Shown here: one piece after another, positions 1 to 64,000 of the stretch | Layout: every line of letters starts with the position of its first letter | How positions within the stretch are numbered: the first letter of the stretch is position 1 | Assembly: GCA_017464805.1 (NCBI GenBank) | Contig: JAFTYE010000008.1 | Span: forward strand, 62,001 to 126,000 | Origin: Clostridia bacterium | GTDB lineage: Bacteria > Bacillota > Clostridia > Oscillospirales > CAG-272 | Length of the DNA: 64,000 nt | Reading direction: 5' to 3' | Position numbers and translations under genes: made by a program | The notes under the pieces: generated by a model | Database searches by the model: none | What the model saw: the letters and a program-made list of their open reading frames with translations, nothing else | Told to the model about the DNA's origin: nothing

Positions 1-5
1 CTTTA

Positions 6-767
6 TCACAGCATTTCCATTGCGGAGCGCTTCGTGTCCTCTTCAACAAGTGCCTCGACGGTGTTCTTCTCCACCCTCTCCAGCTTTCGGAACTCGGCAT
101 AATAGCGCAGGCCGAATTCCATCAGCGAGGCGTGGTTGAAGTGCAGGTTGTCGGGGTTGGGGGTCAGCCCCTCGGCCGAGGCAAAGCCGACGCGGTCGTG
201 GCTCTCGGCGTAGCGGATCAGCTCCGCATTGATGCGGGAATACCACTCTCCGAGGTCGGGGGCGGGGTATTTCACCAGATAATCGCCGAGGCCGCCGACA
301 ACGAGCGGCACATCCTCTGCGCCCAGCTCGCGGCGCAGAGCCTTCATGATCGCCGTAATCTTATCGAAATAGGCAGCACAACAAGCCTCGTTGCAGTCCC
401 CTTCTCCCTGATGCCAAAGGATCGCCACAAGCCGTGAGATTCGCATGGCAAGACGCGTACAGGTGACGGCGTTGTCGAAAAGCAACCCACCCTCTTCCCA
501 TTGTGAGAGCGATGTGCCGCCGTCCGCGCAGGGGATGACACCGACCGTCACGTCGGGGTGGTCGAGGTAGTAAGCCTTTGCAAAGCTCTCGGCAAGACAG
601 GTACCCGAAAAGGCTCTGTCCGGATTGACAGGACGGAACATGACCTGCCAGCGGCCATTACGCAGAGCGTACAGCTTTTCACCGCAGGTGTCCAACGGTT
701 CCGCATCCGCGATAAAGCCGCGACCTGCCATGTTGGATTGTCCGATGATCAAAATAGAGTGTGTCAT
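6..767 (-). CDS. SASA/DUF303-type carbohydrate acetylesterase
   Basis: Predicted 253-residue cytoplasmic hydrolase of the sialate O-acetylesterase (SASA, SGNH-like) family, which removes acetyl groups from sugars. Visible motifs are GQSNMAGRG at the N-terminus (nucleophile Ser), WHQGEGD in the middle and DNLH near the C-terminus (Asp/His), so the catalytic set looks complete. There is no signal peptide. Three Met codons lie in a row (771-773, 768-770, 765-767); AAGGAG just upstream is correctly spaced only for the third, so I start at 767. A second SASA-like domain lies in the giant secreted protein near 56.7 kb. The exact substrate (sialate, xylan acetate or other) cannot be read from sequence. 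Confidence 0.85.
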   Translation of the reverse strand: MTHSILIIGQSNMAGRGFIADAEPLDTCGEKLYALRNGRWQVMFRPVNPDRAFSGTCLAESFAKAYYLDHPDVTVGVIPCADGGTSLSQWEEGGLLFDNAVTCTRLAMRISRLVAILWHQGEGDCNEACCAAYFDKITAIMKALRRELGAEDVPLVVGGLGDYLVKYPAPDLGEWYSRINAELIRYAESHDRVGFASAEGLTPNPDNLHFNHASLMEFGLRYYAEFRKLERVEKNTVEALVEEDTKRSAMEML

Positions 768-941
768 CATCATTCTCCTTTTTCTTCACAAAGCCGCTTT
801 GCGGCGTATACATAAAACAGCACGGTATCCTTTTTCTTTGATATGTTGGCCATTGCTGCTGTGAAACGAACTTTTGAGTTTTGCTCGAAAGTAATATTGT
901 CCCTGCGCAAAATCGAAGCATTTTTTGATTTCGAACGCTCC

Positions 942-1076
942 GTAGGGGGCGACGTCCTCAACGCCCCGTTGCAGAATGCACAAATCGGTTACACGGCTGT
1001 TTTCGCTCGTGCAAAATTTCTTTTTTTACAGGCAAAAATTCTCTTGTTCTCGGGGCGCCGAGGACGTCGCCCCCTA
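942..1076. repeat. Short inverted-repeat element (MITE/REP-like)
   Basis: Arms at 942-968 and 1051-1076 are reverse complements with about two mismatches over some 26 bases (core GTAGGGGGCGACGTCCTC). They flank about 80 bases of AT-rich sequence with no ORF. GC-rich arms around an AT-rich centre, with no coding capacity, resemble non-autonomous mobile elements or dispersed intergenic repeats of gut Clostridia. No target-site duplication is evident. The element makes up most of the gene-free stretch 774-1081. Confidence 0.65.
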
Positions 1077-1081
1077 CAAGA

Positions 1082-1147
1082 TTAGATTTCTTTTGTCAGA
1101 CAAACCACACTCTCGACGTGGGTCATAAGGTCAAAAGGTCTCACTTT
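1082..1147 (-). pseudogene. Remnant C-terminus of a RumA-type RNA methyltransferase
   Basis: Read on the minus strand, this stretch gives VRPFDLMTHVESVVCLTKEI and then a stop. That is the conserved C-terminal end of 23S rRNA (uracil-5-)-methyltransferases; the intact copy at 2975-4345 ends in the equivalent VDLFPCTGHCECVVCLTRK. Nothing upstream continues the gene: its 5' side runs straight into the 3' end of the GIY-YIG gene. I infer that a second rumA-like gene was cut here by insertion or deletion, leaving only about 20 codons. It is too short to exclude chance entirely, but the residue-by-residue match to the family end is good. Confidence 0.6.
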
Positions 1148-1428
1148 CAAAAAAACCCTTCGCTCCAATCATCCCAATTTGGATTTTTTGATTCCACAAG
1201 CCAATTCTTTTTGGAGCGTACCCAACGCTTTAACTGTTTTTCCCGCGCTATTGCATCGTTAACCTCGGAATATTCCTCAAAGTAGACGAGCTTGTGAACG
1301 TGATACTTTTTTGTAAAGCCTTCTATTTGCTCATTTTTGTGTTCGTATAATCGTCTGCGCAAATCGTTCGTTACGCCGATATACATTACCGTATCGGTTT
1401 TGTTGGTAAGTATGTAAACGTAATACAT
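1147..1428 (-). CDS. Small GIY-YIG nuclease-domain protein
   Basis: A 93-residue protein made of a single GIY-YIG domain (YYVYIL near the N-terminus, then YIGVTNDLRRRLYEHK with the conserved Gly and Arg residues). It belongs to the UvrC-like endonuclease/UPF0213 group, whose cellular role is unclear. The reading frame stays open upstream to 1473, but that part lies in the repeat cluster; AAAAGGAG at 1433-1440 fixes the start at 1428. Its stop codon abuts the methyltransferase remnant, and its 5' side abuts dispersed repeats, which suggests a small acquired gene. Confidence 0.8.
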   Translation of the reverse strand: MYYVYILTNKTDTVMYIGVTNDLRRRLYEHKNEQIEGFTKKYHVHKLVYFEEYSEVNDAIAREKQLKRWVRSKKNWLVESKNPNWDDWSEGFF

Positions 1429-1439
1429 TAATCTCCTTT

Positions 1440-1740
1440 TCGCCCGAGATCCTGCTTTCGCGTTGCTCGGCACTTTTTCGTCCGTGTCATCCTGAGCGTA
1501 GTCGAAATCCGAGCATCGCGAGGATCAAACGGTGCGTAGCATCGTTTGGGATCTCGGACGAAAAAGATAGATTCCTACCGCCCGAGATCCTGCTCGGTTA
1601 CACCTCGCACTGCTTCGCAGTTCGACTCGCTTCGCTCGCTCAGGATGACACACGGGCGAGGCTGTGTTTAGTGTCATCCTGAGCGGAGGGCGTAGCCCGT
1701 AGCCGAACCCGTAGGGCGATGCGAAGCATCGGGATCTACC
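1440..1740. repeat. Cluster of dispersed imperfect repeats
   Basis: This gene-free stretch is packed with related short words. TGTCATCCTGAGCG occurs on the plus strand near 1484 and 1672 and in inverse orientation (GCTCAGGATGACA) near 1639-1651. CGAGATCCTGCT is present near 1443 and 1582, with inverse forms (GGGATCTCGG, GGGATCTACC) near 1549 and 1730. Blocks such as GCGTAGCATCG/GCGAAGCATCG also recur. The pattern is that of dispersed palindromic intergenic repeats known from gut anaerobes. No convincing gene or promoter was found within it. Confidence 0.7.
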
Positions 1741-1743
1741 TCG

Positions 1744-1983
1744 TTAATGGAATGAAACCTCGACTATATCCTCCAATTCTTGCAGGGATTTTCCGTCAAA
1801 GAATTTGTCATGGATAAGCTCGTCAACATTGGTATATTTTTTGCTTTTATTCCCACACCAACTTTCAAAAGATGGTATGGAATTGTGGACTTCTACTTCC
1901 ACGCCACACGGTAGGCCGTTAAAAGTAAAATGTATATCCCAAAATTCGACGAGCAAAGCTTCTCTTAAATCTATACTGCTCAT
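1744..1983 (-). CDS. Small protein of unknown function
   Basis: A 79-residue acidic protein that I do not recognise. It has no signal peptide or membrane segment. It is rich in aromatic and acidic residues, with a central WCGN motif and a C-terminal helix-like DGKSLQELEDIV stretch. AAAGG lies 10 bases before the ATG. Its start is only 13 bases downstream of the stop of the 289-residue gene, so the two are probably co-transcribed. Base composition is clearly more AT-rich than in the flanking housekeeping genes, suggesting transfer. Confidence 0.6.
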   Translation of the reverse strand: MSSIDLREALLVEFWDIHFTFNGLPCGVEVEVHNSIPSFESWCGNKSKKYTNVDELIHDKFFDGKSLQELEDIVEVSFH

Positions 1984-1996
1984 AACAGAGGTACCT

Positions 1997-2866
1997 TTAA
2001 AACTCTATTTCGAAAAGCAAACTGTCGTTAAGCTCTTTTGTAGCTTGTTTTTCCATTGAAACTTTCCCGCCTATGCCCAAAACATCATCAACGGCACAGG
2101 CAATCGACCGCGACATAGATGCACAAGAAGAGCCGTTCAACTCTAAAACCGTGGATTTAATTGCTTTATTGCAACGCATTTCTATCAAATTTTTTACATT
2201 TTCGTCATAAGCAAACCACTTTAACTGAGGAGCCTTAGGCTCATCATGTCCCTCAAAATACGAAATCCTTTTTCCACTTTTCTTGTTGGCGACAGACTTT
2301 TGGGATCCCGTTTCCGTAGATTTCATCACTTGCATCTTATTGGAATCGGTTTGCTTTTCTGCCTGAAATATTTCTACAGAACAACTTTTTGCCCCCAAAC
2401 AATATGCGATATTATTTAATTCAGCTAATTTTTCTTCGGTTGCTTTCCCAAAAACTTGATTTGAATTGATGTATTTTTTAGAATTGAAATTATCCTGACA
2501 ATATACGTTGTCCCTTTGCGGCACAGGTATAAAAACAAGTCCGCATTTTTCTACAAACGAGGAATAAATGTGAAAAGCAGGAACTTCCTTATGTAGCTCT
2601 ATCCAACCCATAGCCTCAGCATCCTCAATGAATTCGCGGTTAGCTGAGTCATCTTCTATTTTTATGATGCTTGGAATTTTGAAATCCTCCTTTTCAAAAT
2701 CCGACAAGGTAACAACCGTATATTTCTTCGCCTTCTTTTCGTGAATATTCTCTTTCGTTTGATCTACAATCTTTTTCGTTTCCTCGGCAGCTTTCTTTCC
2801 AAAATCCCCCATCTTTTTCCATACGTTTGAAAAAGATTGCTTCGTTTTTTCTTGATTTTTATCCAT
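1997..2866 (-). CDS. Unknown 289-residue protein with N-terminal helix
   Basis: Not recognised. Residues 1-50 form a charged, Lys/Glu-rich amphipathic segment (KKAAEETKKIVDQTKENIHE) likely to be a coiled coil. A mixed alpha/beta region follows, with a Cys-containing CLGAKSCSVEI strand near the middle. A polar, Lys-rich linker leads to a C-terminal domain ending LGIGGKVSMEKQ...LLFEIEF. There is no signal peptide or membrane span. The frame is open to 2932, but AAGGAGA with a 6-base spacer supports the ATG at 2866. Composition is AT-rich compared with the neighbours. It forms a two-gene unit with the 79-residue gene. Confidence 0.65.
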   Translation of the reverse strand: MDKNQEKTKQSFSNVWKKMGDFGKKAAEETKKIVDQTKENIHEKKAKKYTVVTLSDFEKEDFKIPSIIKIEDDSANREFIEDAEAMGWIELHKEVPAFHIYSSFVEKCGLVFIPVPQRDNVYCQDNFNSKKYINSNQVFGKATEEKLAELNNIAYCLGAKSCSVEIFQAEKQTDSNKMQVMKSTETGSQKSVANKKSGKRISYFEGHDEPKAPQLKWFAYDENVKNLIEMRCNKAIKSTVLELNGSSCASMSRSIACAVDDVLGIGGKVSMEKQATKELNDSLLFEIEF

Positions 2867-2974
2867 ATGAGGTCTCCTTACATAAAAGTGTGTTTCATAA
2901 AGACATTTGTTTTTTCGCGAATTTATGGACACTTTTTTAAAACTCTAAAAAGCTCGGTTTTTGCCTATTTCGCC

Positions 2975-4345
2975 TCATTTTCTCGTCAGGCACACCACGC
3001 ACTCACAATGCCCCGTACAGGGGAAGAGGTCAACAGGTGTGACCGCACCCATTTCGTAACCGCTTGCTGCGAGCAATTTCGCGTCGCGGGCGAGGGTTTC
3101 GGGGTTGCAGGAGATATAGACGATGCGCGAGGGCGCGAGGGCGGCGACAAAGGAAAGGAGTGCCTCGCCGCAGCCGCGGCGTGGGGGGTCGAGCACCACG
3201 ACATCGGGGCGGATCTCTTCGCCGCGCTCGGCTTCGGCGGCGGCGAGCAGGTTACGAGAGTTTTCGGCATCGCCGCAATAAAACGAGGCATTTTGGATGC
3301 CGTTGCGCTTGGCATTGCGCTTCGCGCAGGCGACCGCCTCGGGCACGATCTCCACGCCGATGACCTCGCGCACGCTATGCGCCATAGAAAGCCCGATGCT
3401 GCCCACACCGCAATAGAGGTCGAGGAGCAGCTCTTTCCCTGTGAGGCAAGCCAGCTCTTTTGCACGCGCATAGAGGAGCTCCGCAGCATCGTGATTGACC
3501 TGATAAAATGCGGCAGGTGAAATTTCCAGTTCCACGCCCGTAAGCGTATCCGTCATGGTCTTTTCGCCGTATAGGGGGATATATTTATCGCCGCAGATGA
3601 CGTTGGTTTTCTCGCGGTTGACGTTGATCAGAATGCCCGTGATCTGCGGAAATTTTCCAACAAGGCTGCCCACGATTTCGAGCGAGTGGGGCAACTCCTT
3701 GCCGTTTAAGACGAAGGTGAGCAGGATCTCGCCGCTGACCTTTCCAGCGCGCAGGTAGATATGGCGCAAAAGCCCCTTCCCTGTTTCTTCATCGTAAACG
3801 GGAACGTTGTACTGCTCGATCAGGCGGTGTAGCTCGTGCAGGATCGGAGGGAAGGCGGGGTCGCCGAGCGGGCAATCCTCAGCAGGTACGACGCGGTGAC
3901 TCTTCGGTGCGTAAAAGCCGATACGCAAAGAGCCGTCCTTTTCGCGCGAAACGGGGTACTGTGCCTTATTGCGGTAGCCGTAACGCTCGCCCGTGGTAAG
4001 CAGAGGCAGAATTTGCACGTCGGGCAACCCGTTTTTGATAAAGGCATGGCGAACGGCATTTTCCTTTAAGGCGATCTCGTGCTCGCGCGTAACGCCGCGA
4101 TAGGCACAGCCGCCGCAGCCGGACGCCGTGCAGGGGGATTCGGCGCGATAGGGCGAGGGGCTAAGGACTTCAACAGCCTTGGCGATCGCATAGCCCGAGG
4201 CAACACGGATGACGCGTGCGCGGACGGTATCACCGTCCACCGCTCCCGACACAAAAACGACCATACCCTTGACGCGGCCGACGCCGAAGCCGAGGTTATT
4301 GAGGTCGGTTATCTCGATCGTATATTCCTGATTTTTGACAAGCAC
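2975..4345 (-). CDS. rlmD: 23S rRNA (uracil-5-)-methyltransferase RlmD/RumA family
   Basis: A 456-residue SAM-dependent enzyme that methylates uracil C5 in 23S rRNA. An N-terminal TRAM domain (about 1-60) is followed by the iron-sulfur cysteines C72, C77 and C80 (CGGC) with a fourth in AEDCPLGDP. The C-terminal Rossmann domain has LDLYCGVGSIGLS (SAM binding), VVLDPPRRGC and the catalytic-Cys motif YISCNPETLARD. The start codon is GTG at 4345, with AGGGG about eight bases upstream. Which uracil is modified (747, 1939 or both, as in RlmCD) cannot be decided here. It is transcribed away from the acyl-CoA ligase gene. Confidence 0.9.
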   Translation of the reverse strand: MLVKNQEYTIEITDLNNLGFGVGRVKGMVVFVSGAVDGDTVRARVIRVASGYAIAKAVEVLSPSPYRAESPCTASGCGGCAYRGVTREHEIALKENAVRHAFIKNGLPDVQILPLLTTGERYGYRNKAQYPVSREKDGSLRIGFYAPKSHRVVPAEDCPLGDPAFPPILHELHRLIEQYNVPVYDEETGKGLLRHIYLRAGKVSGEILLTFVLNGKELPHSLEIVGSLVGKFPQITGILINVNREKTNVICGDKYIPLYGEKTMTDTLTGVELEISPAAFYQVNHDAAELLYARAKELACLTGKELLLDLYCGVGSIGLSMAHSVREVIGVEIVPEAVACAKRNAKRNGIQNASFYCGDAENSRNLLAAAEAERGEEIRPDVVVLDPPRRGCGEALLSFVAALAPSRIVYISCNPETLARDAKLLAASGYEMGAVTPVDLFPCTGHCECVVCLTRK

Positions 4346-4389
4346 CGTCTTTTTCCCCTTTTTTCGCGTTACTTTTACAGCTTACCCAT

Positions 4390-4418
4390 ATTATACTACT
4401 ACGGGAACACCATTTCAA
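4390..4418 (-). promoter_or_regulatory. Promoter for rlmD
   Basis: Minus strand TTGAAA (4413-4418), 17-base spacer, TATAAT (4390-4395), upstream of the GTG start at 4345. It sits back to back with the promoter of the acyl-CoA ligase gene. Confidence 0.75.
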
Positions 4419-4460
4419 GAGAAACGTAAGCAGATAAGCATACTTTTTTGCAATCTTCTA

Positions 4461-4489
4461 TTGACATTATGTTGATGATCTGTTATAAT
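4461..4489 (+). promoter_or_regulatory. Promoter for the acyl-CoA ligase gene
   Basis: TTGACA (4461-4466), 17-base spacer, TATAAT (4484-4489), with an extended TG before the -10 box. This is an almost ideal sigma-A promoter, 38 bases before the start codon. Confidence 0.85.
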
Positions 4490-4527
4490 AGTTTTGAAAA
4501 CTAGATGACATGTTTTGGAGGTTTTTC

Positions 4528-6213
4528 ATGAAAGAAGCAACGATAAAGCCGATTGTGTCCATCAAGGGGATGCTTGCGGATGCTGTGGCGGAGGCGGGCG
4601 AGCAGGTTGCCTACAAGTACCGCGCAGGCGAAGAGATCCGCGAGGTCACTTTCCGCGCCTTCCGCGAGGATACCCTGTCGCTTGGCGAGGCACTTTGCCA
4701 GCTGGGTGTGGTGGGCGAGCATATTGCCATGTCGGGCGAGAACAGTTACCCGTGGATCACGGTCTATCTGACCGTCTTGCAAGGGAACGGTGTTTTTGTG
4801 CCGATTGACCGTGATCTGCCCGAGGATGACTTTTTGAACGTGCTGCGTAACAGCGACGCGACCGTTCTCTTTTATACGAAAAAGCACGAGGAGCTGATCC
4901 GCCGCCGTCTTGCGGAGCTTTCACACATCCGCTACTTTATCGGCATCGACTGCATCGAGGAGAGTGAGCGTTTTCTGTCCTTTGACAGACTGCTTTCAAG
5001 CGGTTACGATCTGCGCGAGGCGGGGCTACACCGCTTTGAGGAGCTTGCACGTGACCCGCACAAGCTTGCCATGCTGGTATACACCTCGGGCACGACGGGG
5101 CACGCCAAGGGCGTGATGCTCTCCGAGCACAATCTGTGCAGCAGCGTGTACTACGGGCTGCATTGCTGTACGCCCGGGCGCGTAGGGCTTTCGGTGCTTC
5201 CCTATCACCACACCTACGAGGCAGTGCCGGGACTACTGGTAGCCATTCATCACCATTCCACCCTGTGCCTGAACGAGAATCTGCGTACCGTCAGCGCCAA
5301 CCTGAACCTCTACAAGCCCGATTATATGTACGTGGTGCCTGCCTACTTGGAGGCGTTCTACAAAAAGATTTGGGCAACAGTGGAAAAGCAGGGCAAGAAA
5401 ACTGCCTTTTCGGCTCTCATCAAGCTGTCAAACGGCCTGCGGAAGATCGGCATCGATCGCCGCCGCTCGCTATTCAAGACGGTGCATGCTTCCTTTGGCG
5501 GCAATCTTGTGCAATTCGTATGCGGCGGCGCACCCATACGGCGCGAGTTGGCGGTTTTCTTCGATGCCATCGGCATCGAGGTGTTCAACGGCTACGGCAT
5601 CACCGAGTGCTCCCCCCTTGTCAGCGTGAATATGCGCGACAACAACGATCCCACCACCGTGGGCATACCTCTTCCCTGCTGTGAGATCCGCCTGGACGGC
5701 GAGACCGAGGACGGGGACGGCGAGATCTGCGTGCGCGGCGACGTGGTGATGATGGGCTATTACAAAAACGAGGCGGCGACCGCTGAGGTTCTGACCGAGG
5801 ACGGTTGGTTCTACACGGGTGACTACGGCCACATGACCGAGAAAGGACAGTTAGTCATCACGGGGCGCAAAAAGAACCTGATCGTGCTCTCAAACGGAAA
5901 AAACGTCTTCCCCGAGGAGATCGAGGCGTACCTGCAAAGGATTCCCTATGTGGCGGAGGTCGTTATATTTGGCCTGCGTGACAAGAATGGACAGGAGGAA
6001 GCACTTGGCGCAGAAGTTTATCTGCAAGAAGAGGTCCTCTCCAAGATGGGGATCACCAATCCCGAGGAGGCACTGAAAAAGGACGGCGCGCACGTATGCG
6101 CTCCCCTGCCCGCCTACAAGCATATTGCGAAGTACTATATCCGCAAAACCGAATTTGAAAAGACCACCTCGCGCAAGATCAAACGTTCCGGTCTGATATT
6201 CGCGAGCAAATAA
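4528..6213 (+). CDS. Long-chain acyl-CoA synthetase (AMP-binding)
   Basis: A 561-residue adenylate-forming enzyme predicted to activate fatty acids with ATP and CoA. The family signatures are in order: VYTSGTTGHAKGVMLS (phosphate-binding loop), NGYGITECSP (A5), GWFYTGDYG (A7), GRKKNLIVLSNGKNVFPEEIE (hinge and C-terminal domain) and a C-terminal TSRKIKR lysine region. The frame is open from 4510, but TTGGAGG at 4515-4521 places the start at the ATG at 4528. It is a single-gene unit with its own strong promoter and terminator. A role in recycling free fatty acids is typical of the FadD15-like group; the substrate is inferred. Confidence 0.88.
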   Translation: MKEATIKPIVSIKGMLADAVAEAGEQVAYKYRAGEEIREVTFRAFREDTLSLGEALCQLGVVGEHIAMSGENSYPWITVYLTVLQGNGVFVPIDRDLPEDDFLNVLRNSDATVLFYTKKHEELIRRRLAELSHIRYFIGIDCIEESERFLSFDRLLSSGYDLREAGLHRFEELARDPHKLAMLVYTSGTTGHAKGVMLSEHNLCSSVYYGLHCCTPGRVGLSVLPYHHTYEAVPGLLVAIHHHSTLCLNENLRTVSANLNLYKPDYMYVVPAYLEAFYKKIWATVEKQGKKTAFSALIKLSNGLRKIGIDRRRSLFKTVHASFGGNLVQFVCGGAPIRRELAVFFDAIGIEVFNGYGITECSPLVSVNMRDNNDPTTVGIPLPCCEIRLDGETEDGDGEICVRGDVVMMGYYKNEAATAEVLTEDGWFYTGDYGHMTEKGQLVITGRKKNLIVLSNGKNVFPEEIEAYLQRIPYVAEVVIFGLRDKNGQEEALGAEVYLQEEVLSKMGITNPEEALKKDGAHVCAPLPAYKHIAKYYIRKTEFEKTTSRKIKRSGLIFASK

Positions 6214-6248
6214 CAAACAAGCCGAGGCGCATGCCTCGGCTTGTTTGT
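6213..6248. terminator. Bidirectional terminator (acyl-CoA ligase / obg)
   Basis: Perfect 16-base arms (core CAAACAAGCCGAGGC / GCCTCGGCTTGTTTG) around a GCAT loop. The hairpin lies between two convergent genes and overlaps the end of obg. Confidence 0.85.
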
Positions 6249-7534
6249 TATTGCACAAAATCAAATTCGAAGTCGTAGATATTGACGGTGTCACCGTCCT
6301 TGCATCCATGCTCGCGGAGCAGGTCGATGACGCCGTTTTTCTGCAACACGCGGGAGAAGAAGGAAAGCGATTGATAGTCGTCAAAGTTGATCTGACCCAT
6401 GAAATTGTAGAGCCATTTTCCCTCGACATAAAAGATGCCGTCCTCGCGGCGGACGGTGGTTTCCCGTTCGCCTGCGGCACTCTCGGCAGCTTCTTCTTCT
6501 GCGGTGATCTCACGCTCGTAGACCTTGATGGGCGGCAGCTCACGCAACTTGTTTTCTACGGCGACGAGCATTTCGGGAATACCCTCGCCCGTGACGGCCG
6601 AGATATAGAACAGCTCGCATCCGAGCGAGCGAACGTACTCCTCAAAGTCGCGGCAGTAGGGCTCGTCCTCATACAGAACCATGTCGCACTTGTTGGCGAC
6701 TACGATCTGCGGACGCTCTGCCAGCTCGGGACTGTACTGAGCCAGCTCGCGGTTGATGACCTTCATATCCTCGATGGGATCACGCCCCTCGGTGGCGGCG
6801 ATGTCCACCACGTGCAGAAGCAGGCGACAACGGTCGACGTGACGGAGAAAATCGTGGCCGAGGCCTGCGCCGTCCGCTGCGCCCTCGATCAGGCCGGGGA
6901 TATCGGCGGCAACGAAGCCACGCCCTTCCCCGAGCGCGACCACGCCGAGGTTGGGAGAGAGGGTGGTAAAGTGGTAGCCGGCGATCTTCGGCTTGGCGGC
7001 CGAGATGCGGGCCAAGATCGAGGATTTGCCGACGCTCGGAAAGCCGAGCAGTCCAACGTCCGCGATCATTTTGAGTTCAAGGAGAAGCTCGCGCTCCTCG
7101 CCTGCCGTGCCGCTTTTGGCAAAGCGCGGGATCTGACGGGTTGGAGTGGCAAAGTGGCGGTTGCCCCAGCCGCCGCGGCCGCCGCGGCAGGCAACGAACT
7201 CATTTGCCTCCGACATATCAAAAAGCACCTTTCCCGTTTCGGGATCCTTGAGCAAGGTGCCGGGTGGCACCAGGATAACGGTATCTGCCCCATTTTTTCC
7301 GTGCATTTTGTCGGCCTTGCCATCGCCACCGTTCTCGGCAACGAACTTGCGCTTATAACGGAAGGCGAGCAGAGTGTTGCTTCCCTCGTCCACGCGGAAG
7401 ATGATGTTGCCGCCGCGTCCGCCGTCACCGCCGTCGGGGCCGCCTGCGGCCACGTACTTTTCACGGTGGAAGGAGATCGCGCCGTTTCCGCCGTTGCCGG
7501 CCTTGACGTAGATCTGAATATGGTCGATAAACAT
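6248..7534 (-). CDS. obgE: GTPase Obg/CgtA
   Basis: A 428-residue ribosome-associated GTPase needed for 50S maturation and stress signalling. The glycine-rich Obg fold occupies about residues 1-158 (GNGGNGAISFHREKY at the start). The G domain follows with a GFPSVGKSS P-loop (Ser where GFPNVGKS is common), a DIPGLIEGA switch and a VANKCD G4 motif. The C-terminal OCT domain is present and ends in YDFEFDFVQ. AAAGGAG precedes the ATG. It lies 11 bases downstream of der, in an operon with der and the radical-SAM gene. Confidence 0.95.
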   Translation of the reverse strand: MFIDHIQIYVKAGNGGNGAISFHREKYVAAGGPDGGDGGRGGNIIFRVDEGSNTLLAFRYKRKFVAENGGDGKADKMHGKNGADTVILVPPGTLLKDPETGKVLFDMSEANEFVACRGGRGGWGNRHFATPTRQIPRFAKSGTAGEERELLLELKMIADVGLLGFPSVGKSSILARISAAKPKIAGYHFTTLSPNLGVVALGEGRGFVAADIPGLIEGAADGAGLGHDFLRHVDRCRLLLHVVDIAATEGRDPIEDMKVINRELAQYSPELAERPQIVVANKCDMVLYEDEPYCRDFEEYVRSLGCELFYISAVTGEGIPEMLVAVENKLRELPPIKVYEREITAEEEAAESAAGERETTVRREDGIFYVEGKWLYNFMGQINFDDYQSLSFFSRVLQKNGVIDLLREHGCKDGDTVNIYDFEFDFVQ

Positions 7535-7545
7535 GGAAAACTCCT

Positions 7546-8880
7546 TTAATCGTTAGCCTTGTCACCCTTTTCCCGCAACACGATGCGGATGGGGGTGCCG
7601 CGGAAGCCGAAGGTTTCGCGGATGCAGTTTTCGATATAGCGGCGGTAAGAATAGTGGAACAGCTCGACGCTGTTGCAGAAGATGACGAAGGTGGGAGGTG
7701 CGACGGATACCTGCGTCATGTAGTAGATCTTGAGGCGGCGACCCTTATCCGAGGGGGGCTCATGGCGAGTGGTGGCATCATTGAGCAGGTCGTTGAGCAT
7801 GCCCGTAGAGATGCGTGTGCGCGACTGGTTGAACACATAGGCGATCTGCTCATAAATATTGGTCACGCGCTGACCCGTTTTGGCCGACACGAAGAGGATG
7901 GGGGCGTAGGGCATATAGGAAAGTGCCGTGGAGATCTCGCGGGTGAAGCTGTTTGTGGTGGAGTTGTCCTTTTCAATGAGATCCCACTTATTGACCACCA
8001 CAATACAGGCCTTTCCTGCCTCATGCGCGATGCCCGCGATATGCTCGTCCTGCTCGGTGATACCCTCGTTTGCGTCGATCATAATGAGGCAAACATCGGC
8101 ACGTTCGACCGCCATGTGGGCGCGCAGGACCGAGTATTTCTCAATCTTATCCTCTACCTTACTCTGGCGGCGGATGCCGGCGGTGTCGATAAAGTTGAAG
8201 GAGCCGTATTCGTTATCCACGCGGCTGTCGATGGCGTCACGCGTGGTGCCGGGAATGTTGGAAACGATGACGCGCTCCGTGCCTGCGATGCGGTTGATGA
8301 GCGAGGATTTGCCCGCGTTCGGTTTACCGATGACGGCGACGTTGATCACGTCGCTTTCGTCCTCCTCGGTCTTTTCCTCTGGTACGGAGGCGAGGGCGAG
8401 CTCCAGCAGGTCACCGCTACCCGTGCCGTGCAGAGAGGACAGGGGGATGGGGTCGTGGTCAAAGCCGAGCTCGTAGAATTCATAATAAGCAGGGGGCAAG
8501 GAGCCGATGCTGTCGGTCTTGTTGACGCAGAGCACAACGGGTTTTCCGCTTTTCTTCAGCATGACGGCAATGTCGCGGTCATCGGCCAGCAGGCCGTCCC
8601 GCACGTTGCACATAAAGACGATGACATCGGCGGCGTCGATGGCGATCTGCGCCTGCATACGCATTTTTTGCAGAATGATGTCGTCGGTCTTGGGCTCAAT
8701 ACCACCCGTGTCGATGAGGATAAAGCGGCGGCCCGCCCATTCCCCTTCTCCGTACACGCGATCGCGGGTCACGCCTGGGGTGTCCTCGACGATCGAGCGG
8801 CGTTCGCCGATGAGCTTATTGAACAGGGTGCTTTTGCCAACATTCGGACGGCCGACGATGGCGATGATTGGTTTTCCCAT
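7546..8880 (-). CDS. der: Ribosome biogenesis GTPase Der
   Basis: A 444-residue protein with two tandem GTPase domains (P-loops GRPNVGKST near residue 8 and GKPNAGKSS near 185; DTPG and DTAG switch motifs; NKTD and NKWD recognition motifs) and a C-terminal KH-like domain. It acts in assembly of the 50S subunit. AAAGGA precedes the ATG. It starts 3 bases after the stop of the PDZ/radical-SAM gene, indicating translational coupling, and is followed by obg, a GTPase with a related function. Confidence 0.96.
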   Translation of the reverse strand: MGKPIIAIVGRPNVGKSTLFNKLIGERRSIVEDTPGVTRDRVYGEGEWAGRRFILIDTGGIEPKTDDIILQKMRMQAQIAIDAADVIVFMCNVRDGLLADDRDIAVMLKKSGKPVVLCVNKTDSIGSLPPAYYEFYELGFDHDPIPLSSLHGTGSGDLLELALASVPEEKTEEDESDVINVAVIGKPNAGKSSLINRIAGTERVIVSNIPGTTRDAIDSRVDNEYGSFNFIDTAGIRRQSKVEDKIEKYSVLRAHMAVERADVCLIMIDANEGITEQDEHIAGIAHEAGKACIVVVNKWDLIEKDNSTTNSFTREISTALSYMPYAPILFVSAKTGQRVTNIYEQIAYVFNQSRTRISTGMLNDLLNDATTRHEPPSDKGRRLKIYYMTQVSVAPPTFVIFCNSVELFHYSYRRYIENCIRETFGFRGTPIRIVLREKGDKAND

Positions 8881-8883
8881 AAT

Positions 8884-10209
8884 TTATTCCTTTCTCCCGC
8901 GCGGGGAACGGCGCAGAATGGCGGCGGCAAGCGAGGCACCATCGTTTTTCGCGAAGCGAACGGACGTGCCGAGAGTGCGCTCTACATCTGCGGGGGTCTT
9001 GTCGTCAAGGAAGAGATCTCCTTCACTGCGAAGGACGTCGGCGGGCAGAATGAGTACGTGTCCGAGGTCTTTTCCCCGAAGCTGATCGATGATGTCGGTG
9101 GCGGTGAGCAGACCTGCGACGGTAATGCTTTCGCCGAAGAAGCGGTTTTTGATCTCGTACACCGTAACCGACAATCCCGGGAATCGACGCTCCATTTGGC
9201 GGGCGATCTTCGAGATCATCGGGTAGGCGGATACGCCCGTGGCGATCGACACGTGGCGTGGAAATAGCAATTTTTTGCCTTTGATTTCATTCTGCCATGA
9301 AATAAATTCGGTATACAGAGAGGTGAGCATGCCCACACCGTTTTCAATCTGGGGGTATCCCTCGTAAAATTCCTCGTTTGGCAGTTCCCTGTCGGCGGCG
9401 AGGTAAAACTCGTCCGAGCAGAAGAACAGGCGCGAGCCGTAGGCCTCGAAATGGGCGGAGGCAAACGCCTCTACTTGGTCGAGGACGGCGATGCTTTCTT
9501 CCTTGGTGAAGGGCTCAAGGGGATATAACCCCTCGCGGTGGCGGGTCAGCCCTGCGGGCACGACCGACACCGAGGACACGGCGGGATAGAGGGCGGCGAG
9601 GTCGTGCATGGTACGATCAAGCTCGTTTCCGTCATTTAATCCACGGCAGAGCACGATCTGGCAATGAAGCTCAATGCCCCCTTCGGCCAGGCGGTGCAGG
9701 TGGTGCAATGCTTCACCCGCATGCGGGTTTTTCATCATTGTAACGCGCAGGTCGGGATTGGTGGTATGCACCGACACGTTGATGGGGGAGAAGTGCATGT
9801 TCAGGACGCGGTCTACGTCGCGGTCGGTGAGATTAGTTAGGGTGATGTAGTTGCCGTGCAGAAAGGACAAACGGGCATCATCGTCCTTGAAATACAGGCT
9901 ATCCCGCATGCCGGACGGTAGCTGGTCGATAAAGCAAAAGACGCATTTGTTGCGGCAGGACTGCTTTTTGTCCATCAAGGGCGTTTCAAAGCCAAGGCCG
10001 ATATCGTCGTATTCCTCTTTTTCGATCGTCACGTCGTAAGGCTCACCGTTTCGCGCAAGCGACAGGGTCACACTTTCGTCTGCGAGGTAGAAGCGATAGT
10101 CGAGCACATCTTCGATCTCGTTTCCGTTGACCGACACCAACACATCCCCCGGCAAAATACCCGCCCGTGCCGCACGACTGCGCCGCGCGACTTCTTTGAC
10201 ATGTACCAT
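8884..10209 (-). CDS. PDZ, radical-SAM and DUF512 protein
   Basis: A 441-residue protein with an N-terminal PDZ domain (about 1-65, AGILPGDVLVSVNG), a radical-SAM core with the CRNKCVFC iron-sulfur motif, and a C-terminal DUF512 domain. The family is widespread in Clostridia and cyanobacteria, and its reaction is not established. The frame is open to 10275, but GGAGGGG five bases before the ATG at 10209 fixes the start. It leads the operon with der and obg and has a consensus promoter. The linkage with two ribosome-assembly GTPases makes an RNA or ribosome-related role possible, which is only an inference. Confidence 0.85.
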   Translation of the reverse strand: MVHVKEVARRSRAARAGILPGDVLVSVNGNEIEDVLDYRFYLADESVTLSLARNGEPYDVTIEKEEYDDIGLGFETPLMDKKQSCRNKCVFCFIDQLPSGMRDSLYFKDDDARLSFLHGNYITLTNLTDRDVDRVLNMHFSPINVSVHTTNPDLRVTMMKNPHAGEALHHLHRLAEGGIELHCQIVLCRGLNDGNELDRTMHDLAALYPAVSSVSVVPAGLTRHREGLYPLEPFTKEESIAVLDQVEAFASAHFEAYGSRLFFCSDEFYLAADRELPNEEFYEGYPQIENGVGMLTSLYTEFISWQNEIKGKKLLFPRHVSIATGVSAYPMISKIARQMERRFPGLSVTVYEIKNRFFGESITVAGLLTATDIIDQLRGKDLGHVLILPADVLRSEGDLFLDDKTPADVERTLGTSVRFAKNDGASLAAAILRRSPRGRKE

Positions 10210-10242
10210 AGCTTCCCCTCCCTCTTTCAAGTCATTCATAAT

Positions 10243-10271
10243 ATTATAGCACACGAAGAAAGAAAAAGCAA
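10243..10271 (-). promoter_or_regulatory. Promoter for the radical-SAM/der/obg operon
   Basis: Minus strand TTGCTT (10266-10271), 17-base spacer, TATAAT (10243-10248). Confidence 0.7.
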
Positions 10272-10310
10272 TCACCCCTTATATTTTTTTGCGTTTTTGC
10301 GGTCGAACGC

Positions 10311-10339
10311 TTGACTTTATCCTGCGTTTGTGGTAGCAT
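10311..10339 (+). promoter_or_regulatory. Promoter for the SGNH hydrolase gene
   Basis: TTGACT (10311-10316), 17-base spacer, TAGCAT (10334-10339), with an extended TGG before the -10 box. Confidence 0.65.
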
Positions 10340-10368
10340 GGTAACAACGACAAGGAAAGGGGCTTTTT

Positions 10369-11028
10369 ATGGAGCTTCAAGGAAAAAAGATCAATTTTCT
10401 CGGTGACAGCATCACCGAAGGGTGCAGCGTAAGCGTGCCCGAAAATTATTACTGGAACGTGATCGGACGGGAGCAGGGTGCGATCGTGCGTGGTTACGGC
10501 ATTGGCGGCACGCGCATCGCGCGCCAGAAAAAACCAACGGTGGACAACCCGCGCCAGGACCTTGATTTTTGTATGCGCGTGGACGAGATGGATCCCGATG
10601 CGGACATCGTGGTGGTGTTCGGTGGTACCAACGACTGGGGTCACGGCGACGCCCCCCTTGGCACGCCGGATGATCGCACACCCCACACCTTCTACGGTGC
10701 TTGTCATACCCTGTGCCGCAAGCTGATCGAAAAATATCCGAGCGCCGTCATTGCGTTTATGACTCCCCTGCACCGCGAGACCGAGGACGATCTGCGCGGC
10801 GGACAGCGCAAGCCCGCTGATGTCGGCAACCTGCTGACCTACGTTCGCATTATCCGCGAGGTGACGGAGTTCTATTCCTTGCCCGTCCTGGATCTGTTTG
10901 CATGCAGTGGCATGTATCCGAAGGTCGAGGCGCACAAGAAGCTCTATATGCCCGACGGTCTGCACCCGAACGATGCGGGTCACGCGGTCATTGCACGTAA
11001 GCTGACGAACTTCCTGCTCTCCCTATAA
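10369..11028 (+). CDS. SGNH/GDSL-type hydrolase
   Basis: A 219-residue esterase-like protein. Block I is FLGDSITEGCS near residue 9 (Ser nucleophile). The GTNDWGHGD block carries the oxyanion Asn, and the C-terminal DGLHPNDAGH carries the catalytic Asp/His pair. There is no signal peptide, so it is probably cytoplasmic, acting on an acylated or acetylated small molecule. An AAGGAAAGG-type ribosome binding site precedes the ATG. It is a single-gene unit between its own promoter and a terminator. Confidence 0.85.
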   Translation: MELQGKKINFLGDSITEGCSVSVPENYYWNVIGREQGAIVRGYGIGGTRIARQKKPTVDNPRQDLDFCMRVDEMDPDADIVVVFGGTNDWGHGDAPLGTPDDRTPHTFYGACHTLCRKLIEKYPSAVIAFMTPLHRETEDDLRGGQRKPADVGNLLTYVRIIREVTEFYSLPVLDLFACSGMYPKVEAHKKLYMPDGLHPNDAGHAVIARKLTNFLLSL

Positions 11029-11043
11029 AACAAAAAAGCAAGA

Positions 11044-11080
11044 GAAAACCCACGGCAGAACAGAAACGCCGTGGGCTTTC
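11044..11080. terminator. Bidirectional terminator
   Basis: GAAAACCCACGGC and GCCGTGGGCTTTC arms around an 11-base loop, between the convergent SGNH hydrolase and peptidase genes. Confidence 0.8.
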
Positions 11081-11081
11081 T

Positions 11082-11525
11082 TTATTTTCCAAGTAAGCGA
11101 CGAAGCTTGCCGTAAATGATGCGAAGCGGGCGGTTTTTGGCACGGCGGAGGCCGGGGGAAACGAAGTCGCGCGTACCGCGCGCGAGTGTTCCCTGCGGTC
11201 GGATGATTTCGGTCACGATACCGATGACCTGCTCCACCTGCACACCGTGCTCCAAAACGACCTGATTGTCGCCACACATGGTAAAGCCATCCTTGTCAAT
11301 CCCGAGGACACGGTGAAGGACGAAGTTCCCATCCGCGCGTTTATAGAACAGGATATCGTAAAGTGAAACTTGTCCGTCCCATTTGACGATGCTGACGCTA
11401 TCGCGCCCGGGGACAATGGTCGGGCGCATGCTGTCCCCTCGTGGGCGCAGGGTGAAGACTCCGCCGCCATCCAGGATGGCGCGAAAGACGGGTTCCATAG
11501 CCGCAAGGCTTGCTTTCTCTTTCAT
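11082..11525 (-). CDS. S24/S26 (SEC11-like) serine peptidase
   Basis: A 147-residue protein with the RGDSMRPT nucleophile motif (Ser32), NFVLHRVLGI with a histidine (His71) where bacterial SipS has its lysine region, and CGDNQ further on. This matches the SipW/SEC11 branch of signal peptidases, but no membrane anchor is visible, so it may act in the cytoplasm or need a partner. I chose the ATG at 11525 (a weak AAGGGC site) because upstream in-frame ATGs lack ribosome binding sites and would run into the divergent gene. Its target is unknown. Confidence 0.7.
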   Translation of the reverse strand: MKEKASLAAMEPVFRAILDGGGVFTLRPRGDSMRPTIVPGRDSVSIVKWDGQVSLYDILFYKRADGNFVLHRVLGIDKDGFTMCGDNQVVLEHGVQVEQVIGIVTEIIRPQGTLARGTRDFVSPGLRRAKNRPLRIIYGKLRRLLGK

Positions 11526-11592
11526 ACTCTGCCCTTTCTTCATAATTCGGTGGGCGCTTTTCATATCATAGATAGCAAAAGGGGGGTGTGCG

Positions 11593-12081
11593 ATGCGTGA
11601 AATACGAGGACTGCTCTTGCTGATATGCTGTGCCGTTTTACTTTCGAGCTGTGGCGGCACAAGCCGACCGTGCGCCGAGCTAATGGGAAAATTTTGTGAG
11701 CAATACGGAGATCTACCCGACGGGCGAATCTATCGTGCAGGAGCCGAGGAGTGGGAAGAAGAGGCCATGCCCACCGATATGGCGGACATCCTGTTCACCG
11801 AGGATAACGGCGAAAATGCTTTTTCCCTATGCGTGGACTATGCAATCTTTCTCTCCTCCTCCTACGGGGGCGGAGAGATCGCGTTCCTTCGAGCGGACCG
11901 GGGGGCGGAGGCCGCGCGCCTTGCCGAGATGTGTGCTTCCAGGCTTGCGCGGATCCGCCGCGCACTTCCCGACGCGCCCGTTCTCACGGACGCGTGCGTG
12001 TTGCGCGAGGAGAATGTGGTCGTGTTGCTGCTTTTACCCGACAATGGGCGTGCAAAATCGATCTGCCAAGGATTATTGTAG
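11593..12081 (+). CDS. Small secreted lipoprotein (DUF4358-like)
   Basis: A 162-residue protein with a lipoprotein signal peptide (hydrophobic LLLLICCAVLL, then the lipobox LSSC with Cys at about residue 20). The mature part has the layout of DUF4358 proteins: a short acidic N-terminal half, then a strand rich in small residues and EIAFLRADRG leading into a long helix of Ala, Arg and Leu. The function of such proteins is unknown. It is divergent from the SEC11-like peptidase, with 67 bases between the start codons. It converges on valS. Confidence 0.65.
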   Translation: MREIRGLLLLICCAVLLSSCGGTSRPCAELMGKFCEQYGDLPDGRIYRAGAEEWEEEAMPTDMADILFTEDNGENAFSLCVDYAIFLSSSYGGGEIAFLRADRGAEAARLAEMCASRLARIRRALPDAPVLTDACVLREENVVVLLLLPDNGRAKSICQGLL

Positions 12082-12084
12082 GAA

Positions 12085-14721
12085 TTATCCGATCTTTGCT
12101 AGGGCGGCGACGAGAGCATCGAGGGTAGCACGGTACTTTTCGAGCTTTGCCTTCTCGCCCTCTACTACGGCGGCGGGCGCCTTGGCAAGGAAGCCCTCAT
12201 TGGAGAGCTTGCCGGACAGGCGGGCAATCTCACCCTCGGTCTTCTTAACCTCACCTGCAAGGCGCGCGCGCTCCTTATCGAGATCGAGCATGTCTGCCAT
12301 CGGGATATAGACGGTAGCGGCATCGGTGACGATGCTGACGGCATCGTCTGCCGTATAGGCATCCACAATCTCAAGCGAAGAAGCGGAGGCGAGCTTTTCA
12401 AAGAACGGGACCGCGCTCTTGTAGGTTTCGGGATAGCGGGTCACCACAAAAAGCTTGGCACGGCGGGAGGGCGGCACGTTCATCTCCGCACGGCGGGCGC
12501 GAATAGCGCGGATGCTGTCCAGAACGCGCTCCATCTCCTCTGCCTCGGCGGTGAAGGCAAGCTTCTCATCTGCCGTAGGATAAGCGGCGATCATGATGCT
12601 TTCCTCGGTGTGCGGCAGGGCGGAATAGATCTCCTCGGTGATGAAGGGCATATAGGGATGCAGGAGTTTGAGGGTCGAGCCGAGCACGTAGACCAGCACG
12701 CGGCGTGCAACCTTGGCCCCCTCGCTGTCCTTATCGTACAGGCGGCTCTTGCACAGCTCGATATACCAGTCGCAGAGGATGTCCCAGGTGAAATCGTAGA
12801 TGGTGGAAAGAGCCACACCCAGCTCGTAGTTGGCGAGCGAGAGGTTGACGGTTTTTGCCGCCTCGTTGAAGCGGGCGAGCACCCATTTATCTTCTTTAGC
12901 GAGCTTGTCTGCTTCCGGAAGGGTCAAGAGGCTTTCGTCCTCCTCCTCGGGCAGGTTCATGAGCACGAAGCGCGAGGCATTCCAGAGTTTGTTGGCGAAG
13001 TTGCGCGCGCTCTCGATTTTCTCGTCCGAGAAGCGCATATCGTTGCCGGGGGCGTTGCCGCTGGCAAGTGCGAAGCGGAGCGCGTCCGCGCCGTACTTGT
13101 CAATAATCTCCAGCGGGTCGATGCCGTTACCGAGGGATTTCGACATTTTGCGTCCCTGTGCGTCGCGGACAAGACCATGGATGAAGACGGTGGAGAAGGG
13201 TTCCTTGCCCATATGCTCCATGCCCGAGAATACCATACGGGCGACCCAGAAGAAGATGATATCGTAGCCGGTCACGAGGACGCTGGTGGGATAGTAGCGT
13301 TCGAGGTCGTCCGTCTTATCCGGCCAGCCGAGCGTGGAGAAGGGCCACAGAGCCGAGGAGAACCAGGTATCGAGGACATCCTCCTCCTGACGCATGGGTG
13401 CGCCGCACTTGGGGCAGACAGCAAGGTCATCCTTGGATACTTCCATATGGCCGCAGGCATCGCAGTAAAAGGCGGGGATGCGATGACCCCACCAAAGCTG
13501 ACGGGAGATGCACCAGTCGTGGACATTCTCCATCCAGTTGGTGTAGATCTTTGTGAACCGTTCCGGCTCAAAGCGCACGCGGCCGTCGCGCACGACCTCA
13601 AGAGCCGGGCCTGCAAGCGGCTCCATCTTCACAAACCACTGGTGTGAGGTCAGCGGCTCGACGGTGGTGTTACAGCGGTAGCAGGTACCGACGTTATGGT
13701 TATGCGGCACAACCTTGATGAGGTAGCCCTGCTCCTCAAGATCCTTGACAAGAGCCTTGCGGCATTCGTAGCGGTCCATGCCCTCGTATTTGCCAGCGTG
13801 GGCGTTCATGGTCGCGTCGTCGTTCATGACGCGGATGCTTTCCAGGTTATGACGCTTCCCTACCTCAAAGTCGTTGGGGTCGTGGGCGGGGGTGATCTTC
13901 ACACAGCCCGTACCGAAGCCGATCTCGACGTACTCGTCGGCAACGACGGGAATCTTGCGGCCGACGATGGGCAAAATCAGCTGCTTGCCAATGAGGTGCT
14001 TGTTTTCCTCATCGTTCGGGTTCACGGCCACGGCGGTATCGCCGAACATGGTCTCGGGACGGGTTGTGGCGATCTCCACGTAGCCGTCCTCGCCGTCAAT
14101 GGGGTAACGGACATGCCAGAAGGAGCCTGCCTGCTCGGTGTACTCAACCTCGGCATCCGAAAGCGCGGTGATGCAGTGCGGGCACCAGTTGATGATGCGG
14201 TTACCGCGGTAGATCAGCCCCTTGTTGTAGAGGTTGACGAACACCTCGCGCACCGCGCGGGAGCAGCCCTCGTCCATGGTGAAGCGCTCGTGCGCCCAGT
14301 CGCAGGACGTGCCGAGTTTTTTCAGCTGGCTGATGATGCGGCCGCCATACTGCTCCTTCCACGCCCAAACGCGCTCCAGGAACTTTTCGCGACCGAGATC
14401 GTAGCGGGTAAGACCCTCATTCTTGCGGAGACTTTCCTCTACCTTGATCTGGGTGGCGATGCCCGCGTGGTCAGTGCCGGGAACCCACAGGGTGCTGTAC
14501 CCCTGCATGCGCTTGGCACGCACAAGGATGTCCTGCAAGGTCTCGTCCAATGCGTGACCCATATGGAGTTGACCCGTGACGTTGGGGGGCGGAATCACCA
14601 CCGAGAAGGCGGGCTTGCGCGGATCGGGATCGGGCGCGAAGTACTTCTTATCACACCAGTTTTGATAGATCCTGTCCTCAAAGGAGGCGGGATCGTAGGT
14701 TTTGGCAAGTTCTTTTCTCAT
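12085..14721 (-). CDS. valS: Valyl-tRNA synthetase
   Basis: An 878-residue class I synthetase that charges tRNA-Val. The HIGH motif appears as [11 protein letters not shown] near residue 45 and the KMSKS motif as [10 protein letters not shown]. The editing (CP1) insertion and the C-terminal arm coiled coil ([18 protein letters not shown]) are present, so the protein is full length. The frame is open to 14823, but that part lies inside the T-box leader; the ATG at 14721 (AAGGA upstream) is the proper start. It is controlled by the T-box riboswitch immediately upstream. Confidence 0.97.
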
Positions 14722-14750
14722 ATTCCTGATTCCTTTCGGATTTTTTGCAA

Positions 14751-14977
14751 ATAAAAAACGCCCTGCAAAAAAACAGGACGCCATGAGCGCGGTACCACCT
14801 GTGTTGATGCGCCGAGGGCACATCCACTCAACTGCCTTAACGCGGCATACGGCGGGGTCTACTGCATTCTTCCCGCGGCTCCGAAGCGACCTTCACGCAT
14901 TCCCTCGCACGGGCTTACACCAACCGCCCGCTCTCTGTGCCGATGACACGCGCTACTCTTTTCATCATAGCCCTTGC
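14751..14977 (-). ncRNA. T-box riboswitch, valine (GUC) specifier
   Basis: The leader of valS on the minus strand. Stem I has the AGTA strand, the distal loop GGTTGGTGTAAGCC and the specifier side GTGAAG-GTC-GCTTCGGAGC, giving GUC (Val) at 14888-14890. The T-box sequence AGGTGGTACCGCG lies at about 14788-14800, with UGGU able to pair with an ACCA acceptor end. A terminator hairpin (CGTCCTG / CAGGGCG) followed by TTTTTTAT ends at 14751. Uncharged tRNA-Val should favour the antiterminator and switch valS on. Confidence 0.92.
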
Positions 14978-14983
14978 CCAATT

Positions 14984-15012
14984 ATTGTAGCATAATCGGA
15001 TTTTTTTGTCAA
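14984..15012 (-). promoter_or_regulatory. Promoter for the valS T-box leader
   Basis: Minus strand TTGACA (15007-15012), 17-base spacer, TACAAT (14984-14989). Confidence 0.85.
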
Positions 15013-15050
15013 GGGGCTTACCTCTTTTTTCGTTTTTTCTTTCCTTTTGA

Positions 15051-15079
15051 TTGAAATACGGCAGATTTTATGGTACAAT
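15051..15079 (+). promoter_or_regulatory. Promoter for the thiI operon
   Basis: TTGAAA (15051-15056), 17-base spacer, TACAAT (15074-15079), with an extended TGG before the -10 box. Confidence 0.8.
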
Positions 15080-15109
15080 GGGTTGAATACTTTGGGAAAG
15101 GACAATACC

Positions 15110-16300
15110 ATGAGCGAATTTCACGAGGTTATTTTATGCAAGTACGGAGAGCTGGTGCTGAAGGGTGCCAATCTTTCCTATTTCGAGGCTTTGCTTGAAA
15201 AAGAGATGCGTGAGCGTGCCAAGCGGCACGGTCATTTCCATATCTACCATTCACAGAGCACCCTGTACATCGTGCCGAAGGACGAGGACTGTGATCTGGA
15301 CGGTATGCTGGATTCCGCGCGCCGTGTGTTCGGCATCGTGGGTATCACCCGCGCGGCGGTAGCTGACAAAAATTTAGAGGATATTTTGCGTGTGGCAAAG
15401 GGATATCTGCCGCCATTTATGGATGGCAAGAAGACCTTTCGCGTGGATGCCAAGCGTGCAGACAAGACCTTCCCAATTGCCTCGCCCGAGCTGGCAGGCG
15501 AGGTGGGTGCCGCCCTGCTTTCGGCGAATCCGCGCCTACGCGTGGATCTGCACAACCCCGATTGCCGTATCCGCGTAGAAGTGCGCGAGACGGCGGCCTA
15601 CATTCACGCCGATCAGGAAAAGGGCGCGGGCGGCATGCCTATTCGCTCCAACGGACGCGGACTTTTGCTTCTTTCAGGTGGAATTGACAGCCCAGTGGCC
15701 GGCTACATGATGGCCAAGCGCGGCGTGGAGATCGAGGCACTCCATTTTGAAAGCTTCCCCTACACCAGCGAGCGTGCGAGAGAAAAGGTGCTGGAGTTGG
15801 CGACCGAGCTGTGCGAATACTGCACGAAGATCCACGTGCATGTGATTTCCCTGACCCACATCCAAGAAGAGCTGCGCGACAAGTGCGAGGAGGATTATTT
15901 CACACTCCTCTTGCGCCGCTTTATGATGACGCTTGCCGAGCGGTGCGCGAAGGCTTACAAGTGCGGCGCGCTGATCACGGGCGAGAGCCTTGGACAAGTG
16001 GCGAGCCAGACGATGGAAGCCATTGGAGTGACCGATGACGCGACGGGCATGCCCGTGCTTCGTCCCTGCATCGGTATGGACAAGGAGGAGATCGTGCAAA
16101 TCGCACGGCGCATTGGCACCTTCGAGACCTCGATCCAGCCTTATGAGGATTGCTGTACGGTCTTCACGCCGCGGCATCCGCGCACCCGCCCCGTGCTGGA
16201 AAAGGTACTGGCCCAGCAGGCAAAGGTGGACTTTGACGCGCTTGTGGACGAGGCATGGGGGGGCATGTACACTGTTACCTGCCGCCTCAAAGAATATTGA
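15110..16300 (+). CDS. thiI: tRNA 4-thiouridine synthetase ThiI
   Basis: A 396-residue enzyme that adenylates tRNA U8 for sulfur transfer and can serve thiamine biosynthesis. The N-terminal ferredoxin-like and THUMP region spans about 1-165, and the PP-loop ATPase has LLLLSGGIDSPVAGYMMAKRG near residue 185. It ends without a rhodanese domain, as in most Firmicutes, where a dedicated IscS-type desulfurase supplies sulfur. AAAGGA lies seven bases before the ATG. The next gene starts 19 bases later, so it heads a four-gene operon. Confidence 0.95.
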   Translation: MSEFHEVILCKYGELVLKGANLSYFEALLEKEMRERAKRHGHFHIYHSQSTLYIVPKDEDCDLDGMLDSARRVFGIVGITRAAVADKNLEDILRVAKGYLPPFMDGKKTFRVDAKRADKTFPIASPELAGEVGAALLSANPRLRVDLHNPDCRIRVEVRETAAYIHADQEKGAGGMPIRSNGRGLLLLSGGIDSPVAGYMMAKRGVEIEALHFESFPYTSERAREKVLELATELCEYCTKIHVHVISLTHIQEELRDKCEEDYFTLLLRRFMMTLAERCAKAYKCGALITGESLGQVASQTMEAIGVTDDATGMPVLRPCIGMDKEEIVQIARRIGTFETSIQPYEDCCTVFTPRHPRTRPVLEKVLAQQAKVDFDALVDEAWGGMYTVTCRLKEY

Positions 16301-16319
16301 TTAAGGAAGGTAAGACAAC

Positions 16320-17054
16320 ATGGAATTTTCAGTCAACCATCCCATTCTGTTCATCATCGTTGCCGCGATCATCGCGGTGGTGCTGGCGCAATCGATCTAC
16401 TTCCTTGTGCGCGCGGTACGGCGCGCCAAGGAGATCGGCATTTCGAGAGAAACGCTGAAAAAGACGGCCGTAGCATCGGTGCTGTTTACCATCGCGCCGG
16501 CGGTGGCCATTCTGATCGGTGTCATCACCCTGTCCAAGAGCCTGGGTATTGCTCTGCCGTGGCTGCGCTTGTCGGTCATCGGCTCGCTTTCCTACGAAAC
16601 GGTGGCGGCCGGCACGACCCTGACCGAGCTTGGCAAGAGCATGGGCGAGATGATCACGGACGCCTCCGACTACATCACCGTGGCGTGGGTCATGACAGTG
16701 GGCATTATCATCGGTCTGATCCTGACACCCCTGCTTACCAAAAAGGTACAAAGCGGCATGCTGAAGATCGGCAGCCGTGACAAGAAGTGGGGCGAGATCT
16801 TCAACAACGCCCTGTTCCTTGGTATGATCTCCGCGTTCCTTGGCTATGTTTTTTCGGACGTTTTATTGGTGGTCAAGGGAGATTTTTCGGGGCTCATTCC
16901 CGTATGCGTGATGCTGACGGCGGCTGTCGTGATGCTGCTGTGCGGTCTGCTCAATAAGATCACGAGGTGGCGGTGGATCACTGACTACGCCGTGCCAATC
17001 AGCCTGTTGTGCGGAATGGCCATGGCCATTCCCTACACCGCATGGTTAGGGTAA
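16320..17054 (+). CDS. DUF5058 family membrane protein
   Basis: A 244-residue integral membrane protein with about six hydrophobic segments, starting at HPILFIIVAAIIAVVLAQSIYFL. Conserved stretches typical of DUF5058 are KKTAVASVLFTIAPAVAIL and LPWLRLSVIGSLSYE. The function of the family is not established. AAGGAAGG precedes the ATG. The next gene, another membrane protein, follows after 13 bases and an M20 peptidase after that, which suggests a two-subunit transporter feeding an intracellular peptidase; this is inference. Confidence 0.75.
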   Translation: MEFSVNHPILFIIVAAIIAVVLAQSIYFLVRAVRRAKEIGISRETLKKTAVASVLFTIAPAVAILIGVITLSKSLGIALPWLRLSVIGSLSYETVAAGTTLTELGKSMGEMITDASDYITVAWVMTVGIIIGLILTPLLTKKVQSGMLKIGSRDKKWGEIFNNALFLGMISAFLGYVFSDVLLVVKGDFSGLIPVCVMLTAAVVMLLCGLLNKITRWRWITDYAVPISLLCGMAMAIPYTAWLG

Positions 17055-17067
17055 GGAGGATGGACAA

Positions 17068-17739
17068 ATGAAACAGAAAAAAAACATGACCTATCTGGAA
17101 TCCGTTCACCGTGATGGCCGCGTATGGGGCCTGATCCTGTTCGGGCTGATCCTTTCCTTCCCGATCCTGCTTTCCCTTATTTTCGGTGAGTTGCCCGAAT
17201 GGGGCGCGCTGGCACGCGGTGCCATCGCTGTGTTGCCCATGTACTGGGCGGTCGGCATCGTGGAGATCTTCACCTATGTCCCCATGCTGGGCGCGGGCGG
17301 TGCGTATCTGTCCTTTGTGACGGGCAACATCGCCAACCTGAAGCTTCCCTGTGCGCTGGACGCAATGGAGCGCGCGGGTGTTAAGGCGAACTCCGAGGAG
17401 GGGGAGATCATCTCCACCATCTCGATCGCGGTATCCAGCATTGCGACCACCATCATCATCATTCTGGGTGTGATCCTGATCGTGCCGCTGACGCCTATCT
17501 TGAACTCCCCCGTGCTAAAGCCCGCCTTTGACCAAATCCTGCCCGCTCTGTTCGGGGGACTTGCGGTGGTCTTTGTGTCCAAGAATCCGAAGCTTTCGAT
17601 CGCGCCGATCATTCTGATGCTGGTGCTCTTCATCTTTGTTCCCTTCCTGAACGCGGGAACGGTGGGCATCATGGTTCCCGTCGGTGTTCTCTTCACCCTG
17701 GGCGTTGCCCGCATTCTGTACAAGAAAGGAATCCTGTAA
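17068..17739 (+). CDS. Membrane partner of the DUF5058 protein, unknown function
   Basis: A 223-residue polytopic membrane protein with about six predicted spans. There is a hydrophilic N-terminus (QKKNMTYLESVHRDGRVWG), and a conserved-looking cytoplasmic loop, NIANLKLPCALDAMERAG, between spans. No named domain was recognised. The tight spacing after the DUF5058 gene (13 bases, with an AAGGAGG site) suggests the two products form one complex. Size and layout resemble a transporter subunit or carrier half. Confidence 0.65.
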   Translation: MKQKKNMTYLESVHRDGRVWGLILFGLILSFPILLSLIFGELPEWGALARGAIAVLPMYWAVGIVEIFTYVPMLGAGGAYLSFVTGNIANLKLPCALDAMERAGVKANSEEGEIISTISIAVSSIATTIIIILGVILIVPLTPILNSPVLKPAFDQILPALFGGLAVVFVSKNPKLSIAPIILMLVLFIFVPFLNAGTVGIMVPVGVLFTLGVARILYKKGIL

Positions 17740-17740
17740 G

Positions 17741-19189
17741 ATGGGACCTCTTGATTTTGTTTTTGTGGCTCTTGTCGCCCTGCTTGTTCTGCTGATCGCC
17801 GTGGTGCTGATCCGCACCGCCGCCTTCCGCCCGAAGGAAAGCATCCACGCGGACGGCGAGCCGGTGGAATTTGACCGCGATGCGACGATCGAGCGGCTTC
17901 GTGCGCTTGTACGTTGCAGGACGGTTTCCTATCATGACAAGTCCCTTGAAAGCGAGGCGGAATTTGAGAAGCTGATCGACAGCCTGCCCACCCTGTATCC
18001 GCACGTTTTCGAGGTCTGCACGCTGACGCGCATGGACGACCGCGCCCTGCTCTTTCATTGGAAAGGCAAGGGGGACGGCCAGCCTGCCGTGTTCATGGCG
18101 CACTACGACGTGGTGCCCGTGGACGAGGCGAAGTGGAAAAAGCCGCCCTTTGAGGCGATCCTTGAGGATGGTGTGATCTGGGGACGCGGAACGCTGGACA
18201 CCAAGGCGACCTTTAACGGTGTGCTCTCCGCCGCCGATCATCTGATCGAGCGCGGCTTTACCCCCGAGGCGGATGTTTATTTCGCCTTCTCGGGCGGTGA
18301 GGAGATCAACGGCAAGGGAGCTGTGCATATCGTCGATTATTTTGAAAAGAGCGGCATCACCCCCGCCATGGTCGTAGACGAGGGGGGTGCGGTGGTGGAG
18401 AACGTGTTCCCGGGGGTAAAAAAGCCCTGTGCGCTGATCGGCATTGCCGAGAAGGGCATGATGGATGTGTCTTACACTGTAAAAACGAACGGTGGTCACG
18501 CCTCTGCCCCGAAGCCGCACACGCCTGTCGGACTGCTTTCGGCGGCCTGCTGCCGCATGGAAAACGACCCATTCCCCGCCCATTTGACACCGCCCGTCGC
18601 CAAAATGTTCGACACGCTCGGTCGTCATTCGACCTTCGTGTATCGCATGGTCTTCTCGAATCTGTGGCTCTTTTCGGGGGTCCTTGACCTCATCTGCCGC
18701 AAAAGCGGCGGCGACCTGAACGCGATGATGCGTACCACCGTGGCCTTTACGCAGATGCAGGGTAGTCCCGCCCCGAACGTTCTGCCGACCGAGGCAAGCA
18801 TGGTGTCCAACATGCGCCTCAACCCCGCCGATACCGTAGAGGGCGCGCTCTCTCGCATCCGATGCACGGTAAAGGATGAGCGCGTAGAGGTGGGGCTGTT
18901 GCAGGGCACCAATCCCAGCCGCATCTCAACGACCGACTGCCCTGCGTGGAACAAGATCACGTCATCGGTGGCCGCGACCTGGGGCGACGTGATCGTGTCC
19001 CCCTACCTGATGGTGCAGTGCTCGGACAGCCGTCACTGGGGCCGCATATCGGATCGCGTGTACCGCTTCTCGGCCATGGATCTTACGGGCGAGGAGCGCG
19101 CGACCATCCACGGCAACAACGAGCGCATCCGTGTGGATTGCGCCTGCCGCACCGTAGAATTTTACATCCGCTTGATGGGGAAATGTTAA
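17741..19189 (+). CDS. M20 family metallopeptidase with N-terminal membrane anchor
   Basis: A 482-residue protein. One transmembrane segment (about 5-27) precedes an M20/M25/M40 zinc peptidase domain related to PM20D1/carboxypeptidase S. Likely metal ligands and catalytic residues are AHYDVVPVD (His, Asp), GRGTLDTKATFNG (bridging Asp), SGGEEINGKGA (Glu-Glu) and a late RHWGR histidine. It probably hydrolyses dipeptides or N-acyl amino acids. I start at the ATG at 17741, just after the stop of the membrane partner, with AAAGGA upstream. It closes the thiI operon. Confidence 0.85.
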   Translation: MGPLDFVFVALVALLVLLIAVVLIRTAAFRPKESIHADGEPVEFDRDATIERLRALVRCRTVSYHDKSLESEAEFEKLIDSLPTLYPHVFEVCTLTRMDDRALLFHWKGKGDGQPAVFMAHYDVVPVDEAKWKKPPFEAILEDGVIWGRGTLDTKATFNGVLSAADHLIERGFTPEADVYFAFSGGEEINGKGAVHIVDYFEKSGITPAMVVDEGGAVVENVFPGVKKPCALIGIAEKGMMDVSYTVKTNGGHASAPKPHTPVGLLSAACCRMENDPFPAHLTPPVAKMFDTLGRHSTFVYRMVFSNLWLFSGVLDLICRKSGGDLNAMMRTTVAFTQMQGSPAPNVLPTEASMVSNMRLNPADTVEGALSRIRCTVKDERVEVGLLQGTNPSRISTTDCPAWNKITSSVAATWGDVIVSPYLMVQCSDSRHWGRISDRVYRFSAMDLTGEERATIHGNNERIRVDCACRTVEFYIRLMGKC

Positions 19190-19224
19190 AGCAAAAAGGA
19201 GGGCATAGGCTCTCCTTTTTGCTT
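19188..19224. terminator. Bidirectional terminator
   Basis: Arms AAAGCAAAAAGGAG and CTCCTTTTTGCTTT flank a short loop between the M20 gene and the convergent secreted-protein gene. Confidence 0.8.
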
Positions 19225-19228
19225 TGCG

Positions 19229-20218
19229 TTATTCTGTTGCCGTTGCGGCAGCCTCATAGGCTTGCAGGGCATCGCCAAAGGCGATGAGTGCGGCAAGATA
19301 GGCCTTGGTATCCTCGTCGATCGCGTCACCTGCCTCGGTTTCAAGGACCAGGTGCGCGTAGCTTTCCACGCTGTACGAGATCGGGAGCGTGACACCGATC
19401 GGAGTGGACACCCGAATGTAGTAGGGCTTGGTCAGGCTATTGAGGTAGATACCGTCAGTATCCGCGCTGTATACCGTTTTGCTTTTCGCAAGCTCGTAAC
19501 GACTGGATTTTACAAATTCGGGATTATCCGCAATCTCCATATACACATCGGCAGCATCCTCCAGCCCGTCGATGATGAAGCCGAAGCTGAACACAAGCCG
19601 ATCCAGATAATAAGCGGAGGCGGCGGAGGAATAGGAGATATCTTCTTCCCCGAATACGGGCACCTGAAGGACGTTTTCATAGGGACGGACGGGGACGATC
19701 TTTTCTTCCTCGGAAAGGCCCATGTTGGCCGGCATGTGGGTACGGTAGCCCTGCTTGATCTGGCAGGCGGCACCGTAGTTGAGCATGGCAATCAGCAGGT
19801 CGCGCGTTGCCTCGGGAAGCTCCTCTTGCGAAAGCAGATTCATCGCATAATCCTGCAGACCGAAGAGGTATTCCGTGCCGCGCACATTACTGCTGGTGCC
19901 GATGACGGCGTAGGGATACACCGCGATAAGATCGGCCATTTTGGTAGGAGAGAGACCACGGATCACGGCAACGTAACGGCCATCGTCCTGCTTTTGGGCC
20001 TGGATACGCTCCTCACCGACAAAGATGCCGACCTCGGTGGTCTGGGAGCTGGGGGCCTCTATGTAAAAGTAAGCACAGAAGCCAGATTCGACCCGCACAT
20101 GCACACCGACGATTGACGGACGCGTGGAGCTGGACGCTGCGCCCGAGGTGATGGTGAGAGTCGGAACGACCAGCATCACAAGGACAAGGAACAGCGAGAG
20201 AAATCGTTTTGTTTTCAT
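19229..20218 (-). CDS. Secreted protein with two repeated helical modules
   Basis: A 329-residue exported protein. The signal peptide is about 1-28 (KTKRFLSLFLVLVMLVVPTL, then an Ala-rich cleavage region). The mature part holds two copies of a module: a beta-rich half followed by a helical half, GLQDYAMNLLSQ...MLNYGAACQI in the first and SVESYAHLVLE...LIAFGDALQAYEAA in the second. The same modules appear in the giant protein (around 52.8 and 53.4 kb), so the two may share a binding partner or surface role. AAAGGA precedes the ATG at 20218. There is no anchor motif. Function unknown. Confidence 0.7.
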   Translation of the reverse strand: MKTKRFLSLFLVLVMLVVPTLTITSGAASSSTRPSIVGVHVRVESGFCAYFYIEAPSSQTTEVGIFVGEERIQAQKQDDGRYVAVIRGLSPTKMADLIAVYPYAVIGTSSNVRGTEYLFGLQDYAMNLLSQEELPEATRDLLIAMLNYGAACQIKQGYRTHMPANMGLSEEEKIVPVRPYENVLQVPVFGEEDISYSSAASAYYLDRLVFSFGFIIDGLEDAADVYMEIADNPEFVKSSRYELAKSKTVYSADTDGIYLNSLTKPYYIRVSTPIGVTLPISYSVESYAHLVLETEAGDAIDEDTKAYLAALIAFGDALQAYEAAATATE

Positions 20219-20249
20219 GTTGATGATCCTTTCGGAATGGTACACGGAT

Positions 20250-20278
20250 AGTGTACCACATTCTTCGTCGTTTGTCAA
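20250..20278 (-). promoter_or_regulatory. Promoter for the secreted-protein gene
   Basis: Minus strand TTGACA (20273-20278), 17-base spacer, TACACT (20250-20255), with an extended TGG. It follows directly after the ftsH terminator. Confidence 0.8.
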
Positions 20279-20279
20279 G

Positions 20280-20310
20280 AAAAGCCCGCGCGATGCGCGG
20301 GCCTTTTGCT
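20280..20310 (-). terminator. Terminator of the yybS-ftsH block
   Basis: Perfect GCCCGCGC / GCGCGGGC stem with a three-base loop, followed on the minus strand by TTTTCTT. Confidence 0.85.
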
Positions 20311-20311
20311 T

Positions 20312-22408
20312 TTATTCGGTCTCTGAGGAATTTTCGGGTTCCTCGGTTTCCTCGGTTTCATCGGGCACCTGTGCCTGCTCCGCTTCGGGGGCGGGGACAT
20401 CCAGCGTGATACCAAGGGCTTCGAACATCTCGCGCTCCGCGTCGGAGTGTGCCTGCTCGTCGGCCTTTTTCTCTTCCTCGGCGCGCTTTTTGGCGGCGGC
20501 GCGGTTCTCTTCCTCACTCTTGCGTGCGCGCTCTTCGTCGATGGCCTCGAGGGCTTCCATCGTCACGTCCGCCCCCTCCATGGCGGCGCGGAAGGTTTCC
20601 GCTTCCATGGTTTCGTGCTTCAAAAGGTAAGAAGCAACAAGCTCCAGCTTGTCGAGGTGAGTAGCAATATACTCCTTGCATCGCTGATAGGATTCGTCGA
20701 TGATGCGGCGGATCTCGTTGTCGATCTTACCGGCGGTCTCCTGCGAGTAGGTCTCCCCACCCGAAAAATCACGACCAAGGAAGATCTCGTCTCGCGAATG
20801 TTCCGAGCCGTAGAGCACGGTGCCGAGCAACTCGCTCATGCCGTAGCGGGTGACCATATCGGTGGCCACACGGGTGGCCTGCTGGATGTCGTTGGAAGCA
20901 CCCGTGGAAATATCTCCGAGCACCAGCTCCTCTGCTACGCGGCCGCCGAGGCTGACCACGATGCTGTCCAGCATCTCGTTTTTGGTTTGGCCGAGGCGGT
21001 CCTCCTCGGGCATCATGAGCGTAACGCCGCCCGTGCGACCTGCGGGCAGAATGGTGATCTGCTTGACGGGGTCGGCATGGGGCGCATAGAAGGAAGCAAG
21101 GGCATGCCCTGCCTCGTGGTAAGCGACCAGGCGGTTATCCTTTTCGCTTCGAATGGCGGATTTTTTACGCGGGCCGAGCAGTATCTTCATATAGGAATCC
21201 TCAATCTCCTGCGGGCCGATCAGGCTCTTGTGCCGACGGGCGGCAAGCAAAGCGGCCTCATTGAGAAGATTGGCGAGGTCTGCACCGGTAAAACCGACGG
21301 TCAGCTGGGCGACCTGGCGGAAGCTGACGGTTTCCTCAAAGGGCTTACCCTTTGCGTGTACCTGCAAAATCTCCTCGCGCCCCTTGATATCGGGATAGTT
21401 GACGGTGACCTGACGGTCAAAGCGACCGGGACGAAGCAGGGCGGGGTCAAGGACGTCAGGGCGGTTTGTAGCCGCCATGACGATAATGCCCTGATGTGTG
21501 CCGAAGCCGTCCATTTCGACAAGCAGCTGATTGAGCGTTTGCTCACGCTCGTCATGTCCGCCGCCAAGGCCTGCGCCGCGGTGACGTCCGACGGCATCGA
21601 TTTCGTCGATGAAGATGATGCTGGCGGGGTTCTTGCGGGCGGTATCAAAGAGGTCGCGCACGCGCGAGGCGCCTACGCCGACATACATTTCCACGAAATC
21701 CGAGCCGGAGATGGAGTAAAAGGGAACATTGGCCTCGCCTGCCACGGCCTTGGCCAAGAGAGTCTTACCCGTGCCGGGAGGGCCGACGAGCAGAACCCCG
21801 CGCGGAATACGCGCGCCAAGCTTGACGAACTTCTGCGGGTCGCGCAAAAATTCCACGACCTCCCACAGCTCCTCCTTTTCCTCGTCCGCGCCCGCGACAT
21901 CGGTAAACTTCACCGAATTGGTCGGGTCGCTACCTGGTGTGCGAGTCTTGGCGCGGGAGAAGGAATTCATTTTACCGCCCATGCCACCCGAGGCGCGCAT
22001 GGCCATCACCACGGCAAGGATGCCGAGGCCAAGGAGCAGAATGTAAGGAATGTATTGCAGGATGGCGGGGGTTTCCTTGGCAGCCTCAAAGTCGTATATC
22101 TTGAGGACGGGATCCTCCTTTTGGGAGTTTTCCAGAGCCTTGCGCTCCAGATATTCGTACTGGGCGTTGTGGCTGATCTGGTATGCGATCTCCTCTGTCT
22201 TTCCTTCGGCATCCAGTGCCTTCAGGGTCACCTTATGCGAGGGGGACACCGTAAACTCGGTGACACGATCCTCTTCAAACAAGGTAACGATCTCGCTCCA
22301 TGTAGGCTCCTCTGCACGGTTCGCGGAGGCGGACCAGAAGGAGGCCACCGAAACGAACAGAAGGATCATCACAATGAAGAAGATGATGTTTTTTACGTTT
22401 ACTTTCAT
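20312..22408 (-). CDS. ftsH: ATP-dependent zinc metalloprotease FtsH
   Basis: A 698-residue membrane protease that degrades misfolded and regulatory membrane proteins. Two transmembrane spans (about 6-26 and 120-140) flank an extracytoplasmic domain. The AAA module has [13 protein letters not shown] (Walker A), [15 protein letters not shown] (Walker B) and the second region of homology. The zinc site is [10 protein letters not shown]. The C-terminal tail is long and rich in Glu and Ala ([16 protein letters not shown]...), typical of clostridial FtsH. A clear AAAGG site sits rather far upstream. It follows tilS, the usual Firmicutes arrangement, though hpt is missing between them. Confidence 0.97.
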
Positions 22409-22459
22409 GCGGTATAAACCAAGCCTTTCCGTTGCACTGCAAAAACGCAGAGCAAGTTA

Positions 22460-23866
22460 CTAACGATAGCAATAATAGGCATAAAGCCCCGTGCCGCTCC
22501 CGTTACCGTCGCGGACACCGAAGCCGGGCACCCACAAAATTCCACTTTCATCACAAACGACGGGAAGGATGCGACGCAAGACATGCGGTATTTTGGCGTC
22601 GGTCATGAGGCGGCGGACGCGACGCGTCATGCCTCCACAGACATACGAGTCGCCCTCGCGTCGGGTACGTGCTATTAACCTACCCAATATTGTAGCAGAA
22701 TCCAATTTTGCTTGTATAAATAAATTGTAAACATTTGATTTTCGGTTTTCAAACTCTTCGTTACGCGTCTCAAAGAGCCACAGCTCACCCGCACCGCGGG
22801 GGAGAATATTCTGTCCCATGGACAGCTCTGTTTCGTAATCGGGGGCGGGGGTGTTGCGGGAAAAGAGCGTCAGATCGTGACGGTCAAAGGAGGCCGTCGC
22901 GCCCCCGGGCAGGGTGTATTGCCCGACCGCCGGGCCGGAACGAAGGAGTGCGTGAAGCTCTCGCACGTGCAGACGCTCGGGCTGTTCGGGGAATCCCGCT
23001 TTCCGACACATCTCCAAAAGCACGCGGTAAAAGACCGCCTCGGAAAGGGCGGCAAGGACGCCACGCGGAGCGGCTCCGCCGCGCAAATGGGTACGGCAGA
23101 AGTCGCGTGCCGCGTCCGAAAGAGCCTGTTCCTCCCCGCGCAGATTGGCCGAGAGGCGCGAGGCGGATGCCTCGGGATCGGGGGTGAGGCGAAAAAGGCG
23201 CGGAATCACCTCGGCGCGCAGATAGTTGCGGGCGTATTCGGTGCTTTCGTTGGTGGAGTCGGTCACGTAGGGCGCGGACAGCTCCCCAAGGGCGGCAAGA
23301 ACGTCCCGCTTGGCGAGCAAAAGGAGTGGGCGCACAAAGTGCTCCCGTACGGGAGGGATACCGCACATGCCGCGTAAGCCACTGCCGCGGACCATGTGCA
23401 ACAGAATCGTTTCCAAGTTGTCGGTGGCGTTATGTGCGGTGGCACACACGCCATATAACGGGTTTTCCCCCATCACGCGTCGGATGGCGGCATAGCGAAC
23501 CTCGCGCGCGGCACATTCCAGGCCTCTACCGTGTCCTTCGCCTTTCAGAAAGGCGGGAGCATCCTCACGCGCGAGGAAAAAGGGGACGCCGTTTTCCTTT
23601 GCAAGCCGTTCGGCAAAGGCGGCATCGCGATCTGCTTCCTCCGCCCGAATGCAGTGATGGACGTGGCAGGCGGCAAAGGGAATATTTTTTTCCCCGGTGT
23701 AGACGCGCAAAAGGTGAAAAAGCAAAACGGAATCCGCCCCGCCCGACAGGGCAAGCAGTACCCCGCGGGACAAAAGCGGTTCCATTTCATTCTCACGCAC
23801 GCATTGCAGAAAGGCTTCCTCTGCGCGGCGGCAGGCCTCGCCGCCCGCGAGCAATTGTTCTTTCAT
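22460..23866 (-). CDS. tilS: tRNA(Ile)-lysidine synthetase TilS
   Basis: A 468-residue enzyme that converts C34 of tRNA-Ile2 to lysidine. The PP-loop LALSGGADSVLLFHLL lies near residue 36, the GLECAAREVRYAAIRRV and ATAHNATDNLETILLHMVRGSG motifs follow, and the C-terminal domain contains CGGMTRRVRRLMTDAKIP. The ATG at 23866 overlaps the dnaB stop (ATGA), so translation is coupled. A short AT-rich patch at 22676-22760 encodes the linker before the C-terminal domain (NRKSNVYNLFIQAKLDS) and differs in composition from the rest. Confidence 0.93.
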   Translation of the reverse strand: MKEQLLAGGEACRRAEEAFLQCVRENEMEPLLSRGVLLALSGGADSVLLFHLLRVYTGEKNIPFAACHVHHCIRAEEADRDAAFAERLAKENGVPFFLAREDAPAFLKGEGHGRGLECAAREVRYAAIRRVMGENPLYGVCATAHNATDNLETILLHMVRGSGLRGMCGIPPVREHFVRPLLLLAKRDVLAALGELSAPYVTDSTNESTEYARNYLRAEVIPRLFRLTPDPEASASRLSANLRGEEQALSDAARDFCRTHLRGGAAPRGVLAALSEAVFYRVLLEMCRKAGFPEQPERLHVRELHALLRSGPAVGQYTLPGGATASFDRHDLTLFSRNTPAPDYETELSMGQNILPRGAGELWLFETRNEEFENRKSNVYNLFIQAKLDSATILGRLIARTRREGDSYVCGGMTRRVRRLMTDAKIPHVLRRILPVVCDESGILWVPGFGVRDGNGSGTGLYAYYCYR

Positions 23867-25209
23867 CGGTTTCCTTCGCCCTCGTCCAGGGTGCGAAATT
23901 TGGTGTATTGGCCAATCCAACCCATGCGGACGGTATCGGTGGAGCCGTGACGGTTCTTGGCCACGATGACCTCGGCGACGTTGGCATTTTCCTCGCCGCC
24001 GCCCTCCTGATCTTTATAATATTCGTCACGGTAAAGGAACATGACGATATCGGCATCCTGCTCGATGGCACCCGAATCACGAAGGTCGGACAGCATCGGC
24101 TTTTTGCTGGTACGGGATTCGGGTCCGCGGGAAAGCTGGGCACAGCAGATGACGGGGACACCGAGATCCTTGGCCATGATCTTGAGGTTACGGGAGATGT
24201 CCGATACCTCCTGCACGCGGTTGTCGATGTTCTTGCCACTCTGCATCAGCTGGAGATAGTCGATGACGACGAGGCCGAGGTTCTTGACGCGGCGAAGCTT
24301 GGCCTTCATATCGGTGACGGTGACACCCGTGGTATCATCCACGAGAATATCACAGCCCGACAGATGGGCCGCCGCATCGGCAAGGCGCGGCCAGTCGTCG
24401 GCCTTGAGCTCACCGCTACGCAGGCTGTGACTGTCCACGAGTGCCTCGCTGGACAGCATGCGATTGACAAGCTGCTCGCCCGACATCTCAAGAGAAAAGA
24501 TGCAGACCGTGCGCCCTGTATTTTTGGCGACATTGGTGGCGATATTCATGGCAAAGCTGGTTTTACCCATACCGGGGCGCGCGCCCACGAGAACAAGGTC
24601 GCCCTTGCCCATCTCGACCAGCACGCGGTCAAGACCGGAAAAGCCCGTGGTGGTGCGGTCCAGCTTGCCTTGATTGGCGGCAAGATTCTCCAGCTCACTG
24701 TATACGTTGGTCATGATGTCACGAATGTGACGGAACTCTCTCGATTCACGGTTCTGCGCGATCTCAAAAATCTTCTGCTCCGCCGCGTCCACGATATGAC
24801 GCACCTCGCCCTGCTCGGCATAGGCAGTCTCGCTGATCTCGTCACACGCGCCGATGAGGCGGCGCAGCACGCTTTTTTCGTGCACGATGACGGCATAGTC
24901 CTTGACATTGGCGGCGGTGGGCACGATCTTGGCGATCTGTGCGATATACTCCGCGCCGTTCTGGTCGGAGGAATAGGTGCCGTTATGCACAAGGGTGTTG
25001 ATCAGGGTCACGGGGTCAATATTGCGGGAGGAGAGGAACATGTCGCTCATGGCGGCATAGATCTGTCGATGCTCCTCGAGATAGAAGTCCTCTGCGCCAA
25101 TGATGCCCGTCACCGTACCGAAGCAATCCGGCTTGATGAGGATGGAGCCGAGGACGGACTGCTCCGCCTCGATTGACACGGGCATCTTCTTAAAAAGATC
25201 ACTGTTCAT
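23863..25209 (-). CDS. dnaB: Replicative DNA helicase DnaB
   Basis: A 448-residue hexameric helicase of the replication fork (called DnaC in Bacillus). The N-terminal DnaB helical domain (PVSIEAEQSVLGSILI) is followed by a RecA-like domain with GARPGMGKTSFAMN (Walker A), LGLVVIDYLQLM (Walker B) and RGPESRTSKKPMLSDLRDSGAIEQDAD in pieces as in the family; no intein. AAAGG lies upstream of the ATG. Its position after rplI is the standard Firmicutes order. Confidence 0.97.
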   Translation of the reverse strand: MNSDLFKKMPVSIEAEQSVLGSILIKPDCFGTVTGIIGAEDFYLEEHRQIYAAMSDMFLSSRNIDPVTLINTLVHNGTYSSDQNGAEYIAQIAKIVPTAANVKDYAVIVHEKSVLRRLIGACDEISETAYAEQGEVRHIVDAAEQKIFEIAQNRESREFRHIRDIMTNVYSELENLAANQGKLDRTTTGFSGLDRVLVEMGKGDLVLVGARPGMGKTSFAMNIATNVAKNTGRTVCIFSLEMSGEQLVNRMLSSEALVDSHSLRSGELKADDWPRLADAAAHLSGCDILVDDTTGVTVTDMKAKLRRVKNLGLVVIDYLQLMQSGKNIDNRVQEVSDISRNLKIMAKDLGVPVICCAQLSRGPESRTSKKPMLSDLRDSGAIEQDADIVMFLYRDEYYKDQEGGGEENANVAEVIVAKNRHGSTDTVRMGWIGQYTKFRTLDEGEGNR

Positions 25210-25245
25210 AGAAAAGACCTTTCCCTTTTTTTGGCTTTTTGAGGG

Positions 25246-25686
25246 TTATGCCTCTACCTTCACCGTGAAGGTGGCGGAAATCTCGGTATACAGCTTGACG
25301 GTGGCGTGATAAGTGCCGTGATTTTTGATGGTCTCAACCTCCATCTTACGGCGGTCGATGACGATACCCGTCTGCTTTTCCAGCTCCTCCGCCACGTCCT
25401 TGGCGGTGACGGCACCGTACAGGCGGCCGTCCGCCGAGCTCTGGCTGTGGATGGTGAGGGTAAGATCCCTCAGGCGCGCGGCAATGGCGTTTGCGGCCTT
25501 TTTCTCCTCCTCGATCTTAAATCGACGGGATTCCTCCTTACCCTTGAGGTCATTCTGCGCCTTGGCATCGGCCGCGATGGCCAGCTTTTGCGGGAAGAGG
25601 AAGTTGCGGGCGTATCCGTCGGGTACATCGATGATCTGATCTTTCTTGCCCTTGCCCTTTACGTCTTTTGTGAGTATGACTTTCAT
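25246..25686 (-). CDS. rplI: Ribosomal protein L9
   Basis: A 146-residue 50S protein. The N-terminal domain starts [15 protein letters not shown] and includes [14 protein letters not shown], followed by the long connecting helix and the C-terminal rRNA-binding domain ([18 protein letters not shown]). Full length. AAGGAG precedes the ATG. It lies between gdpP (21 bases upstream) and dnaB (36 bases downstream). Confidence 0.97.
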
Positions 25687-25707
25687 GTATTTTCTCCTTT
25701 TTGGGAC

Positions 25708-27690
25708 TTAATTGTTATCCAGATAACGGTCGATCGATTCGCGCAGGCGCAGAATGACCGTTTGCATAGACTCGCCCTCCACCTGCGCGCCTGCCACGTC
25801 GTAGTGGCCGCCGCCGCCGATGCGCTCGAGAACGAGCTGAACGTTGATGCTACCGTCCGAGCGGGCGGAGATATGCACCTTGCCGCCGATGTTGACCAGC
25901 GTGACCGAGGCACAAACGCCCTTGACGGTCAGTAGCTTGTCCGCCGCCTTGGCGGCGATGACACGGTAGCTTTCATCCGCATCGCCGTCCACATAAGCAA
26001 TGGCGACGCGATCGCGATAGAGGATGACGTTGGAATGGAAGCGTGCCTCCTTGGTTAGGTCCTCCACGTCCGCACGGAAGAGGTCGTTACTCTCTCCGGG
26101 GATCGCACCCTGACCACGCAGATACAGAGCTGCGCTGAAGGTACGGGTACCCGTGTTGCGGGTAAACTGCTTGGTATCCAGCAGAATGCCGGCAAGCATC
26201 AGCTCCGCCTCCTCCTTCAGGACGCTTCGGGTGCTCATGTGCTGCTCCAGGATCTCCGCCACCAACTCGGAGGCCGAGGAGGCCGAGGGTTCGATATACG
26301 CAACGATGGGCTCCTTGACGAACTCGGTGGTCTTGCGATGGTGGTCGATGATGGCGATATCGCGGATATTGCGGACGATATCGGGGGATTCGACGTGTGC
26401 CATATTATTGACGTCCACGACGATGAGCAGGGTGTTAGGGCGGATGAGGTCCATGCCCTCGTTACCACTCACGAACATATCCTCATATCCGTCCAACTCC
26501 CGCAGCTTTTCAAAGCAGGGAGCGAGGTTTTTGTCTTGGGTGTTGACGATGACATGGGGATGCACGCCGCACATCATGGCAAAGCGGGCCATACCGACCG
26601 CCGCACCGAAAGAGTCGAAGTCACCGAAGCGGTGACCCATGATGAGGACGCTGTCGGTACGCGCCATCAAGGTAGCCAGCTCGCTGGCCACGACGCGGGA
26701 GCGCACATTCGCGCGCTTTTGCACGGCCTTGGTCTTACCGCCGAAGAAGTCGTCACCGTTCTCGGTGCGGACGACCGCCTGGTCGCCACCGCGCTGAAGG
26801 GCCATATCGAGGGCCGCCTGGGCGGATTCCTCTTTTTCCTCCAGCGTTTTGCCGAGGGCGGAAACGCCGATGGACACGGTGATCGGCATGCCGTCGCCCA
26901 CACGGACGGAACGGACACTGTCCAGCACGTCAAAGCGACGCTCCACACATTTTTTTAGGCCGCTTTGGTTGAAGAAGGCGATGTATTTATCCTTTTCGTA
27001 GCCCTTGAGCACACCGCCCATCTCGGACACCCAATTTTTGATGGCATCCTCGGCGGCGGTAGCAGCAGAACGGTAAGCATCCTGCACGTACTGAAGGAGC
27101 TCCTCGATATTATCCATAACGATGTAGGCGACAACGGTGGTTTCTGCCTCATGCAGGGCGACAAGCTGCTTGTAGTCCGTGCAATCGGTGAAGAGCACGA
27201 ACCAGAGCGAGCGTTCTTTACCGTCCAGGCGGATGCCGTCGTAGCGGTACAAGCGATCGCCGATGGTGGCGATGGCCTCGCCCGTTTCGATATCCTCGGC
27301 CGAGATGGCGCAAACGTCGTCGATCTCCGCGCCCACGACCAGATCGTGACGGCCGACCATATCCACCAGCATGCGGTTACACCACACGATATGACCGTTA
27401 AGGTCACAGAGGAAGGCGGGCTGATGGAGGTTGGCGATCACCAGCTCCAGCCCTGTACCAAAGGCCTCATGCAGACGACGCGCGCTGGTCACGCTTTCAC
27501 TGCCCAAGCGTATGGCTGCCCAGATGAACAGGAGCAAAAGATAGGAGAACAGGCCAAGCAGAATAGCAAGCGCAGGGACAATATCCGTCACGTCCGATAG
27601 CGTGCCGAACACGACGAGCATCACGCAGGCCAGTGCCACGCACACAACGATGTCCAGCCGCGTGGCAATTCGTTTGTTGTTGTTTTGCAT
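25708..27690 (-). CDS. gdpP: Cyclic-di-AMP phosphodiesterase GdpP
   Basis: A 660-residue membrane protein that degrades c-di-AMP. Two N-terminal transmembrane segments (about 10-55) are followed by a PAS-like sensor domain (LHQPAFLCDLNGHIVWCN), a degenerate GGDEF domain with no intact GGDEF motif, a DHH domain (GHRFGDFDSFGAA and IIDHHRKT) and a DHHA1 domain (GGGGHYDVAGA). All domains expected for GdpP/YybT are present. It is preceded by yybS and followed by rplI and dnaB. Confidence 0.95.
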   Translation of the reverse strand: MQNNNKRIATRLDIVVCVALACVMLVVFGTLSDVTDIVPALAILLGLFSYLLLLFIWAAIRLGSESVTSARRLHEAFGTGLELVIANLHQPAFLCDLNGHIVWCNRMLVDMVGRHDLVVGAEIDDVCAISAEDIETGEAIATIGDRLYRYDGIRLDGKERSLWFVLFTDCTDYKQLVALHEAETTVVAYIVMDNIEELLQYVQDAYRSAATAAEDAIKNWVSEMGGVLKGYEKDKYIAFFNQSGLKKCVERRFDVLDSVRSVRVGDGMPITVSIGVSALGKTLEEKEESAQAALDMALQRGGDQAVVRTENGDDFFGGKTKAVQKRANVRSRVVASELATLMARTDSVLIMGHRFGDFDSFGAAVGMARFAMMCGVHPHVIVNTQDKNLAPCFEKLRELDGYEDMFVSGNEGMDLIRPNTLLIVVDVNNMAHVESPDIVRNIRDIAIIDHHRKTTEFVKEPIVAYIEPSASSASELVAEILEQHMSTRSVLKEEAELMLAGILLDTKQFTRNTGTRTFSAALYLRGQGAIPGESNDLFRADVEDLTKEARFHSNVILYRDRVAIAYVDGDADESYRVIAAKAADKLLTVKGVCASVTLVNIGGKVHISARSDGSINVQLVLERIGGGGHYDVAGAQVEGESMQTVILRLRESIDRYLDNN

Positions 27691-27704
27691 AACTTCCCTT
27701 TCTG

Positions 27705-27802
27705 AAGGTAACAGGAGTTACCCGAACTTGATTTTGGTTGGCAATTTTTTTGCCGCATCAGCGTCAAAGGGCTTGATCATATGTCCGGCGACAAAAGTTA
27801 CC
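27705..27802. repeat. GGTAAC-flanked intergenic element before gdpP
   Basis: The stretch between yybS and gdpP contains a perfect palindrome, GGTAAC-AGGA-GTTACC (27707-27722), and another GGTAAC-like word at the yybS end (GTTACCCTAACC, 27796-27807). On the minus strand the interior is open in one frame and ends MIKPFDADAAKKLPTKIKFG before a stop, without a good ribosome binding site. It may be a short dispersed element or a leader structure upstream of the gdpP start. Confidence 0.35.
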
Positions 27803-28846
27803 CTAACCGTTTTCCCGACGGGAGCGGAGTGCATTTTTGAAGATGGAGATTGCGTACACGATGCCAAAGAAGAGCATGGCATACTGTACGTAAAGAAGGC
27901 AGAGAAGAAGGAACAAAATGAACCAGACAAGGTAAGCGACGCGGCCGTTTTCCGCGCGGCGCATGCCGTAAAGAATCTTGGGCAGAAACGAAAGGCCGCC
28001 GAAAGCGAAGAGGGGAACGAGTACCGTTTGCGCGTTCATGACCGTCAGCGAAAAAATCGAGGTGTAGTCACGCCAGAAGAAGTCCACCAGCACGACCGCG
28101 AGATAAAGCACGGCAAGTGGAACGCCCAGGCGAAAGGCACGGCTGTTTTCCGTATAAAGCGGCTCCCCTCCCGTCCGATCGGTCAGCATGGAAAGAAGCT
28201 GTGTGAGATAGGTCAAAAGCAAGGAGAACACAAAAACGATAAGGATGATCCAGCCAGGGGCAAGCGAAAAGAGCCGTGTCATGGTCGTATGGATCTCTGC
28301 CTCGGAGGGCATGATCACCTCCTGCCCCATGTTGGCGTACATCTCACCCACTCTCTCGAAGAGGGCATTGTATTCCGCCGTGGCACTCGAAACAAGAGAA
28401 TCCATCCGATCGGACAGGTAAGGCAAGAATTCACTCTTCCCTTCCGCCGTCATGGACGCATACACGGTATACCCGACTGCGGCGGCGCCAAAAAGAAGGA
28501 AAGAAAAGGAAAGGCTGATGCACAGGGATGCCCGATCCTCCCCCTGCCGTACACCGCGAGCAAGCAAGGCACCGCCGAGCAAAACGCCAAGGGCGAGCAA
28601 AAACGCGGGAAAGGAGGCAGTCACAAAGGAGAGGGCGGCATAAGCACCCGCCGCCACACAGGCAAGCGCAGGCATGGCACGCAACAAAAGGAGGACGAGC
28701 AAGGGGACGGCAAAGGCCATGCCGATCGAGGCGGGCATGGCACCGAGCGAAAAAAGCGCGCCCGATGCGGCCAGCAAAACGGCACACAGGATCTGTCCCA
28801 CAGGGGACATGACCGTCCTTTCTACATCTTCAACCGATTTTTGCAT
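27803..28846 (-). CDS. yybS: YybS-like DUF2232 membrane protein
   Basis: A 347-residue polytopic membrane protein with about eight hydrophobic segments and a polar loop near the middle (SDRMDSLVSSATAEYN). The YybS/DUF2232 assignment rests on topology, size and position immediately upstream of gdpP-rplI-dnaB, as in Bacillus. Its biochemical role is not known. AGGAGG lies five bases before the ATG. It leads the minus-strand block that runs to ftsH and has a consensus promoter. Confidence 0.8.
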   Translation of the reverse strand: MQKSVEDVERTVMSPVGQILCAVLLAASGALFSLGAMPASIGMAFAVPLLVLLLLRAMPALACVAAGAYAALSFVTASFPAFLLALGVLLGGALLARGVRQGEDRASLCISLSFSFLLFGAAAVGYTVYASMTAEGKSEFLPYLSDRMDSLVSSATAEYNALFERVGEMYANMGQEVIMPSEAEIHTTMTRLFSLAPGWIILIVFVFSLLLTYLTQLLSMLTDRTGGEPLYTENSRAFRLGVPLAVLYLAVVLVDFFWRDYTSIFSLTVMNAQTVLVPLFAFGGLSFLPKILYGMRRAENGRVAYLVWFILFLLLCLLYVQYAMLFFGIVYAISIFKNALRSRRENG

Positions 28847-28890
28847 GGCAACCTCCTCGATTTTATACGGTTTCGATACTTATTCATCTT

Positions 28891-28919
28891 ATTATAGCAG
28901 AAAGATTGGAATTTGTAAA
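28891..28919 (-). promoter_or_regulatory. Promoter for the yybS-gdpP-rplI-dnaB block
   Basis: Minus strand TTTACA (28914-28919), 17-base spacer, TATAAT (28891-28896), with an extended TGC. Confidence 0.85.
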
Positions 28920-28960
28920 CACCCAAGTGAAACTTTCTTGCCGCATTTTCCCTCTCTCCC

Positions 28961-28989
28961 TTGCAAAACATGCAAAAAAGGTGTAAAAT
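28961..28989 (+). promoter_or_regulatory. Promoter for recG
   Basis: TTGCAA (28961-28966), 17-base spacer, TAAAAT (28984-28989). It is divergent from the yybS promoter. Confidence 0.75.
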
Positions 28990-29022
28990 AGAGAAAAGAA
29001 ACCGAAGAAAGGAGCGCAGCCT

Positions 29023-31167
29023 GTGGAAAAGCTGACAAAAAACAGCCCTGTAAGCAAGCTGCCCGGAATCGGTGCGAGCCGCGCCGCGGCCTTTGCGCGT
29101 ATGGGCATTTCAACCCTTTACGACCTGATCATGCACTTTCCACGCGCCTACGAAAACCGCGGCGCGCTTCGCCGTCTGTCGGACGGCGTACCGGGTGAAC
29201 CCTCTGCCTTTCTTCTGACGGTGGGGACGGAGCCGAAGAACATCCTGATCCGCCGCGGCATGACCCTGACCAAGTTCCGCGTCTTTGACGAGAGCGGCGT
29301 GGCGGAGGTGGTCTTTTTCAACCAAAGCTATGTGCGTGACGTGTTCCACGTCGGCTCGGTCTTTCGCTTTTACGGGCGTCTTACTCTGTCGCGCAGCGGC
29401 CCCCAGCTTTCCTCACCATCCTACGAGGCTTACATACCGGGTGAACCGCTTCCCTCCTACGTGGCACGGTATCCGCTGACGGAGGGGCTTTCCGACAAGG
29501 TGGTGGAAAAGGCGGTCACAGCAGCTTTGCGTGCCGTTTTGCCGTCGCTGTCCGACCACCTGCCCGAGGCAGTGCGGCAAAAGCACGACCTGCCTACCCT
29601 TTCCTATGCCCTCATGGGCATCCACGCACCGCAAAGCGAGGACATGCTTTCTCGCGCGATGCGGCGCATGATCTTTGACGAGCTTTACTGCTTCTCGGTG
29701 GGCATGGCCCTGTCGCGACAGAGCCGCACTGAGGAAACGGCCTATCCCTGCCCGCCCTGTGATCTCACCCCCCTGCTTTCCCGTCTGCCGTACGAGCTGA
29801 CGGGGGCGCAACAGCGCGTGATATCCGAGATCCGCACAGACATGGCGGGCGGTGACCGACCGCCCATGAACCGCATTTTGGTCGGGGACGTGGGCAGCGG
29901 CAAGACGGTCTGCGCTGCGGCGACGATCTACACTGCTGTGCAGGCGGGTCTGCAAGCCGCCCTGATGGTGCCGACCGAAATTTTGGCAAGACAGCATTAT
30001 GCCGACCTTGCTCCCCTGCTCTCGCCGCTTGGCGTACGGGTAGAGCTGCTACTCGGCGCGACGCCCGAGCGTGAGAAAAAGCGCATCCGCGAGGCCTGTG
30101 TTACCGAGGGCGAGGAACGCGTGGATCTTGTGATCGGCACGCATGCCCTGCTCAGTGACAAGCTGCAATTTTCCCGCCTTGGTTTGACCGTGGCGGACGA
30201 GCAACACCGCTTCGGCGTGCGCCAGCGTGCCGCTCTCAAACAAAAGGGGCGTGGCTCGCACCTGCTTGTCATGAGCGCGACCCCCATCCCCCGCACGCTG
30301 GCGCTGACGGTGTACGGGGACTTGGACGTTTCCCGCATCGACGAGATGCCGGCGGGCAGACAGCGCGTTTCCACCTTCCTGGTGGACGAGAGCTACCGAG
30401 AACGACTAAACGGCTTCATCCGCCGCCAGGTGGAAGAGGGCGGACAGGTGTACATCGTTTGCCCAGCCGTTGAGGAAGCCGCCGCGCCCGAAGAGGAGAA
30501 CGAGATCTCGCTTGCCGATCTGCTTTCGGTGCGCGAGGAAGCGCCGCCCCTGAAGGCGGCGACCACCTATGCAAAAGAATTGCAGGAACGCGTATTCCCC
30601 GACCTGCGCGTCGATTTCTTGCACGGGAAAATGAAGAGTGCGGAGAAGGATGCCGCCATGACCCGATTTGTGTCGGGGGAAACGGATATTCTCGTATCCA
30701 CCACGGTGATCGAGGTGGGTGTGAACGTACCGAACGCCACGCTGATGATCGTGGAAAACGCCGAACGTTTCGGGCTATCCCAGCTCCATCAGCTGCGCGG
30801 CCGCGTAGGGCGCGGCACGCGCAAGTCCTACTGCATTCTGGTATCAGACGCAAGGGGCGAGAATGCTCGTACACGCCTTGACGTGATGCACACGACCTAC
30901 GACGGCTACACGATCGCGGAGCGCGATCTCGAACAGCGCGGTCCCGGTGATTTCTTCGCCTCTGCCTACGGCAGTTCCTACCGCCAAAGCGGCGGCATGG
31001 ATCTGCACCTGGCCACCCTGTGCCGCGACACGGCCCTGTTGCAGGCCGCCGCGACCGAGGCACGGACAACCGTCGGCTCCGACCCGTCTCTTACCCGTGC
31101 GGAGCACGTTGCCTTACGCGCCGAGGTGGAAAGGCTGTTTGCTATCCGCGATGCGGCCATTTCCTGA
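29023..31167 (+). CDS. recG: ATP-dependent DNA helicase RecG
   Basis: A 714-residue branch-migration helicase for stalled forks and recombination. The N-terminal wedge/OB region contains GIGASRAAAFARMGI and VEVVFFNQ-like strands. Helicase motifs follow: VGDVGSGKTVCAAA (I), ADEQHRFGVRQR (II), MSATPIPRTLALT (III), and QLRGRVGRG (VI) near the end. The start is GTG at 29023, set by AGGAG eight bases upstream. mgsA/rarA follows after 26 bases, so the two repair genes are likely co-transcribed. Confidence 0.96.
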   Translation: MEKLTKNSPVSKLPGIGASRAAAFARMGISTLYDLIMHFPRAYENRGALRRLSDGVPGEPSAFLLTVGTEPKNILIRRGMTLTKFRVFDESGVAEVVFFNQSYVRDVFHVGSVFRFYGRLTLSRSGPQLSSPSYEAYIPGEPLPSYVARYPLTEGLSDKVVEKAVTAALRAVLPSLSDHLPEAVRQKHDLPTLSYALMGIHAPQSEDMLSRAMRRMIFDELYCFSVGMALSRQSRTEETAYPCPPCDLTPLLSRLPYELTGAQQRVISEIRTDMAGGDRPPMNRILVGDVGSGKTVCAAATIYTAVQAGLQAALMVPTEILARQHYADLAPLLSPLGVRVELLLGATPEREKKRIREACVTEGEERVDLVIGTHALLSDKLQFSRLGLTVADEQHRFGVRQRAALKQKGRGSHLLVMSATPIPRTLALTVYGDLDVSRIDEMPAGRQRVSTFLVDESYRERLNGFIRRQVEEGGQVYIVCPAVEEAAAPEEENEISLADLLSVREEAPPLKAATTYAKELQERVFPDLRVDFLHGKMKSAEKDAAMTRFVSGETDILVSTTVIEVGVNVPNATLMIVENAERFGLSQLHQLRGRVGRGTRKSYCILVSDARGENARTRLDVMHTTYDGYTIAERDLEQRGPGDFFASAYGSSYRQSGGMDLHLATLCRDTALLQAAATEARTTVGSDPSLTRAEHVALRAEVERLFAIRDAAIS

Positions 31168-31193
31168 TCTTCTTTCAAAGAAAGGACAAAGCA

Positions 31194-32435
31194 ATGCAAA
31201 ATCAACCGCTTGCCGACCGCCTCCGTCCGACCTCCTTGGACGAGATGGTGGGACAGACGCATCTTGTAGGAGAGAGGGGCATTTTGCGCCGCCTTCTCGA
31301 TGCGGGGCGATTTACCAACATGATTTTTTCCGGCCCGCCCGGCACGGGCAAAACCACCGCCGCGAACATCATTGCCAAGCGATCGGGCATGGTACTGTAC
31401 AAGCTCAACGCCACCTCCGCTTCCCTTTCGGATGTGAAGGAGATCGCCGCCTCGACCGGTAACGTGTTCGGCGCGGGCGGGGTGCTGCTGTATTTGGACG
31501 AAATCCAATACTTCAACCGCAAGCAGCAGCAATCTCTGCTCGAATACATGGAGGACGGACGCATCACGCTGATCGCCTCCACCACCGAAAATCCCTACGC
31601 GACCATCTATTCCGCCGTGATCTCCCGTTCCTCGGTCTTTGAGTTCAAGCCCGTGTCGGCCGCCGACTGTCTGCCCGCGATGAAGCGTGGTCTTGCTTTT
31701 CTGAACAAGGAGAACGGAACGGACAAGACGGCGGCCGACGAGGTACTTGTTGCGATCGCCGCACGCGCGGGCGGGGACGTGCGCTGCGCGCTCGGCATCC
31801 TGGAAAATGCCTATTTTGTAGCAAGTGACAAGCTGACCGAGTCCGCGATCGATGAGCTGGCCCCCACGATTGCGGGGGCATACGACCTATCGGGCGACGT
31901 CCACTACGATCTGCTTTCAGGTCTGCAAAAGTCCATTCGCGGCTCGGATCCCGACGCGGCGATCTTCTATCTTGCAAGGATCCTGGCAGGGGGTGATCTG
32001 CTTTCGGCCTGCCGCCGCTTGCAGGTCATCGCCAGCGAGGACGTGGGGCAGGCTTACCCCCTTGCGGCGGTCATCACGCGCGCCTGCTGCGAGAGTGCAA
32101 AGGACCTTGGTCTTCCCGAGGCGGCCGTTCCGCTGGCAAACGCCACGATCACGCTGGCCACCGCGCCCAAGTCCAACAGCTCCTATCTGGCCTACCACGC
32201 CGCCATAGCGGACGTAGAGGCGGGCCGCGGAGTCGTTCCGCCCACGCATCTGCGCGCACCGCTGTACAAGGGGTATCTGTACCCGCACGATTATGAAAAT
32301 CATTACGTAAAACAGCAATATCTGCCAAACGATCTGAAGGATCGGCACTATTTCAGCTTCGGCAAGACCAAGACCGAGCAGGCCGCCGAGGCCTACTACG
32401 AGATGATCCGCGCACAGGCAAAGGGCAGGAAGTAA
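31194..32435 (+). CDS. rarA: Replication-associated recombination ATPase RarA/MgsA
   Basis: A 413-residue clamp-loader-like AAA+ ATPase acting at stalled replication forks. The N-terminus LADRLRPTSLDEMVGQTHL is diagnostic. Walker A is [11 protein letters not shown], Walker B is LYLDEIQYFNRKQQ, and the C-terminal tetramerisation domain includes YPHDYENHYVKQQYLP. The frame is open back to 31020 inside recG, but AAAGGA upstream of 31194 and the family's usual N-terminus decide the start. Confidence 0.95.
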   Translation: MQNQPLADRLRPTSLDEMVGQTHLVGERGILRRLLDAGRFTNMIFSGPPGTGKTTAANIIAKRSGMVLYKLNATSASLSDVKEIAASTGNVFGAGGVLLYLDEIQYFNRKQQQSLLEYMEDGRITLIASTTENPYATIYSAVISRSSVFEFKPVSAADCLPAMKRGLAFLNKENGTDKTAADEVLVAIAARAGGDVRCALGILENAYFVASDKLTESAIDELAPTIAGAYDLSGDVHYDLLSGLQKSIRGSDPDAAIFYLARILAGGDLLSACRRLQVIASEDVGQAYPLAAVITRACCESAKDLGLPEAAVPLANATITLATAPKSNSSYLAYHAAIADVEAGRGVVPPTHLRAPLYKGYLYPHDYENHYVKQQYLPNDLKDRHYFSFGKTKTEQAAEAYYEMIRAQAKGRK

Positions 32436-32440
32436 ACCGA

Positions 32441-32470
32441 TTGACAAAAAACCCTTTTCTGTGGTATACT
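32441..32470 (+). promoter_or_regulatory. Promoter for the lipid kinase gene
   Basis: TTGACA (32441-32446), 18-base spacer, TATACT (32465-32470), with an extended TGG. Confidence 0.75.
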
Positions 32471-32520
32471 AACGCAAAGACCCTGCTTCAAAAACCGTTT
32501 TCAAGACAAGGAAGAACCGT

Positions 32521-33495
32521 ATGATCCATCATTTTCTGATTAACCCTGCTGCCGGCAAGGGTACCTATACCGAAGCGCTGGTACGTAAGATCACGCGCGC
32601 GTGCGAGGGCCGCGGGGTAGGCTATCGTATCCACACCACCAAGCGTCCCTACGACGCGACCGATTACGTGCGCGCACAGGTCGCCGACACAAGCGAGGTG
32701 CACCGCTTTTACGCCTGCGGCGGTGACGGCACGTTCAGCGAAACGGTGAACGGCGCACCGATGGCGAAAAACGCCGAGTTTGGCCTCATTCCCATCGGAA
32801 CGGGCAACGATTTTGAGCGCAACTTCACGGGCTTTGACAACTTTTTTGACATCGAGCGTCAGCTGGACGGCAAGGCCGTGCGGCTGGACGTGATGCGTTG
32901 CAACGACCGCTTTGCCTTCAACGTCATCAACGTCGGCTTTGACAGCAACGTAGCGAAAAAGACGGGAGAGATCAAGAGAAGCCCTCTCGTCCCATCCGGC
33001 TTTGCCTACACGGCGGCTCTTGCCATCACGCTTTGCAAGCCGTTCGGCACGAGAATGGAAGTGGAGCTTGGCGACGGCTCGACCATCCAAGAGACCCTGT
33101 TGCTGGCCGCGGTCGCAAACGGCGGCTTCTACGGCGGCGGCTACCACGTCGCACCCCGCTCCTCTCTGACCGACGGACTGCTTGACGTCTGCATCGTGAA
33201 CAAGATCTCCCGTGCCAGATTTTTGGGGCTGGTAGGCTCCTACAAGGCGGGCACGCATCTGGAGAATGAAAAGGCAAAGGACATCATCCGCTATTACCAG
33301 ACCGCGGCCGTGACCCTGCGCTTCGATACCCCCGTAGGGATCTCGGTAGACGGTGAGGTCGAGATGAACGATATGGTAAGGATCGAGGTCATTCCGCGTG
33401 CGTTTGCCTTCTCGATTCCCGACGGCTCTTCCCTTGCAAGTGAGGAAAGTGAAAAAAACGAGGTCAAAGCCGAGGCAACGGCCACCCTTGAATAA
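32521..33495 (+). CDS. Diacylglycerol kinase-family lipid kinase
   Basis: A 324-residue cytoplasmic kinase of the DagK/YegS family, which phosphorylates diacylglycerol or a related lipid. Motifs are HHFLINPAAGKG at the N-terminus, CGGDGTFSETVNG (ATP site), PIGTGNDFERNF, and the C-terminal SVDGE strand. AAGGAAG precedes the ATG. A C-terminal Glu/Ala-rich tail is extra. A role in recycling diacylglycerol released by lipoteichoic-acid synthesis is typical of Gram-positives but inferred here. Confidence 0.88.
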   Translation: MIHHFLINPAAGKGTYTEALVRKITRACEGRGVGYRIHTTKRPYDATDYVRAQVADTSEVHRFYACGGDGTFSETVNGAPMAKNAEFGLIPIGTGNDFERNFTGFDNFFDIERQLDGKAVRLDVMRCNDRFAFNVINVGFDSNVAKKTGEIKRSPLVPSGFAYTAALAITLCKPFGTRMEVELGDGSTIQETLLLAAVANGGFYGGGYHVAPRSSLTDGLLDVCIVNKISRARFLGLVGSYKAGTHLENEKAKDIIRYYQTAAVTLRFDTPVGISVDGEVEMNDMVRIEVIPRAFAFSIPDGSSLASEESEKNEVKAEATATLE

Positions 33496-33560
33496 ATACA
33501 ATTTCACGGTGCAGTGCGTCGATGCTTTCCGCTGTGCCGTGTTTCTTTTGAAAGAATTTT

Positions 33561-35822
33561 ATGAGTATACTTTACAATCGGCCGCTGGCCACCGTCTGCT
33601 TTATCTTTCTTCTGTCGCTTGCTGTCTGCGTCCTGTTCGGCGCCTCCTTTGCTCTCTTTCTCGGCACGGTAACGCTTTTTTCGCTTGTGCTCTCTCTGGT
33701 TTTCGTACTACGCCGCCATCGCTTGCGACGCACGCTTCTCCTCCTTTTCTGCCTGGCGGCGATCCTGCTTGGATCACTTCTTTACCTGTTCGAGATCTAT
33801 CTATATGAGGCGCAGGCGGAGAAGTACGGCGACCTTCGAGTTAGGGTGACGGGAACGGTGACGGAGCTGCTTCATTCCGAGTACACTGACGCCTTCTTCC
33901 TGGAGGTCGACGAAATCGACGGGGAAAGGGTACGTGGGTCTCTTTACGTACCGTACGAGAGCGACCTTGCGCCGAGTGAGGGAGACACCGTATGCTTTGA
34001 AGCCTCCCTCTCCCCGCCGTCCGAATGGGACGGAGAGAAACGGCTCTTTCGGCTCGCGGACGGCGTGTTTGCGCAGGCGGCACTGGTAAGCGAGCTGGAG
34101 ATCACGGGGGAAACGGACTCCCTGCGTCTGCGCCTGCTTTGCCGTTTCTCCTCCTGGCGGAACACTCTGTCCGCACGCCTGATCGAAGCGGTCGAGGGAG
34201 AGAGTGGTGCCTTGATGAGCGCGATGCTCCTCGGCAAGCGCGAGCTCCTTTCTGATTCGGTGTCGCGGGATTTCCGCCGCACGGGGCTTTCGCACATTCT
34301 GGCGATCAGCGGCTCTCACCTTGTCCTGCTCGGCGGACTTGCACTGAAGCTGTTTCGTGTGCTCGGCCTTCGCCACCGCGCATCCTACGCGGCGATGGCG
34401 GTCACGGTCATCACCTACACCATGCTGACGGGTCTGCCCGCTTCGGTTATACGGGCAACGCTGATGACGGTGCTTCTTGCACTCTCGCAGATCCTGTTCC
34501 GCCGTGCGGACGGCCTAACCTCACTTGGGGTGGCAGTCGCACTGATCCTTCTGTTTACACCATACACCGTATATGATTACGGCTTTTGGCTCTCGGTGAT
34601 CGCCACCTTTGGTATTCTGGTGTACACAGAATGGAGAGGGCGGCACAAACCGAAAGAAAAGCAGCCGTTTTGGCGGAACTTGCTTTCAGGCATCCCGCAC
34701 AGCCTGTGTGTGACCCTGTGCGCCATCGGTGTGACGCTTCCCCTTTGTGCGATCTTTTTTGGGGAGCTTTCACTCATTTCACCGCTTGCCAACCTATTAC
34801 TGGCACCTCTGCTGGAGGGCTACCTGATCCTGTCCCTGCCGGTTCTGCTGTTTGGACATGTGCCGCTTCTTTCCCCGCTCGCGGTGTGGTTTGGGGAACT
34901 GATTCTGCGTCTGACTACCCTTTTTGCGGAGCCGCGCCTTGCGGTGATCTCGATTAACTTTCTATCGGTGCAGATTCTTTTGTTCGTTTTGCTGTTTACG
35001 GCACTCGCACTCCTGCTTATGCGCCGTGTCCGACGCAGAAGCGTGCTTTGCGCGCTTCTGCCACAGGCGGCCACAATCACAATTTTGTTAATTTTTCTAC
35101 AAGCGGTTTTGTTCTCGCAGAACGCGCTCCTATACACAATTTCAAGCAAAAACGAGGTGCTAATTCTGTACAGCGAGCGGCGCGCTCTGCTATGCGACTA
35201 TACGGACGGCGGCTACGAAACCGTGGCTCTTACGACCTCGGAGGCGGCACAATTGCGTCTGACGGAATACGAGGGGTATCTTCTCACGCACTACCACGAA
35301 AATCATACAAGCAGCGTAGAGGAAATTTTAGAGTCGTACAAGGTACGCACCCTATATCTGCCCACACCGAGGAATGAGGAGGAGAAGGCGATCTACCATA
35401 CCCTGCGAGAGGCGGCGGAAAAGGAGGGGGTTTCCTTCGTCCGTTATGATGAAAACACCCGAATCTTGCTGGGAAATCTGACCTTCATCCCGCATGCGGG
35501 CCTAACGGTGGGAGGACATGTGGACGGTGCTGCCACGGTACTTTCGGATGAAGCGCGCCTAACCTATCTCGGCGGTGCCTTCCGGAGAGAAGAAAACTGC
35601 GCAGCGGCAGAAGAGGCAGTGGCAAAAAGCACACATCTCCTCTTCGGGCGGCATGGCTCGCTGCCAAACGATCCTTTCCCGTTCGAGAAATTATCCTCGA
35701 AGCTGTCGCTTTTGCTGATTCCTGAAACAGCCCGGCTGCCGAGCGCCCTGCGCGAGGAGCTGGACGAACACGGCATCCCCTATCGCACGCAAGAGGTGCG
35801 AGAGTACATCCCTTTGGATTGA
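33561..35822 (+). CDS. comEC: ComEC/Rec2-family DNA uptake channel
   Basis: A 753-residue membrane protein. N-terminal spans (about 10-75) flank a DUF4131-like extracytoplasmic domain. The Competence domain has the signature DFRRTGLSHILAISGSHLVL followed by eight or so spans. The C-terminal metallo-beta-lactamase-like domain carries LLTHYHENHTSS, where the usual HxHxDH motif reads H-Y-H-E-N-H, so the Asp is lost. ComEC moves single-stranded DNA into the cytoplasm during transformation. The ribosome binding site is weak. No other competence genes are in the window. Confidence 0.88.
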   Translation: MSILYNRPLATVCFIFLLSLAVCVLFGASFALFLGTVTLFSLVLSLVFVLRRHRLRRTLLLLFCLAAILLGSLLYLFEIYLYEAQAEKYGDLRVRVTGTVTELLHSEYTDAFFLEVDEIDGERVRGSLYVPYESDLAPSEGDTVCFEASLSPPSEWDGEKRLFRLADGVFAQAALVSELEITGETDSLRLRLLCRFSSWRNTLSARLIEAVEGESGALMSAMLLGKRELLSDSVSRDFRRTGLSHILAISGSHLVLLGGLALKLFRVLGLRHRASYAAMAVTVITYTMLTGLPASVIRATLMTVLLALSQILFRRADGLTSLGVAVALILLFTPYTVYDYGFWLSVIATFGILVYTEWRGRHKPKEKQPFWRNLLSGIPHSLCVTLCAIGVTLPLCAIFFGELSLISPLANLLLAPLLEGYLILSLPVLLFGHVPLLSPLAVWFGELILRLTTLFAEPRLAVISINFLSVQILLFVLLFTALALLLMRRVRRRSVLCALLPQAATITILLIFLQAVLFSQNALLYTISSKNEVLILYSERRALLCDYTDGGYETVALTTSEAAQLRLTEYEGYLLTHYHENHTSSVEEILESYKVRTLYLPTPRNEEEKAIYHTLREAAEKEGVSFVRYDENTRILLGNLTFIPHAGLTVGGHVDGAATVLSDEARLTYLGGAFRREENCAAAEEAVAKSTHLLFGRHGSLPNDPFPFEKLSSKLSLLLIPETARLPSALREELDEHGIPYRTQEVREYIPLD

Positions 35823-35882
35823 ACGAAATTCCCACACTTAAAAAACACATTTTTTTACAAATACATTTGCGAAGAAATCCTG

Positions 35883-35888
35883 TATAAT
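35883..35888 (+). promoter_or_regulatory. -10 element before the TIM-barrel/nagA operon
   Basis: TATAAT preceded by TG. No convincing -35 box was found at the right distance. It lies 55 bases before the start codon at 35943. Confidence 0.45.
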
Positions 35889-35942
35889 AAAATTGTAAGA
35901 TTAACCTGGCAACAAATTTATCTCAAAAGAGGAGGCCACTTC

Positions 35943-36803
35943 ATGCTTGACAAAAAATTCGTTTTGACCGGCTTTGCCGATGAAATTGACAGCGACACCA
36001 CCGTTCAGTTCACCGAATTCCACAACCTCAACATTTCCTACTACGAGCCGCGCGGCATCGACGGCAAGAATATCTCCGCCCTGCCCCTTGCCGAGGCGTG
36101 TACCCTGAAGGCCAAGATGGATTCCTTCGGCATTCGCGCTTCCTCCATCGGGTCGCCGATCGGCAAAATCTCCGTGACCGACAATTTTGAGGAGCACATG
36201 GAAAAACTCCGTCACGTGATCGAGGTGGCGCATGCGCTGGAAACCAAATACATTCGCATTTTCAGCTTTTATTATCCCGAAGAGGACGGCCCAGAGAAGT
36301 GGAGAGGTGCGATCCTTGACCGCATGAACGCCATGGCAGAGCTGGCCGAGAAGAACGACGTGATGCTGTTGCATGAGAATGAGCACAAGATCTACGGCGA
36401 GACCGCCGAGCGTTGCCTTGACATCTTCGAGCAGGTAAATTCCCCTGCCCTGCGCGCGGTATTTGACGCAGGCAACTTCGCCTTCTGCGGTCTGGAGGCT
36501 TATCCGCACGCCTTCAACCTGCTGCACAAGCACATCGAATATCTGCACATAAAGGATGCGGAGATGGCAGGCAAGATCGTGCCGCCCGGCTATGGTGCCG
36601 CCTGTATCAAGGAGGTGCTTGCGGCCCTGGCGAAGGATAATCGCTCCTACTTTGTGAGCCTTGAACCGCACCTCGGCTTCTTTGACGGTCTGGCCGATCT
36701 GACCTCCAACCCGAAGTTTGCCGACATTCCGAAGTCCGGCAAGGACACCTTTAAGCTGGCCTATGATTGCCTTATGGAAATCATGAACGGTATCAAAGCA
36801 TGA
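35943..36803 (+). CDS. Sugar phosphate isomerase/epimerase (TIM barrel)
   Basis: A 286-residue AP-endonuclease-2/xylose-isomerase-like TIM-barrel protein. Family features include LHENEHKIYGETAERC (metal-ligand Glu), FDAGNFAFCG (Asp), HIEYLHIKDAEM (His, Asp) and a late SLEPHLG glutamate, which together form the divalent metal site. The substrate is unknown. GAGGAGG lies upstream of the ATG. Its stop codon overlaps the start of nagA (ATGA), so both act in the same sugar pathway. Confidence 0.85.
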   Translation: MLDKKFVLTGFADEIDSDTTVQFTEFHNLNISYYEPRGIDGKNISALPLAEACTLKAKMDSFGIRASSIGSPIGKISVTDNFEEHMEKLRHVIEVAHALETKYIRIFSFYYPEEDGPEKWRGAILDRMNAMAELAEKNDVMLLHENEHKIYGETAERCLDIFEQVNSPALRAVFDAGNFAFCGLEAYPHAFNLLHKHIEYLHIKDAEMAGKIVPPGYGAACIKEVLAALAKDNRSYFVSLEPHLGFFDGLADLTSNPKFADIPKSGKDTFKLAYDCLMEIMNGIKA

Positions 36804-38005
36804 AAACCAAGATCATAAACGGCAGGATTCTGCAGGACGGCGCATGGACGGACGGTGTTGTTCTCTACTTCGAGGACGGTATCATTACCGAGATCTCTGC
36901 ACAGAATAAGCCCTGTGACGAAGAGATCGACGCGCACGGCTGTTATGTTTCCCCCGGTTTTATCGACCTGCATACGCACGGCGCGGGGGGAGCGGACTTC
37001 ATGGACGGCACAGTAGATGCCTACATGACGGCATCCCGCATGCACGCCTCGCACGGAACGACCGCCCTTTACCCCACCGTGCTTTCGGGTAGCCGCGAGG
37101 ACATTGACGCCTCCTGCGCCCTGTATGCCGAGGCATGCAAGGAAAAAACACAATATGCCAAGATGCTTGGCCTGCACCTGGAGGGGCCGTACTTTGCATA
37201 CGCCTTCCGCGGGGCACAGGATCCGAAGCACCTTCGCAATCCCGACCCGACGGAGTACAAGGAGTTAGTACGCAAATATCCCGGCATGATCAAGCGTTGG
37301 TCCTGCGCCCCAGAGCTGGAGGGCTCCGAGGAATTTGCCACTTTTTTGAAGGAACACGGCATTTTGGCAGCCTTCGGACATACCGAGGCAGACTGCCGGG
37401 ATGCCTACCGTCTGTACGACGCAGGCTTTACCCACATCACGCACCTGTATTCCTGCACCACCACAGTCTACCGTAAGGACGCAAAGCGTTATGCGGGGCT
37501 GGTGGAGGCAGCTTATCTGCATGACGGCATCACCTTTGAAATCATCGGGGACGGCATCCATCTGCCGCCCGAGTTGCTCCAATTCGTTTACAAGTTCAAG
37601 CCCACCACCCACGTCGCGCTGATCACTGATTCCATGCGCGCGGCGGGAATGGAGGAGGGCGAGAGCATCCTTGGAGGTCTTAAGACCGGCCAACGCGTGA
37701 TCGTGGAGGAGGGCGTTGCCAAACTTCCCGACCGCACGGCCTTTGCGGGTAGCGTAGCCACCATGGATCGCGTGGTACGCAACATGGTCAAAATGGGTGG
37801 CGCGACACTGGCGGACGCCGTCAAGATGGCAAGCGAAACGCCGGCCGCCATCATGAAGCTGACGGATACCGGCAAGCTTCAGGTCGGATATGCCGCTGAT
37901 ATCATCATTTTTGACGAAGAGATCGACGTAAAAAGAACGATTGCCGACGGACAAACCGTCTATCAAAAACAGGGAGTGATTAAAAATGTTTGGCAGGGAA
38001 AATGA
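36800..38005 (+). CDS. nagA: N-acetylglucosamine-6-phosphate deacetylase-like enzyme
   Basis: A 401-residue amidohydrolase predicted to deacetylate GlcNAc-6-P. The metal site HTHGAGGADFMDG lies near residue 58, followed by GLHLEGPYFA, GHTEADCRD and the catalytic-Asp motif ITDSMRAAGM (ITDA is more usual). The usual HLFNAM segment reads HLYSCTTTVYRKD, so the substrate pocket differs from classical NagA. The ATG at 36800 overlaps the previous stop; the 3' end overlaps the AraC gene by 20 bases. A NagB-like gene converges from the other side. Confidence 0.82.
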   Translation: MKTKIINGRILQDGAWTDGVVLYFEDGIITEISAQNKPCDEEIDAHGCYVSPGFIDLHTHGAGGADFMDGTVDAYMTASRMHASHGTTALYPTVLSGSREDIDASCALYAEACKEKTQYAKMLGLHLEGPYFAYAFRGAQDPKHLRNPDPTEYKELVRKYPGMIKRWSCAPELEGSEEFATFLKEHGILAAFGHTEADCRDAYRLYDAGFTHITHLYSCTTTVYRKDAKRYAGLVEAAYLHDGITFEIIGDGIHLPPELLQFVYKFKPTTHVALITDSMRAAGMEEGESILGGLKTGQRVIVEEGVAKLPDRTAFAGSVATMDRVVRNMVKMGGATLADAVKMASETPAAIMKLTDTGKLQVGYAADIIIFDEEIDVKRTIADGQTVYQKQGVIKNVWQGK

Positions 38006-38807
38006 CATACACGTTCTGTGGTCAAGCTCTTGCAAATATTTACCCGGAAGCCGTGTAGACGAGCACACTCACGATTTCTTTCATTATCTGTATATTCTGA
38101 AGGGACAGGGGGAGATCCATATCGGAAACGAGACCCATATCATTCACCCGAATGAGATCTATCTGATCCCACCGAACACGGTGCACGGCTTTTACAACAG
38201 CAGTGAGACCTCCAAGCTTCTTTGTGCGGAAATCAAGTTTGACGTGCACGCTCCCGAATATCGCAGAACGGTTCTGGAGCTACCGAATGTTCTGTCGGTC
38301 AAGAACACGCCCATTTCCCGCATCCTCATGGACATTTACAAGGAAACTCGTGTTAAGGATCACATGTCCGAAACCATTTCCGTGCTCCTGATGCAGGAGT
38401 TATTTGCTTACCTTCTCCGCGCGGCCACAGGTGGCATGGAGGACGCAAAGCCCGCTCCGAAGCAGGAAACGACCAAAAGCGGTGACGATCTTTCCCGTGT
38501 TCTGGACTACATTTTCGAGAATGTACAGAACAACATCACCCTACAGGATCTGGCCAACATCTGCTGTCTGGAAAAGACTTATTTCCTAAAGAAATTCAAG
38601 ACGTTGACGGGCTATACCCCCATGGCGTACGTCCGCAAGGAAAAGATCAAGAAAGCCAAGGAGCTTCTCATCTACTCGGATATGAACATCACCCAAATCT
38701 CCGAGGCGGTAGGATTTGAAAGCATCCATCACTTCTCTAACGTCTTTTCCAAGGCAACGGGCATGTCCCCGAACAAGTTCAAAAAAGAGCACATGCTGGA
38801 AAACTGA
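37986..38807 (+). CDS. AraC-family transcriptional regulator
   Basis: A 273-residue regulator. An N-terminal cupin sensor domain (about 1-110, DEHTHDFFHYLYILKGQGEI, HPNEIYLIPPN) is followed by a C-terminal pair of helix-turn-helix motifs (about 175-270; LQDLANICCLEKTYFLKKFK and ITQISEAVGFESIHHFSNVF). The cupin probably binds a sugar. The ATG lies inside the nagA 3' end, with AGGGAG upstream, so the gene is translated with nagA. Likely targets are its own operon and the nagB-like promoter, which carries 12-base direct repeats. Confidence 0.88.
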   Translation: MFGRENDIHVLWSSSCKYLPGSRVDEHTHDFFHYLYILKGQGEIHIGNETHIIHPNEIYLIPPNTVHGFYNSSETSKLLCAEIKFDVHAPEYRRTVLELPNVLSVKNTPISRILMDIYKETRVKDHMSETISVLLMQELFAYLLRAATGGMEDAKPAPKQETTKSGDDLSRVLDYIFENVQNNITLQDLANICCLEKTYFLKKFKTLTGYTPMAYVRKEKIKKAKELLIYSDMNITQISEAVGFESIHHFSNVFSKATGMSPNKFKKEHMLEN

Positions 38808-38813
38808 ATCAAG

Positions 38814-38850
38814 CAAAAAAGCCCCTGCCGGGAACGGCAGGGGCTTTTAC
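38814..38850. terminator. Bidirectional terminator (araC / nagB)
   Basis: Perfect GCCCCTGCCG / CGGCAGGGGC stem with a short GGAA loop, A-rich on the left and T-rich on the right, between convergent genes. Confidence 0.88.
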
Positions 38851-38859
38851 TTTTTCTTT

Positions 38860-39627
38860 TTATTTCAGGAGAGAGCCGCTGTCCCCATCAATGAAGGCGG
38901 TCGCATTGTTGTGACGGCGCAGGATCGTGCAGGGCACGGCGGGGGTGATGTCGGCGTTTACCATGTTGTAAACGGCCTCTGCCTTGGTAGCGGCAGGAAC
39001 CGTGCAGACGATATAGTCCACGTTTACCAGCGTGGGAATGGTGAGAGTGAGGGCGTGGGTCGGCACGTCAGAGAGCTTCACAAAGCAACCGTCGTTAACC
39101 TGCTGATTACGGCACTTCTCATCCAGCTCAACCTTTTTCACGGCGACCTTATCCTCAAAGTCGGCTACGTGGGGGTCGTTGAAGGCGATGTGGCCGTTTT
39201 CCCCGATGCCCATACAAACAAGATCGACTTTAGCATCTGCGAGGAGCTTGCTGTAACGGGCGCATTCCGCATCAATATCGGCGGCGTTGCCATTGATGTA
39301 GTTGACACTCTTGAAGGGGCATTTGGAGAAGATCGCGTTCGAGAGGAAGTTGCCAAAACGCTGGGGTGCGGAGGCATCCAGGCCGACATACTCATCCATA
39401 TGGAAGGCATTGACGCGGTTCCATTCAATCTCTCGGTCGGCTACCAGGCCCGAAAGGATCTCATTCTGCGAGGGAGCGGCGGCGAAGATGATGCTGATGC
39501 TTTCCTTCTTTTTGAGCAGGTCCTTGATGATGGTGGCTGCATGAGCCGCAGCGGCCGCGCCCATTTCGGCACGGGTGTCGTATTTCTTTACGGTCAGCTT
39601 ATCCTGAACGATGATTTTTTCAGCCAT
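38860..39627 (-). CDS. nagB: Glucosamine-6-phosphate deaminase/isomerase-like (NagB family)
   Basis: A 255-residue protein of the NagB/RpiA/6-phosphogluconolactonase fold that should convert GlcN-6-P to Fru-6-P and ammonia. FHMDEYVGL carries the catalytic Asp and GIGENGHIAFNDP the catalytic His. The usual FNEP reads FNDP, which also occurs in NagB-like paralogues, so the substrate may differ. AAGGAAA precedes the ATG. It is a single-gene unit with its own promoter, convergent with the nagA/araC operon. Confidence 0.85.
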   Translation of the reverse strand: MAEKIIVQDKLTVKKYDTRAEMGAAAAAHAATIIKDLLKKKESISIIFAAAPSQNEILSGLVADREIEWNRVNAFHMDEYVGLDASAPQRFGNFLSNAIFSKCPFKSVNYINGNAADIDAECARYSKLLADAKVDLVCMGIGENGHIAFNDPHVADFEDKVAVKKVELDEKCRNQQVNDGCFVKLSDVPTHALTLTIPTLVNVDYIVCTVPAATKAEAVYNMVNADITPAVPCTILRRHNNATAFIDGDSGSLLK

Positions 39628-39662
39628 ATTGGTTTCCTTACTTTCTGTTGATTTTACTATTG

Positions 39663-39690
39663 TATTCTACAACAAAGATATTCTACAACA
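39663..39690. promoter_or_regulatory. Candidate operator: 12-base direct repeats
   Basis: TATTCTACAACA occurs twice (39663-39674 and 39679-39690), 16 bases apart, on and just downstream of the -10 box of the nagB-like gene. Direct repeats of this size and spacing fit a two-site binder such as an AraC-family protein, and the neighbouring AraC regulator is the obvious candidate. Confidence 0.55.
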
Positions 39691-39708
39691 TTTCTTTTGA
39701 TTTGTCAA
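39680..39708 (-). promoter_or_regulatory. Promoter for the nagB-like gene
   Basis: Minus strand TTGACA (39703-39708), 17-base spacer, TAGAAT (39680-39685). The -10 box lies within one of the two direct repeats. Confidence 0.8.
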
Positions 39709-39710
39709 GG

Positions 39711-39740
39711 GAAAACGGCGCGCCGAGCGCGCCGTTTTCT
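39711..39740. terminator. Terminator of the Gfo/Idh cluster
   Basis: GAAAACGGCGCG / GCGCGCCGTTTTC arms with a T-rich tail, just beyond the stop of the last cluster gene. Confidence 0.8.
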
Positions 39741-39748
39741 TTCTATGA

Positions 39749-40762
39749 TCAGATCTTACCTGCCAGCAGCATCTCAACCATGTCCATGGACTTGGCCGCA
39801 TCCTCGGCGGTGCAGAGCGGCTTGGTGCCGTTTGCAATCGCGTTGATGAAGTCGATATCCTCGGACTTGTAGCCGTAGTACTGGTGGTACTCGCTACCGC
39901 CGGCGATCTCAATGCCGTCGAGGTATTCGATGTTGGAATCGCCCACGCCTGCGGAAGCGGCGGAATAGATCAGCTTACCGGTGTTGTACATGATCATGGC
40001 CTCACACTTGGGATCGGCAAAACCGACGTTGATGTAGGCGCTGGCACCGGGGCCGTGGATCTCGAAGTCGTGAATACGGGCAGAGGCCTGGTAGTTCGCA
40101 CGCAGGGTGCCGATGATGCCGTTCTCGAACTCAATCACACTGGACCATGCGTTATCTACGGGAGAATTGAAGCGACCGATGACGGTAGCGGCCTTCTTCG
40201 GCTCAGCTCCTGCGGCATAGCGAACGAAATCGATGGCGTGCACGATATCACAGTTGTAAGCACTGGCATAGTTCCAGCAATCCGCGATGTCGCTATACTT
40301 CATGAAGCGGCCGTCGATCTCAGTGATGGTGGTGACGGCGGAAAGCTTTTTCAGAACCTCCTGCAGCAGGGGAATGTGGCGACGGTTCATTGCCACAGCG
40401 GCTGTCTTGCCGGTCTGCTCGGCAGTTCTGGCGAGAGAGTGTGCCTGATAGGCATTGATGCCGAGAGGCTTCTCAATCATCACGTGGAAGCCTGCCTTCA
40501 TGCAGTCATCGGCTACACGGAAGGTACAGTCGGGGTTCACGAGGCAGAATACGGCGTCCATTTCCTCGTTTTTCAGCATGTCGTGATACACGGCGTAAGT
40601 TTTCTTGACACCGTACTTTTCGGCAAGGGCCTTTGCCTTTTCCTCATGCAGATCGCAGATGGCGACCACTTCACAGTTCTCAATCTCGGCAAGGCTGGGC
40701 ATATGGACGCTGGTTGCGATGCCGCCTGCACCGATGATACCTACTTTTACCTTTTTAGCCAT
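39749..40762 (-). CDS. Gfo/Idh/MocA family oxidoreductase (1)
   Basis: A 337-residue NAD(P)-dependent sugar dehydrogenase-like protein. The N-terminal Rossmann fold starts KVGIIGAGGIATSVHMPSL, and the EKPLGIN motif marks the catalytic Lys. The C-terminal alpha/beta domain contains DIVHAIDFVRYAAG with a likely catalytic His/Asp. GGAGG sits just upstream of the ATG at 40762; the frame's long upstream extension is not real. It is the last gene of a four-gene cluster. Confidence 0.88.
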   Translation of the reverse strand: MAKKVKVGIIGAGGIATSVHMPSLAEIENCEVVAICDLHEEKAKALAEKYGVKKTYAVYHDMLKNEEMDAVFCLVNPDCTFRVADDCMKAGFHVMIEKPLGINAYQAHSLARTAEQTGKTAAVAMNRRHIPLLQEVLKKLSAVTTITEIDGRFMKYSDIADCWNYASAYNCDIVHAIDFVRYAAGAEPKKAATVIGRFNSPVDNAWSSVIEFENGIIGTLRANYQASARIHDFEIHGPGASAYINVGFADPKCEAMIMYNTGKLIYSAASAGVGDSNIEYLDGIEIAGGSEYHQYYGYKSEDIDFINAIANGTKPLCTAEDAAKSMDMVEMLLAGKI

Positions 40763-40781
40763 GGTTGTTATCCTCCAAATA

Positions 40782-41807
40782 TTAGTTGATATAGACTTTT
40801 TCACCGGTTTTTGCAGACCGATAAACTGCATCAATAATCGCGACGGCGCGTTTTCCTTCGCTTGCGTCAATGAAGGGCCGTCTGTTCTCGGCAATCGCCT
40901 CGGCAAAGTCCGCAATCTGCGTCTTGTGCAGAGAATGATCCATGCCGTCAGGGCGACTGCCTGTGGCTTTTTTAGAGACACCGCAATCGAGATTGTATGC
41001 GGGATTCTTGAAATCCGAAAAGGCAATCGTGTCCTCGGTCAGCACCACCGACCCCTCCGTTCCCGAGATCTCCAATCGGCGTTGAAATCCGGGATAGATA
41101 CAGGTGGTTGCCTGGATCACACCGAACGCACCGCTTTTGAATTCCAGAAGTGCGCTGACAATATCCTCGGTTTCAATCTTGTGGTACTTGGTATCGGCAA
41201 TGGCCTGCACGGACACGACGGGGCCTGCGACATATTGCAACAGGTCCACGCCGTGAATACCCTGATTCATCAAGGCTCCGCCACCGTCCATTTTCAGCGT
41301 TCCCTTCCAGTTACTGGAGGTGTAGTAGTCCTCGGAGCGATAGTATTTCATGTAGATATCCGCCGACACGACCCGACCGAAATGCCCTTCCTCGACTGCC
41401 TTTTTCAAGGCGGTCACGGCGGGGGTGTAGCGAAGCTGGGAAATGACGGTCACCTTGACGCCCATTTTGTCGGCCTCGGCGATGATCTCATCCGCCTCGG
41501 CGGCGGTGAAGGCCATCGGCTTTTCCAGAATGACATGCTTACCCGCGCGGATGCAGGCAAGAGCCATGGGATAATGCAGACCGCTTGGCAGGCAGATGGA
41601 CACAATATCGATGCCCGCATCTCTCATCAACTCCTCATCCGAGGAATAGAGGCGGATGCCGTAGCTCTCGCAGAATTTTTCGCCACCGGGCTTGTAGGCA
41701 TCAAATGCGCCGACAAGCGAGAGCGAGGGGATCTCCGAAATAGCCTTGGCGTGGTAGTTCGCGACCATGCCACAGCCGAGGATCCCGACGGAAAGCGTTT
41801 TTGCCAT
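40782..41807 (-). CDS. Gfo/Idh/MocA family oxidoreductase (2)
   Basis: A 341-residue protein with the nucleotide site VGILGCGMVANYHAKAI, the EKPMAFT lysine motif and GALMNQGIHGVDLLQYVAGP in the substrate domain. This is the complete layout of the family. Its ATG overlaps the stop of the enolase-superfamily gene (TAATG), so they are translationally coupled. The substrate is probably a sugar, inositol or sugar-acid derivative. Confidence 0.9.
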   Translation of the reverse strand: MAKTLSVGILGCGMVANYHAKAISEIPSLSLVGAFDAYKPGGEKFCESYGIRLYSSDEELMRDAGIDIVSICLPSGLHYPMALACIRAGKHVILEKPMAFTAAEADEIIAEADKMGVKVTVISQLRYTPAVTALKKAVEEGHFGRVVSADIYMKYYRSEDYYTSSNWKGTLKMDGGGALMNQGIHGVDLLQYVAGPVVSVQAIADTKYHKIETEDIVSALLEFKSGAFGVIQATTCIYPGFQRRLEISGTEGSVVLTEDTIAFSDFKNPAYNLDCGVSKKATGSRPDGMDHSLHKTQIADFAEAIAENRRPFIDASEGKRAVAIIDAVYRSAKTGEKVYIN

Positions 41808-43090
41808 TATGTCTTCCCCTCCCCGCGCGAAAGCGCATCGTAGTAGCCGCCCGTCTGCTTGATGGCGGCGGAGGTGGTGTAGAAATCCTCGCCCAGATCA
41901 AACACGCCGTCACGGTCGGTGATGTAGGTGGCGGGATAGGCAGGATGGTAACCCTTCATGGCTTCCCAGTTGACATAGTTCTGTCCGCCGTTGGACTCGA
42001 CCACACCGACCTTCATGCCCGCAAGGCGGGTGAGACGGGAGGCGACGCACTGGTTCCAGCTGACCATCACAGGGTTGACCGTGAGGTCGGCGCAGAAGGT
42101 GACCATGCCGTGCGCGGCGGCAAAGGTGTGCATACGAGAGGACATGGTCAAACCCTTGGCGATGGGCTTCAAGGTAAGGGCCTTGTAGCCGAGCGCGAAG
42201 CGTTCCTCAAGAGCCTCCATGTCATGCACGCTCTCGTCTGCGGCAACGCAGACGGGAAGGTCGCCGACGAATACGTGATTCTCCTCCGCAAAGGGTTCCT
42301 CGAGCAGGATGATGCGATCCAGGAAGCCGTTTTCGCGGCAAAAGTCGAGAAGATCGAGCAGGCGCTCCTTGCTGTCGTAGCGACCGTTCGCATCAAGGTA
42401 GTACAGAATTTTGCCGTCCTCGGTGTGAGAGGTTTGGATATCCTTAAGAGCGGTGTGAATTTCAAGCAAGCGGTTCTTATCCCACGCAAGCATCTTGGCG
42501 TAATCGCCATCCTTGTCGGGGTCAGAGCCGATCTTGATCTTAAACAGGGGGGTGTTGTTCTCCGCCATATTCACCACATCGGACACAAGCGCGCCGTAGG
42601 TGATGAGCGGGATGTTGGCCAGCTTGGTCTGACGCTCACCGTCAAAGGTGCAGATATCATCAAAGCCTGTCTTTCCCTCTTCTTTGAGGTAAAGCTGCCA
42701 GGCGGCAAAGTCCACGGGGACAAGGGCGTTGAGGACAAAGGTCTTGCTGACCCCCTCCAGTTTCGTGACCCTTTTGGCATAGGCGTATGCTTCGGGGAAA
42801 ATGGCGTCAAGAAGCTCACCGGGGTTGGCGAATTCACGGCCCACGATGAGATCGAGGGCGTATTTCGTCACCGAGAACATCATCTCGTTGCTGTCGGCTT
42901 CCCCGTAGGTCTTGAACACATTGGCATCCGACCACAGAACGCTCTGCACGCCAAGGCCGACACCCACGTTATTTTTGGTTTCGATACGCGCGGCGATCTG
43001 CCACAGGCAGGTCAGAGCGTTCCCCTTGAAACCGAAGGCGGTCTTTAGAGGCTCCTTTTCCACGCCGCAGGATGTGCTGACAATGTACAT
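41807..43090 (-). CDS. Enolase-superfamily enzyme (MLE/epimerase-like)
   Basis: A 427-residue member of the enolase superfamily. A capping N-terminal domain is followed by a barrel with the KIKIG lysine motif (K-x-K), metal ligands in YLDANGRYD, LLEEPFAEE and AADESVHD, and a late lysine in ALTLKPIAKG. These match the muconate-lactonizing/dipeptide-epimerase subgroup in active-site layout, but the N-terminal part is longer than usual. It should abstract a proton next to a carboxylate. The linkage with three Gfo/Idh proteins points to sugar-acid metabolism. Confidence 0.75.
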   Translation of the reverse strand: MYIVSTSCGVEKEPLKTAFGFKGNALTCLWQIAARIETKNNVGVGLGVQSVLWSDANVFKTYGEADSNEMMFSVTKYALDLIVGREFANPGELLDAIFPEAYAYAKRVTKLEGVSKTFVLNALVPVDFAAWQLYLKEEGKTGFDDICTFDGERQTKLANIPLITYGALVSDVVNMAENNTPLFKIKIGSDPDKDGDYAKMLAWDKNRLLEIHTALKDIQTSHTEDGKILYYLDANGRYDSKERLLDLLDFCRENGFLDRIILLEEPFAEENHVFVGDLPVCVAADESVHDMEALEERFALGYKALTLKPIAKGLTMSSRMHTFAAAHGMVTFCADLTVNPVMVSWNQCVASRLTRLAGMKVGVVESNGGQNYVNWEAMKGYHPAYPATYITDRDGVFDLGEDFYTTSAAIKQTGGYYDALSRGEGKT

Positions 43091-43116
43091 AGGTTATCCT
43101 TTCGTGGCAGGTATGA

Positions 43117-44067
43117 TCAATCCTGCAAATAGATGGGAGCGGACATCGGACCAACGCGATAACCGGCCTCGAAGGCATCGCCGTCAAAGCGAACGTTCGC
43201 CAGGTTTTCATCGTTGATGAGCACCTCACCGCATCCCTCGTCCTTGGACTTCTTGCCGGCAAGCAGGATCTTGACAGCATCGGTGATCTCCTTCATGGAG
43301 GCGATGATGCTGTCCTTACCCTCCATGACATTGGCGATTTGGTCGAGCAGGGCGCCGTATAGGTTATCGTTATTGATGGTGAAGGAGTAGTCCTTCGTGG
43401 TGGTCATGATGGCGGCGTGGAAGAGCATAAAACGGGGCTTTACGCAGTGATAGGAGGCGGTGGCGCCATTTGCAAAGCGGACAAAATAGTTTTCGTAGCT
43501 CTGGCCATCAATCTCGGTCGCACCGACGAAGGTGGTGCTGACAGGCTCGGACTGTGCAATACCGCAAATGCCCTCCACGGCGTGAATGGCGTAGTTGAAC
43601 TCGTCAACACCGACGGTGATGGACACATGCAGGAGCTTGCCCTTCTCCTCCGCGGGCATGTTCACAAACTCGACAACCTCGGGGCAGTAGCGGACGGAAG
43701 AGGAACCGAGGATCTTCGCACCTTTTGCTTGCAGCTCCATCAGCTTCTTGCAGTCGGCAAGGCAACCGACGATGGGCTTGTCGATAAACACGGGCTTGCC
43801 CGCATTGATGAAGGCCATAGCATAGTCCAGGTGCTTATCCCAGTTGCAGCCCTGCACAAAGCCGATATCCGCGTACTCGACCAACTCGTCGAGGGTAGAG
43901 CAGATCTTGTCCAGCTTTGCATTCTTTGCAAACGCCTCTACTTCTTCTTTACCGCGGAAGCCCTCGTTATACACAGCGGCATAGCGCATACGGTTCCCTT
44001 TTGCGAGAACACGAGAAAACATTTTCGGATGCGAAACATCGATATTCACCAAACCAATTTTAACCAT
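43117..44067 (-). CDS. Gfo/Idh/MocA-like protein lacking the GxGxxG motif (3)
   Basis: A 316-residue protein of Gfo/Idh/MocA layout. The first strand reads VKIGLVNIDVSHPKMFSRVL instead of the usual GxGxxG/A loop, while the lysine motif is kept as IDKPIVGC and the C-terminal domain is complete. NAD binding may therefore be altered or absent. The frame starts at a GTG (44076), but AGGGAG eight bases before the ATG at 44067 decides the start. It is the first gene of the cluster. Confidence 0.78.
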   Translation of the reverse strand: MVKIGLVNIDVSHPKMFSRVLAKGNRMRYAAVYNEGFRGKEEVEAFAKNAKLDKICSTLDELVEYADIGFVQGCNWDKHLDYAMAFINAGKPVFIDKPIVGCLADCKKLMELQAKGAKILGSSSVRYCPEVVEFVNMPAEEKGKLLHVSITVGVDEFNYAIHAVEGICGIAQSEPVSTTFVGATEIDGQSYENYFVRFANGATASYHCVKPRFMLFHAAIMTTTKDYSFTINNDNLYGALLDQIANVMEGKDSIIASMKEITDAVKILLAGKKSKDEGCGEVLINDENLANVRFDGDAFEAGYRVGPMSAPIYLQD

Positions 44068-44385
44068 AACATTCACTCCCTGAATTTATATTGATGGAAT
44101 TTGGCAACCGAGCCGAAAAAAGGCTGTTCCGATTGCAGTTCCATTGTAGCATAGTTTGGCAAAAAATGCTTTACACGAAATTGTTTTTTTCAGATTGCCA
44201 AAAACAGGCCGTGTTTTTCCTTGTTTGCATCTCCTTTCGAAAACGAAAGCGTAGCAAAAAAGCAGAATCCTTCAGTTTTTTCAAAAAACGGTTGGCTTTC
44301 GGACTTCCTCGTCTTTTTACACTTAATTGTGATTGGGCCCTTTTTCCTCACGTGTATTTTTTCGTGATTGTTCCTTTTTCGTCAT
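44068..44385. other. AT-rich intergenic stretch
   Basis: It holds an extended -10 promoter element for the Gfo/Idh cluster on the minus strand (TGCTACAAT, 44143-44151; no good -35 box). The remainder, 44150-44385, is AT-rich with homopolymer runs; I see no gene or stable structure there. Confidence 0.5.
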
Positions 44386-44424
44386 CAAAAAAATCACCCC
44401 CGCAACGTGCGGGGGTGATTTTTT
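44386..44424. terminator. Terminator of the ABC transporter operon
   Basis: A near-perfect AAAAAAATCACCCCCGCA / TGCGGGGGTGATTTTTTT hairpin, immediately downstream of the ATPase gene stop. Confidence 0.9.
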
Positions 44425-44426
44425 TA

Positions 44427-45242
44427 TCAGGAAAGCAGGGCACGGTCGCTTGCGAATTCCTCGCCCGACACGCGGGAGAACATAGCAAGCAGAGTCTCGA
44501 CGGTGAGGTTTTTCTTTTCCTCGCCTGCGATATCCAAAATGACCTTGCCATCCTTGAGCATGATCAGGCGATTGCCGTGCTCGATGGCATCACGCATGTT
44601 GTGCGTGACCATCAGGGTGGTAAGCCCAGCCTCGGCGACGATCTCTTCGGTGATCTCCAGCACCTTGGCGGCGGTCTTGGGGTCAAGAGCCGCGGTATGC
44701 TCGTCGAGGAGTAGCATCTTGGGCTGCACAAGAGTCGCCATCAGCAGGGTCAGTGCCTGACGCTGACCCCCCGAGAGCAGGCCGACCTTGGAGCTCATGC
44801 GCTCCTCAAGGCCCAGCCCCAGGCGGGCAAGTTCCTTGGCGTAGAGCTCTCGTTCCTTGGCGGAAATTTCCCAGCGCAGGCCGTGCCGCTTATCGCGGCG
44901 GTAGGCAAGCGAGAGATTTTCGGCGATCTCCATATTCGGGGCGGTACCCATCATCGGATCCTGAAACACGCGGCCGAAGTAACGCGCGCGGCGATGCTCG
45001 GGCAGGAACGTGATGTCCTTGCCGTCCAGAATGATCTCGCCCTCGTCTAGTGGGAAAACGCCGGTCAAGGCATTCATGAGCGTGCTTTTACCCGCGCCGT
45101 TACCACCGATGACGGTGATAAAATCACCGCGGTTGATGGTCAAGGATAGGTTGTCCAGCGCGCGCTTTTCATTGATCGTACCACCGTGAAAGATCTTGGT
45201 GATACCGCGGATCTCCAGCATGGGGGTGTTCTTTTCTTCCAT
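44427..45242 (-). CDS. ABC transporter ATP-binding protein (TrpZ-like)
   Basis: A 271-residue ATPase with GGNGAGKSTLMNAL (Walker A), LLSGGQRQALTLLMA (signature), LLLDEHTAALD (Walker B) and MVTHNMRDA (switch His). It energises uptake through the permease encoded just upstream. The start at 45242 lies one base beyond the permease stop, with its GGGGGG ribosome binding site inside the permease gene. It is the third gene of a binding protein-permease-ATPase operon. Confidence 0.92.
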   Translation of the reverse strand: MEEKNTPMLEIRGITKIFHGGTINEKRALDNLSLTINRGDFITVIGGNGAGKSTLMNALTGVFPLDEGEIILDGKDITFLPEHRRARYFGRVFQDPMMGTAPNMEIAENLSLAYRRDKRHGLRWEISAKERELYAKELARLGLGLEERMSSKVGLLSGGQRQALTLLMATLVQPKMLLLDEHTAALDPKTAAKVLEITEEIVAEAGLTTLMVTHNMRDAIEHGNRLIMLKDGKVILDIAGEEKKNLTVETLLAMFSRVSGEEFASDRALLS

Positions 45243-45243
45243 A

Positions 45244-46164
45244 TCACGCACCCCCCTTCTTGTGGCTACCACGGTGCTTGATGGCTTTTTTTGCGCTGTC
45301 CAAAATGGCGGAAAGGCCGAGTGCCACCGTGATCACAAGCGCGGTGAGCAGCTTGAGATTGTCGGGAGACATGATGTTGGCATCGATGATGACCGTCACG
45401 ATCACGCGGTAGATCACCGCGCCGATCGCCACACCGAACAGACGCAGCACGAATCCGCGGGCACGCTTGAAGATGGTTTCGCCGATAATGATGGAGGCAA
45501 GCGCGATGACGATCGCGCCGACACCCATGGTAGAGTTTGCGGAGGATTGATACTGACAGAGCATGCTGCCGCCCACGGCCACCAGGCCATTGGAGAGCGC
45601 AAGCCCAAGGATCTTGGCATTGTCGGTATTGACCCCCTGTGCACGGCACATTTTTTCATTATCACCCGTCGCACGGACGGTACAGCCGAGCTCGGTCCCG
45701 AGGAACCAGTACAGAGCGTATACCACCAAAATGACCAGCAGAACGCCGATTATCAGGGCGGAATAGCGGCGGCCGATCTCGAGCAGGCCGTTGACCTGAT
45801 CGTACAGCGTGTTATGTTTGCCGATATTAATGTTCGGGCTCTGCATGATCATCAGATTCACGGAAAAGAGGGCAGTCATGGTCAGAATGCCCGCAAGGAT
45901 CGGCGGGATCTTCAGCTTGGTGTGCAAAAGACCCGTCACGATACCGACAATACAACCCGCGAAGAAAGCACAGATCACCGAGAGAGCAGGGGGAACACCT
46001 CCCGCGATGAGCACGCCGGAAACCGCCGCGCCGCAGGTGAAGCAGCCCTCACAGGACAGATCGGCAAAATCCAGAAGGCGGAAGGAAATGAATACCCCCA
46101 ACGCCACAAAGGCCCAGATCAATCCCTGGCAAGCACCCGTAAGAAGCGTATCGAAAGACAACAT
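45244..46164 (-). CDS. ABC transporter permease (TrpY-like)
   Basis: A 306-residue membrane permease with eight or nine hydrophobic segments, related to branched-chain amino acid/LivH-type permeases. The family landmarks ALGVFISFRLLDFADLSCEG and the ATPase-contact loop ATGDNEKMCRAQGVNTD (EAA-like) are both in the usual order. It lies 21 bases after the binding-protein gene. In contrast to its binding protein, it shows no rearrangement. Confidence 0.9.
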   Translation of the reverse strand: MLSFDTLLTGACQGLIWAFVALGVFISFRLLDFADLSCEGCFTCGAAVSGVLIAGGVPPALSVICAFFAGCIVGIVTGLLHTKLKIPPILAGILTMTALFSVNLMIMQSPNINIGKHNTLYDQVNGLLEIGRRYSALIIGVLLVILVVYALYWFLGTELGCTVRATGDNEKMCRAQGVNTDNAKILGLALSNGLVAVGGSMLCQYQSSANSTMGVGAIVIALASIIIGETIFKRARGFVLRLFGVAIGAVIYRVIVTVIIDANIMSPDNLKLLTALVITVALGLSAILDSAKKAIKHRGSHKKGGA

Positions 46165-46185
46165 AGTGGATGGTAACCTTTCTGA

Positions 46186-47220
46186 TTAGCCCTTGTTGAC
46201 CGTGTGGATGTTGGCGGCACCGTTTGCCAGAGCATTGTCGGTGGGAACATAAACGAGGTCAACGCCTGCATTCTTCAAGGCAACGAAGGCGGATTCGAGG
46301 TCGTTGATATCGCTGATGCCGCGAACCTCGTAGGTGTAGCCGAGATCCTCGCAGGCGGCCTTACCGAGGTCTACCTGGAAGATAGAGTTGGTCTCGCCGG
46401 AGGAATAGAGGAAGCCGATCTTCACATCGTCCTTGCCGAGCAGCTCACCTGCCAGCTCGATCTGCTTGGCAACGGGGTTGATGTCCGACACGCCGGAGAC
46501 ATTGGCACCGGGGGCATCCATGCTGGCAACCAGGCCCTCACCGACAGGGTTGGTAACGGCGCAGAAGAGGACGGGGATCTTGTTCTCGCGGGTTGCGTTG
46601 GCGGCAGCCACGGAGGAGGAGGTAGCGATGGTGTAAATAAGGTCAACGTTCTGGTTGACGAAGGTCTCGGCGATGGTGATGTTGTTGGAATCCTCACCGC
46701 TTGCGTTGCGGTCAAGAACCTGAACAGTCTTGCCTGCCGCCTTCATACGGACGGAAAGCTGATCCTGGAAGCCTTTGTTGGACTGGTCGAGAGCCACGTG
46801 CTGTACCAGCTGCAGGATGCCGACAGTGAAGTCTGCACCGCTCTCCACGATGGCGTCGGTACGGGTCACCTGGGGGGCGGCACCACCCTCTGCACGGTCA
46901 AGGATGGCTTGCGGGATAGTAAAGCCGATCTCCTCGGCCAGCTCGGGGTTTACGTACAGGGAGGGATTGGGGTCGGTCTGTACGGGCATGGTGGAAACGT
47001 TTGCGCCGTCCAGCAGGATATCGGCGGCCATATCGCCTGCCTTGACACCCAGGCTGTAGTAGTCAACGCCGTAGGTAGCGACGCCGCACTGCTCGGTCAT
47101 GCCGGTCTCGCCGCACACAACGGGAACAGGGCCGGTGCTGCCGCCGCAGGCAGTCATGGTGACGGGGACAGCGAGGCACACCAGTGCCAATACGATGGAG
47201 AGAATTTTCTTTGCGTTCAT
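46186..47220 (-). CDS. ABC solute-binding lipoprotein (TrpX-like), circularly permuted
   Basis: A 344-residue lipoprotein (lipobox MTAC, Cys at about 25). In TrpX/ABC_sub_bind proteins the mature chain begins with a strand like FTVGILQLVQHVALD and ends with VPVVCGE...GVATYGVDYYSLG...IP. Here the order is swapped: PVPVVCGETGM...GFTIPQAIL occupies about residues 31-105, a linker (GGAAPQVTRTDAIVESGA) follows, and DFTVGILQLV through VPTDNALANGAANIHTVNKG runs to the stop. The break falls in one loop of the C-terminal lobe. AAGGAG precedes the ATG. Likely ligand: an aromatic amino acid, judging from the T-box. Confidence 0.85.
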   Translation of the reverse strand: MNAKKILSIVLALVCLAVPVTMTACGGSTGPVPVVCGETGMTEQCGVATYGVDYYSLGVKAGDMAADILLDGANVSTMPVQTDPNPSLYVNPELAEEIGFTIPQAILDRAEGGAAPQVTRTDAIVESGADFTVGILQLVQHVALDQSNKGFQDQLSVRMKAAGKTVQVLDRNASGEDSNNITIAETFVNQNVDLIYTIATSSSVAAANATRENKIPVLFCAVTNPVGEGLVASMDAPGANVSGVSDINPVAKQIELAGELLGKDDVKIGFLYSSGETNSIFQVDLGKAACEDLGYTYEVRGISDINDLESAFVALKNAGVDLVYVPTDNALANGAANIHTVNKG

Positions 47221-47262
47221 GATGTTGCTCCTTTATGTAAAAATTTATTGGGGAAACGAAAC

Positions 47263-47518
47263 AAAAAAATGCCCCCATACCCAACAGGTACAGAGACGAG
47301 CAAGCCGTGATACCACTCTGCTTCACCGTTTTTTTGCAAAAACGGCCTCACGAACGCCAATCAGCGTCCCCGCGATATAACGGTCGCACCCGGCAAGACC
47401 TACTTTGGTTCAGCCCGCAGCTCCCAAAACGAATTTCACCCGACGCCACCTCTGCCTTGCACCGACCGGCATTTCTCTGCACGCGCTTTTCGGGGTACTC
47501 CCTTTCTGATCATCGCCT
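47263..47518 (-). ncRNA. T-box riboswitch, phenylalanine (UUC) specifier
   Basis: The leader of the ABC transporter operon. On the minus strand, stem I begins with AGTACCCCGA, has the distal loop GGTCGGTGCAAGGC, and returns through TCGGGTGAAA-TTC-GTTTTGGGAGC, which aligns with the GAA-N-specifier layout of known T-boxes; the specifier UUC is at 47431-47433. A CCGTTTTTGCAAAAAAACGG stem III follows. The T-box AGAGTGGTATCACGG is at 47305-47319, with UGGU pairing to an A73 tRNA. The terminator (GTCTCTGTACC / GGTATGGGGGC) ends in ATTTTTTTG. Start of transcription is expected near 47520. Confidence 0.82.
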
Positions 47519-47526
47519 ATGCTAAA

Positions 47527-47555
47527 ATAATAGCACCGTTTCGCCGTTTTGTCAA
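47527..47555 (-). promoter_or_regulatory. Promoter for the T-box/ABC transporter operon
   Basis: Minus strand TTGACA (47550-47555), 17-base spacer, TATTAT (47527-47532). A second TTGACA lies 12 bases further upstream. Confidence 0.85.
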
Positions 47556-47649
47556 GTGTTTTGTCAAGTATTCATCAAGTATTTTTTTTGGCAACGGAGA
47601 AAGAACAAGGGTATTTGCGATCCAAACACCACAAATATTATTAAATATA

Positions 47650-47678
47650 TTGACAAGATACCATTTTTTTGGTAAAAT
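47650..47678 (+). promoter_or_regulatory. Promoter for the CPBP protease gene, with internal dyad
   Basis: TTGACA (47650-47655), 17-base spacer, TAAAAT (47673-47678). The spacer holds an inverted repeat, TACCA-N6-TGGTA (47659-47674), positioned where a repressor would block polymerase. Confidence 0.7.
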
Positions 47679-47731
47679 AAAAGGGCATTATCATATTTTA
47701 GTGAACACCCCATTAAAAAGGAGGCGCGGCG

Positions 47732-48760
47732 ATGAACACAGAAAACGGCACGATCGCCCTTCCCCCCTCGGCAGATGGTAATTCTCTTCGCCGCGCGGCT
47801 TGGTGGTCCTACTTCCGCGTGGGTCTGGGACTATTTCTCTTCTCCCTGATCCCGCAGGTACTGGCCATCGCGCTTTCCTTCGTTTTACCACTCGTGGCAC
47901 CCGAGGTCATTGCTTTTCCGCTTTTTACGTGGATCTTACAGGTAGTGCTGATGTACGGTATCGCCTTTCCGGTGGCGTATGTTGTGATTGGCCGTCCCTC
48001 TCTTCCCTTTCCGAATGAGGGGAGCCATCCGCCCTTTTTGCTTTTCTTTACCGTGTTCTGCCTGCTCTCCACGACGGCGCGCCTCGGATCGCTGATCGGC
48101 GAGACGCTGATGATGGCTGTGGAGGCGATTAGTGGCATCCCGCAGAGCAATCCCGTGACCGACATGCTGAGCGACACGCCGTTGTGGGTCATTTTCGTTG
48201 TCGTGGTGGTACTCGGGCCTGTGGTGGAGGAGCTTCTTTTCCGCCATGCGGTGATGCGGCGGTTACTTCCCTTCGGAGAGAAGAACGCCATTTTCTTCTC
48301 CGCTGTTGCCTTCGGTCTGATGCACGGCAATTTCTATCAGCTCTTTTACACGGTCGGCATGGGTGTGCTGATCGGTTACTTATACGCGCGCACGCGCATG
48401 GTGATTTATCCCATCCTGTTGCACATGCTATACAATTTCATGGGATCGATTCTGCCGCTTACCTTCACCTCCTCTCTCGAGGATCTGCTCACGCAGATAG
48501 AGAGCGGAACGCTGACCCCCATGCTCCTGTTGCAAAATGCCCTGCCCTTGTGCGGCATGCTGCTGTATGTGGTGCTGGTGCTTGGGCTTTCGGTGACGGG
48601 TGTGATTCTTTTGCCAGTTTATTACAAGCGCATTCATTTCGCGCCCTGCCCTCACCCCCTTCGCACGTCCGAGCACGTGCGCGCCTGCTTTGCGAACGTG
48701 GGCGTTATTCTGTTCATTTTGATGGCCTGCTTTGAGCTGGTATTATCTCTTATCCCTTAA
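47732..48760 (+). CDS. CPBP family intramembrane metalloprotease
   Basis: A 342-residue membrane protein with about eight spans. The CPBP (Abi/CAAX) motifs are [13 protein letters not shown] (Glu-Glu and Arg) and [11 protein letters not shown] (His), followed by the third conserved region in YNFMGS. Such glutamic intramembrane proteases process prenylated or bacteriocin-related peptides, but most bacterial members have no known substrate. AAGGAGG precedes the ATG. cysE follows after 22 bases. Confidence 0.85.
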
Positions 48761-48782
48761 TCCAAACGAAAGGAATCCCGCT

Positions 48783-49604
48783 ATGGAATACCCATCCACC
48801 AAGGAGGCTCTTTTGCGTGCGGCAAACGTGCTGGCACAGAAAAATGCAACCTCCGCAAGCCCGATACGCCCCGCCTTCGGCGCTCGTATCCTACGCTTCT
48901 TGAATCTGACACGCGCAGCCATGTACCCAACGGTCTTTGCAGGGGATGCCGGCGTGTGCGAGGCACAGGCCCTGGCCGCGGCAGCGGAGGAGCTTGCCTC
49001 CCTGCTTTCGGAAACGGTCGAGGACCACTCCCGGCACGAGGGCATCATGACGTGCTTTTTCGAGCGTCTGCCCATTGTGCGCGAGATACTGGACACCGAT
49101 GTGCAGGCCGCCTACGAGGGCGACCCCGCCGCACGCTGCGCGGAGGAGATCATGCTGGCCTATCCCGCCTTTGAGGCAATCAGCATATACCGCCTGGCCC
49201 ACGAGCTGTACGTGTTGGGCGTTCCGCTTATTCCCCGCATGATGACCGAGCACGCACACAAAAGCACGGGTGTGGATATCCACCCCGGGGCAACGATCGG
49301 ACGCTATTTCTTCATTGACCACGCCACGGGGGTTGTTGTGGGGGAAACCTGCACCATCGGCGATCACGTGAAGCTTTACCAAGGCGTGACTCTGGGTGCC
49401 AAGAGCTTTGAACTGGACGAAAACGGCAATCCCGTCAAGGGCATCAAACGGCATCCCGACATCGGCAATCACGTTGTCATATACGCAAACGCCACCATCC
49501 TTGGAGGAAGCACCGTCATTGGCGATCATTCCACCATTGGCGGCAACGTCTGGCTTACCCATTCGGTCGAGCCGGGCAGCACCGTGTACTACCGCGGACA
49601 ATAA
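48783..49604 (+). CDS. cysE: Serine O-acetyltransferase
   Basis: A 273-residue enzyme for the first step of cysteine synthesis (serine + acetyl-CoA). The N-terminal helical domain is about 1-165. The left-handed beta-helix has [26 protein letters not shown] (active-site His and Asp) and [20 protein letters not shown] hexapeptide repeats, ending in [10 protein letters not shown]. An EpsC/SrpG-like insertion ([18 protein letters not shown]) lies between repeats. AAAGGA precedes the ATG at 48783; the upstream open frame overlaps the protease gene end. Confidence 0.92.
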
Positions 49605-49698
49605 ACCCGATCCCGGCCGTACAAAAGCACAGGGCATTGCTTTTGACGGCTTTGCGTTTTCAAAACGAAGATCCCAAGAAACAAAAAAGGAGCGCCCC

Positions 49699-52600
49699 AT
49701 GAAAAAGAGAATCTTATCCTTCATTCTTGCACTCTCTACGATCCTTCTGGCGATCCCTGCCACGGTATTCCCCGTTATGGCGGCAGAATCGGCGGAATCT
49801 GACCCAATCGTTCTCTCCTCCACAATCTTTGCCCCCAATCAGGAGGGCACCTGGCCGATCTTTGACGAATACGACACGACGGCCATGAACACAAACGACT
49901 ACGTAGGCGTGACCTACCGGGGCGGCTGGCAGATCGGCTACAAGCACGCGAGTGGAAACTCCTCGAACTTCACCCCATACGAAAAGCTGATCAAGGCGAC
50001 AGGCAAGCTCGGTGAGGACGGAGAGATGATCCTGACCGCAGACACCGGCTACTGGACGCAGTGGGGCGGCCTGTACATAAAAAGTACCGCCAGTGCCAAC
50101 CTGATGTTCTCCGGCGTGGATCTGGATGAGGCGACCGGCTACCTCGAGGCAAACGTGGCTGCCAACGCGACCGTCCGCTACACCGCAAAGGAAACGGGTA
50201 CGATCCGCGTGAAGGTAAACGAGCTGTACTTCTACTCGGACAGCGCGACCTACTTTGCCGTGTACCACAACGGCGTGCGCGTACATGACCCGATCATGGC
50301 GGTCAATGCCAAAAGCCAGATCGTGAACGGCGCGTTCGTATCGAAGACCGCCTCCAACAACGCGTCCCTGTTCACGACCGTGACGCTGGATGTGCAGAAG
50401 GGCGACTCGATTGACTTTGTGTCCCACGCGAATCCCGATTTCAACGCCTCCAATCTGGAGGAGCTCGGGCTGACCCAGTTTACAAAAACGGAGTACGTGA
50501 GATCCAAGCGCGGTCTTTCGGATTACGAGTTCCAGATCGATTACATTGCGGAAAAGACCTCCTACTCCACCCGTTTCTCTCCCGACGAAGAGAGCACCTT
50601 CCCCGTATTCGAGGGATACAGTGTCGCCGCGATGGAGAATGGTGATTCCGTAGGCGTCACCTATCCCGGCGCATGGCAGATCGGCTACCGCGATCCGAAC
50701 GGCGAGACGGCGAACTTCACCGCCTACGACAAGCTCTACAAGGTGAACTCCTCGGGACAGATGATTCTGTCCGCGGGCTCGTCCTACTGGTCTGACTACG
50801 GCGGCGTATACATCACGGGCGTGCCTACCCTAATGTTCTCGGGCATGAGCTACACAGACGACTATACCTCCGTCACCTCGCACAATGCCGACCCCGTGAT
50901 CCGCTACACGGCGGAATATACGGGTATGGCTCTTATTCGTCTTAACGAGCTGTATTTTTATGCAAACAACGCGGCCTACTTGGAAATTCTGCACAACGGC
51001 GTACCGCTGACCGATCCATATCTGTCAACGGATGCGCAGTACCGCGTACAAGACGGTGCCTACACCTCCGCGGGTGCGGCCAACAAGGGTGCGGATCTCG
51101 GCACGCTGGTACTTGAACTCACCGAGGGTGACACCATTGATTTCGTATCCCGTGCAAACGACGATTTCAATGCCTCGAACATCGAATCCCTCGGCTTGAC
51201 CAAATTCGACGGAACCGAATACGATTACGCCAAGCGCGGCATGCTCGACTTTGATTTCGAGATCGTTTATCGTTCCGAAAAGGATGGCGGCAAGGCGGAG
51301 AATTTTGCCGGCACGACAGACACCACGCTGCCCGAACCGCTGTTTGTATGGTACGATGCAAGCGGTACCATGCTGGAGGACAGCGACATCCGTGAGGCAG
51401 CGGGAAATTTTCCCGACACCTCGGGAAGCACGGACATTGTTTTCTCCTCCCTCGTCTCTCTGTTTGACTGGCTTTATCGGACGGGCGGCAGCTATGCCGA
51501 GATCAATCCCACACTGATCGCAAACGGTACAATCTCCGAGACCGATAACTACGCAAACATTCTTGCAAAATACAAGACGTATCTCGCCTCCTTCACCTCA
51601 CTCTCCTTCCCGAGTGGTTGGAAAGCAGGCGTAAGAGCCGGAAGCAGCTTCACGGCATTTGACCGTCTGTGCTTCTTCTCGGACAGTAACCTCTTTGCCG
51701 TCGGGCAAGCGGGCGGCATCGCCTCTGCCTTGGTCGATTACAGCTATAACGGCAATCTCTTTGTGACGAGTGCACAGTTTACCGCTGCCCTCGATGCTTT
51801 CATTGCCAACGCCGCATCCATCACCCCGAGCGGCACGGCCGCCTCGGATCTGCGTCTCGAATATGACGGGATTCCCGAGGGGATGACGCTTCCGACGCAG
51901 GGCACCGACCCGCTGGCAGCGGTCGGCGCGGCCATGAAGCACCAAGGCGGCAACCTCTTCCTATGTCCGAGCGCAAACGGCGGCATCGCCTCCTACGCTT
52001 ATACGGTTCCGAGCGGCTATGATCGTCCGATCCTGTCGCTTACGGCCAATGCCGTCCGCTTTGACGGGGATGCAAGTGCCTTCCACTACGCCATCGCCGT
52101 GAACGGCGAGGTCGTGTGGCCCGTCGGTGCGACGATGTCCTCCGCGATGGCCGATCACGATTCCATGACCGGTTGGCAGCTTTGCACCTCTGCAGAAGAT
52201 CTCACAAGCACCCTCGCCTCTCTGCATTTCGAGGTAGAGAGCGGTGACGTTGTGGAGCTCTGCGTGGCGCGCGCCTATGAGGGCGGCGCGGAGATCGGAG
52301 ACGTATGCGTAGGTATGGATCTGACCGCCACCACCGACAACTATCACGATGTAAATGTGCTGGATATCATCCGTTCGGGTAAGTACCTACACCGTGGTGT
52401 GTACGAATTCGGCAGCACCGTGACGCTTGCCGACCTCAATCTTCCCGACACCTTCGGTGCGAACGGTGTGTACATCAACAACACCTCCTTATCCGAGGAG
52501 CTACCCACCTCGCTCACCATGTATCGCAACTACCGCATCACCGACATGGTGCTGCAAAGCTCCGCTTCGGTTTCAATCACCTCTGCCTTTGCCGTAAATA

Positions 52601-55600
52601 TTTACGTGCAGGCGCAGAGCAGTGCAACTGCCGCCGGTGTGGTGATCGATGGGGAGAAGGTTCCCGGCGTTTTGCAGGGCAATAACGTATACAAGTGCAC
52701 CCTGCCCGTTGTTCCCAAGGATCTGCCTGCCATGGAGGTCTCCTACAAGGCATACCAGACTGTGGACGGCAAGGATACCGTCAACGCCGACCCGATCACC
52801 CTGTCCGCCTTTGACCTGCTTGCATTGTATGAGGCAAGCGAGGACGAAACGACCGCCCTGCTCGCCAAGACCGTTCGTTATTACAGCCTGGCGGCACGCG
52901 ACTACTTCATCAACCAGAAGGTAACACTTTCGGACGACGTGAAGAACGCCCTGCGCGGCAGAGCAGATGCTTCTGCGGTCGGTACGAATGACACCGCCAT
53001 CCTGACAATGGTCGATGCGTATAAGGCAGGCACGGCTTATCAACCGTATCCCGATGGCACAGACGTAAGTGCCTTTGATTTCAAATTCAACGGTATCACG
53101 CTGAAGCTGGATAACACCCTTGGCTTCCTCTTCCGTACCAAGCGCACGGACGACACTCTGTTCGGCGAGCCCAGCCTGCGCCTGCGCGTCACGGATGCAA
53201 ACGATAATGTTCGCTACTACGCGGATCCCGCTTCTCTCTTTGATGAGGAAGGCAAGGAAATGCTCTACTTCGTGGGCAACCTTCCCGCTGCGGAATACGC
53301 AAGCGAGTTCTATTTCACGCTGGTGGACGGCAACGGCACGGCACAAAGTGCTACGCTGACCTATAGTGCCTACGCTTACATCGCCCGTACTTTCAACACC
53401 GCAAGCGGTGACGACAGTGCCCTGCATTATCTACTTCGCGGCATTTATGCACTCGGCGAGGCAACCTCCGCGTATCTGGAGGTACACTCCCTCAGTTATG
53501 ACGCGAACTACACGTTTGACATCGGCGACGGCGGTGACGCCCTGGTTTCGAACGACCCCGTTCTGAAGGAGGTCACCTACGATCCCTCCACCGCTACCGT
53601 TCTTTCCGCAAATGAATTCTTTAACACTGCACTGGAAAGTGGCAGCGTGTACAAGGTTAGCGACAACACCCTGACCCTGACCGACGCAGACGGCGGCAGC
53701 TACAACGCAAACGGTGCAATCCTCATCGCCTCGGGTGGTCTGATCATTGACGGCTGTCAGGACGTGACCGTATCCGACTTGGTCGTGGTCGGTCCCGTCA
53801 TCATTCGCAATTCGAGCAACGTGATTCTGGAAAACTGCCAAATCCTGGCCCCCACCCAAACGAGTGTATCGGTAGAGGCAACGGCAGAGAGCATCGTGCT
53901 CAACGCCTGCCGCATGATCGGTACGACCGCCGTGGCGAACGCCGCAGACGAGCTGACGGTCATGAACTCCTACCTCGGCTTCTCCGGGGACGGTGTGCGG
54001 GATACCGCATCGAACGGTACGACCGTACAGAACTGCCGCCTGGTCGGCACGGGCAGCGGCTCTGCCATCTACTCCACCGCTTCGGAATCCGCCTTCCGTT
54101 TTAATACCATCCTGCAGAAGCGCGTCACCTCCTCCGGCATCGTGCTGAAGGGAGACGGCAGTACGCTGAATGTGCTGGTTGCGCAGAACGTAATCTCCGG
54201 CACACGCAGCTCCATGAGCATCAGCGGCCTTCTCAACGCATCGGTCGTTCTGAATAGTGCCGTAACGATCGAAGCGAGCGACAATAAGAATCTTTACCTC
54301 TGTGACAACGCCATCGGCGGCAGACTGGTGCTGACAAGCAACAACTACCTGCTGGCAGACGGCAACCGATTCCCCGACGACACGATGGATCACACCACCG
54401 TGTCCACGGATAACCAAAATACCAACGGCGACAGTCTTATGGACGTGAACGCCCGTGTGGATGTTGGTGCGAACGAGGATCTGCTCCCGCACGTGGATAA
54501 GGATCTGTTCCTCGGCATGGAGCGCAAGGAAGCAGTCAAGGATGTCACCTCCGCTACCAAGCTGGATGTCTACAAGTACATCACTACCAACTCGCTGGCA
54601 AGCAACAGCCACTACATCGTGGTAGCACCCGGTGCTTATCTGCTGAAGGACAGCGACTACAACAGCAAGAACGGTCTGGAGCTCACGACCTCCGGCAGCA
54701 ACGGCGACCGCATTTACGCCTACGGTGTCTATGCGGAGCATGAATCCGGGCTCTATCGTCACATCACCCTCTCCGATGTAGAGGATGTGACCATCAAGGG
54801 ACTTTCCATCGGCTACGCCGCACAGTCGGTCGGCCAGGTACAGATCCTGGAAAAGATCGACAACACGCACTTCCTGGCCGTAGCCCCTGCCGGCATGACG
54901 GCTGACCTTTTCGTGAATTCCACCAGCTCGACTTATCTGCACCGCACCGGCCGTGGCGAGGAATACATCTTCTGTGACCTCACAGGCTTCAGTGCTGTGG
55001 ACAACGGTGACGGAACGGTCACCGTAACGGCATCGGCAACCTATGCAGAGCTACTCTCCGTAGGTGACACCCTCACCTGCCGCGCTACCGGCAAACAGAC
55101 CGTAACCACTTCCCGCTGCGCGGATATCCTGTACCAGGATATGACCGTGTTCGGCAACTCCGGCGGTCTTTGCTTCGTGGAAAGCGATAATACGGGCTAC
55201 GTTACCTATCATCGCATTCTGGACACCAACCGCAACGGCAGAGTCATCGATCAGGCAACCTACGATGCCTACGAGGCTCTGGAAGCCGAGTATGGCGTGG
55301 ACCTTGACATCCACGTGGATGAGGCAGGCCGCCTGCGCGGTGCCAAGCAGCTGGTTGGCTCGGTAGACGCTACCCACGTCATCTCCTGCGCTTACGGCTC
55401 GCAGATCATCTCCTGTATCTTCGAGAACATGTGCGACGATGGCACCAACCAGAAGTCCACCCACGGCCGTCTAGCTTCGGTGACCGACAACGGTGACGGC
55501 ACGACCACCCTTGTATACAAGAGCTCCATTTCCATGCGCAACGTGGCCGCAAACTACACCTCCACCGGCATCTGCCCCGACTTTGAGATCGGCGACCGCG

Positions 55601-58600
55601 TATTCATCTACACAGCGGCAGGGCAGCGTGTATGCGACACGCCGGCACTTTCCGCAACGGTAGAGATCGACTCCTACAAGTCTACGTATCGAGATGTGGA
55701 GCGCACCATCGTCAGAAAGTCCGTTACGGTCAAGACCGATGACGTGAACTTCGACGCTCTTACGGGCTACGACCTCACCATCGACACGGCAGAGGATGAG
55801 CACAAGGTACTAATCGACAACCGCACAAGAACCTCGAACAGCTTCCGCATTGAGAACACCGTGATTGACGGAACCCGCTCGCGCGGACTTCTCATCAAGT
55901 CCTCGAACGGCGTGATCCGCAACTGTACGCTCCGCAACATTGCCAAGGTCGGTATCGCGGTGCTGTACGAGATCTACTGGGGCGAATCGGGCGTTTCCGA
56001 GAACATTCTCATTGAGAACAACCTCTTCGATAACGTCAGCTATAATCCTCATTCCAAGGAAACGGATAACTACCAGCACTACCCGATCTACATCGCGGGT
56101 CTGGGCGGCGGCACGCTGCAGGAAGACTACCTGTTGTACACGGACATCACCGTGCGCGGCAACGTGATCCGAAACCGTCATTCCGACCACGCGGTATACG
56201 TTCGTGCAGCCAAGAACCTTGCGTTCTACAACAACGATTTCGGCAATGCTCTGACCGAGACTGCCGACGACCCAAAGGCCACCTTCAAGTTCAACGGTGC
56301 CCTGAATGTCGAGCTTTCGGGCAACACCTACTCATCCTATCTGACCGACATTCAGCAGGCATATTACGGTCCTGCGTATGACAACATCTACGGTCTTGAC
56401 GTTTCCAAATACCCCTATCACGATGAGAACAATAATCTGTTCATTCGTTATCAGGATACCTACACCTTCCCCGTGGCGATCGAGGCGATCGAGAACGCGG
56501 CAATCACCAGTAAGGTGACCGGAACCGATACGATGGATGCCAATCTTCTGGTTCTCCAAGAGGATGGCAAGTCCGTCTATGCGGATGGCTGCGGTACCGC
56601 AACCATCCGTCTGGTGGACGGCCGCACGGTGAACATCACGATCGATCCTTCCGACATTTCCCTGTTCTTCGTAACGGGCCAGTCGAACGCATCGGCCGAC
56701 CACAGCTTCACCAAAGAGAACAATCCCGAGGAATACGAAAAATATCACGACACCTACGCGGACTACTTCATCCGTACCGCGCCTACCATGGCCTACTTCA
56801 CCTGGACGGGTCAGTCCCTGTCCCTGACAGGCACCTACAATCCCGAAAACTCCGTCACCGACACCCTTGACTGGGACAACATGGGTAGCCAGGCCTTCGT
56901 TGACCCGAAGGTGTTCAGCATTCCCGTGGGCTCGACCACGTTCGGTAATGCCGGTTGGAGTGCCGCGCTGGCCCATGAATGGGTCGAGCAAACGGGTGAG
57001 CGCGTCTGGATCGTCAATGCCTCGCACGGCGGTCACGGCATTGCGGAATTCGCACCCAGCGAGGATGGAACACCCGTGGATAACGACTACTATCAGGCGG
57101 TGGCGGTCTTCAACGAGGCTCTTGAAACGCTGTACGCTGAGGTCGATGCCGGCCACTTTACGCTCAACCACATGGCCTACTATTGGTTCCACGGCTGTGC
57201 AGACTATCAGCAGACCGAGGAATACTACACCGAGGGCTTTGCCAAGATGCACACTGCCATGCAGGCGGATGTGGTGTACAACCACGCCGGCGTTGAGAAG
57301 AAGCTGGAATACTGCGGCATCATGGACATCCGCTCCAAGCATGATAGCTCGGGCAACTCCTACGCTGAGAAATATCTGACGGGACCGCGTCTGTCCCACT
57401 ATCAGGCGGCAGGTGCCACGGACGGCGTGTTCGAAAACGTCTTTATCGCCTCCAACGTCACCCAGAGATGGCTTGGCGATGACCAGAATGTCGTGGACTA
57501 CTTCCTGGAGACCTACGGCTCCGTGGAGAACTTCAAGGCGATCTTCGGCTACGACATGCCTACCACCCGTTGGGAGCTACACCCGAACGTACACTACCTG
57601 ATGATGGGTCACAACGAAATGGGTATGGACTGCGCCCGCAACACCCTGCGCATCATCAACGCACTTGGCACGGGCAAGACCTACGTTCACGACTACGTGG
57701 ATAACTCGTCCATCAGCATCACGCTGGTCGGCCGCGACGGTCACACCCCCATCACCGATACCATCAAGCTGCAGGAGAACAACGGCAACACCTTACTCCT
57801 GCCTCTGATAACGCCCACCTGGCGCACCATGGACGGCGTTTCGCTGGTATCCGAAACCGCAGGCTTTACCTTCGTGGGCTATGAGCTGTACGCCACCGAC
57901 ACGACCAAGTCCCAGATCACCTTCTCGGTCTACGTAGGCGAAACGAATGTTCAAACCTACACCATGGCAATCGAGTGGGTATCTTCCTTCACGCAAAACG
58001 CACCGCTTTACACCTATGAGAACGGAAGCTACACACTGACCGGCATGCAGAGTCCCTGGTCGGTTGGTTATGTGAATCTTTCGGATAAGAGCTTTACGCC
58101 GTACAGTGCCATTTCCACGAGCGGTTGGATCGGCATCAACACGAACTCGCACAGTCAATACGGCTCCTTCACCGTTGGCTCCTGGAATGCCTCGATGCAG
58201 CCGAGCATGCTGGGCGCAGCCACGTTCTGTTACACGGCCACCAAGGATGGTAGCATTGCCATCTCTGCCGAGAAGTTCGATGCAGCGACCTATTCGGGCG
58301 GTGTGGGCACCTTCCTGGCTGTGATGGTCAACGGCAACATTGTCTGGCCGACGAGTGCCTCCTCCTATTCCCTACCCACCTCCACCGCCGACACGACCTG
58401 GCAGTATATGCCTGACTCCACCGACGGAACGGCAGAACTGAATGCCCTGTGGGCCGATGTTCGCCTAACGGTTAACAAAGATGATCTGGTACAATTCTGT
58501 CTGATCAGTGATACCGACCGTTCGATCACGGGCGGTGAGACCAAGACCAACTCCCAACCGATTCTGCACCCTGTCGTTACCTACGTGGAATCCTCTTCCT

Positions 58601-59205
58601 TCACGCACTTTACGCCCGTGGTCAACGAGGATAACACGGCCACGATGCGGGCACCCTGGTCAATGGGGTATCTATCCATCAGTAGCGGCAATTTCACCCC
58701 GTACACCAAGGTAGTGAACGGATGGCTGACCGCCAACGATTCCGCACACAGTACTTACGGCTCCTTCTGGACGAATGGGTGGAGGGCATCTATGCAGAGC
58801 AACATGGTCGCCGCCAACACCATCTGCTACACTGCCGAGAAAGCAGGCACGTTGAGCATCTCTGCTGAAAAATTTGACGCAGCGATCACTAGCGGTGCAG
58901 CGGGAACCTTCCTCGCTGTGATGGTCAACGGCGTGCGCGTTTGGCCGACAAGCGGAAGCGTACCCTACTCCCTGCCTACCACGACCACGAGCACGGATTG
59001 GCAGTTCATCACCGGTACCACCACCGATTCTACTGATGAGACAGCGACGCTGAATGCCCTGTGGGCAGATGTTCGTCTGACGGTCAATAAAAACGACCTG
59101 GTACAGTTCTGTCTGATCAGTGACACCGATCGTTCGATCACGGGTGGCTCGACCAAGACCAACAGCCAGCCGATCCTGCTTCCTGGCGTGACCTACGTGG
59201 ATTAA
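49699..59205 (+). CDS. Giant secreted multi-module protein: repeats, beta-helices, SASA esterase
   Basis: A 3,168-residue exported protein; signal peptide about 1-28. Modules: two similar N-terminal repeats (about 43-286 and 292-530) and a divergent third (about 641-881); a region like the 329-residue secreted protein (about 961-1268); a parallel beta-helix (about 1291-1575); a second beta-helix (about 1581-2318) with FENMCDDGTN at 1913-1917, resembling GH110 galactosidases; a SASA-type hydrolase (about 2318-2660; GQSN Ser2329, WFHGCAD, LHPNVHYLMMGH); an Ig-like linker; and two C-terminal repeats of about 200 residues. No sortase motif, dockerin or SLH domain was seen. AAGGAG seven bases before the ATG sets the start. 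Probably acts on acetylated glycans. Confidence 0.8.
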   Translation: MKKRILSFILALSTILLAIPATVFPVMAAESAESDPIVLSSTIFAPNQEGTWPIFDEYDTTAMNTNDYVGVTYRGGWQIGYKHASGNSSNFTPYEKLIKATGKLGEDGEMILTADTGYWTQWGGLYIKSTASANLMFSGVDLDEATGYLEANVAANATVRYTAKETGTIRVKVNELYFYSDSATYFAVYHNGVRVHDPIMAVNAKSQIVNGAFVSKTASNNASLFTTVTLDVQKGDSIDFVSHANPDFNASNLEELGLTQFTKTEYVRSKRGLSDYEFQIDYIAEKTSYSTRFSPDEESTFPVFEGYSVAAMENGDSVGVTYPGAWQIGYRDPNGETANFTAYDKLYKVNSSGQMILSAGSSYWSDYGGVYITGVPTLMFSGMSYTDDYTSVTSHNADPVIRYTAEYTGMALIRLNELYFYANNAAYLEILHNGVPLTDPYLSTDAQYRVQDGAYTSAGAANKGADLGTLVLELTEGDTIDFVSRANDDFNASNIESLGLTKFDGTEYDYAKRGMLDFDFEIVYRSEKDGGKAENFAGTTDTTLPEPLFVWYDASGTMLEDSDIREAAGNFPDTSGSTDIVFSSLVSLFDWLYRTGGSYAEINPTLIANGTISETDNYANILAKYKTYLASFTSLSFPSGWKAGVRAGSSFTAFDRLCFFSDSNLFAVGQAGGIASALVDYSYNGNLFVTSAQFTAALDAFIANAASITPSGTAASDLRLEYDGIPEGMTLPTQGTDPLAAVGAAMKHQGGNLFLCPSANGGIASYAYTVPSGYDRPILSLTANAVRFDGDASAFHYAIAVNGEVVWPVGATMSSAMADHDSMTGWQLCTSAEDLTSTLASLHFEVESGDVVELCVARAYEGGAEIGDVCVGMDLTATTDNYHDVNVLDIIRSGKYLHRGVYEFGSTVTLADLNLPDTFGANGVYINNTSLSEELPTSLTMYRNYRITDMVLQSSASVSITSAFAVNIYVQAQSSATAAGVVIDGEKVPGVLQGNNVYKCTLPVVPKDLPAMEVSYKAYQTVDGKDTVNADPITLSAFDLLALYEASEDETTALLAKTVRYYSLAARDYFINQKVTLSDDVKNALRGRADASAVGTNDTAILTMVDAYKAGTAYQPYPDGTDVSAFDFKFNGITLKLDNTLGFLFRTKRTDDTLFGEPSLRLRVTDANDNVRYYADPASLFDEEGKEMLYFVGNLPAAEYASEFYFTLVDGNGTAQSATLTYSAYAYIARTFNTASGDDSALHYLLRGIYALGEATSAYLEVHSLSYDANYTFDIGDGGDALVSNDPVLKEVTYDPSTATVLSANEFFNTALESGSVYKVSDNTLTLTDADGGSYNANGAILIASGGLIIDGCQDVTVSDLVVVGPVIIRNSSNVILENCQILAPTQTSVSVEATAESIVLNACRMIGTTAVANAADELTVMNSYLGFSGDGVRDTASNGTTVQNCRLVGTGSGSAIYSTASESAFRFNTILQKRVTSSGIVLKGDGSTLNVLVAQNVISGTRSSMSISGLLNASVVLNSAVTIEASDNKNLYLCDNAIGGRLVLTSNNYLLADGNRFPDDTMDHTTVSTDNQNTNGDSLMDVNARVDVGANEDLLPHVDKDLFLGMERKEAVKDVTSATKLDVYKYITTNSLASNSHYIVVAPGAYLLKDSDYNSKNGLELTTSGSNGDRIYAYGVYAEHESGLYRHITLSDVEDVTIKGLSIGYAAQSVGQVQILEKIDNTHFLAVAPAGMTADLFVNSTSSTYLHRTGRGEEYIFCDLTGFSAVDNGDGTVTVTASATYAELLSVGDTLTCRATGKQTVTTSRCADILYQDMTVFGNSGGLCFVESDNTGYVTYHRILDTNRNGRVIDQATYDAYEALEAEYGVDLDIHVDEAGRLRGAKQLVGSVDATHVISCAYGSQIISCIFENMCDDGTNQKSTHGRLASVTDNGDGTTTLVYKSSISMRNVAANYTSTGICPDFEIGDRVFIYTAAGQRVCDTPALSATVEIDSYKSTYRDVERTIVRKSVTVKTDDVNFDALTGYDLTIDTAEDEHKVLIDNRTRTSNSFRIENTVIDGTRSRGLLIKSSNGVIRNCTLRNIAKVGIAVLYEIYWGESGVSENILIENNLFDNVSYNPHSKETDNYQHYPIYIAGLGGGTLQEDYLLYTDITVRGNVIRNRHSDHAVYVRAAKNLAFYNNDFGNALTETADDPKATFKFNGALNVELSGNTYSSYLTDIQQAYYGPAYDNIYGLDVSKYPYHDENNNLFIRYQDTYTFPVAIEAIENAAITSKVTGTDTMDANLLVLQEDGKSVYADGCGTATIRLVDGRTVNITIDPSDISLFFVTGQSNASADHSFTKENNPEEYEKYHDTYADYFIRTAPTMAYFTWTGQSLSLTGTYNPENSVTDTLDWDNMGSQAFVDPKVFSIPVGSTTFGNAGWSAALAHEWVEQTGERVWIVNASHGGHGIAEFAPSEDGTPVDNDYYQAVAVFNEALETLYAEVDAGHFTLNHMAYYWFHGCADYQQTEEYYTEGFAKMHTAMQADVVYNHAGVEKKLEYCGIMDIRSKHDSSGNSYAEKYLTGPRLSHYQAAGATDGVFENVFIASNVTQRWLGDDQNVVDYFLETYGSVENFKAIFGYDMPTTRWELHPNVHYLMMGHNEMGMDCARNTLRIINALGTGKTYVHDYVDNSSISITLVGRDGHTPITDTIKLQENNGNTLLLPLITPTWRTMDGVSLVSETAGFTFVGYELYATDTTKSQITFSVYVGETNVQTYTMAIEWVSSFTQNAPLYTYENGSYTLTGMQSPWSVGYVNLSDKSFTPYSAISTSGWIGINTNSHSQYGSFTVGSWNASMQPSMLGAATFCYTATKDGSIAISAEKFDAATYSGGVGTFLAVMVNGNIVWPTSASSYSLPTSTADTTWQYMPDSTDGTAELNALWADVRLTVNKDDLVQFCLISDTDRSITGGETKTNSQPILHPVVTYVESSSFTHFTPVVNEDNTATMRAPWSMGYLSISSGNFTPYTKVVNGWLTANDSAHSTYGSFWTNGWRASMQSNMVAANTICYTAEKAGTLSISAEKFDAAITSGAAGTFLAVMVNGVRVWPTSGSVPYSLPTTTTSTDWQFITGTTTDSTDETATLNALWADVRLTVNKNDLVQFCLISDTDRSITGGSTKTNSQPILLPGVTYVD
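57985..59202 (+). repeat. Tandem repeat of about 600 bases in the giant gene
   Basis: Two successive units (about 57985-58590 and 58590-59202) encode the last two modules. They are most alike at their 3' ends, where 58447-58560 and 59053-59170 match closely at DNA level (both encode ALWADVRLTVNK and QFCLISDTDRSITGG). The high DNA identity points to recent duplication or gene conversion. Confidence 0.85.
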
Positions 59206-59216
59206 AGCAACCAAAA

Positions 59217-59249
59217 AAAGATCCGCAGGGGAATATCCCCTGCGGATCA
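59217..59249 (+). terminator. Terminator of the giant gene
   Basis: Perfect GATCCGCAGGGG / CCCCTGCGGATC hairpin with an AATAT loop. Confidence 0.8.
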
Positions 59250-59255
59250 CAAACA

Positions 59256-59286
59256 AAAAAGAACCGCCTGCGGCGGTTCTTTTTTA
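59256..59286. terminator. Bidirectional terminator (giant gene / pdxK operon)
   Basis: AAAAAAGAACCGCC / GGCGGTTCTTTTTT arms around a TGC loop, strong in both directions. Confidence 0.88.
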
Positions 59287-60126
59287 CTTTACAAGCGCGG
59301 TGATCTTGGAGAGTTGCCTCTCAAAGCGCAGGCCATACCAATGCGTATCCATCACAGGTACGGTGTCGGCGATGCAATCGGACACGAAATCGACTGCCCC
59401 ACGGACACTATCTTCAAAGGGGACGCCGTTTGCGAGATGGGCGATGAGTGTCGCCATGAGAGTATCCCCTGTTCCGTGGAAGCGGCGGTCGACGTAGGGG
59501 GCGCGGGTAACGAGGGTTTTTCCGTCTACCTCTCTCGCAACCGTGCCGATGGTACGGTCATCAAACATCAAACCCGTCAACACCACGCGATGCGCACCAA
59601 GCGCATGCAAACGGTCAAGCAGCTTTTCGGTCTTGACCTTATCGTAGAGCGCGCCCTCATAGGGGACATCGGCAAGCAGGCAGGCCTCCGTTAGATTGGG
59701 GGTGATGAGGTCTGCGTCGCGGCACAGGCGACGCATTTCCTCGACAAATTCCATCGTATAGGTGGGGTAGAGGCTACCGTTATCACCCATCACGGGGTCA
59801 ATCATGCGAGGAGCGTTCGGCAGCATCAAGTCGGGCAGGGACTCTTCCAGTATGGCGATCTGCGAGGCAGAGCCGAAATAGCCGGTGCAGAGGTAGGAGA
59901 ATCGGAGAGAAAGCGAACGGAAGTGCGAGAGTATCCTTTCCATCTCCTCGGTCATATCCAGGAAGGTAAAGTCCCGAAAGCCGCCCGTGTGGGTGGAGAG
60001 CAGGGCGGTAGGCAGGGCTACCGTTTCCAGCCCTGCGGCCGAGAGCACAGGAAGCATGACGGTATTGGAGCATTGTCCGAAGCAGGAAATATCCTGCACA
60101 GACAGAATTTTTTTTGTATCTTGCAT
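59284..60126 (-). CDS. pdxK: Pyridoxal/pyridoxamine kinase
   Basis: A 280-residue ribokinase-superfamily kinase that salvages vitamin B6. Markers are VQDISCFGQCSNTVMLP at the N-terminus, DPVMGDNGSLYPTY, DLITPNLTEACLL and the anion-hole motif FHGTGDTLMATL near residue 225. AGGAGG lies just before the ATG at 60126; the open frame upstream to 60189 overlaps mgtC. It is the last gene of a minus-strand operon. Confidence 0.9.
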   Translation of the reverse strand: MQDTKKILSVQDISCFGQCSNTVMLPVLSAAGLETVALPTALLSTHTGGFRDFTFLDMTEEMERILSHFRSLSLRFSYLCTGYFGSASQIAILEESLPDLMLPNAPRMIDPVMGDNGSLYPTYTMEFVEEMRRLCRDADLITPNLTEACLLADVPYEGALYDKVKTEKLLDRLHALGAHRVVLTGLMFDDRTIGTVAREVDGKTLVTRAPYVDRRFHGTGDTLMATLIAHLANGVPFEDSVRGAVDFVSDCIADTVPVMDTHWYGLRFERQLSKITALVK

Positions 60127-60160
60127 GATAGGCCTCCTGCCGCCGCGTGGCGGCAACTTG

Positions 60161-60862
60161 TCAGATAGATTCCAGCGAGAAGGCCACACCCTCTCTTGCG
60201 TTCAACTCATCGATCACGTCCGTCACACTCGGACCGGTGTCCTTTGTATGAATTGAGGCCTCCACGCCCACGTGTGCTACCAATGCGGAGCGGGGCGGCG
60301 TGATTTGCACATCATTGGTGAGGTAACATTCCTTCAAGTGCGCGGTCATTTCCTGCACAAAGGTAACACTTGTCAGCTCGACATAGATACCGAAGCGGCG
60401 GTGACGGCGATTGAGGCGGAATTCCAGATAAGACAGGCAGATGATGGTGAGCATGGTAAAAACCGTGCCGATGAGCGCGCCCGACAGAAAGCCGATGCCG
60501 AAGGCAAGGCCAATGGCGGCGGTGGCCCATAGGCCTGCGGCGGTGGTCAGGCCCGTAATTTGGAAGCGGCCCTTTACGAGAATGGTGCCGACGCCGAGAA
60601 AACCTATGCCCGAGATGACCTGTGCGGCAACGCGCAGGGGGTCGGTGTTTGGCTGGATGCTTTGGGCGAACAGACCCAACTCGGCGGCGAGAGCCGCACC
60701 AAGGCAAACGAGGGCGTGGGTACGCAGGCCCGCAGCGCGGCCGTGACGACCACGCTCCGCGCCAATGATCGCCCCCGCGAGGGTTGCCAGCAACAGGCGC
60801 ACAAGCATCGCAATCTCCGAGCTACCCTGCAAATAATTCAAAGCGTTCTTGAGAAATTCCAT
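60161..60862 (-). CDS. MgtC/SapB family membrane protein
   Basis: A 233-residue protein with five hydrophobic segments in the MgtC domain (LLLATLAGAIIGAERGRHGR, VISGIGFLGVGTILVKG, LTTAAGLWATAAIGLAFGIG) and a C-terminal cytoplasmic ACT-like region. MgtC proteins influence magnesium stress and ATP synthase in pathogens; the role here is unknown. AAGGAG precedes the ATG. It starts 9 bases after the HD gene stop. Confidence 0.88.
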   Translation of the reverse strand: MEFLKNALNYLQGSSEIAMLVRLLLATLAGAIIGAERGRHGRAAGLRTHALVCLGAALAAELGLFAQSIQPNTDPLRVAAQVISGIGFLGVGTILVKGRFQITGLTTAAGLWATAAIGLAFGIGFLSGALIGTVFTMLTIICLSYLEFRLNRRHRRFGIYVELTSVTFVQEMTAHLKECYLTNDVQITPPRSALVAHVGVEASIHTKDTGPSVTDVIDELNAREGVAFSLESI

Positions 60863-60871
60863 AAGTACTCC

Positions 60872-61531
60872 TTAAAACAGGCGCTGGTCGTTGACGAGGA
60901 GGCAGAAGCGGAGCCCCAGCTTCTCCGCCGCCTTGCGGCACATGATCATTCGTCCGAGGAAAATCTCGAAATAGTCCATGACAGGGCTGATGGCGGTGTC
61001 GATGGTGAGGGTCAAGGTGACCTCGGTATGTGCTTCATTAAGGGATAGGGCGGACGAGGTGACCGAGTAGTTCACGCGGTCGTGGATGTCGAAGGTGGAA
61101 AAATCGGTGTTCCGCACACGGCTACGGCGAACATCGCACTTATCGGCTAAAATCAGAGCAGCCGAAATGGCATTGACGGGAACGCCCGTACCCTCATCGT
61201 GGTTGCCGATGGCGGTCACAACGGCGGCGATCTCCTCTGCCCTCATATCACGGTGCGAGAGAAGCCGGAAGGCGATAAGAGCACCGCTTTGCGAGTGATC
61301 GACACGGTTGACCAGGTTGCCGATATCGTGCAGATATCCGGCGATCCTAGCCAGCTCGACCGTACGTGGGCCGTGACCAAGGGCAGAAAGCAGGTCGGCG
61401 GACGACTCGGCCACGCGGGTCACGTGGGCGAAGCTGTGCTCAGTATAGCCAAGGGCAAGGAGTGATCGGTCTGCTTGCTCGATATAGGTGCGGATGTCTT
61501 CATCCTTTCGAAGCTCGTCGTATGTCAGCAT
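60872..61531 (-). CDS. HD-domain phosphohydrolase
   Basis: A 219-residue protein with the metal ligands of an HD domain: HSFAHVTRVAE (first His), GYLHDIGN (His-Asp) and a later GNHDEG and DKCDV. There is no partner domain. Such proteins cleave nucleotides or cyclic nucleotides; the substrate is not evident. AAAGGA precedes the ATG. It lies 21 bases downstream of the methyltransferase gene. Confidence 0.82.
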   Translation of the reverse strand: MLTYDELRKDEDIRTYIEQADRSLLALGYTEHSFAHVTRVAESSADLLSALGHGPRTVELARIAGYLHDIGNLVNRVDHSQSGALIAFRLLSHRDMRAEEIAAVVTAIGNHDEGTGVPVNAISAALILADKCDVRRSRVRNTDFSTFDIHDRVNYSVTSSALSLNEAHTEVTLTLTIDTAISPVMDYFEIFLGRMIMCRKAAEKLGLRFCLLVNDQRLF

Positions 61532-61552
61532 GGTTTTATCCTTTCTATTATG

Positions 61553-62599
61553 CTATGCAAGGGCGGGTGCCATGGCACGCAGAGCGGGGTCACCGAGCAG
61601 CGTGCGCACGGCCGTCATATCCGAGAGGTGAATGCCGTCTGCCCTGCCGCCCTCTCGATAGGCCTTCTCCAGCTCACAAAAAAGTTCCGCATGCAGGTGG
61701 GAAAGAAGCATGTCCTCGACCCAGTAATCGAAGGATGCCTTTTGCGTGTCCTCGATACGGCGCAGGCGTGCATACAGGGGCAGACCGTCCGAGGCATCGT
61801 GCCACAGGTCGGCGAATACGTAATCGTAGGGGTGCTTTGGTAGCTCATATTCGAAGTAGTCGATGGCATCTGCCCGAACGATACGGATCTTGTTATGGCA
61901 CTCGAACTGCGGCAATAGCTCCGATTCAAAGAGCGAAATGACCGAAGGGTCACGCTCCACGACCGTGACGCTTTTGACGTTTTCCTTGCGTGCAGCCATG
62001 TAGGCGAAGTACCCAAGGCCAAGCCCTGCGGCCAGCACGTGGCCGTTTGCACGGGTGACGGGGGCGCGCATGGTTTCGATCTCGTTCGGCTTGATGGCCA
62101 TCCATTCCACGCCGTTCTGCATCACGGCGGGAAAGGAAAACTCCTCGGTGAAGTAGGCAACGGGCGGCACGATCATGTCGGCCGCTTTTACAAGGTGGCC
62201 GCAAACAAAGCCTTCGTAGGGGACGTAGGTCTCCTCTGTCAGGAGCCATTCCCCGATGCGGCGGTGGGGCACGCGGATATTTTTGAAATAGGGGTCGGCG
62301 CGGTAGACGGCGGGGTCTGCCGCTCGCAGGCAGGAAGGAAGGTACCGTCGCACAAGGCGTGCTTCCCGTTCGCTTCGATCTTCGTCCAAGTCAAGGGCGG
62401 CGGCAAGCACGGCACAAAAGGCCTCGTTTTCCGTGACACCGCAATCGCGTGTCAGCTCGGCGATCATATCGGAGCTGACCAAGCGTGGAAAATTCGAAAG
62501 ATAGTGGGCAAGCACGGCAAAGAACTGTCGATTGCAGATCTCGGTTTCACAAAGTGCCGCAAAGGCGGCTCGCTCATGGGGTGGCAGGGAAAGCGTCAT
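61553..62599 (-). CDS. SAM-dependent methyltransferase-like protein
   Basis: A 348-residue protein. The first half is a helical domain unfamiliar to me. The second half is a class I methyltransferase/spermidine-synthase-like fold: HVLAAGLGLGYFAYMAA (motif I), VTVVERDPSVISLFE (acidic end of strand 2) and YDYVFADLWHDASDG (motif IV region). The substrate is unknown. AAAGGAG precedes the ATG. It heads the four-gene operon ending with pdxK. No promoter was found in the short gap upstream. Confidence 0.7.
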   Translation of the reverse strand: MTLSLPPHERAAFAALCETEICNRQFFAVLAHYLSNFPRLVSSDMIAELTRDCGVTENEAFCAVLAAALDLDEDRSEREARLVRRYLPSCLRAADPAVYRADPYFKNIRVPHRRIGEWLLTEETYVPYEGFVCGHLVKAADMIVPPVAYFTEEFSFPAVMQNGVEWMAIKPNEIETMRAPVTRANGHVLAAGLGLGYFAYMAARKENVKSVTVVERDPSVISLFESELLPQFECHNKIRIVRADAIDYFEYELPKHPYDYVFADLWHDASDGLPLYARLRRIEDTQKASFDYWVEDMLLSHLHAELFCELEKAYREGGRADGIHLSDMTAVRTLLGDPALRAMAPALA

Positions 62600-62624
62600 G
62601 CCGTGCGCTCCTTTCGATAAATCT

Positions 62625-62650
62625 CAAAAGGCGCCCTTGGGCGCCTTTTG
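62625..62650. terminator. Terminator of the capsule kinase operon
   Basis: Perfect CAAAAGGCGCCC / GGGCGCCTTTTG hairpin with a two-base loop, directly after the kinase stop codon. Confidence 0.85.
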
Positions 62651-62655
62651 CACGT

Positions 62656-63411
62656 TTACTTTTTGAAGATGTCAAAGAAGCGTTTCGGCTTCCCCTCTTT
62701 TCCGTAGCCATAGCCGTAGCCATAACCGTATCCGTAACGGGAGTAGCGGAAATACTTATCCTGATGACGGTCGGTCATGTTCAGAACGGCACCAATCACG
62801 GTGCATCCCGCACGCTCCAGCTGCTGCTTGCAGGTACGAGCCATACGCATGGTATCCTTGCCGTTTGCCAAGATCATCAGGATGCCGTCGCAACGCTTGG
62901 AAATGACGACCGCATCGATGATGCTACCGGCAGGGGGACAGTCGATCAGGACGTAATCATACTCCGCACGGGCAGAGGCAATCAGAGAAGCAAAACGCTC
63001 ACCCTCAAGAAGTTCAACGGGATTAGGCGGATAGTAGCCGCTGAACATCACGTGCAGACCGGGGTACTGTGTAGAAACCACGGCATCCGCAACGTCAACC
63101 TGACCGGAGAGCAGCTGGGAAAGCCCTGCACGCTTGCCGGGCTCACCGTAGCGGGAATACATAGTGGAGCGACGCATATCCGCATCAATCACGAGAACGC
63201 GACGACCGACCTCAACCAGGCTGCGTGCCAGACCGATCACGGCCGTGGTCTTACCCTCGCCTGGTTGGCAGCTGGTGATGGCGATCACCTTTTTTTCGCT
63301 GCCGCAGAACATCAAGTTGGTGCGAAGGGTCTTGTAGGATTCACGGGTTGCGTAATCCAAAACGAACGGTTCCTTCATGGTCATGGTTTGAAAGCTCTTA
63401 TTCGTTGCCAT
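62656..63411 (-). CDS. Capsule/exopolysaccharide tyrosine kinase (CpsD/CapB type)
   Basis: A 251-residue bacterial tyrosine kinase that controls polysaccharide chain length. TSCQPGEGKTTA (Walker A), LVIDADMRRSTMY (Walker A') and YVLIDCPPAG (Walker B) are present. The C-terminus has a tyrosine cluster of alternating Gly and Tyr (YSRYGYGYGYGYGYGKEG), the usual autophosphorylation site, here unusually regular. Its start overlaps the stop of the transmembrane activator (TAATG), the standard CpsC-CpsD arrangement. Confidence 0.93.
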   Translation of the reverse strand: MATNKSFQTMTMKEPFVLDYATRESYKTLRTNLMFCGSEKKVIAITSCQPGEGKTTAVIGLARSLVEVGRRVLVIDADMRRSTMYSRYGEPGKRAGLSQLLSGQVDVADAVVSTQYPGLHVMFSGYYPPNPVELLEGERFASLIASARAEYDYVLIDCPPAGSIIDAVVISKRCDGILMILANGKDTMRMARTCKQQLERAGCTVIGAVLNMTDRHQDKYFRYSRYGYGYGYGYGYGKEGKPKRFFDIFKK

Positions 63412-64000
63412 TACCCCTCACCTCCCAAAACTTCTTCTTCCTTTGCGCGCTGATACGGAATGGTACCAAGAGTGCTGACACCGAGAGCGCGCTGAACGGT
63501 GTCGGGAGATTTGATCTTATCGTCAAACAGATGGATGGCAACGATCACGCCGACCGAGCCGACAAGACCGATAAGAAATGCCATCAAAACGTTTCTCGTC
63601 AGGGCGGAGCCGACTGGCTCGGCCTCAACGGCTGAACCGAACACGGAAATCGAAGCGGCAGCCCCCGAGCGATCCACGGACAACTCCTTGGTCACGCGGC
63701 AGATCTCATCCAGAATGGTTTGTGCCCGATTGGGGTACTTATCCTTCACGGAAAGGTTGATGATACGACTCTCCTCACCGTACTCCACAGTAATCTTGGA
63801 AGCAAGTGTCTTATAGCTCATTTCCAGGCTCAAGTTGTTGATAACGGTGTTCAAAACATCCTGCGTGGTTGCCATTTCGGCATAATCCTCTGCCTGATAG
63901 GTGGCCACGGCAATGGCCGTAGCGGGGTTGGCGTGATCACACACGAAGAAAAGTGTAGCATTCGAGCGATACTGCGGCTTTTCGGTCACCTTGGTAAAGA
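63411..64000 (-). CDS. Polysaccharide chain-length/kinase activator protein (CpsC/Wzz), partial
   Basis: The 3' part (about 196 codons) of a Wzz/CpsC-family membrane protein; the frame is open to the window edge, so its N-terminus, including the first transmembrane segment, lies outside. The visible part has the extracytoplasmic helical region (TTQDVLNTVINNLSLEMSYKTLA) and the second transmembrane segment (VLMAFLIGLVGSVGVIVAIHLF), then a short cytoplasmic tail that activates the kinase. The GTG at 63989 is in frame but is not the start. Confidence 0.9.
   Translation of the reverse strand, partial: FTKVTEKPQYRSNATLFFVCDHANPATAIAVATYQAEDYAEMATTQDVLNTVINNLSLEMSYKTLASKITVEYGEESRIINLSVKDKYPNRAQTILDEICRVTKELSVDRSGAAASISVFGSAVEAEPVGSALTRNVLMAFLIGLVGSVGVIVAIHLFDDKIKSPDTVQRALGVSTLGTIPYQRAKEEEVLGGEG

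Follow-up and report, generated by a model that had tools for sequence, protein, structure and literature searches.

A naturally circularly permuted TrpX-type solute-binding lipoprotein, preceded by a T-box with a phenylalanine codon, in a family of gut clostridia

The window (the whole stretch of DNA analyzed, 64,000 nucleotides from a Clostridia bacterium) carries a gene for a TrpX-type solute-binding protein (SBP), preceded by a promoter and a T-box leader and followed by the genes for a permease and an ABC ATPase. The features are listed below, beginning upstream.

47527..47555, minus strand: promoter TTGACA-17-TATTAT with an extended -10 (11/12 matches)
47289..47522, minus strand: T-box riboswitch leader (RF00230, 81 bits, E 5e-18, model positions 1-219 of 219)
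47431..47433, minus strand: specifier of the T-box, the Phe codon UUC, which lies in the specifier loop and is separated from the preceding GAA by one base
47271..47297, minus strand: intrinsic terminator of the T-box (terminator search; hairpin also present in the predicted fold)
46186..47220, minus strand: permuted TrpX-type solute-binding lipoprotein gene, 344 aa, ATG start (Pfam, PDB alignments, rotation test)
47146..47220, minus strand: signal peptide (aa 1-24) and lipobox Cys (aa 25), read from the sequence
46888..47136, minus strand: leading segment (aa 29-111), homologous to the C-terminal part of canonical proteins (structure-sequence alignments)
46828..46887, minus strand: linker (aa 112-131) between the former C-terminal helix and the former first strand (unaligned gap between the pieces)
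46198..46827, minus strand: final segment (aa 132-341), homologous to the N-terminal part of canonical proteins (Pfam and PDB alignments)
45244..46164, minus strand: permease (BPD_transp_2, PF02653), a single gene (Pfam; conserved neighbour)
44427..45272, minus strand: ABC ATPase (PF00005; Pfam), whose start may be the ATG at 45242

The mature chain of the SBP runs in the order Cys 25, PVPVVCGETGM...GFTIPQAILDRAE, linker, DFTVGILQLVQHVALD...PTDNALANGAANIHTVNKG, stop, and the open reading frame 46186-47220 ends in ...NALANGAANIHTVNKG-stop. The lipobox reads MTAC, the ribosome site is AAAGGAG, and 21 bases separate the end of the gene from the start of the permease gene. Read directly from the sequence, the signal peptide, lipobox, ribosome site, stop codon and permease spacing are all intact, in agreement with the earlier note on this DNA. 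Elsewhere in the window (49699-59205, plus strand) lies a gene for a protein of very large size (about 3,170 aa, counted from a likely signal peptide) with apparent repeated modules.

The earlier note had claimed that the protein presents the C-terminal segment of its family first and the N-terminal segment after it, and had proposed that PF04392 (ABC_sub_bind) would match it twice in reversed order. PF04392 matched the window protein at E 1.8e-52 and 178.9 bits (cut-off 25.9) in two stretches. The best stretch aligned residues 133-339 with profile positions 2-204; the second piece, profile 212-290, was placed 5' of the first in a whole-genome profile search. A single match running colinearly from the N- to the C-terminus of the profile was not seen. 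The order was likewise reversed against all 3 distinct PDB sequences matched (6hni, 3lft and 3lkv), also when the comparison was made with profiles. For 6hni, query residues 132-335 corresponded to chain residues 25-224 and query residues 29-103 to chain residues 233-306. Across these relatives, residues 132-341 matched approximately the first 200 core residues and residues 29-111 the last 75-82. Almost nothing was lost at the cut, because in 3lft the first piece ended at residue 208 and the other started at residue 211.

Employing an HMM built from 77 canonical proteins, we scored the mature chain in 80 rotations. In its natural order it gave a best single stretch of 223.7 bits covering HMM positions 5-213 of 301, whereas rotation by 96-100 residues, within the linker, gave one stretch of 321.8 bits covering positions 5-297, the best of the 80; the worst scored 150.7 bits. 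The only NCBIfam model matched was that of TrpX (NF041285), at 230.8 bits in two stretches, below its cut-off of 390, a shortfall to which divergence may add. Homology thus puts the protein in PF04392, and colinearity and the TrpX equivalog cut-off put it outside. The locus is neither a pair of broken neighbouring genes nor a fusion of two SBPs, as there is one open reading frame with a single copy of each segment. No second trpX was found in the window's genome (a 91.7% complete draft), where both PF04392 matches were the two pieces of this gene. The window gene is thereby confirmed as a natural circular permutant within the TrpX/ABC_sub_bind family.

The same order was found in relatives. 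When species genomes were scanned with the window protein, 17 loci matched it over the full length or nearly so, with 62-69% identity in the best segment, and all 17 had the permuted order. With the loci from genome searches added, there were 20 distinct permuted proteins including that of the window, all with both junctions in common and all with a linker of 22-24 residues (by a measure slightly wider than aa 112-131). By their accessions and isolate names, the records seem to come from several assembly efforts: bins of the RGIG (ruminant gut) and SIG series, CASGAQ, an AS09 bin and JAGHTD. A misjoin during assembly, or a local rearrangement limited to a single genome bin, which the 17 contigs of the window's fragmented draft might suggest, is practically negligible as an explanation, because 20 distinct proteins, from separate records, share the order and the junctions. 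Of the three findings that would have refuted the earlier note (a misjoin, a second trpX gene in the draft genome and a colinear profile alignment), none was made.

The permuted form is confined to a narrow group in the genomes sampled. Among 69 genomes of the same genus, the PF04392 family was present in 25, and a two-piece reversed match in 5, the window's included. Among 395 genomes of the bacterial family, 15 gave a strong permuted match over nearly the full length, which in one case carried a frameshift. At the level of the order, 4 of 394 genomes were permuted, all of the same bacterial family and one being the window's own; at the level of the phylum, only the window's own genome was permuted among 398 (E up to 1e-45 in both samples). 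No permuted copy was found outside the bacterial family in these two samples. In total, 19 genomes in 10 genus groups held a permuted gene. When the 18 other than the window's were re-tested, reversed pieces were found in all 18, and the first-half piece ended at profile position 203-208 in 16. A canonical copy was absent in 12 of the 19 genomes, and one or two were present in 7 (drafts, 55-98% complete). The frameshifted copy belongs to a record named Candidatus Colimorpha enterica (L048, the same as L063 and G316), which NCBI places in Bacteroidales and which our genome search groups with the window's family.

The permuted gene might instead be a decaying paralogue, accidentally rearranged and no longer working, and that frameshift, together with the long stem of the SBP in the trees described below, could be cited for it. 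We compared the 12 most similar pairs among 17 permuted genes. Three pairs with dS < 1 showed dN of 0.078-0.113 and dS of 0.66-0.90, that is, dN/dS of approximately 0.09-0.13; most of the others were synonymously saturated, and one was not computable. The low dN/dS in close pairs indicates that selection keeps the permuted protein. The lipobox Cys was invariant in 17/17 aligned permuted proteins, as were many further positions. In the 12 genomes (drafts) without a canonical copy, the permuted gene was the only PF04392 gene found, and in the window both operon and regulation are intact. Decay is therefore a very improbable reading, and the view of the earlier note that this is a working gene gained support from the conservation of 20 distinct proteins and from purifying selection. 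It is a real and conserved permuted binding protein, and very probably a working one.

The upstream region was analyzed for regulatory elements. Promoter-like sites numbered 2 against 0.7 expected. The T-box of the window, although matched over the whole model and complete with specifier, antiterminator and terminator, lies below the Rfam gathering score of 93, and no match is listed here in a gathering-level search. The fold containing the terminator hairpin had a z of only -0.93, with 38 of 200 shuffles folding as well. In T-box structures, the specifier codon comes after the loop's GAA, with or without one more base between them. Read in this way, the window T-box carries UUC, a codon for phenylalanine.

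Among 16 permuted loci scanned, 11 showed a T-box (E up to 0.001), 6 of them above the gathering score. A specifier was readable ahead of 15 of the 20 permuted genes: UUC (Phe) in 7 and UAC (Tyr) in 8, and UGG in none of the 15. The specifiers of L038, L042 and L039 were read by eye; L039 had been scanned as L052 without a match, and the other two were unscanned. In 4 of the 15 (L033, L047, L059 and L062) the GAA ahead of the specifier was altered and the codon was read by position. In the stretches examined, no readable T-box was found at L035, L041, L043, L046 or L048 (L035 by eye, the other four by scan). L041 and L043 have degenerate T-box-like leaders with an altered antiterminator core before the permuted gene, perhaps decaying T-boxes.

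Canonical copies gave a different picture. Those in genomes that also hold a permuted gene had a T-box in 9/9 cases, with UGG (Trp) in 7 and UUC in 2 (L115 and L121). The two UUC copies mean that labour is not simply split between Trp for the canonical and Phe/Tyr for the permuted protein; for the same reason, simple replacement of canonical Phe/Tyr copies by the permuted gene was rejected. A T-box was found at 11 of 18 canonical loci scanned. Seven distinct canonical genes of other genomes carried UAC (5) or UUC (2), L089, L090 and L093 being left out, as they belong to the genomes with a permuted gene, and L004/L065 counted once. UUC, UAC and UGG, all aromatic codons, alone occupied the specifier place in the leaders read, which supports our reading of that place. 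Upstream of one canonical copy (L117, G120:C38) there are two divergent T-boxes, at 1316-1590 (minus strand) and 1753-2120 (plus strand), both with UGG.

The pocket was compared with that of CD0873 (6hni), in which the hydroxyl of tyrosine is reported to be held by Glu-263, and Tyr-279 to be an obstacle to Trp (PMC6816091). By alignment, the equivalents in the window protein are E38 and Y54, both in the first segment, and these positions were E and Y in 20/20 permuted proteins. The pair was rejected as a predictor of the ligand: canonical copies mostly carry it, including 5 of the 7 with UGG leaders, so that the signature does not fix the ligand. The ligand could be tryptophan, as for streptococcal TrpX, since the TrpX model NF041285 was the sole NCBIfam match. 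Such a ligand appears improbable, as UGG was present in 0/15 readable permuted leaders versus 7/9 canonical copies of the same genomes. Tyr at the Gln position of Trp-binding SP1069 also speaks against it, weakly, because all 60 canonical proteins have Tyr there too. From the specifier codons and the two pocket residues, the ligand is most likely phenylalanine and/or tyrosine, and the operon would encode a Phe/Tyr importer.

The protein might bind an aromatic ligand and yet serve mainly for sensing or attachment rather than import. Precedents come from its canonical relative CD0873, also an adhesin (PMC6816091), and from TpMglB-2, a proposed chemoreceptor (PMC4990184). Against such a role, the permuted SBP gene was followed by the permease and then the ATPase gene in 16/16 loci long enough to tell (in the 17th, L048, the contig ends first), and T-boxes for Phe or Tyr tRNA stand ahead of most permuted genes. 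We consider this role unlikely.

We therefore favor, with a probability of roughly 0.85, the reading that the window gene encodes a permuted, lipid-anchored subunit of a Phe/Tyr importer, controlled by a Phe T-box, whose permutation had a single origin and was accompanied by a burst of change in the SBP. Transcription would start from the promoter at 47527-47555 and be attenuated by the T-box reading uncharged tRNA-Phe, so that uptake would rise as the amino acid runs short. The two-lobed, lipid-anchored SBP would catch an aromatic amino acid and pass it to the adjoining permease and ATPase.

By homology to 6hni, 3lft and 3lkv, the protein probably has a class I (cluster B) fold, which is marked by two alpha/beta lobes and three hinge crossings. 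The chain would begin at the strand that normally follows the PTDN helix of the C-terminal lobe and end at that helix; the old ends would be joined by the linker of about 20 residues, with fold and pocket as usual. The cut falls between ligand-contacting stretches, with the equivalents of Val-235/Pro-236 of CD0873 before it and that of Glu-263 after it (contacts from PMC6816091). Both proposals of the earlier note on this point, termini within a C-lobe loop and an anchor at a different place, are supported by the homology. In the alternating alpha/beta lobes of class I folds, a loop leading from a helix to the next strand faces away from the pocket. The new N-terminus, with its lipid, should thus lie at the C-terminal lobe's outer pole, whereas the canonical anchor would be at the corresponding pole of the N-terminal lobe. 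As there is a single permease gene, the channel is presumably homodimeric and two-fold symmetric, and docking would be equivalent after a half turn. Equivalent docking from either lobe may be the reason that the permutation was tolerated. A different tether length was rejected as a reason, there being no clear difference in the distance from Cys to core (7-14 in 20 permuted proteins; 4-32 in canonical ones, 48/60 of them within 5-9, by a loose lipobox pattern).

Trees were constructed with 58 canonical rows and then with 44 canonical rows from the family plus 33 from other parts of the phylum. Only rows containing both segments, with at least 150 aligned residues of the larger one, were included; 14 near-duplicate canonical rows were dropped before the second tree, and the canonical sample came from the best 30 loci per genome search. 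In both trees, the 20 permuted proteins formed one clade among the canonical ones with 100/100 support. The second tree fixed no single group as the closest canonical sister. In it, three genera (g53, g56 and g47) each kept their members together, and the scatter of two others (g1 and g32) fits some exchange inside the bacterial family. No other order of segments was found: the 58 tree rows and 33 open reading frames from the phylum, with both segments detectable by BLAST, were all canonical. A single event, in an ancestor belonging to one family of gut clostridia, seems to have produced the permutation.

The stem of the permuted clade was compared between SBP and permease of 17 operons, with the same rows, well-filled columns and quick trees. 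The SBP stem measured 0.96-1.12 changes per site (two runs), approximately three times the permease stem of 0.31. The next longest SBP stem was 0.50 and the longest permease stem 0.37 (clades of 5-40 rows), and the stem was long in both SBP halves (0.95 and 0.91). The summed branches inside the permuted clade were 2.9 for the SBP and 4.5 for the permease. With a long SBP stem against a short permease stem, the burst of change was, by these quick trees, confined to the binding protein, which then settled; the permease did not share it. The window permease has a long end branch (0.82) within the permuted-operon clade, and the window SBP an unremarkable one (0.27).

For the origin, the earlier note had proposed tandem duplication and trimming. 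Adjacent tandem canonical TrpX-type genes were present in 7 of 10 regions (L079, L081 and L083-L087) and might be raw material for a permutation; these pairs are suggestive only, because the 10 regions had been picked as candidates. Open frames of 681-699 aa at two canonical genes were examined as fused duplicates and rejected: only the second half matches an SBP, and the rest reads as an upstream frame ahead of the start codon.

Compared to known members of the TrpX family (3lft, SP1069; 3lkv, VC_1101; 6hni, CD0873), the window protein shares homology over both segments, the lipobox, the partner permease and ATPase, and the equivalents of two ligand-contacting residues. It differs in having its segments swapped (break at 3lft 208/211) and joined by a new linker, in Phe/Tyr specifiers ahead of the permuted genes instead of Trp, and in scoring under the NCBIfam cut-off. 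The trpXYZ operon of Streptococcus suis, a canonical system whose Trp T-box has been tested (PMC9382623), likewise carries such a leader.

Engineered circular permutants of periplasmic binding proteins show that such folds tolerate new termini; these were made in the laboratory and not naturally selected. In the open-licence PubMed Central literature, we found no permuted TrpX/ABC_sub_bind protein, and one case of a natural permutation of an ABC-transporter SBP, TpMglB-2 (Tp0684) of Treponema pallidum; in print, natural permutation of such proteins seems rare. Not covered by the earlier note are this published case from a different SBP family (PMC4990184), the T-box and its specifier for Phe/Tyr, and the single origin. 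According to PMC4990184, TpMglB-2 is also a permuted class I lipoprotein SBP with ligand binding preserved, for which the name 'Type Ic / Cluster Bc' was proposed, and 'Type Ic' SBPs were also reported from gut Gram-positives. As described there, TpMglB-2 belongs to a glucose family and has the first three strands of the N lobe at its C-terminus and a fourth hinge crossing, whereas the window protein belongs to the TrpX family, is broken in the C lobe and is led by the C-terminal quarter (3lft 211-291). By that description, the N-lobe break and the three strands at the C-terminus that define Type Ic are not seen in the window protein.

With a different family and a different breakpoint, the permutation described here is of the same kind as that of TpMglB-2 but independent of it. 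We advance only tentatively, and with more doubt than belief, the fuller account in which this independent event was followed by a burst of re-optimisation restricted to the SBP, was tolerated or even favored by a homodimeric permease, and led the permuted copy to take over Phe/Tyr uptake in many lineages.

The permuted clade represents a second, independent natural SBP permutation, with many living members. It has internal controls, namely canonical paralogues in some of the same genomes and the permease of the operon as a clock. With these, one can test whether import depends on which lobe bears the anchor, and follow the re-tuning of a protein whose chain has been cut and rejoined. Colinear family models split and under-score such proteins; in the rotation test, the order by itself cost about 98 bits. 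Selection can retain a binding protein that has been rewired and re-anchored.
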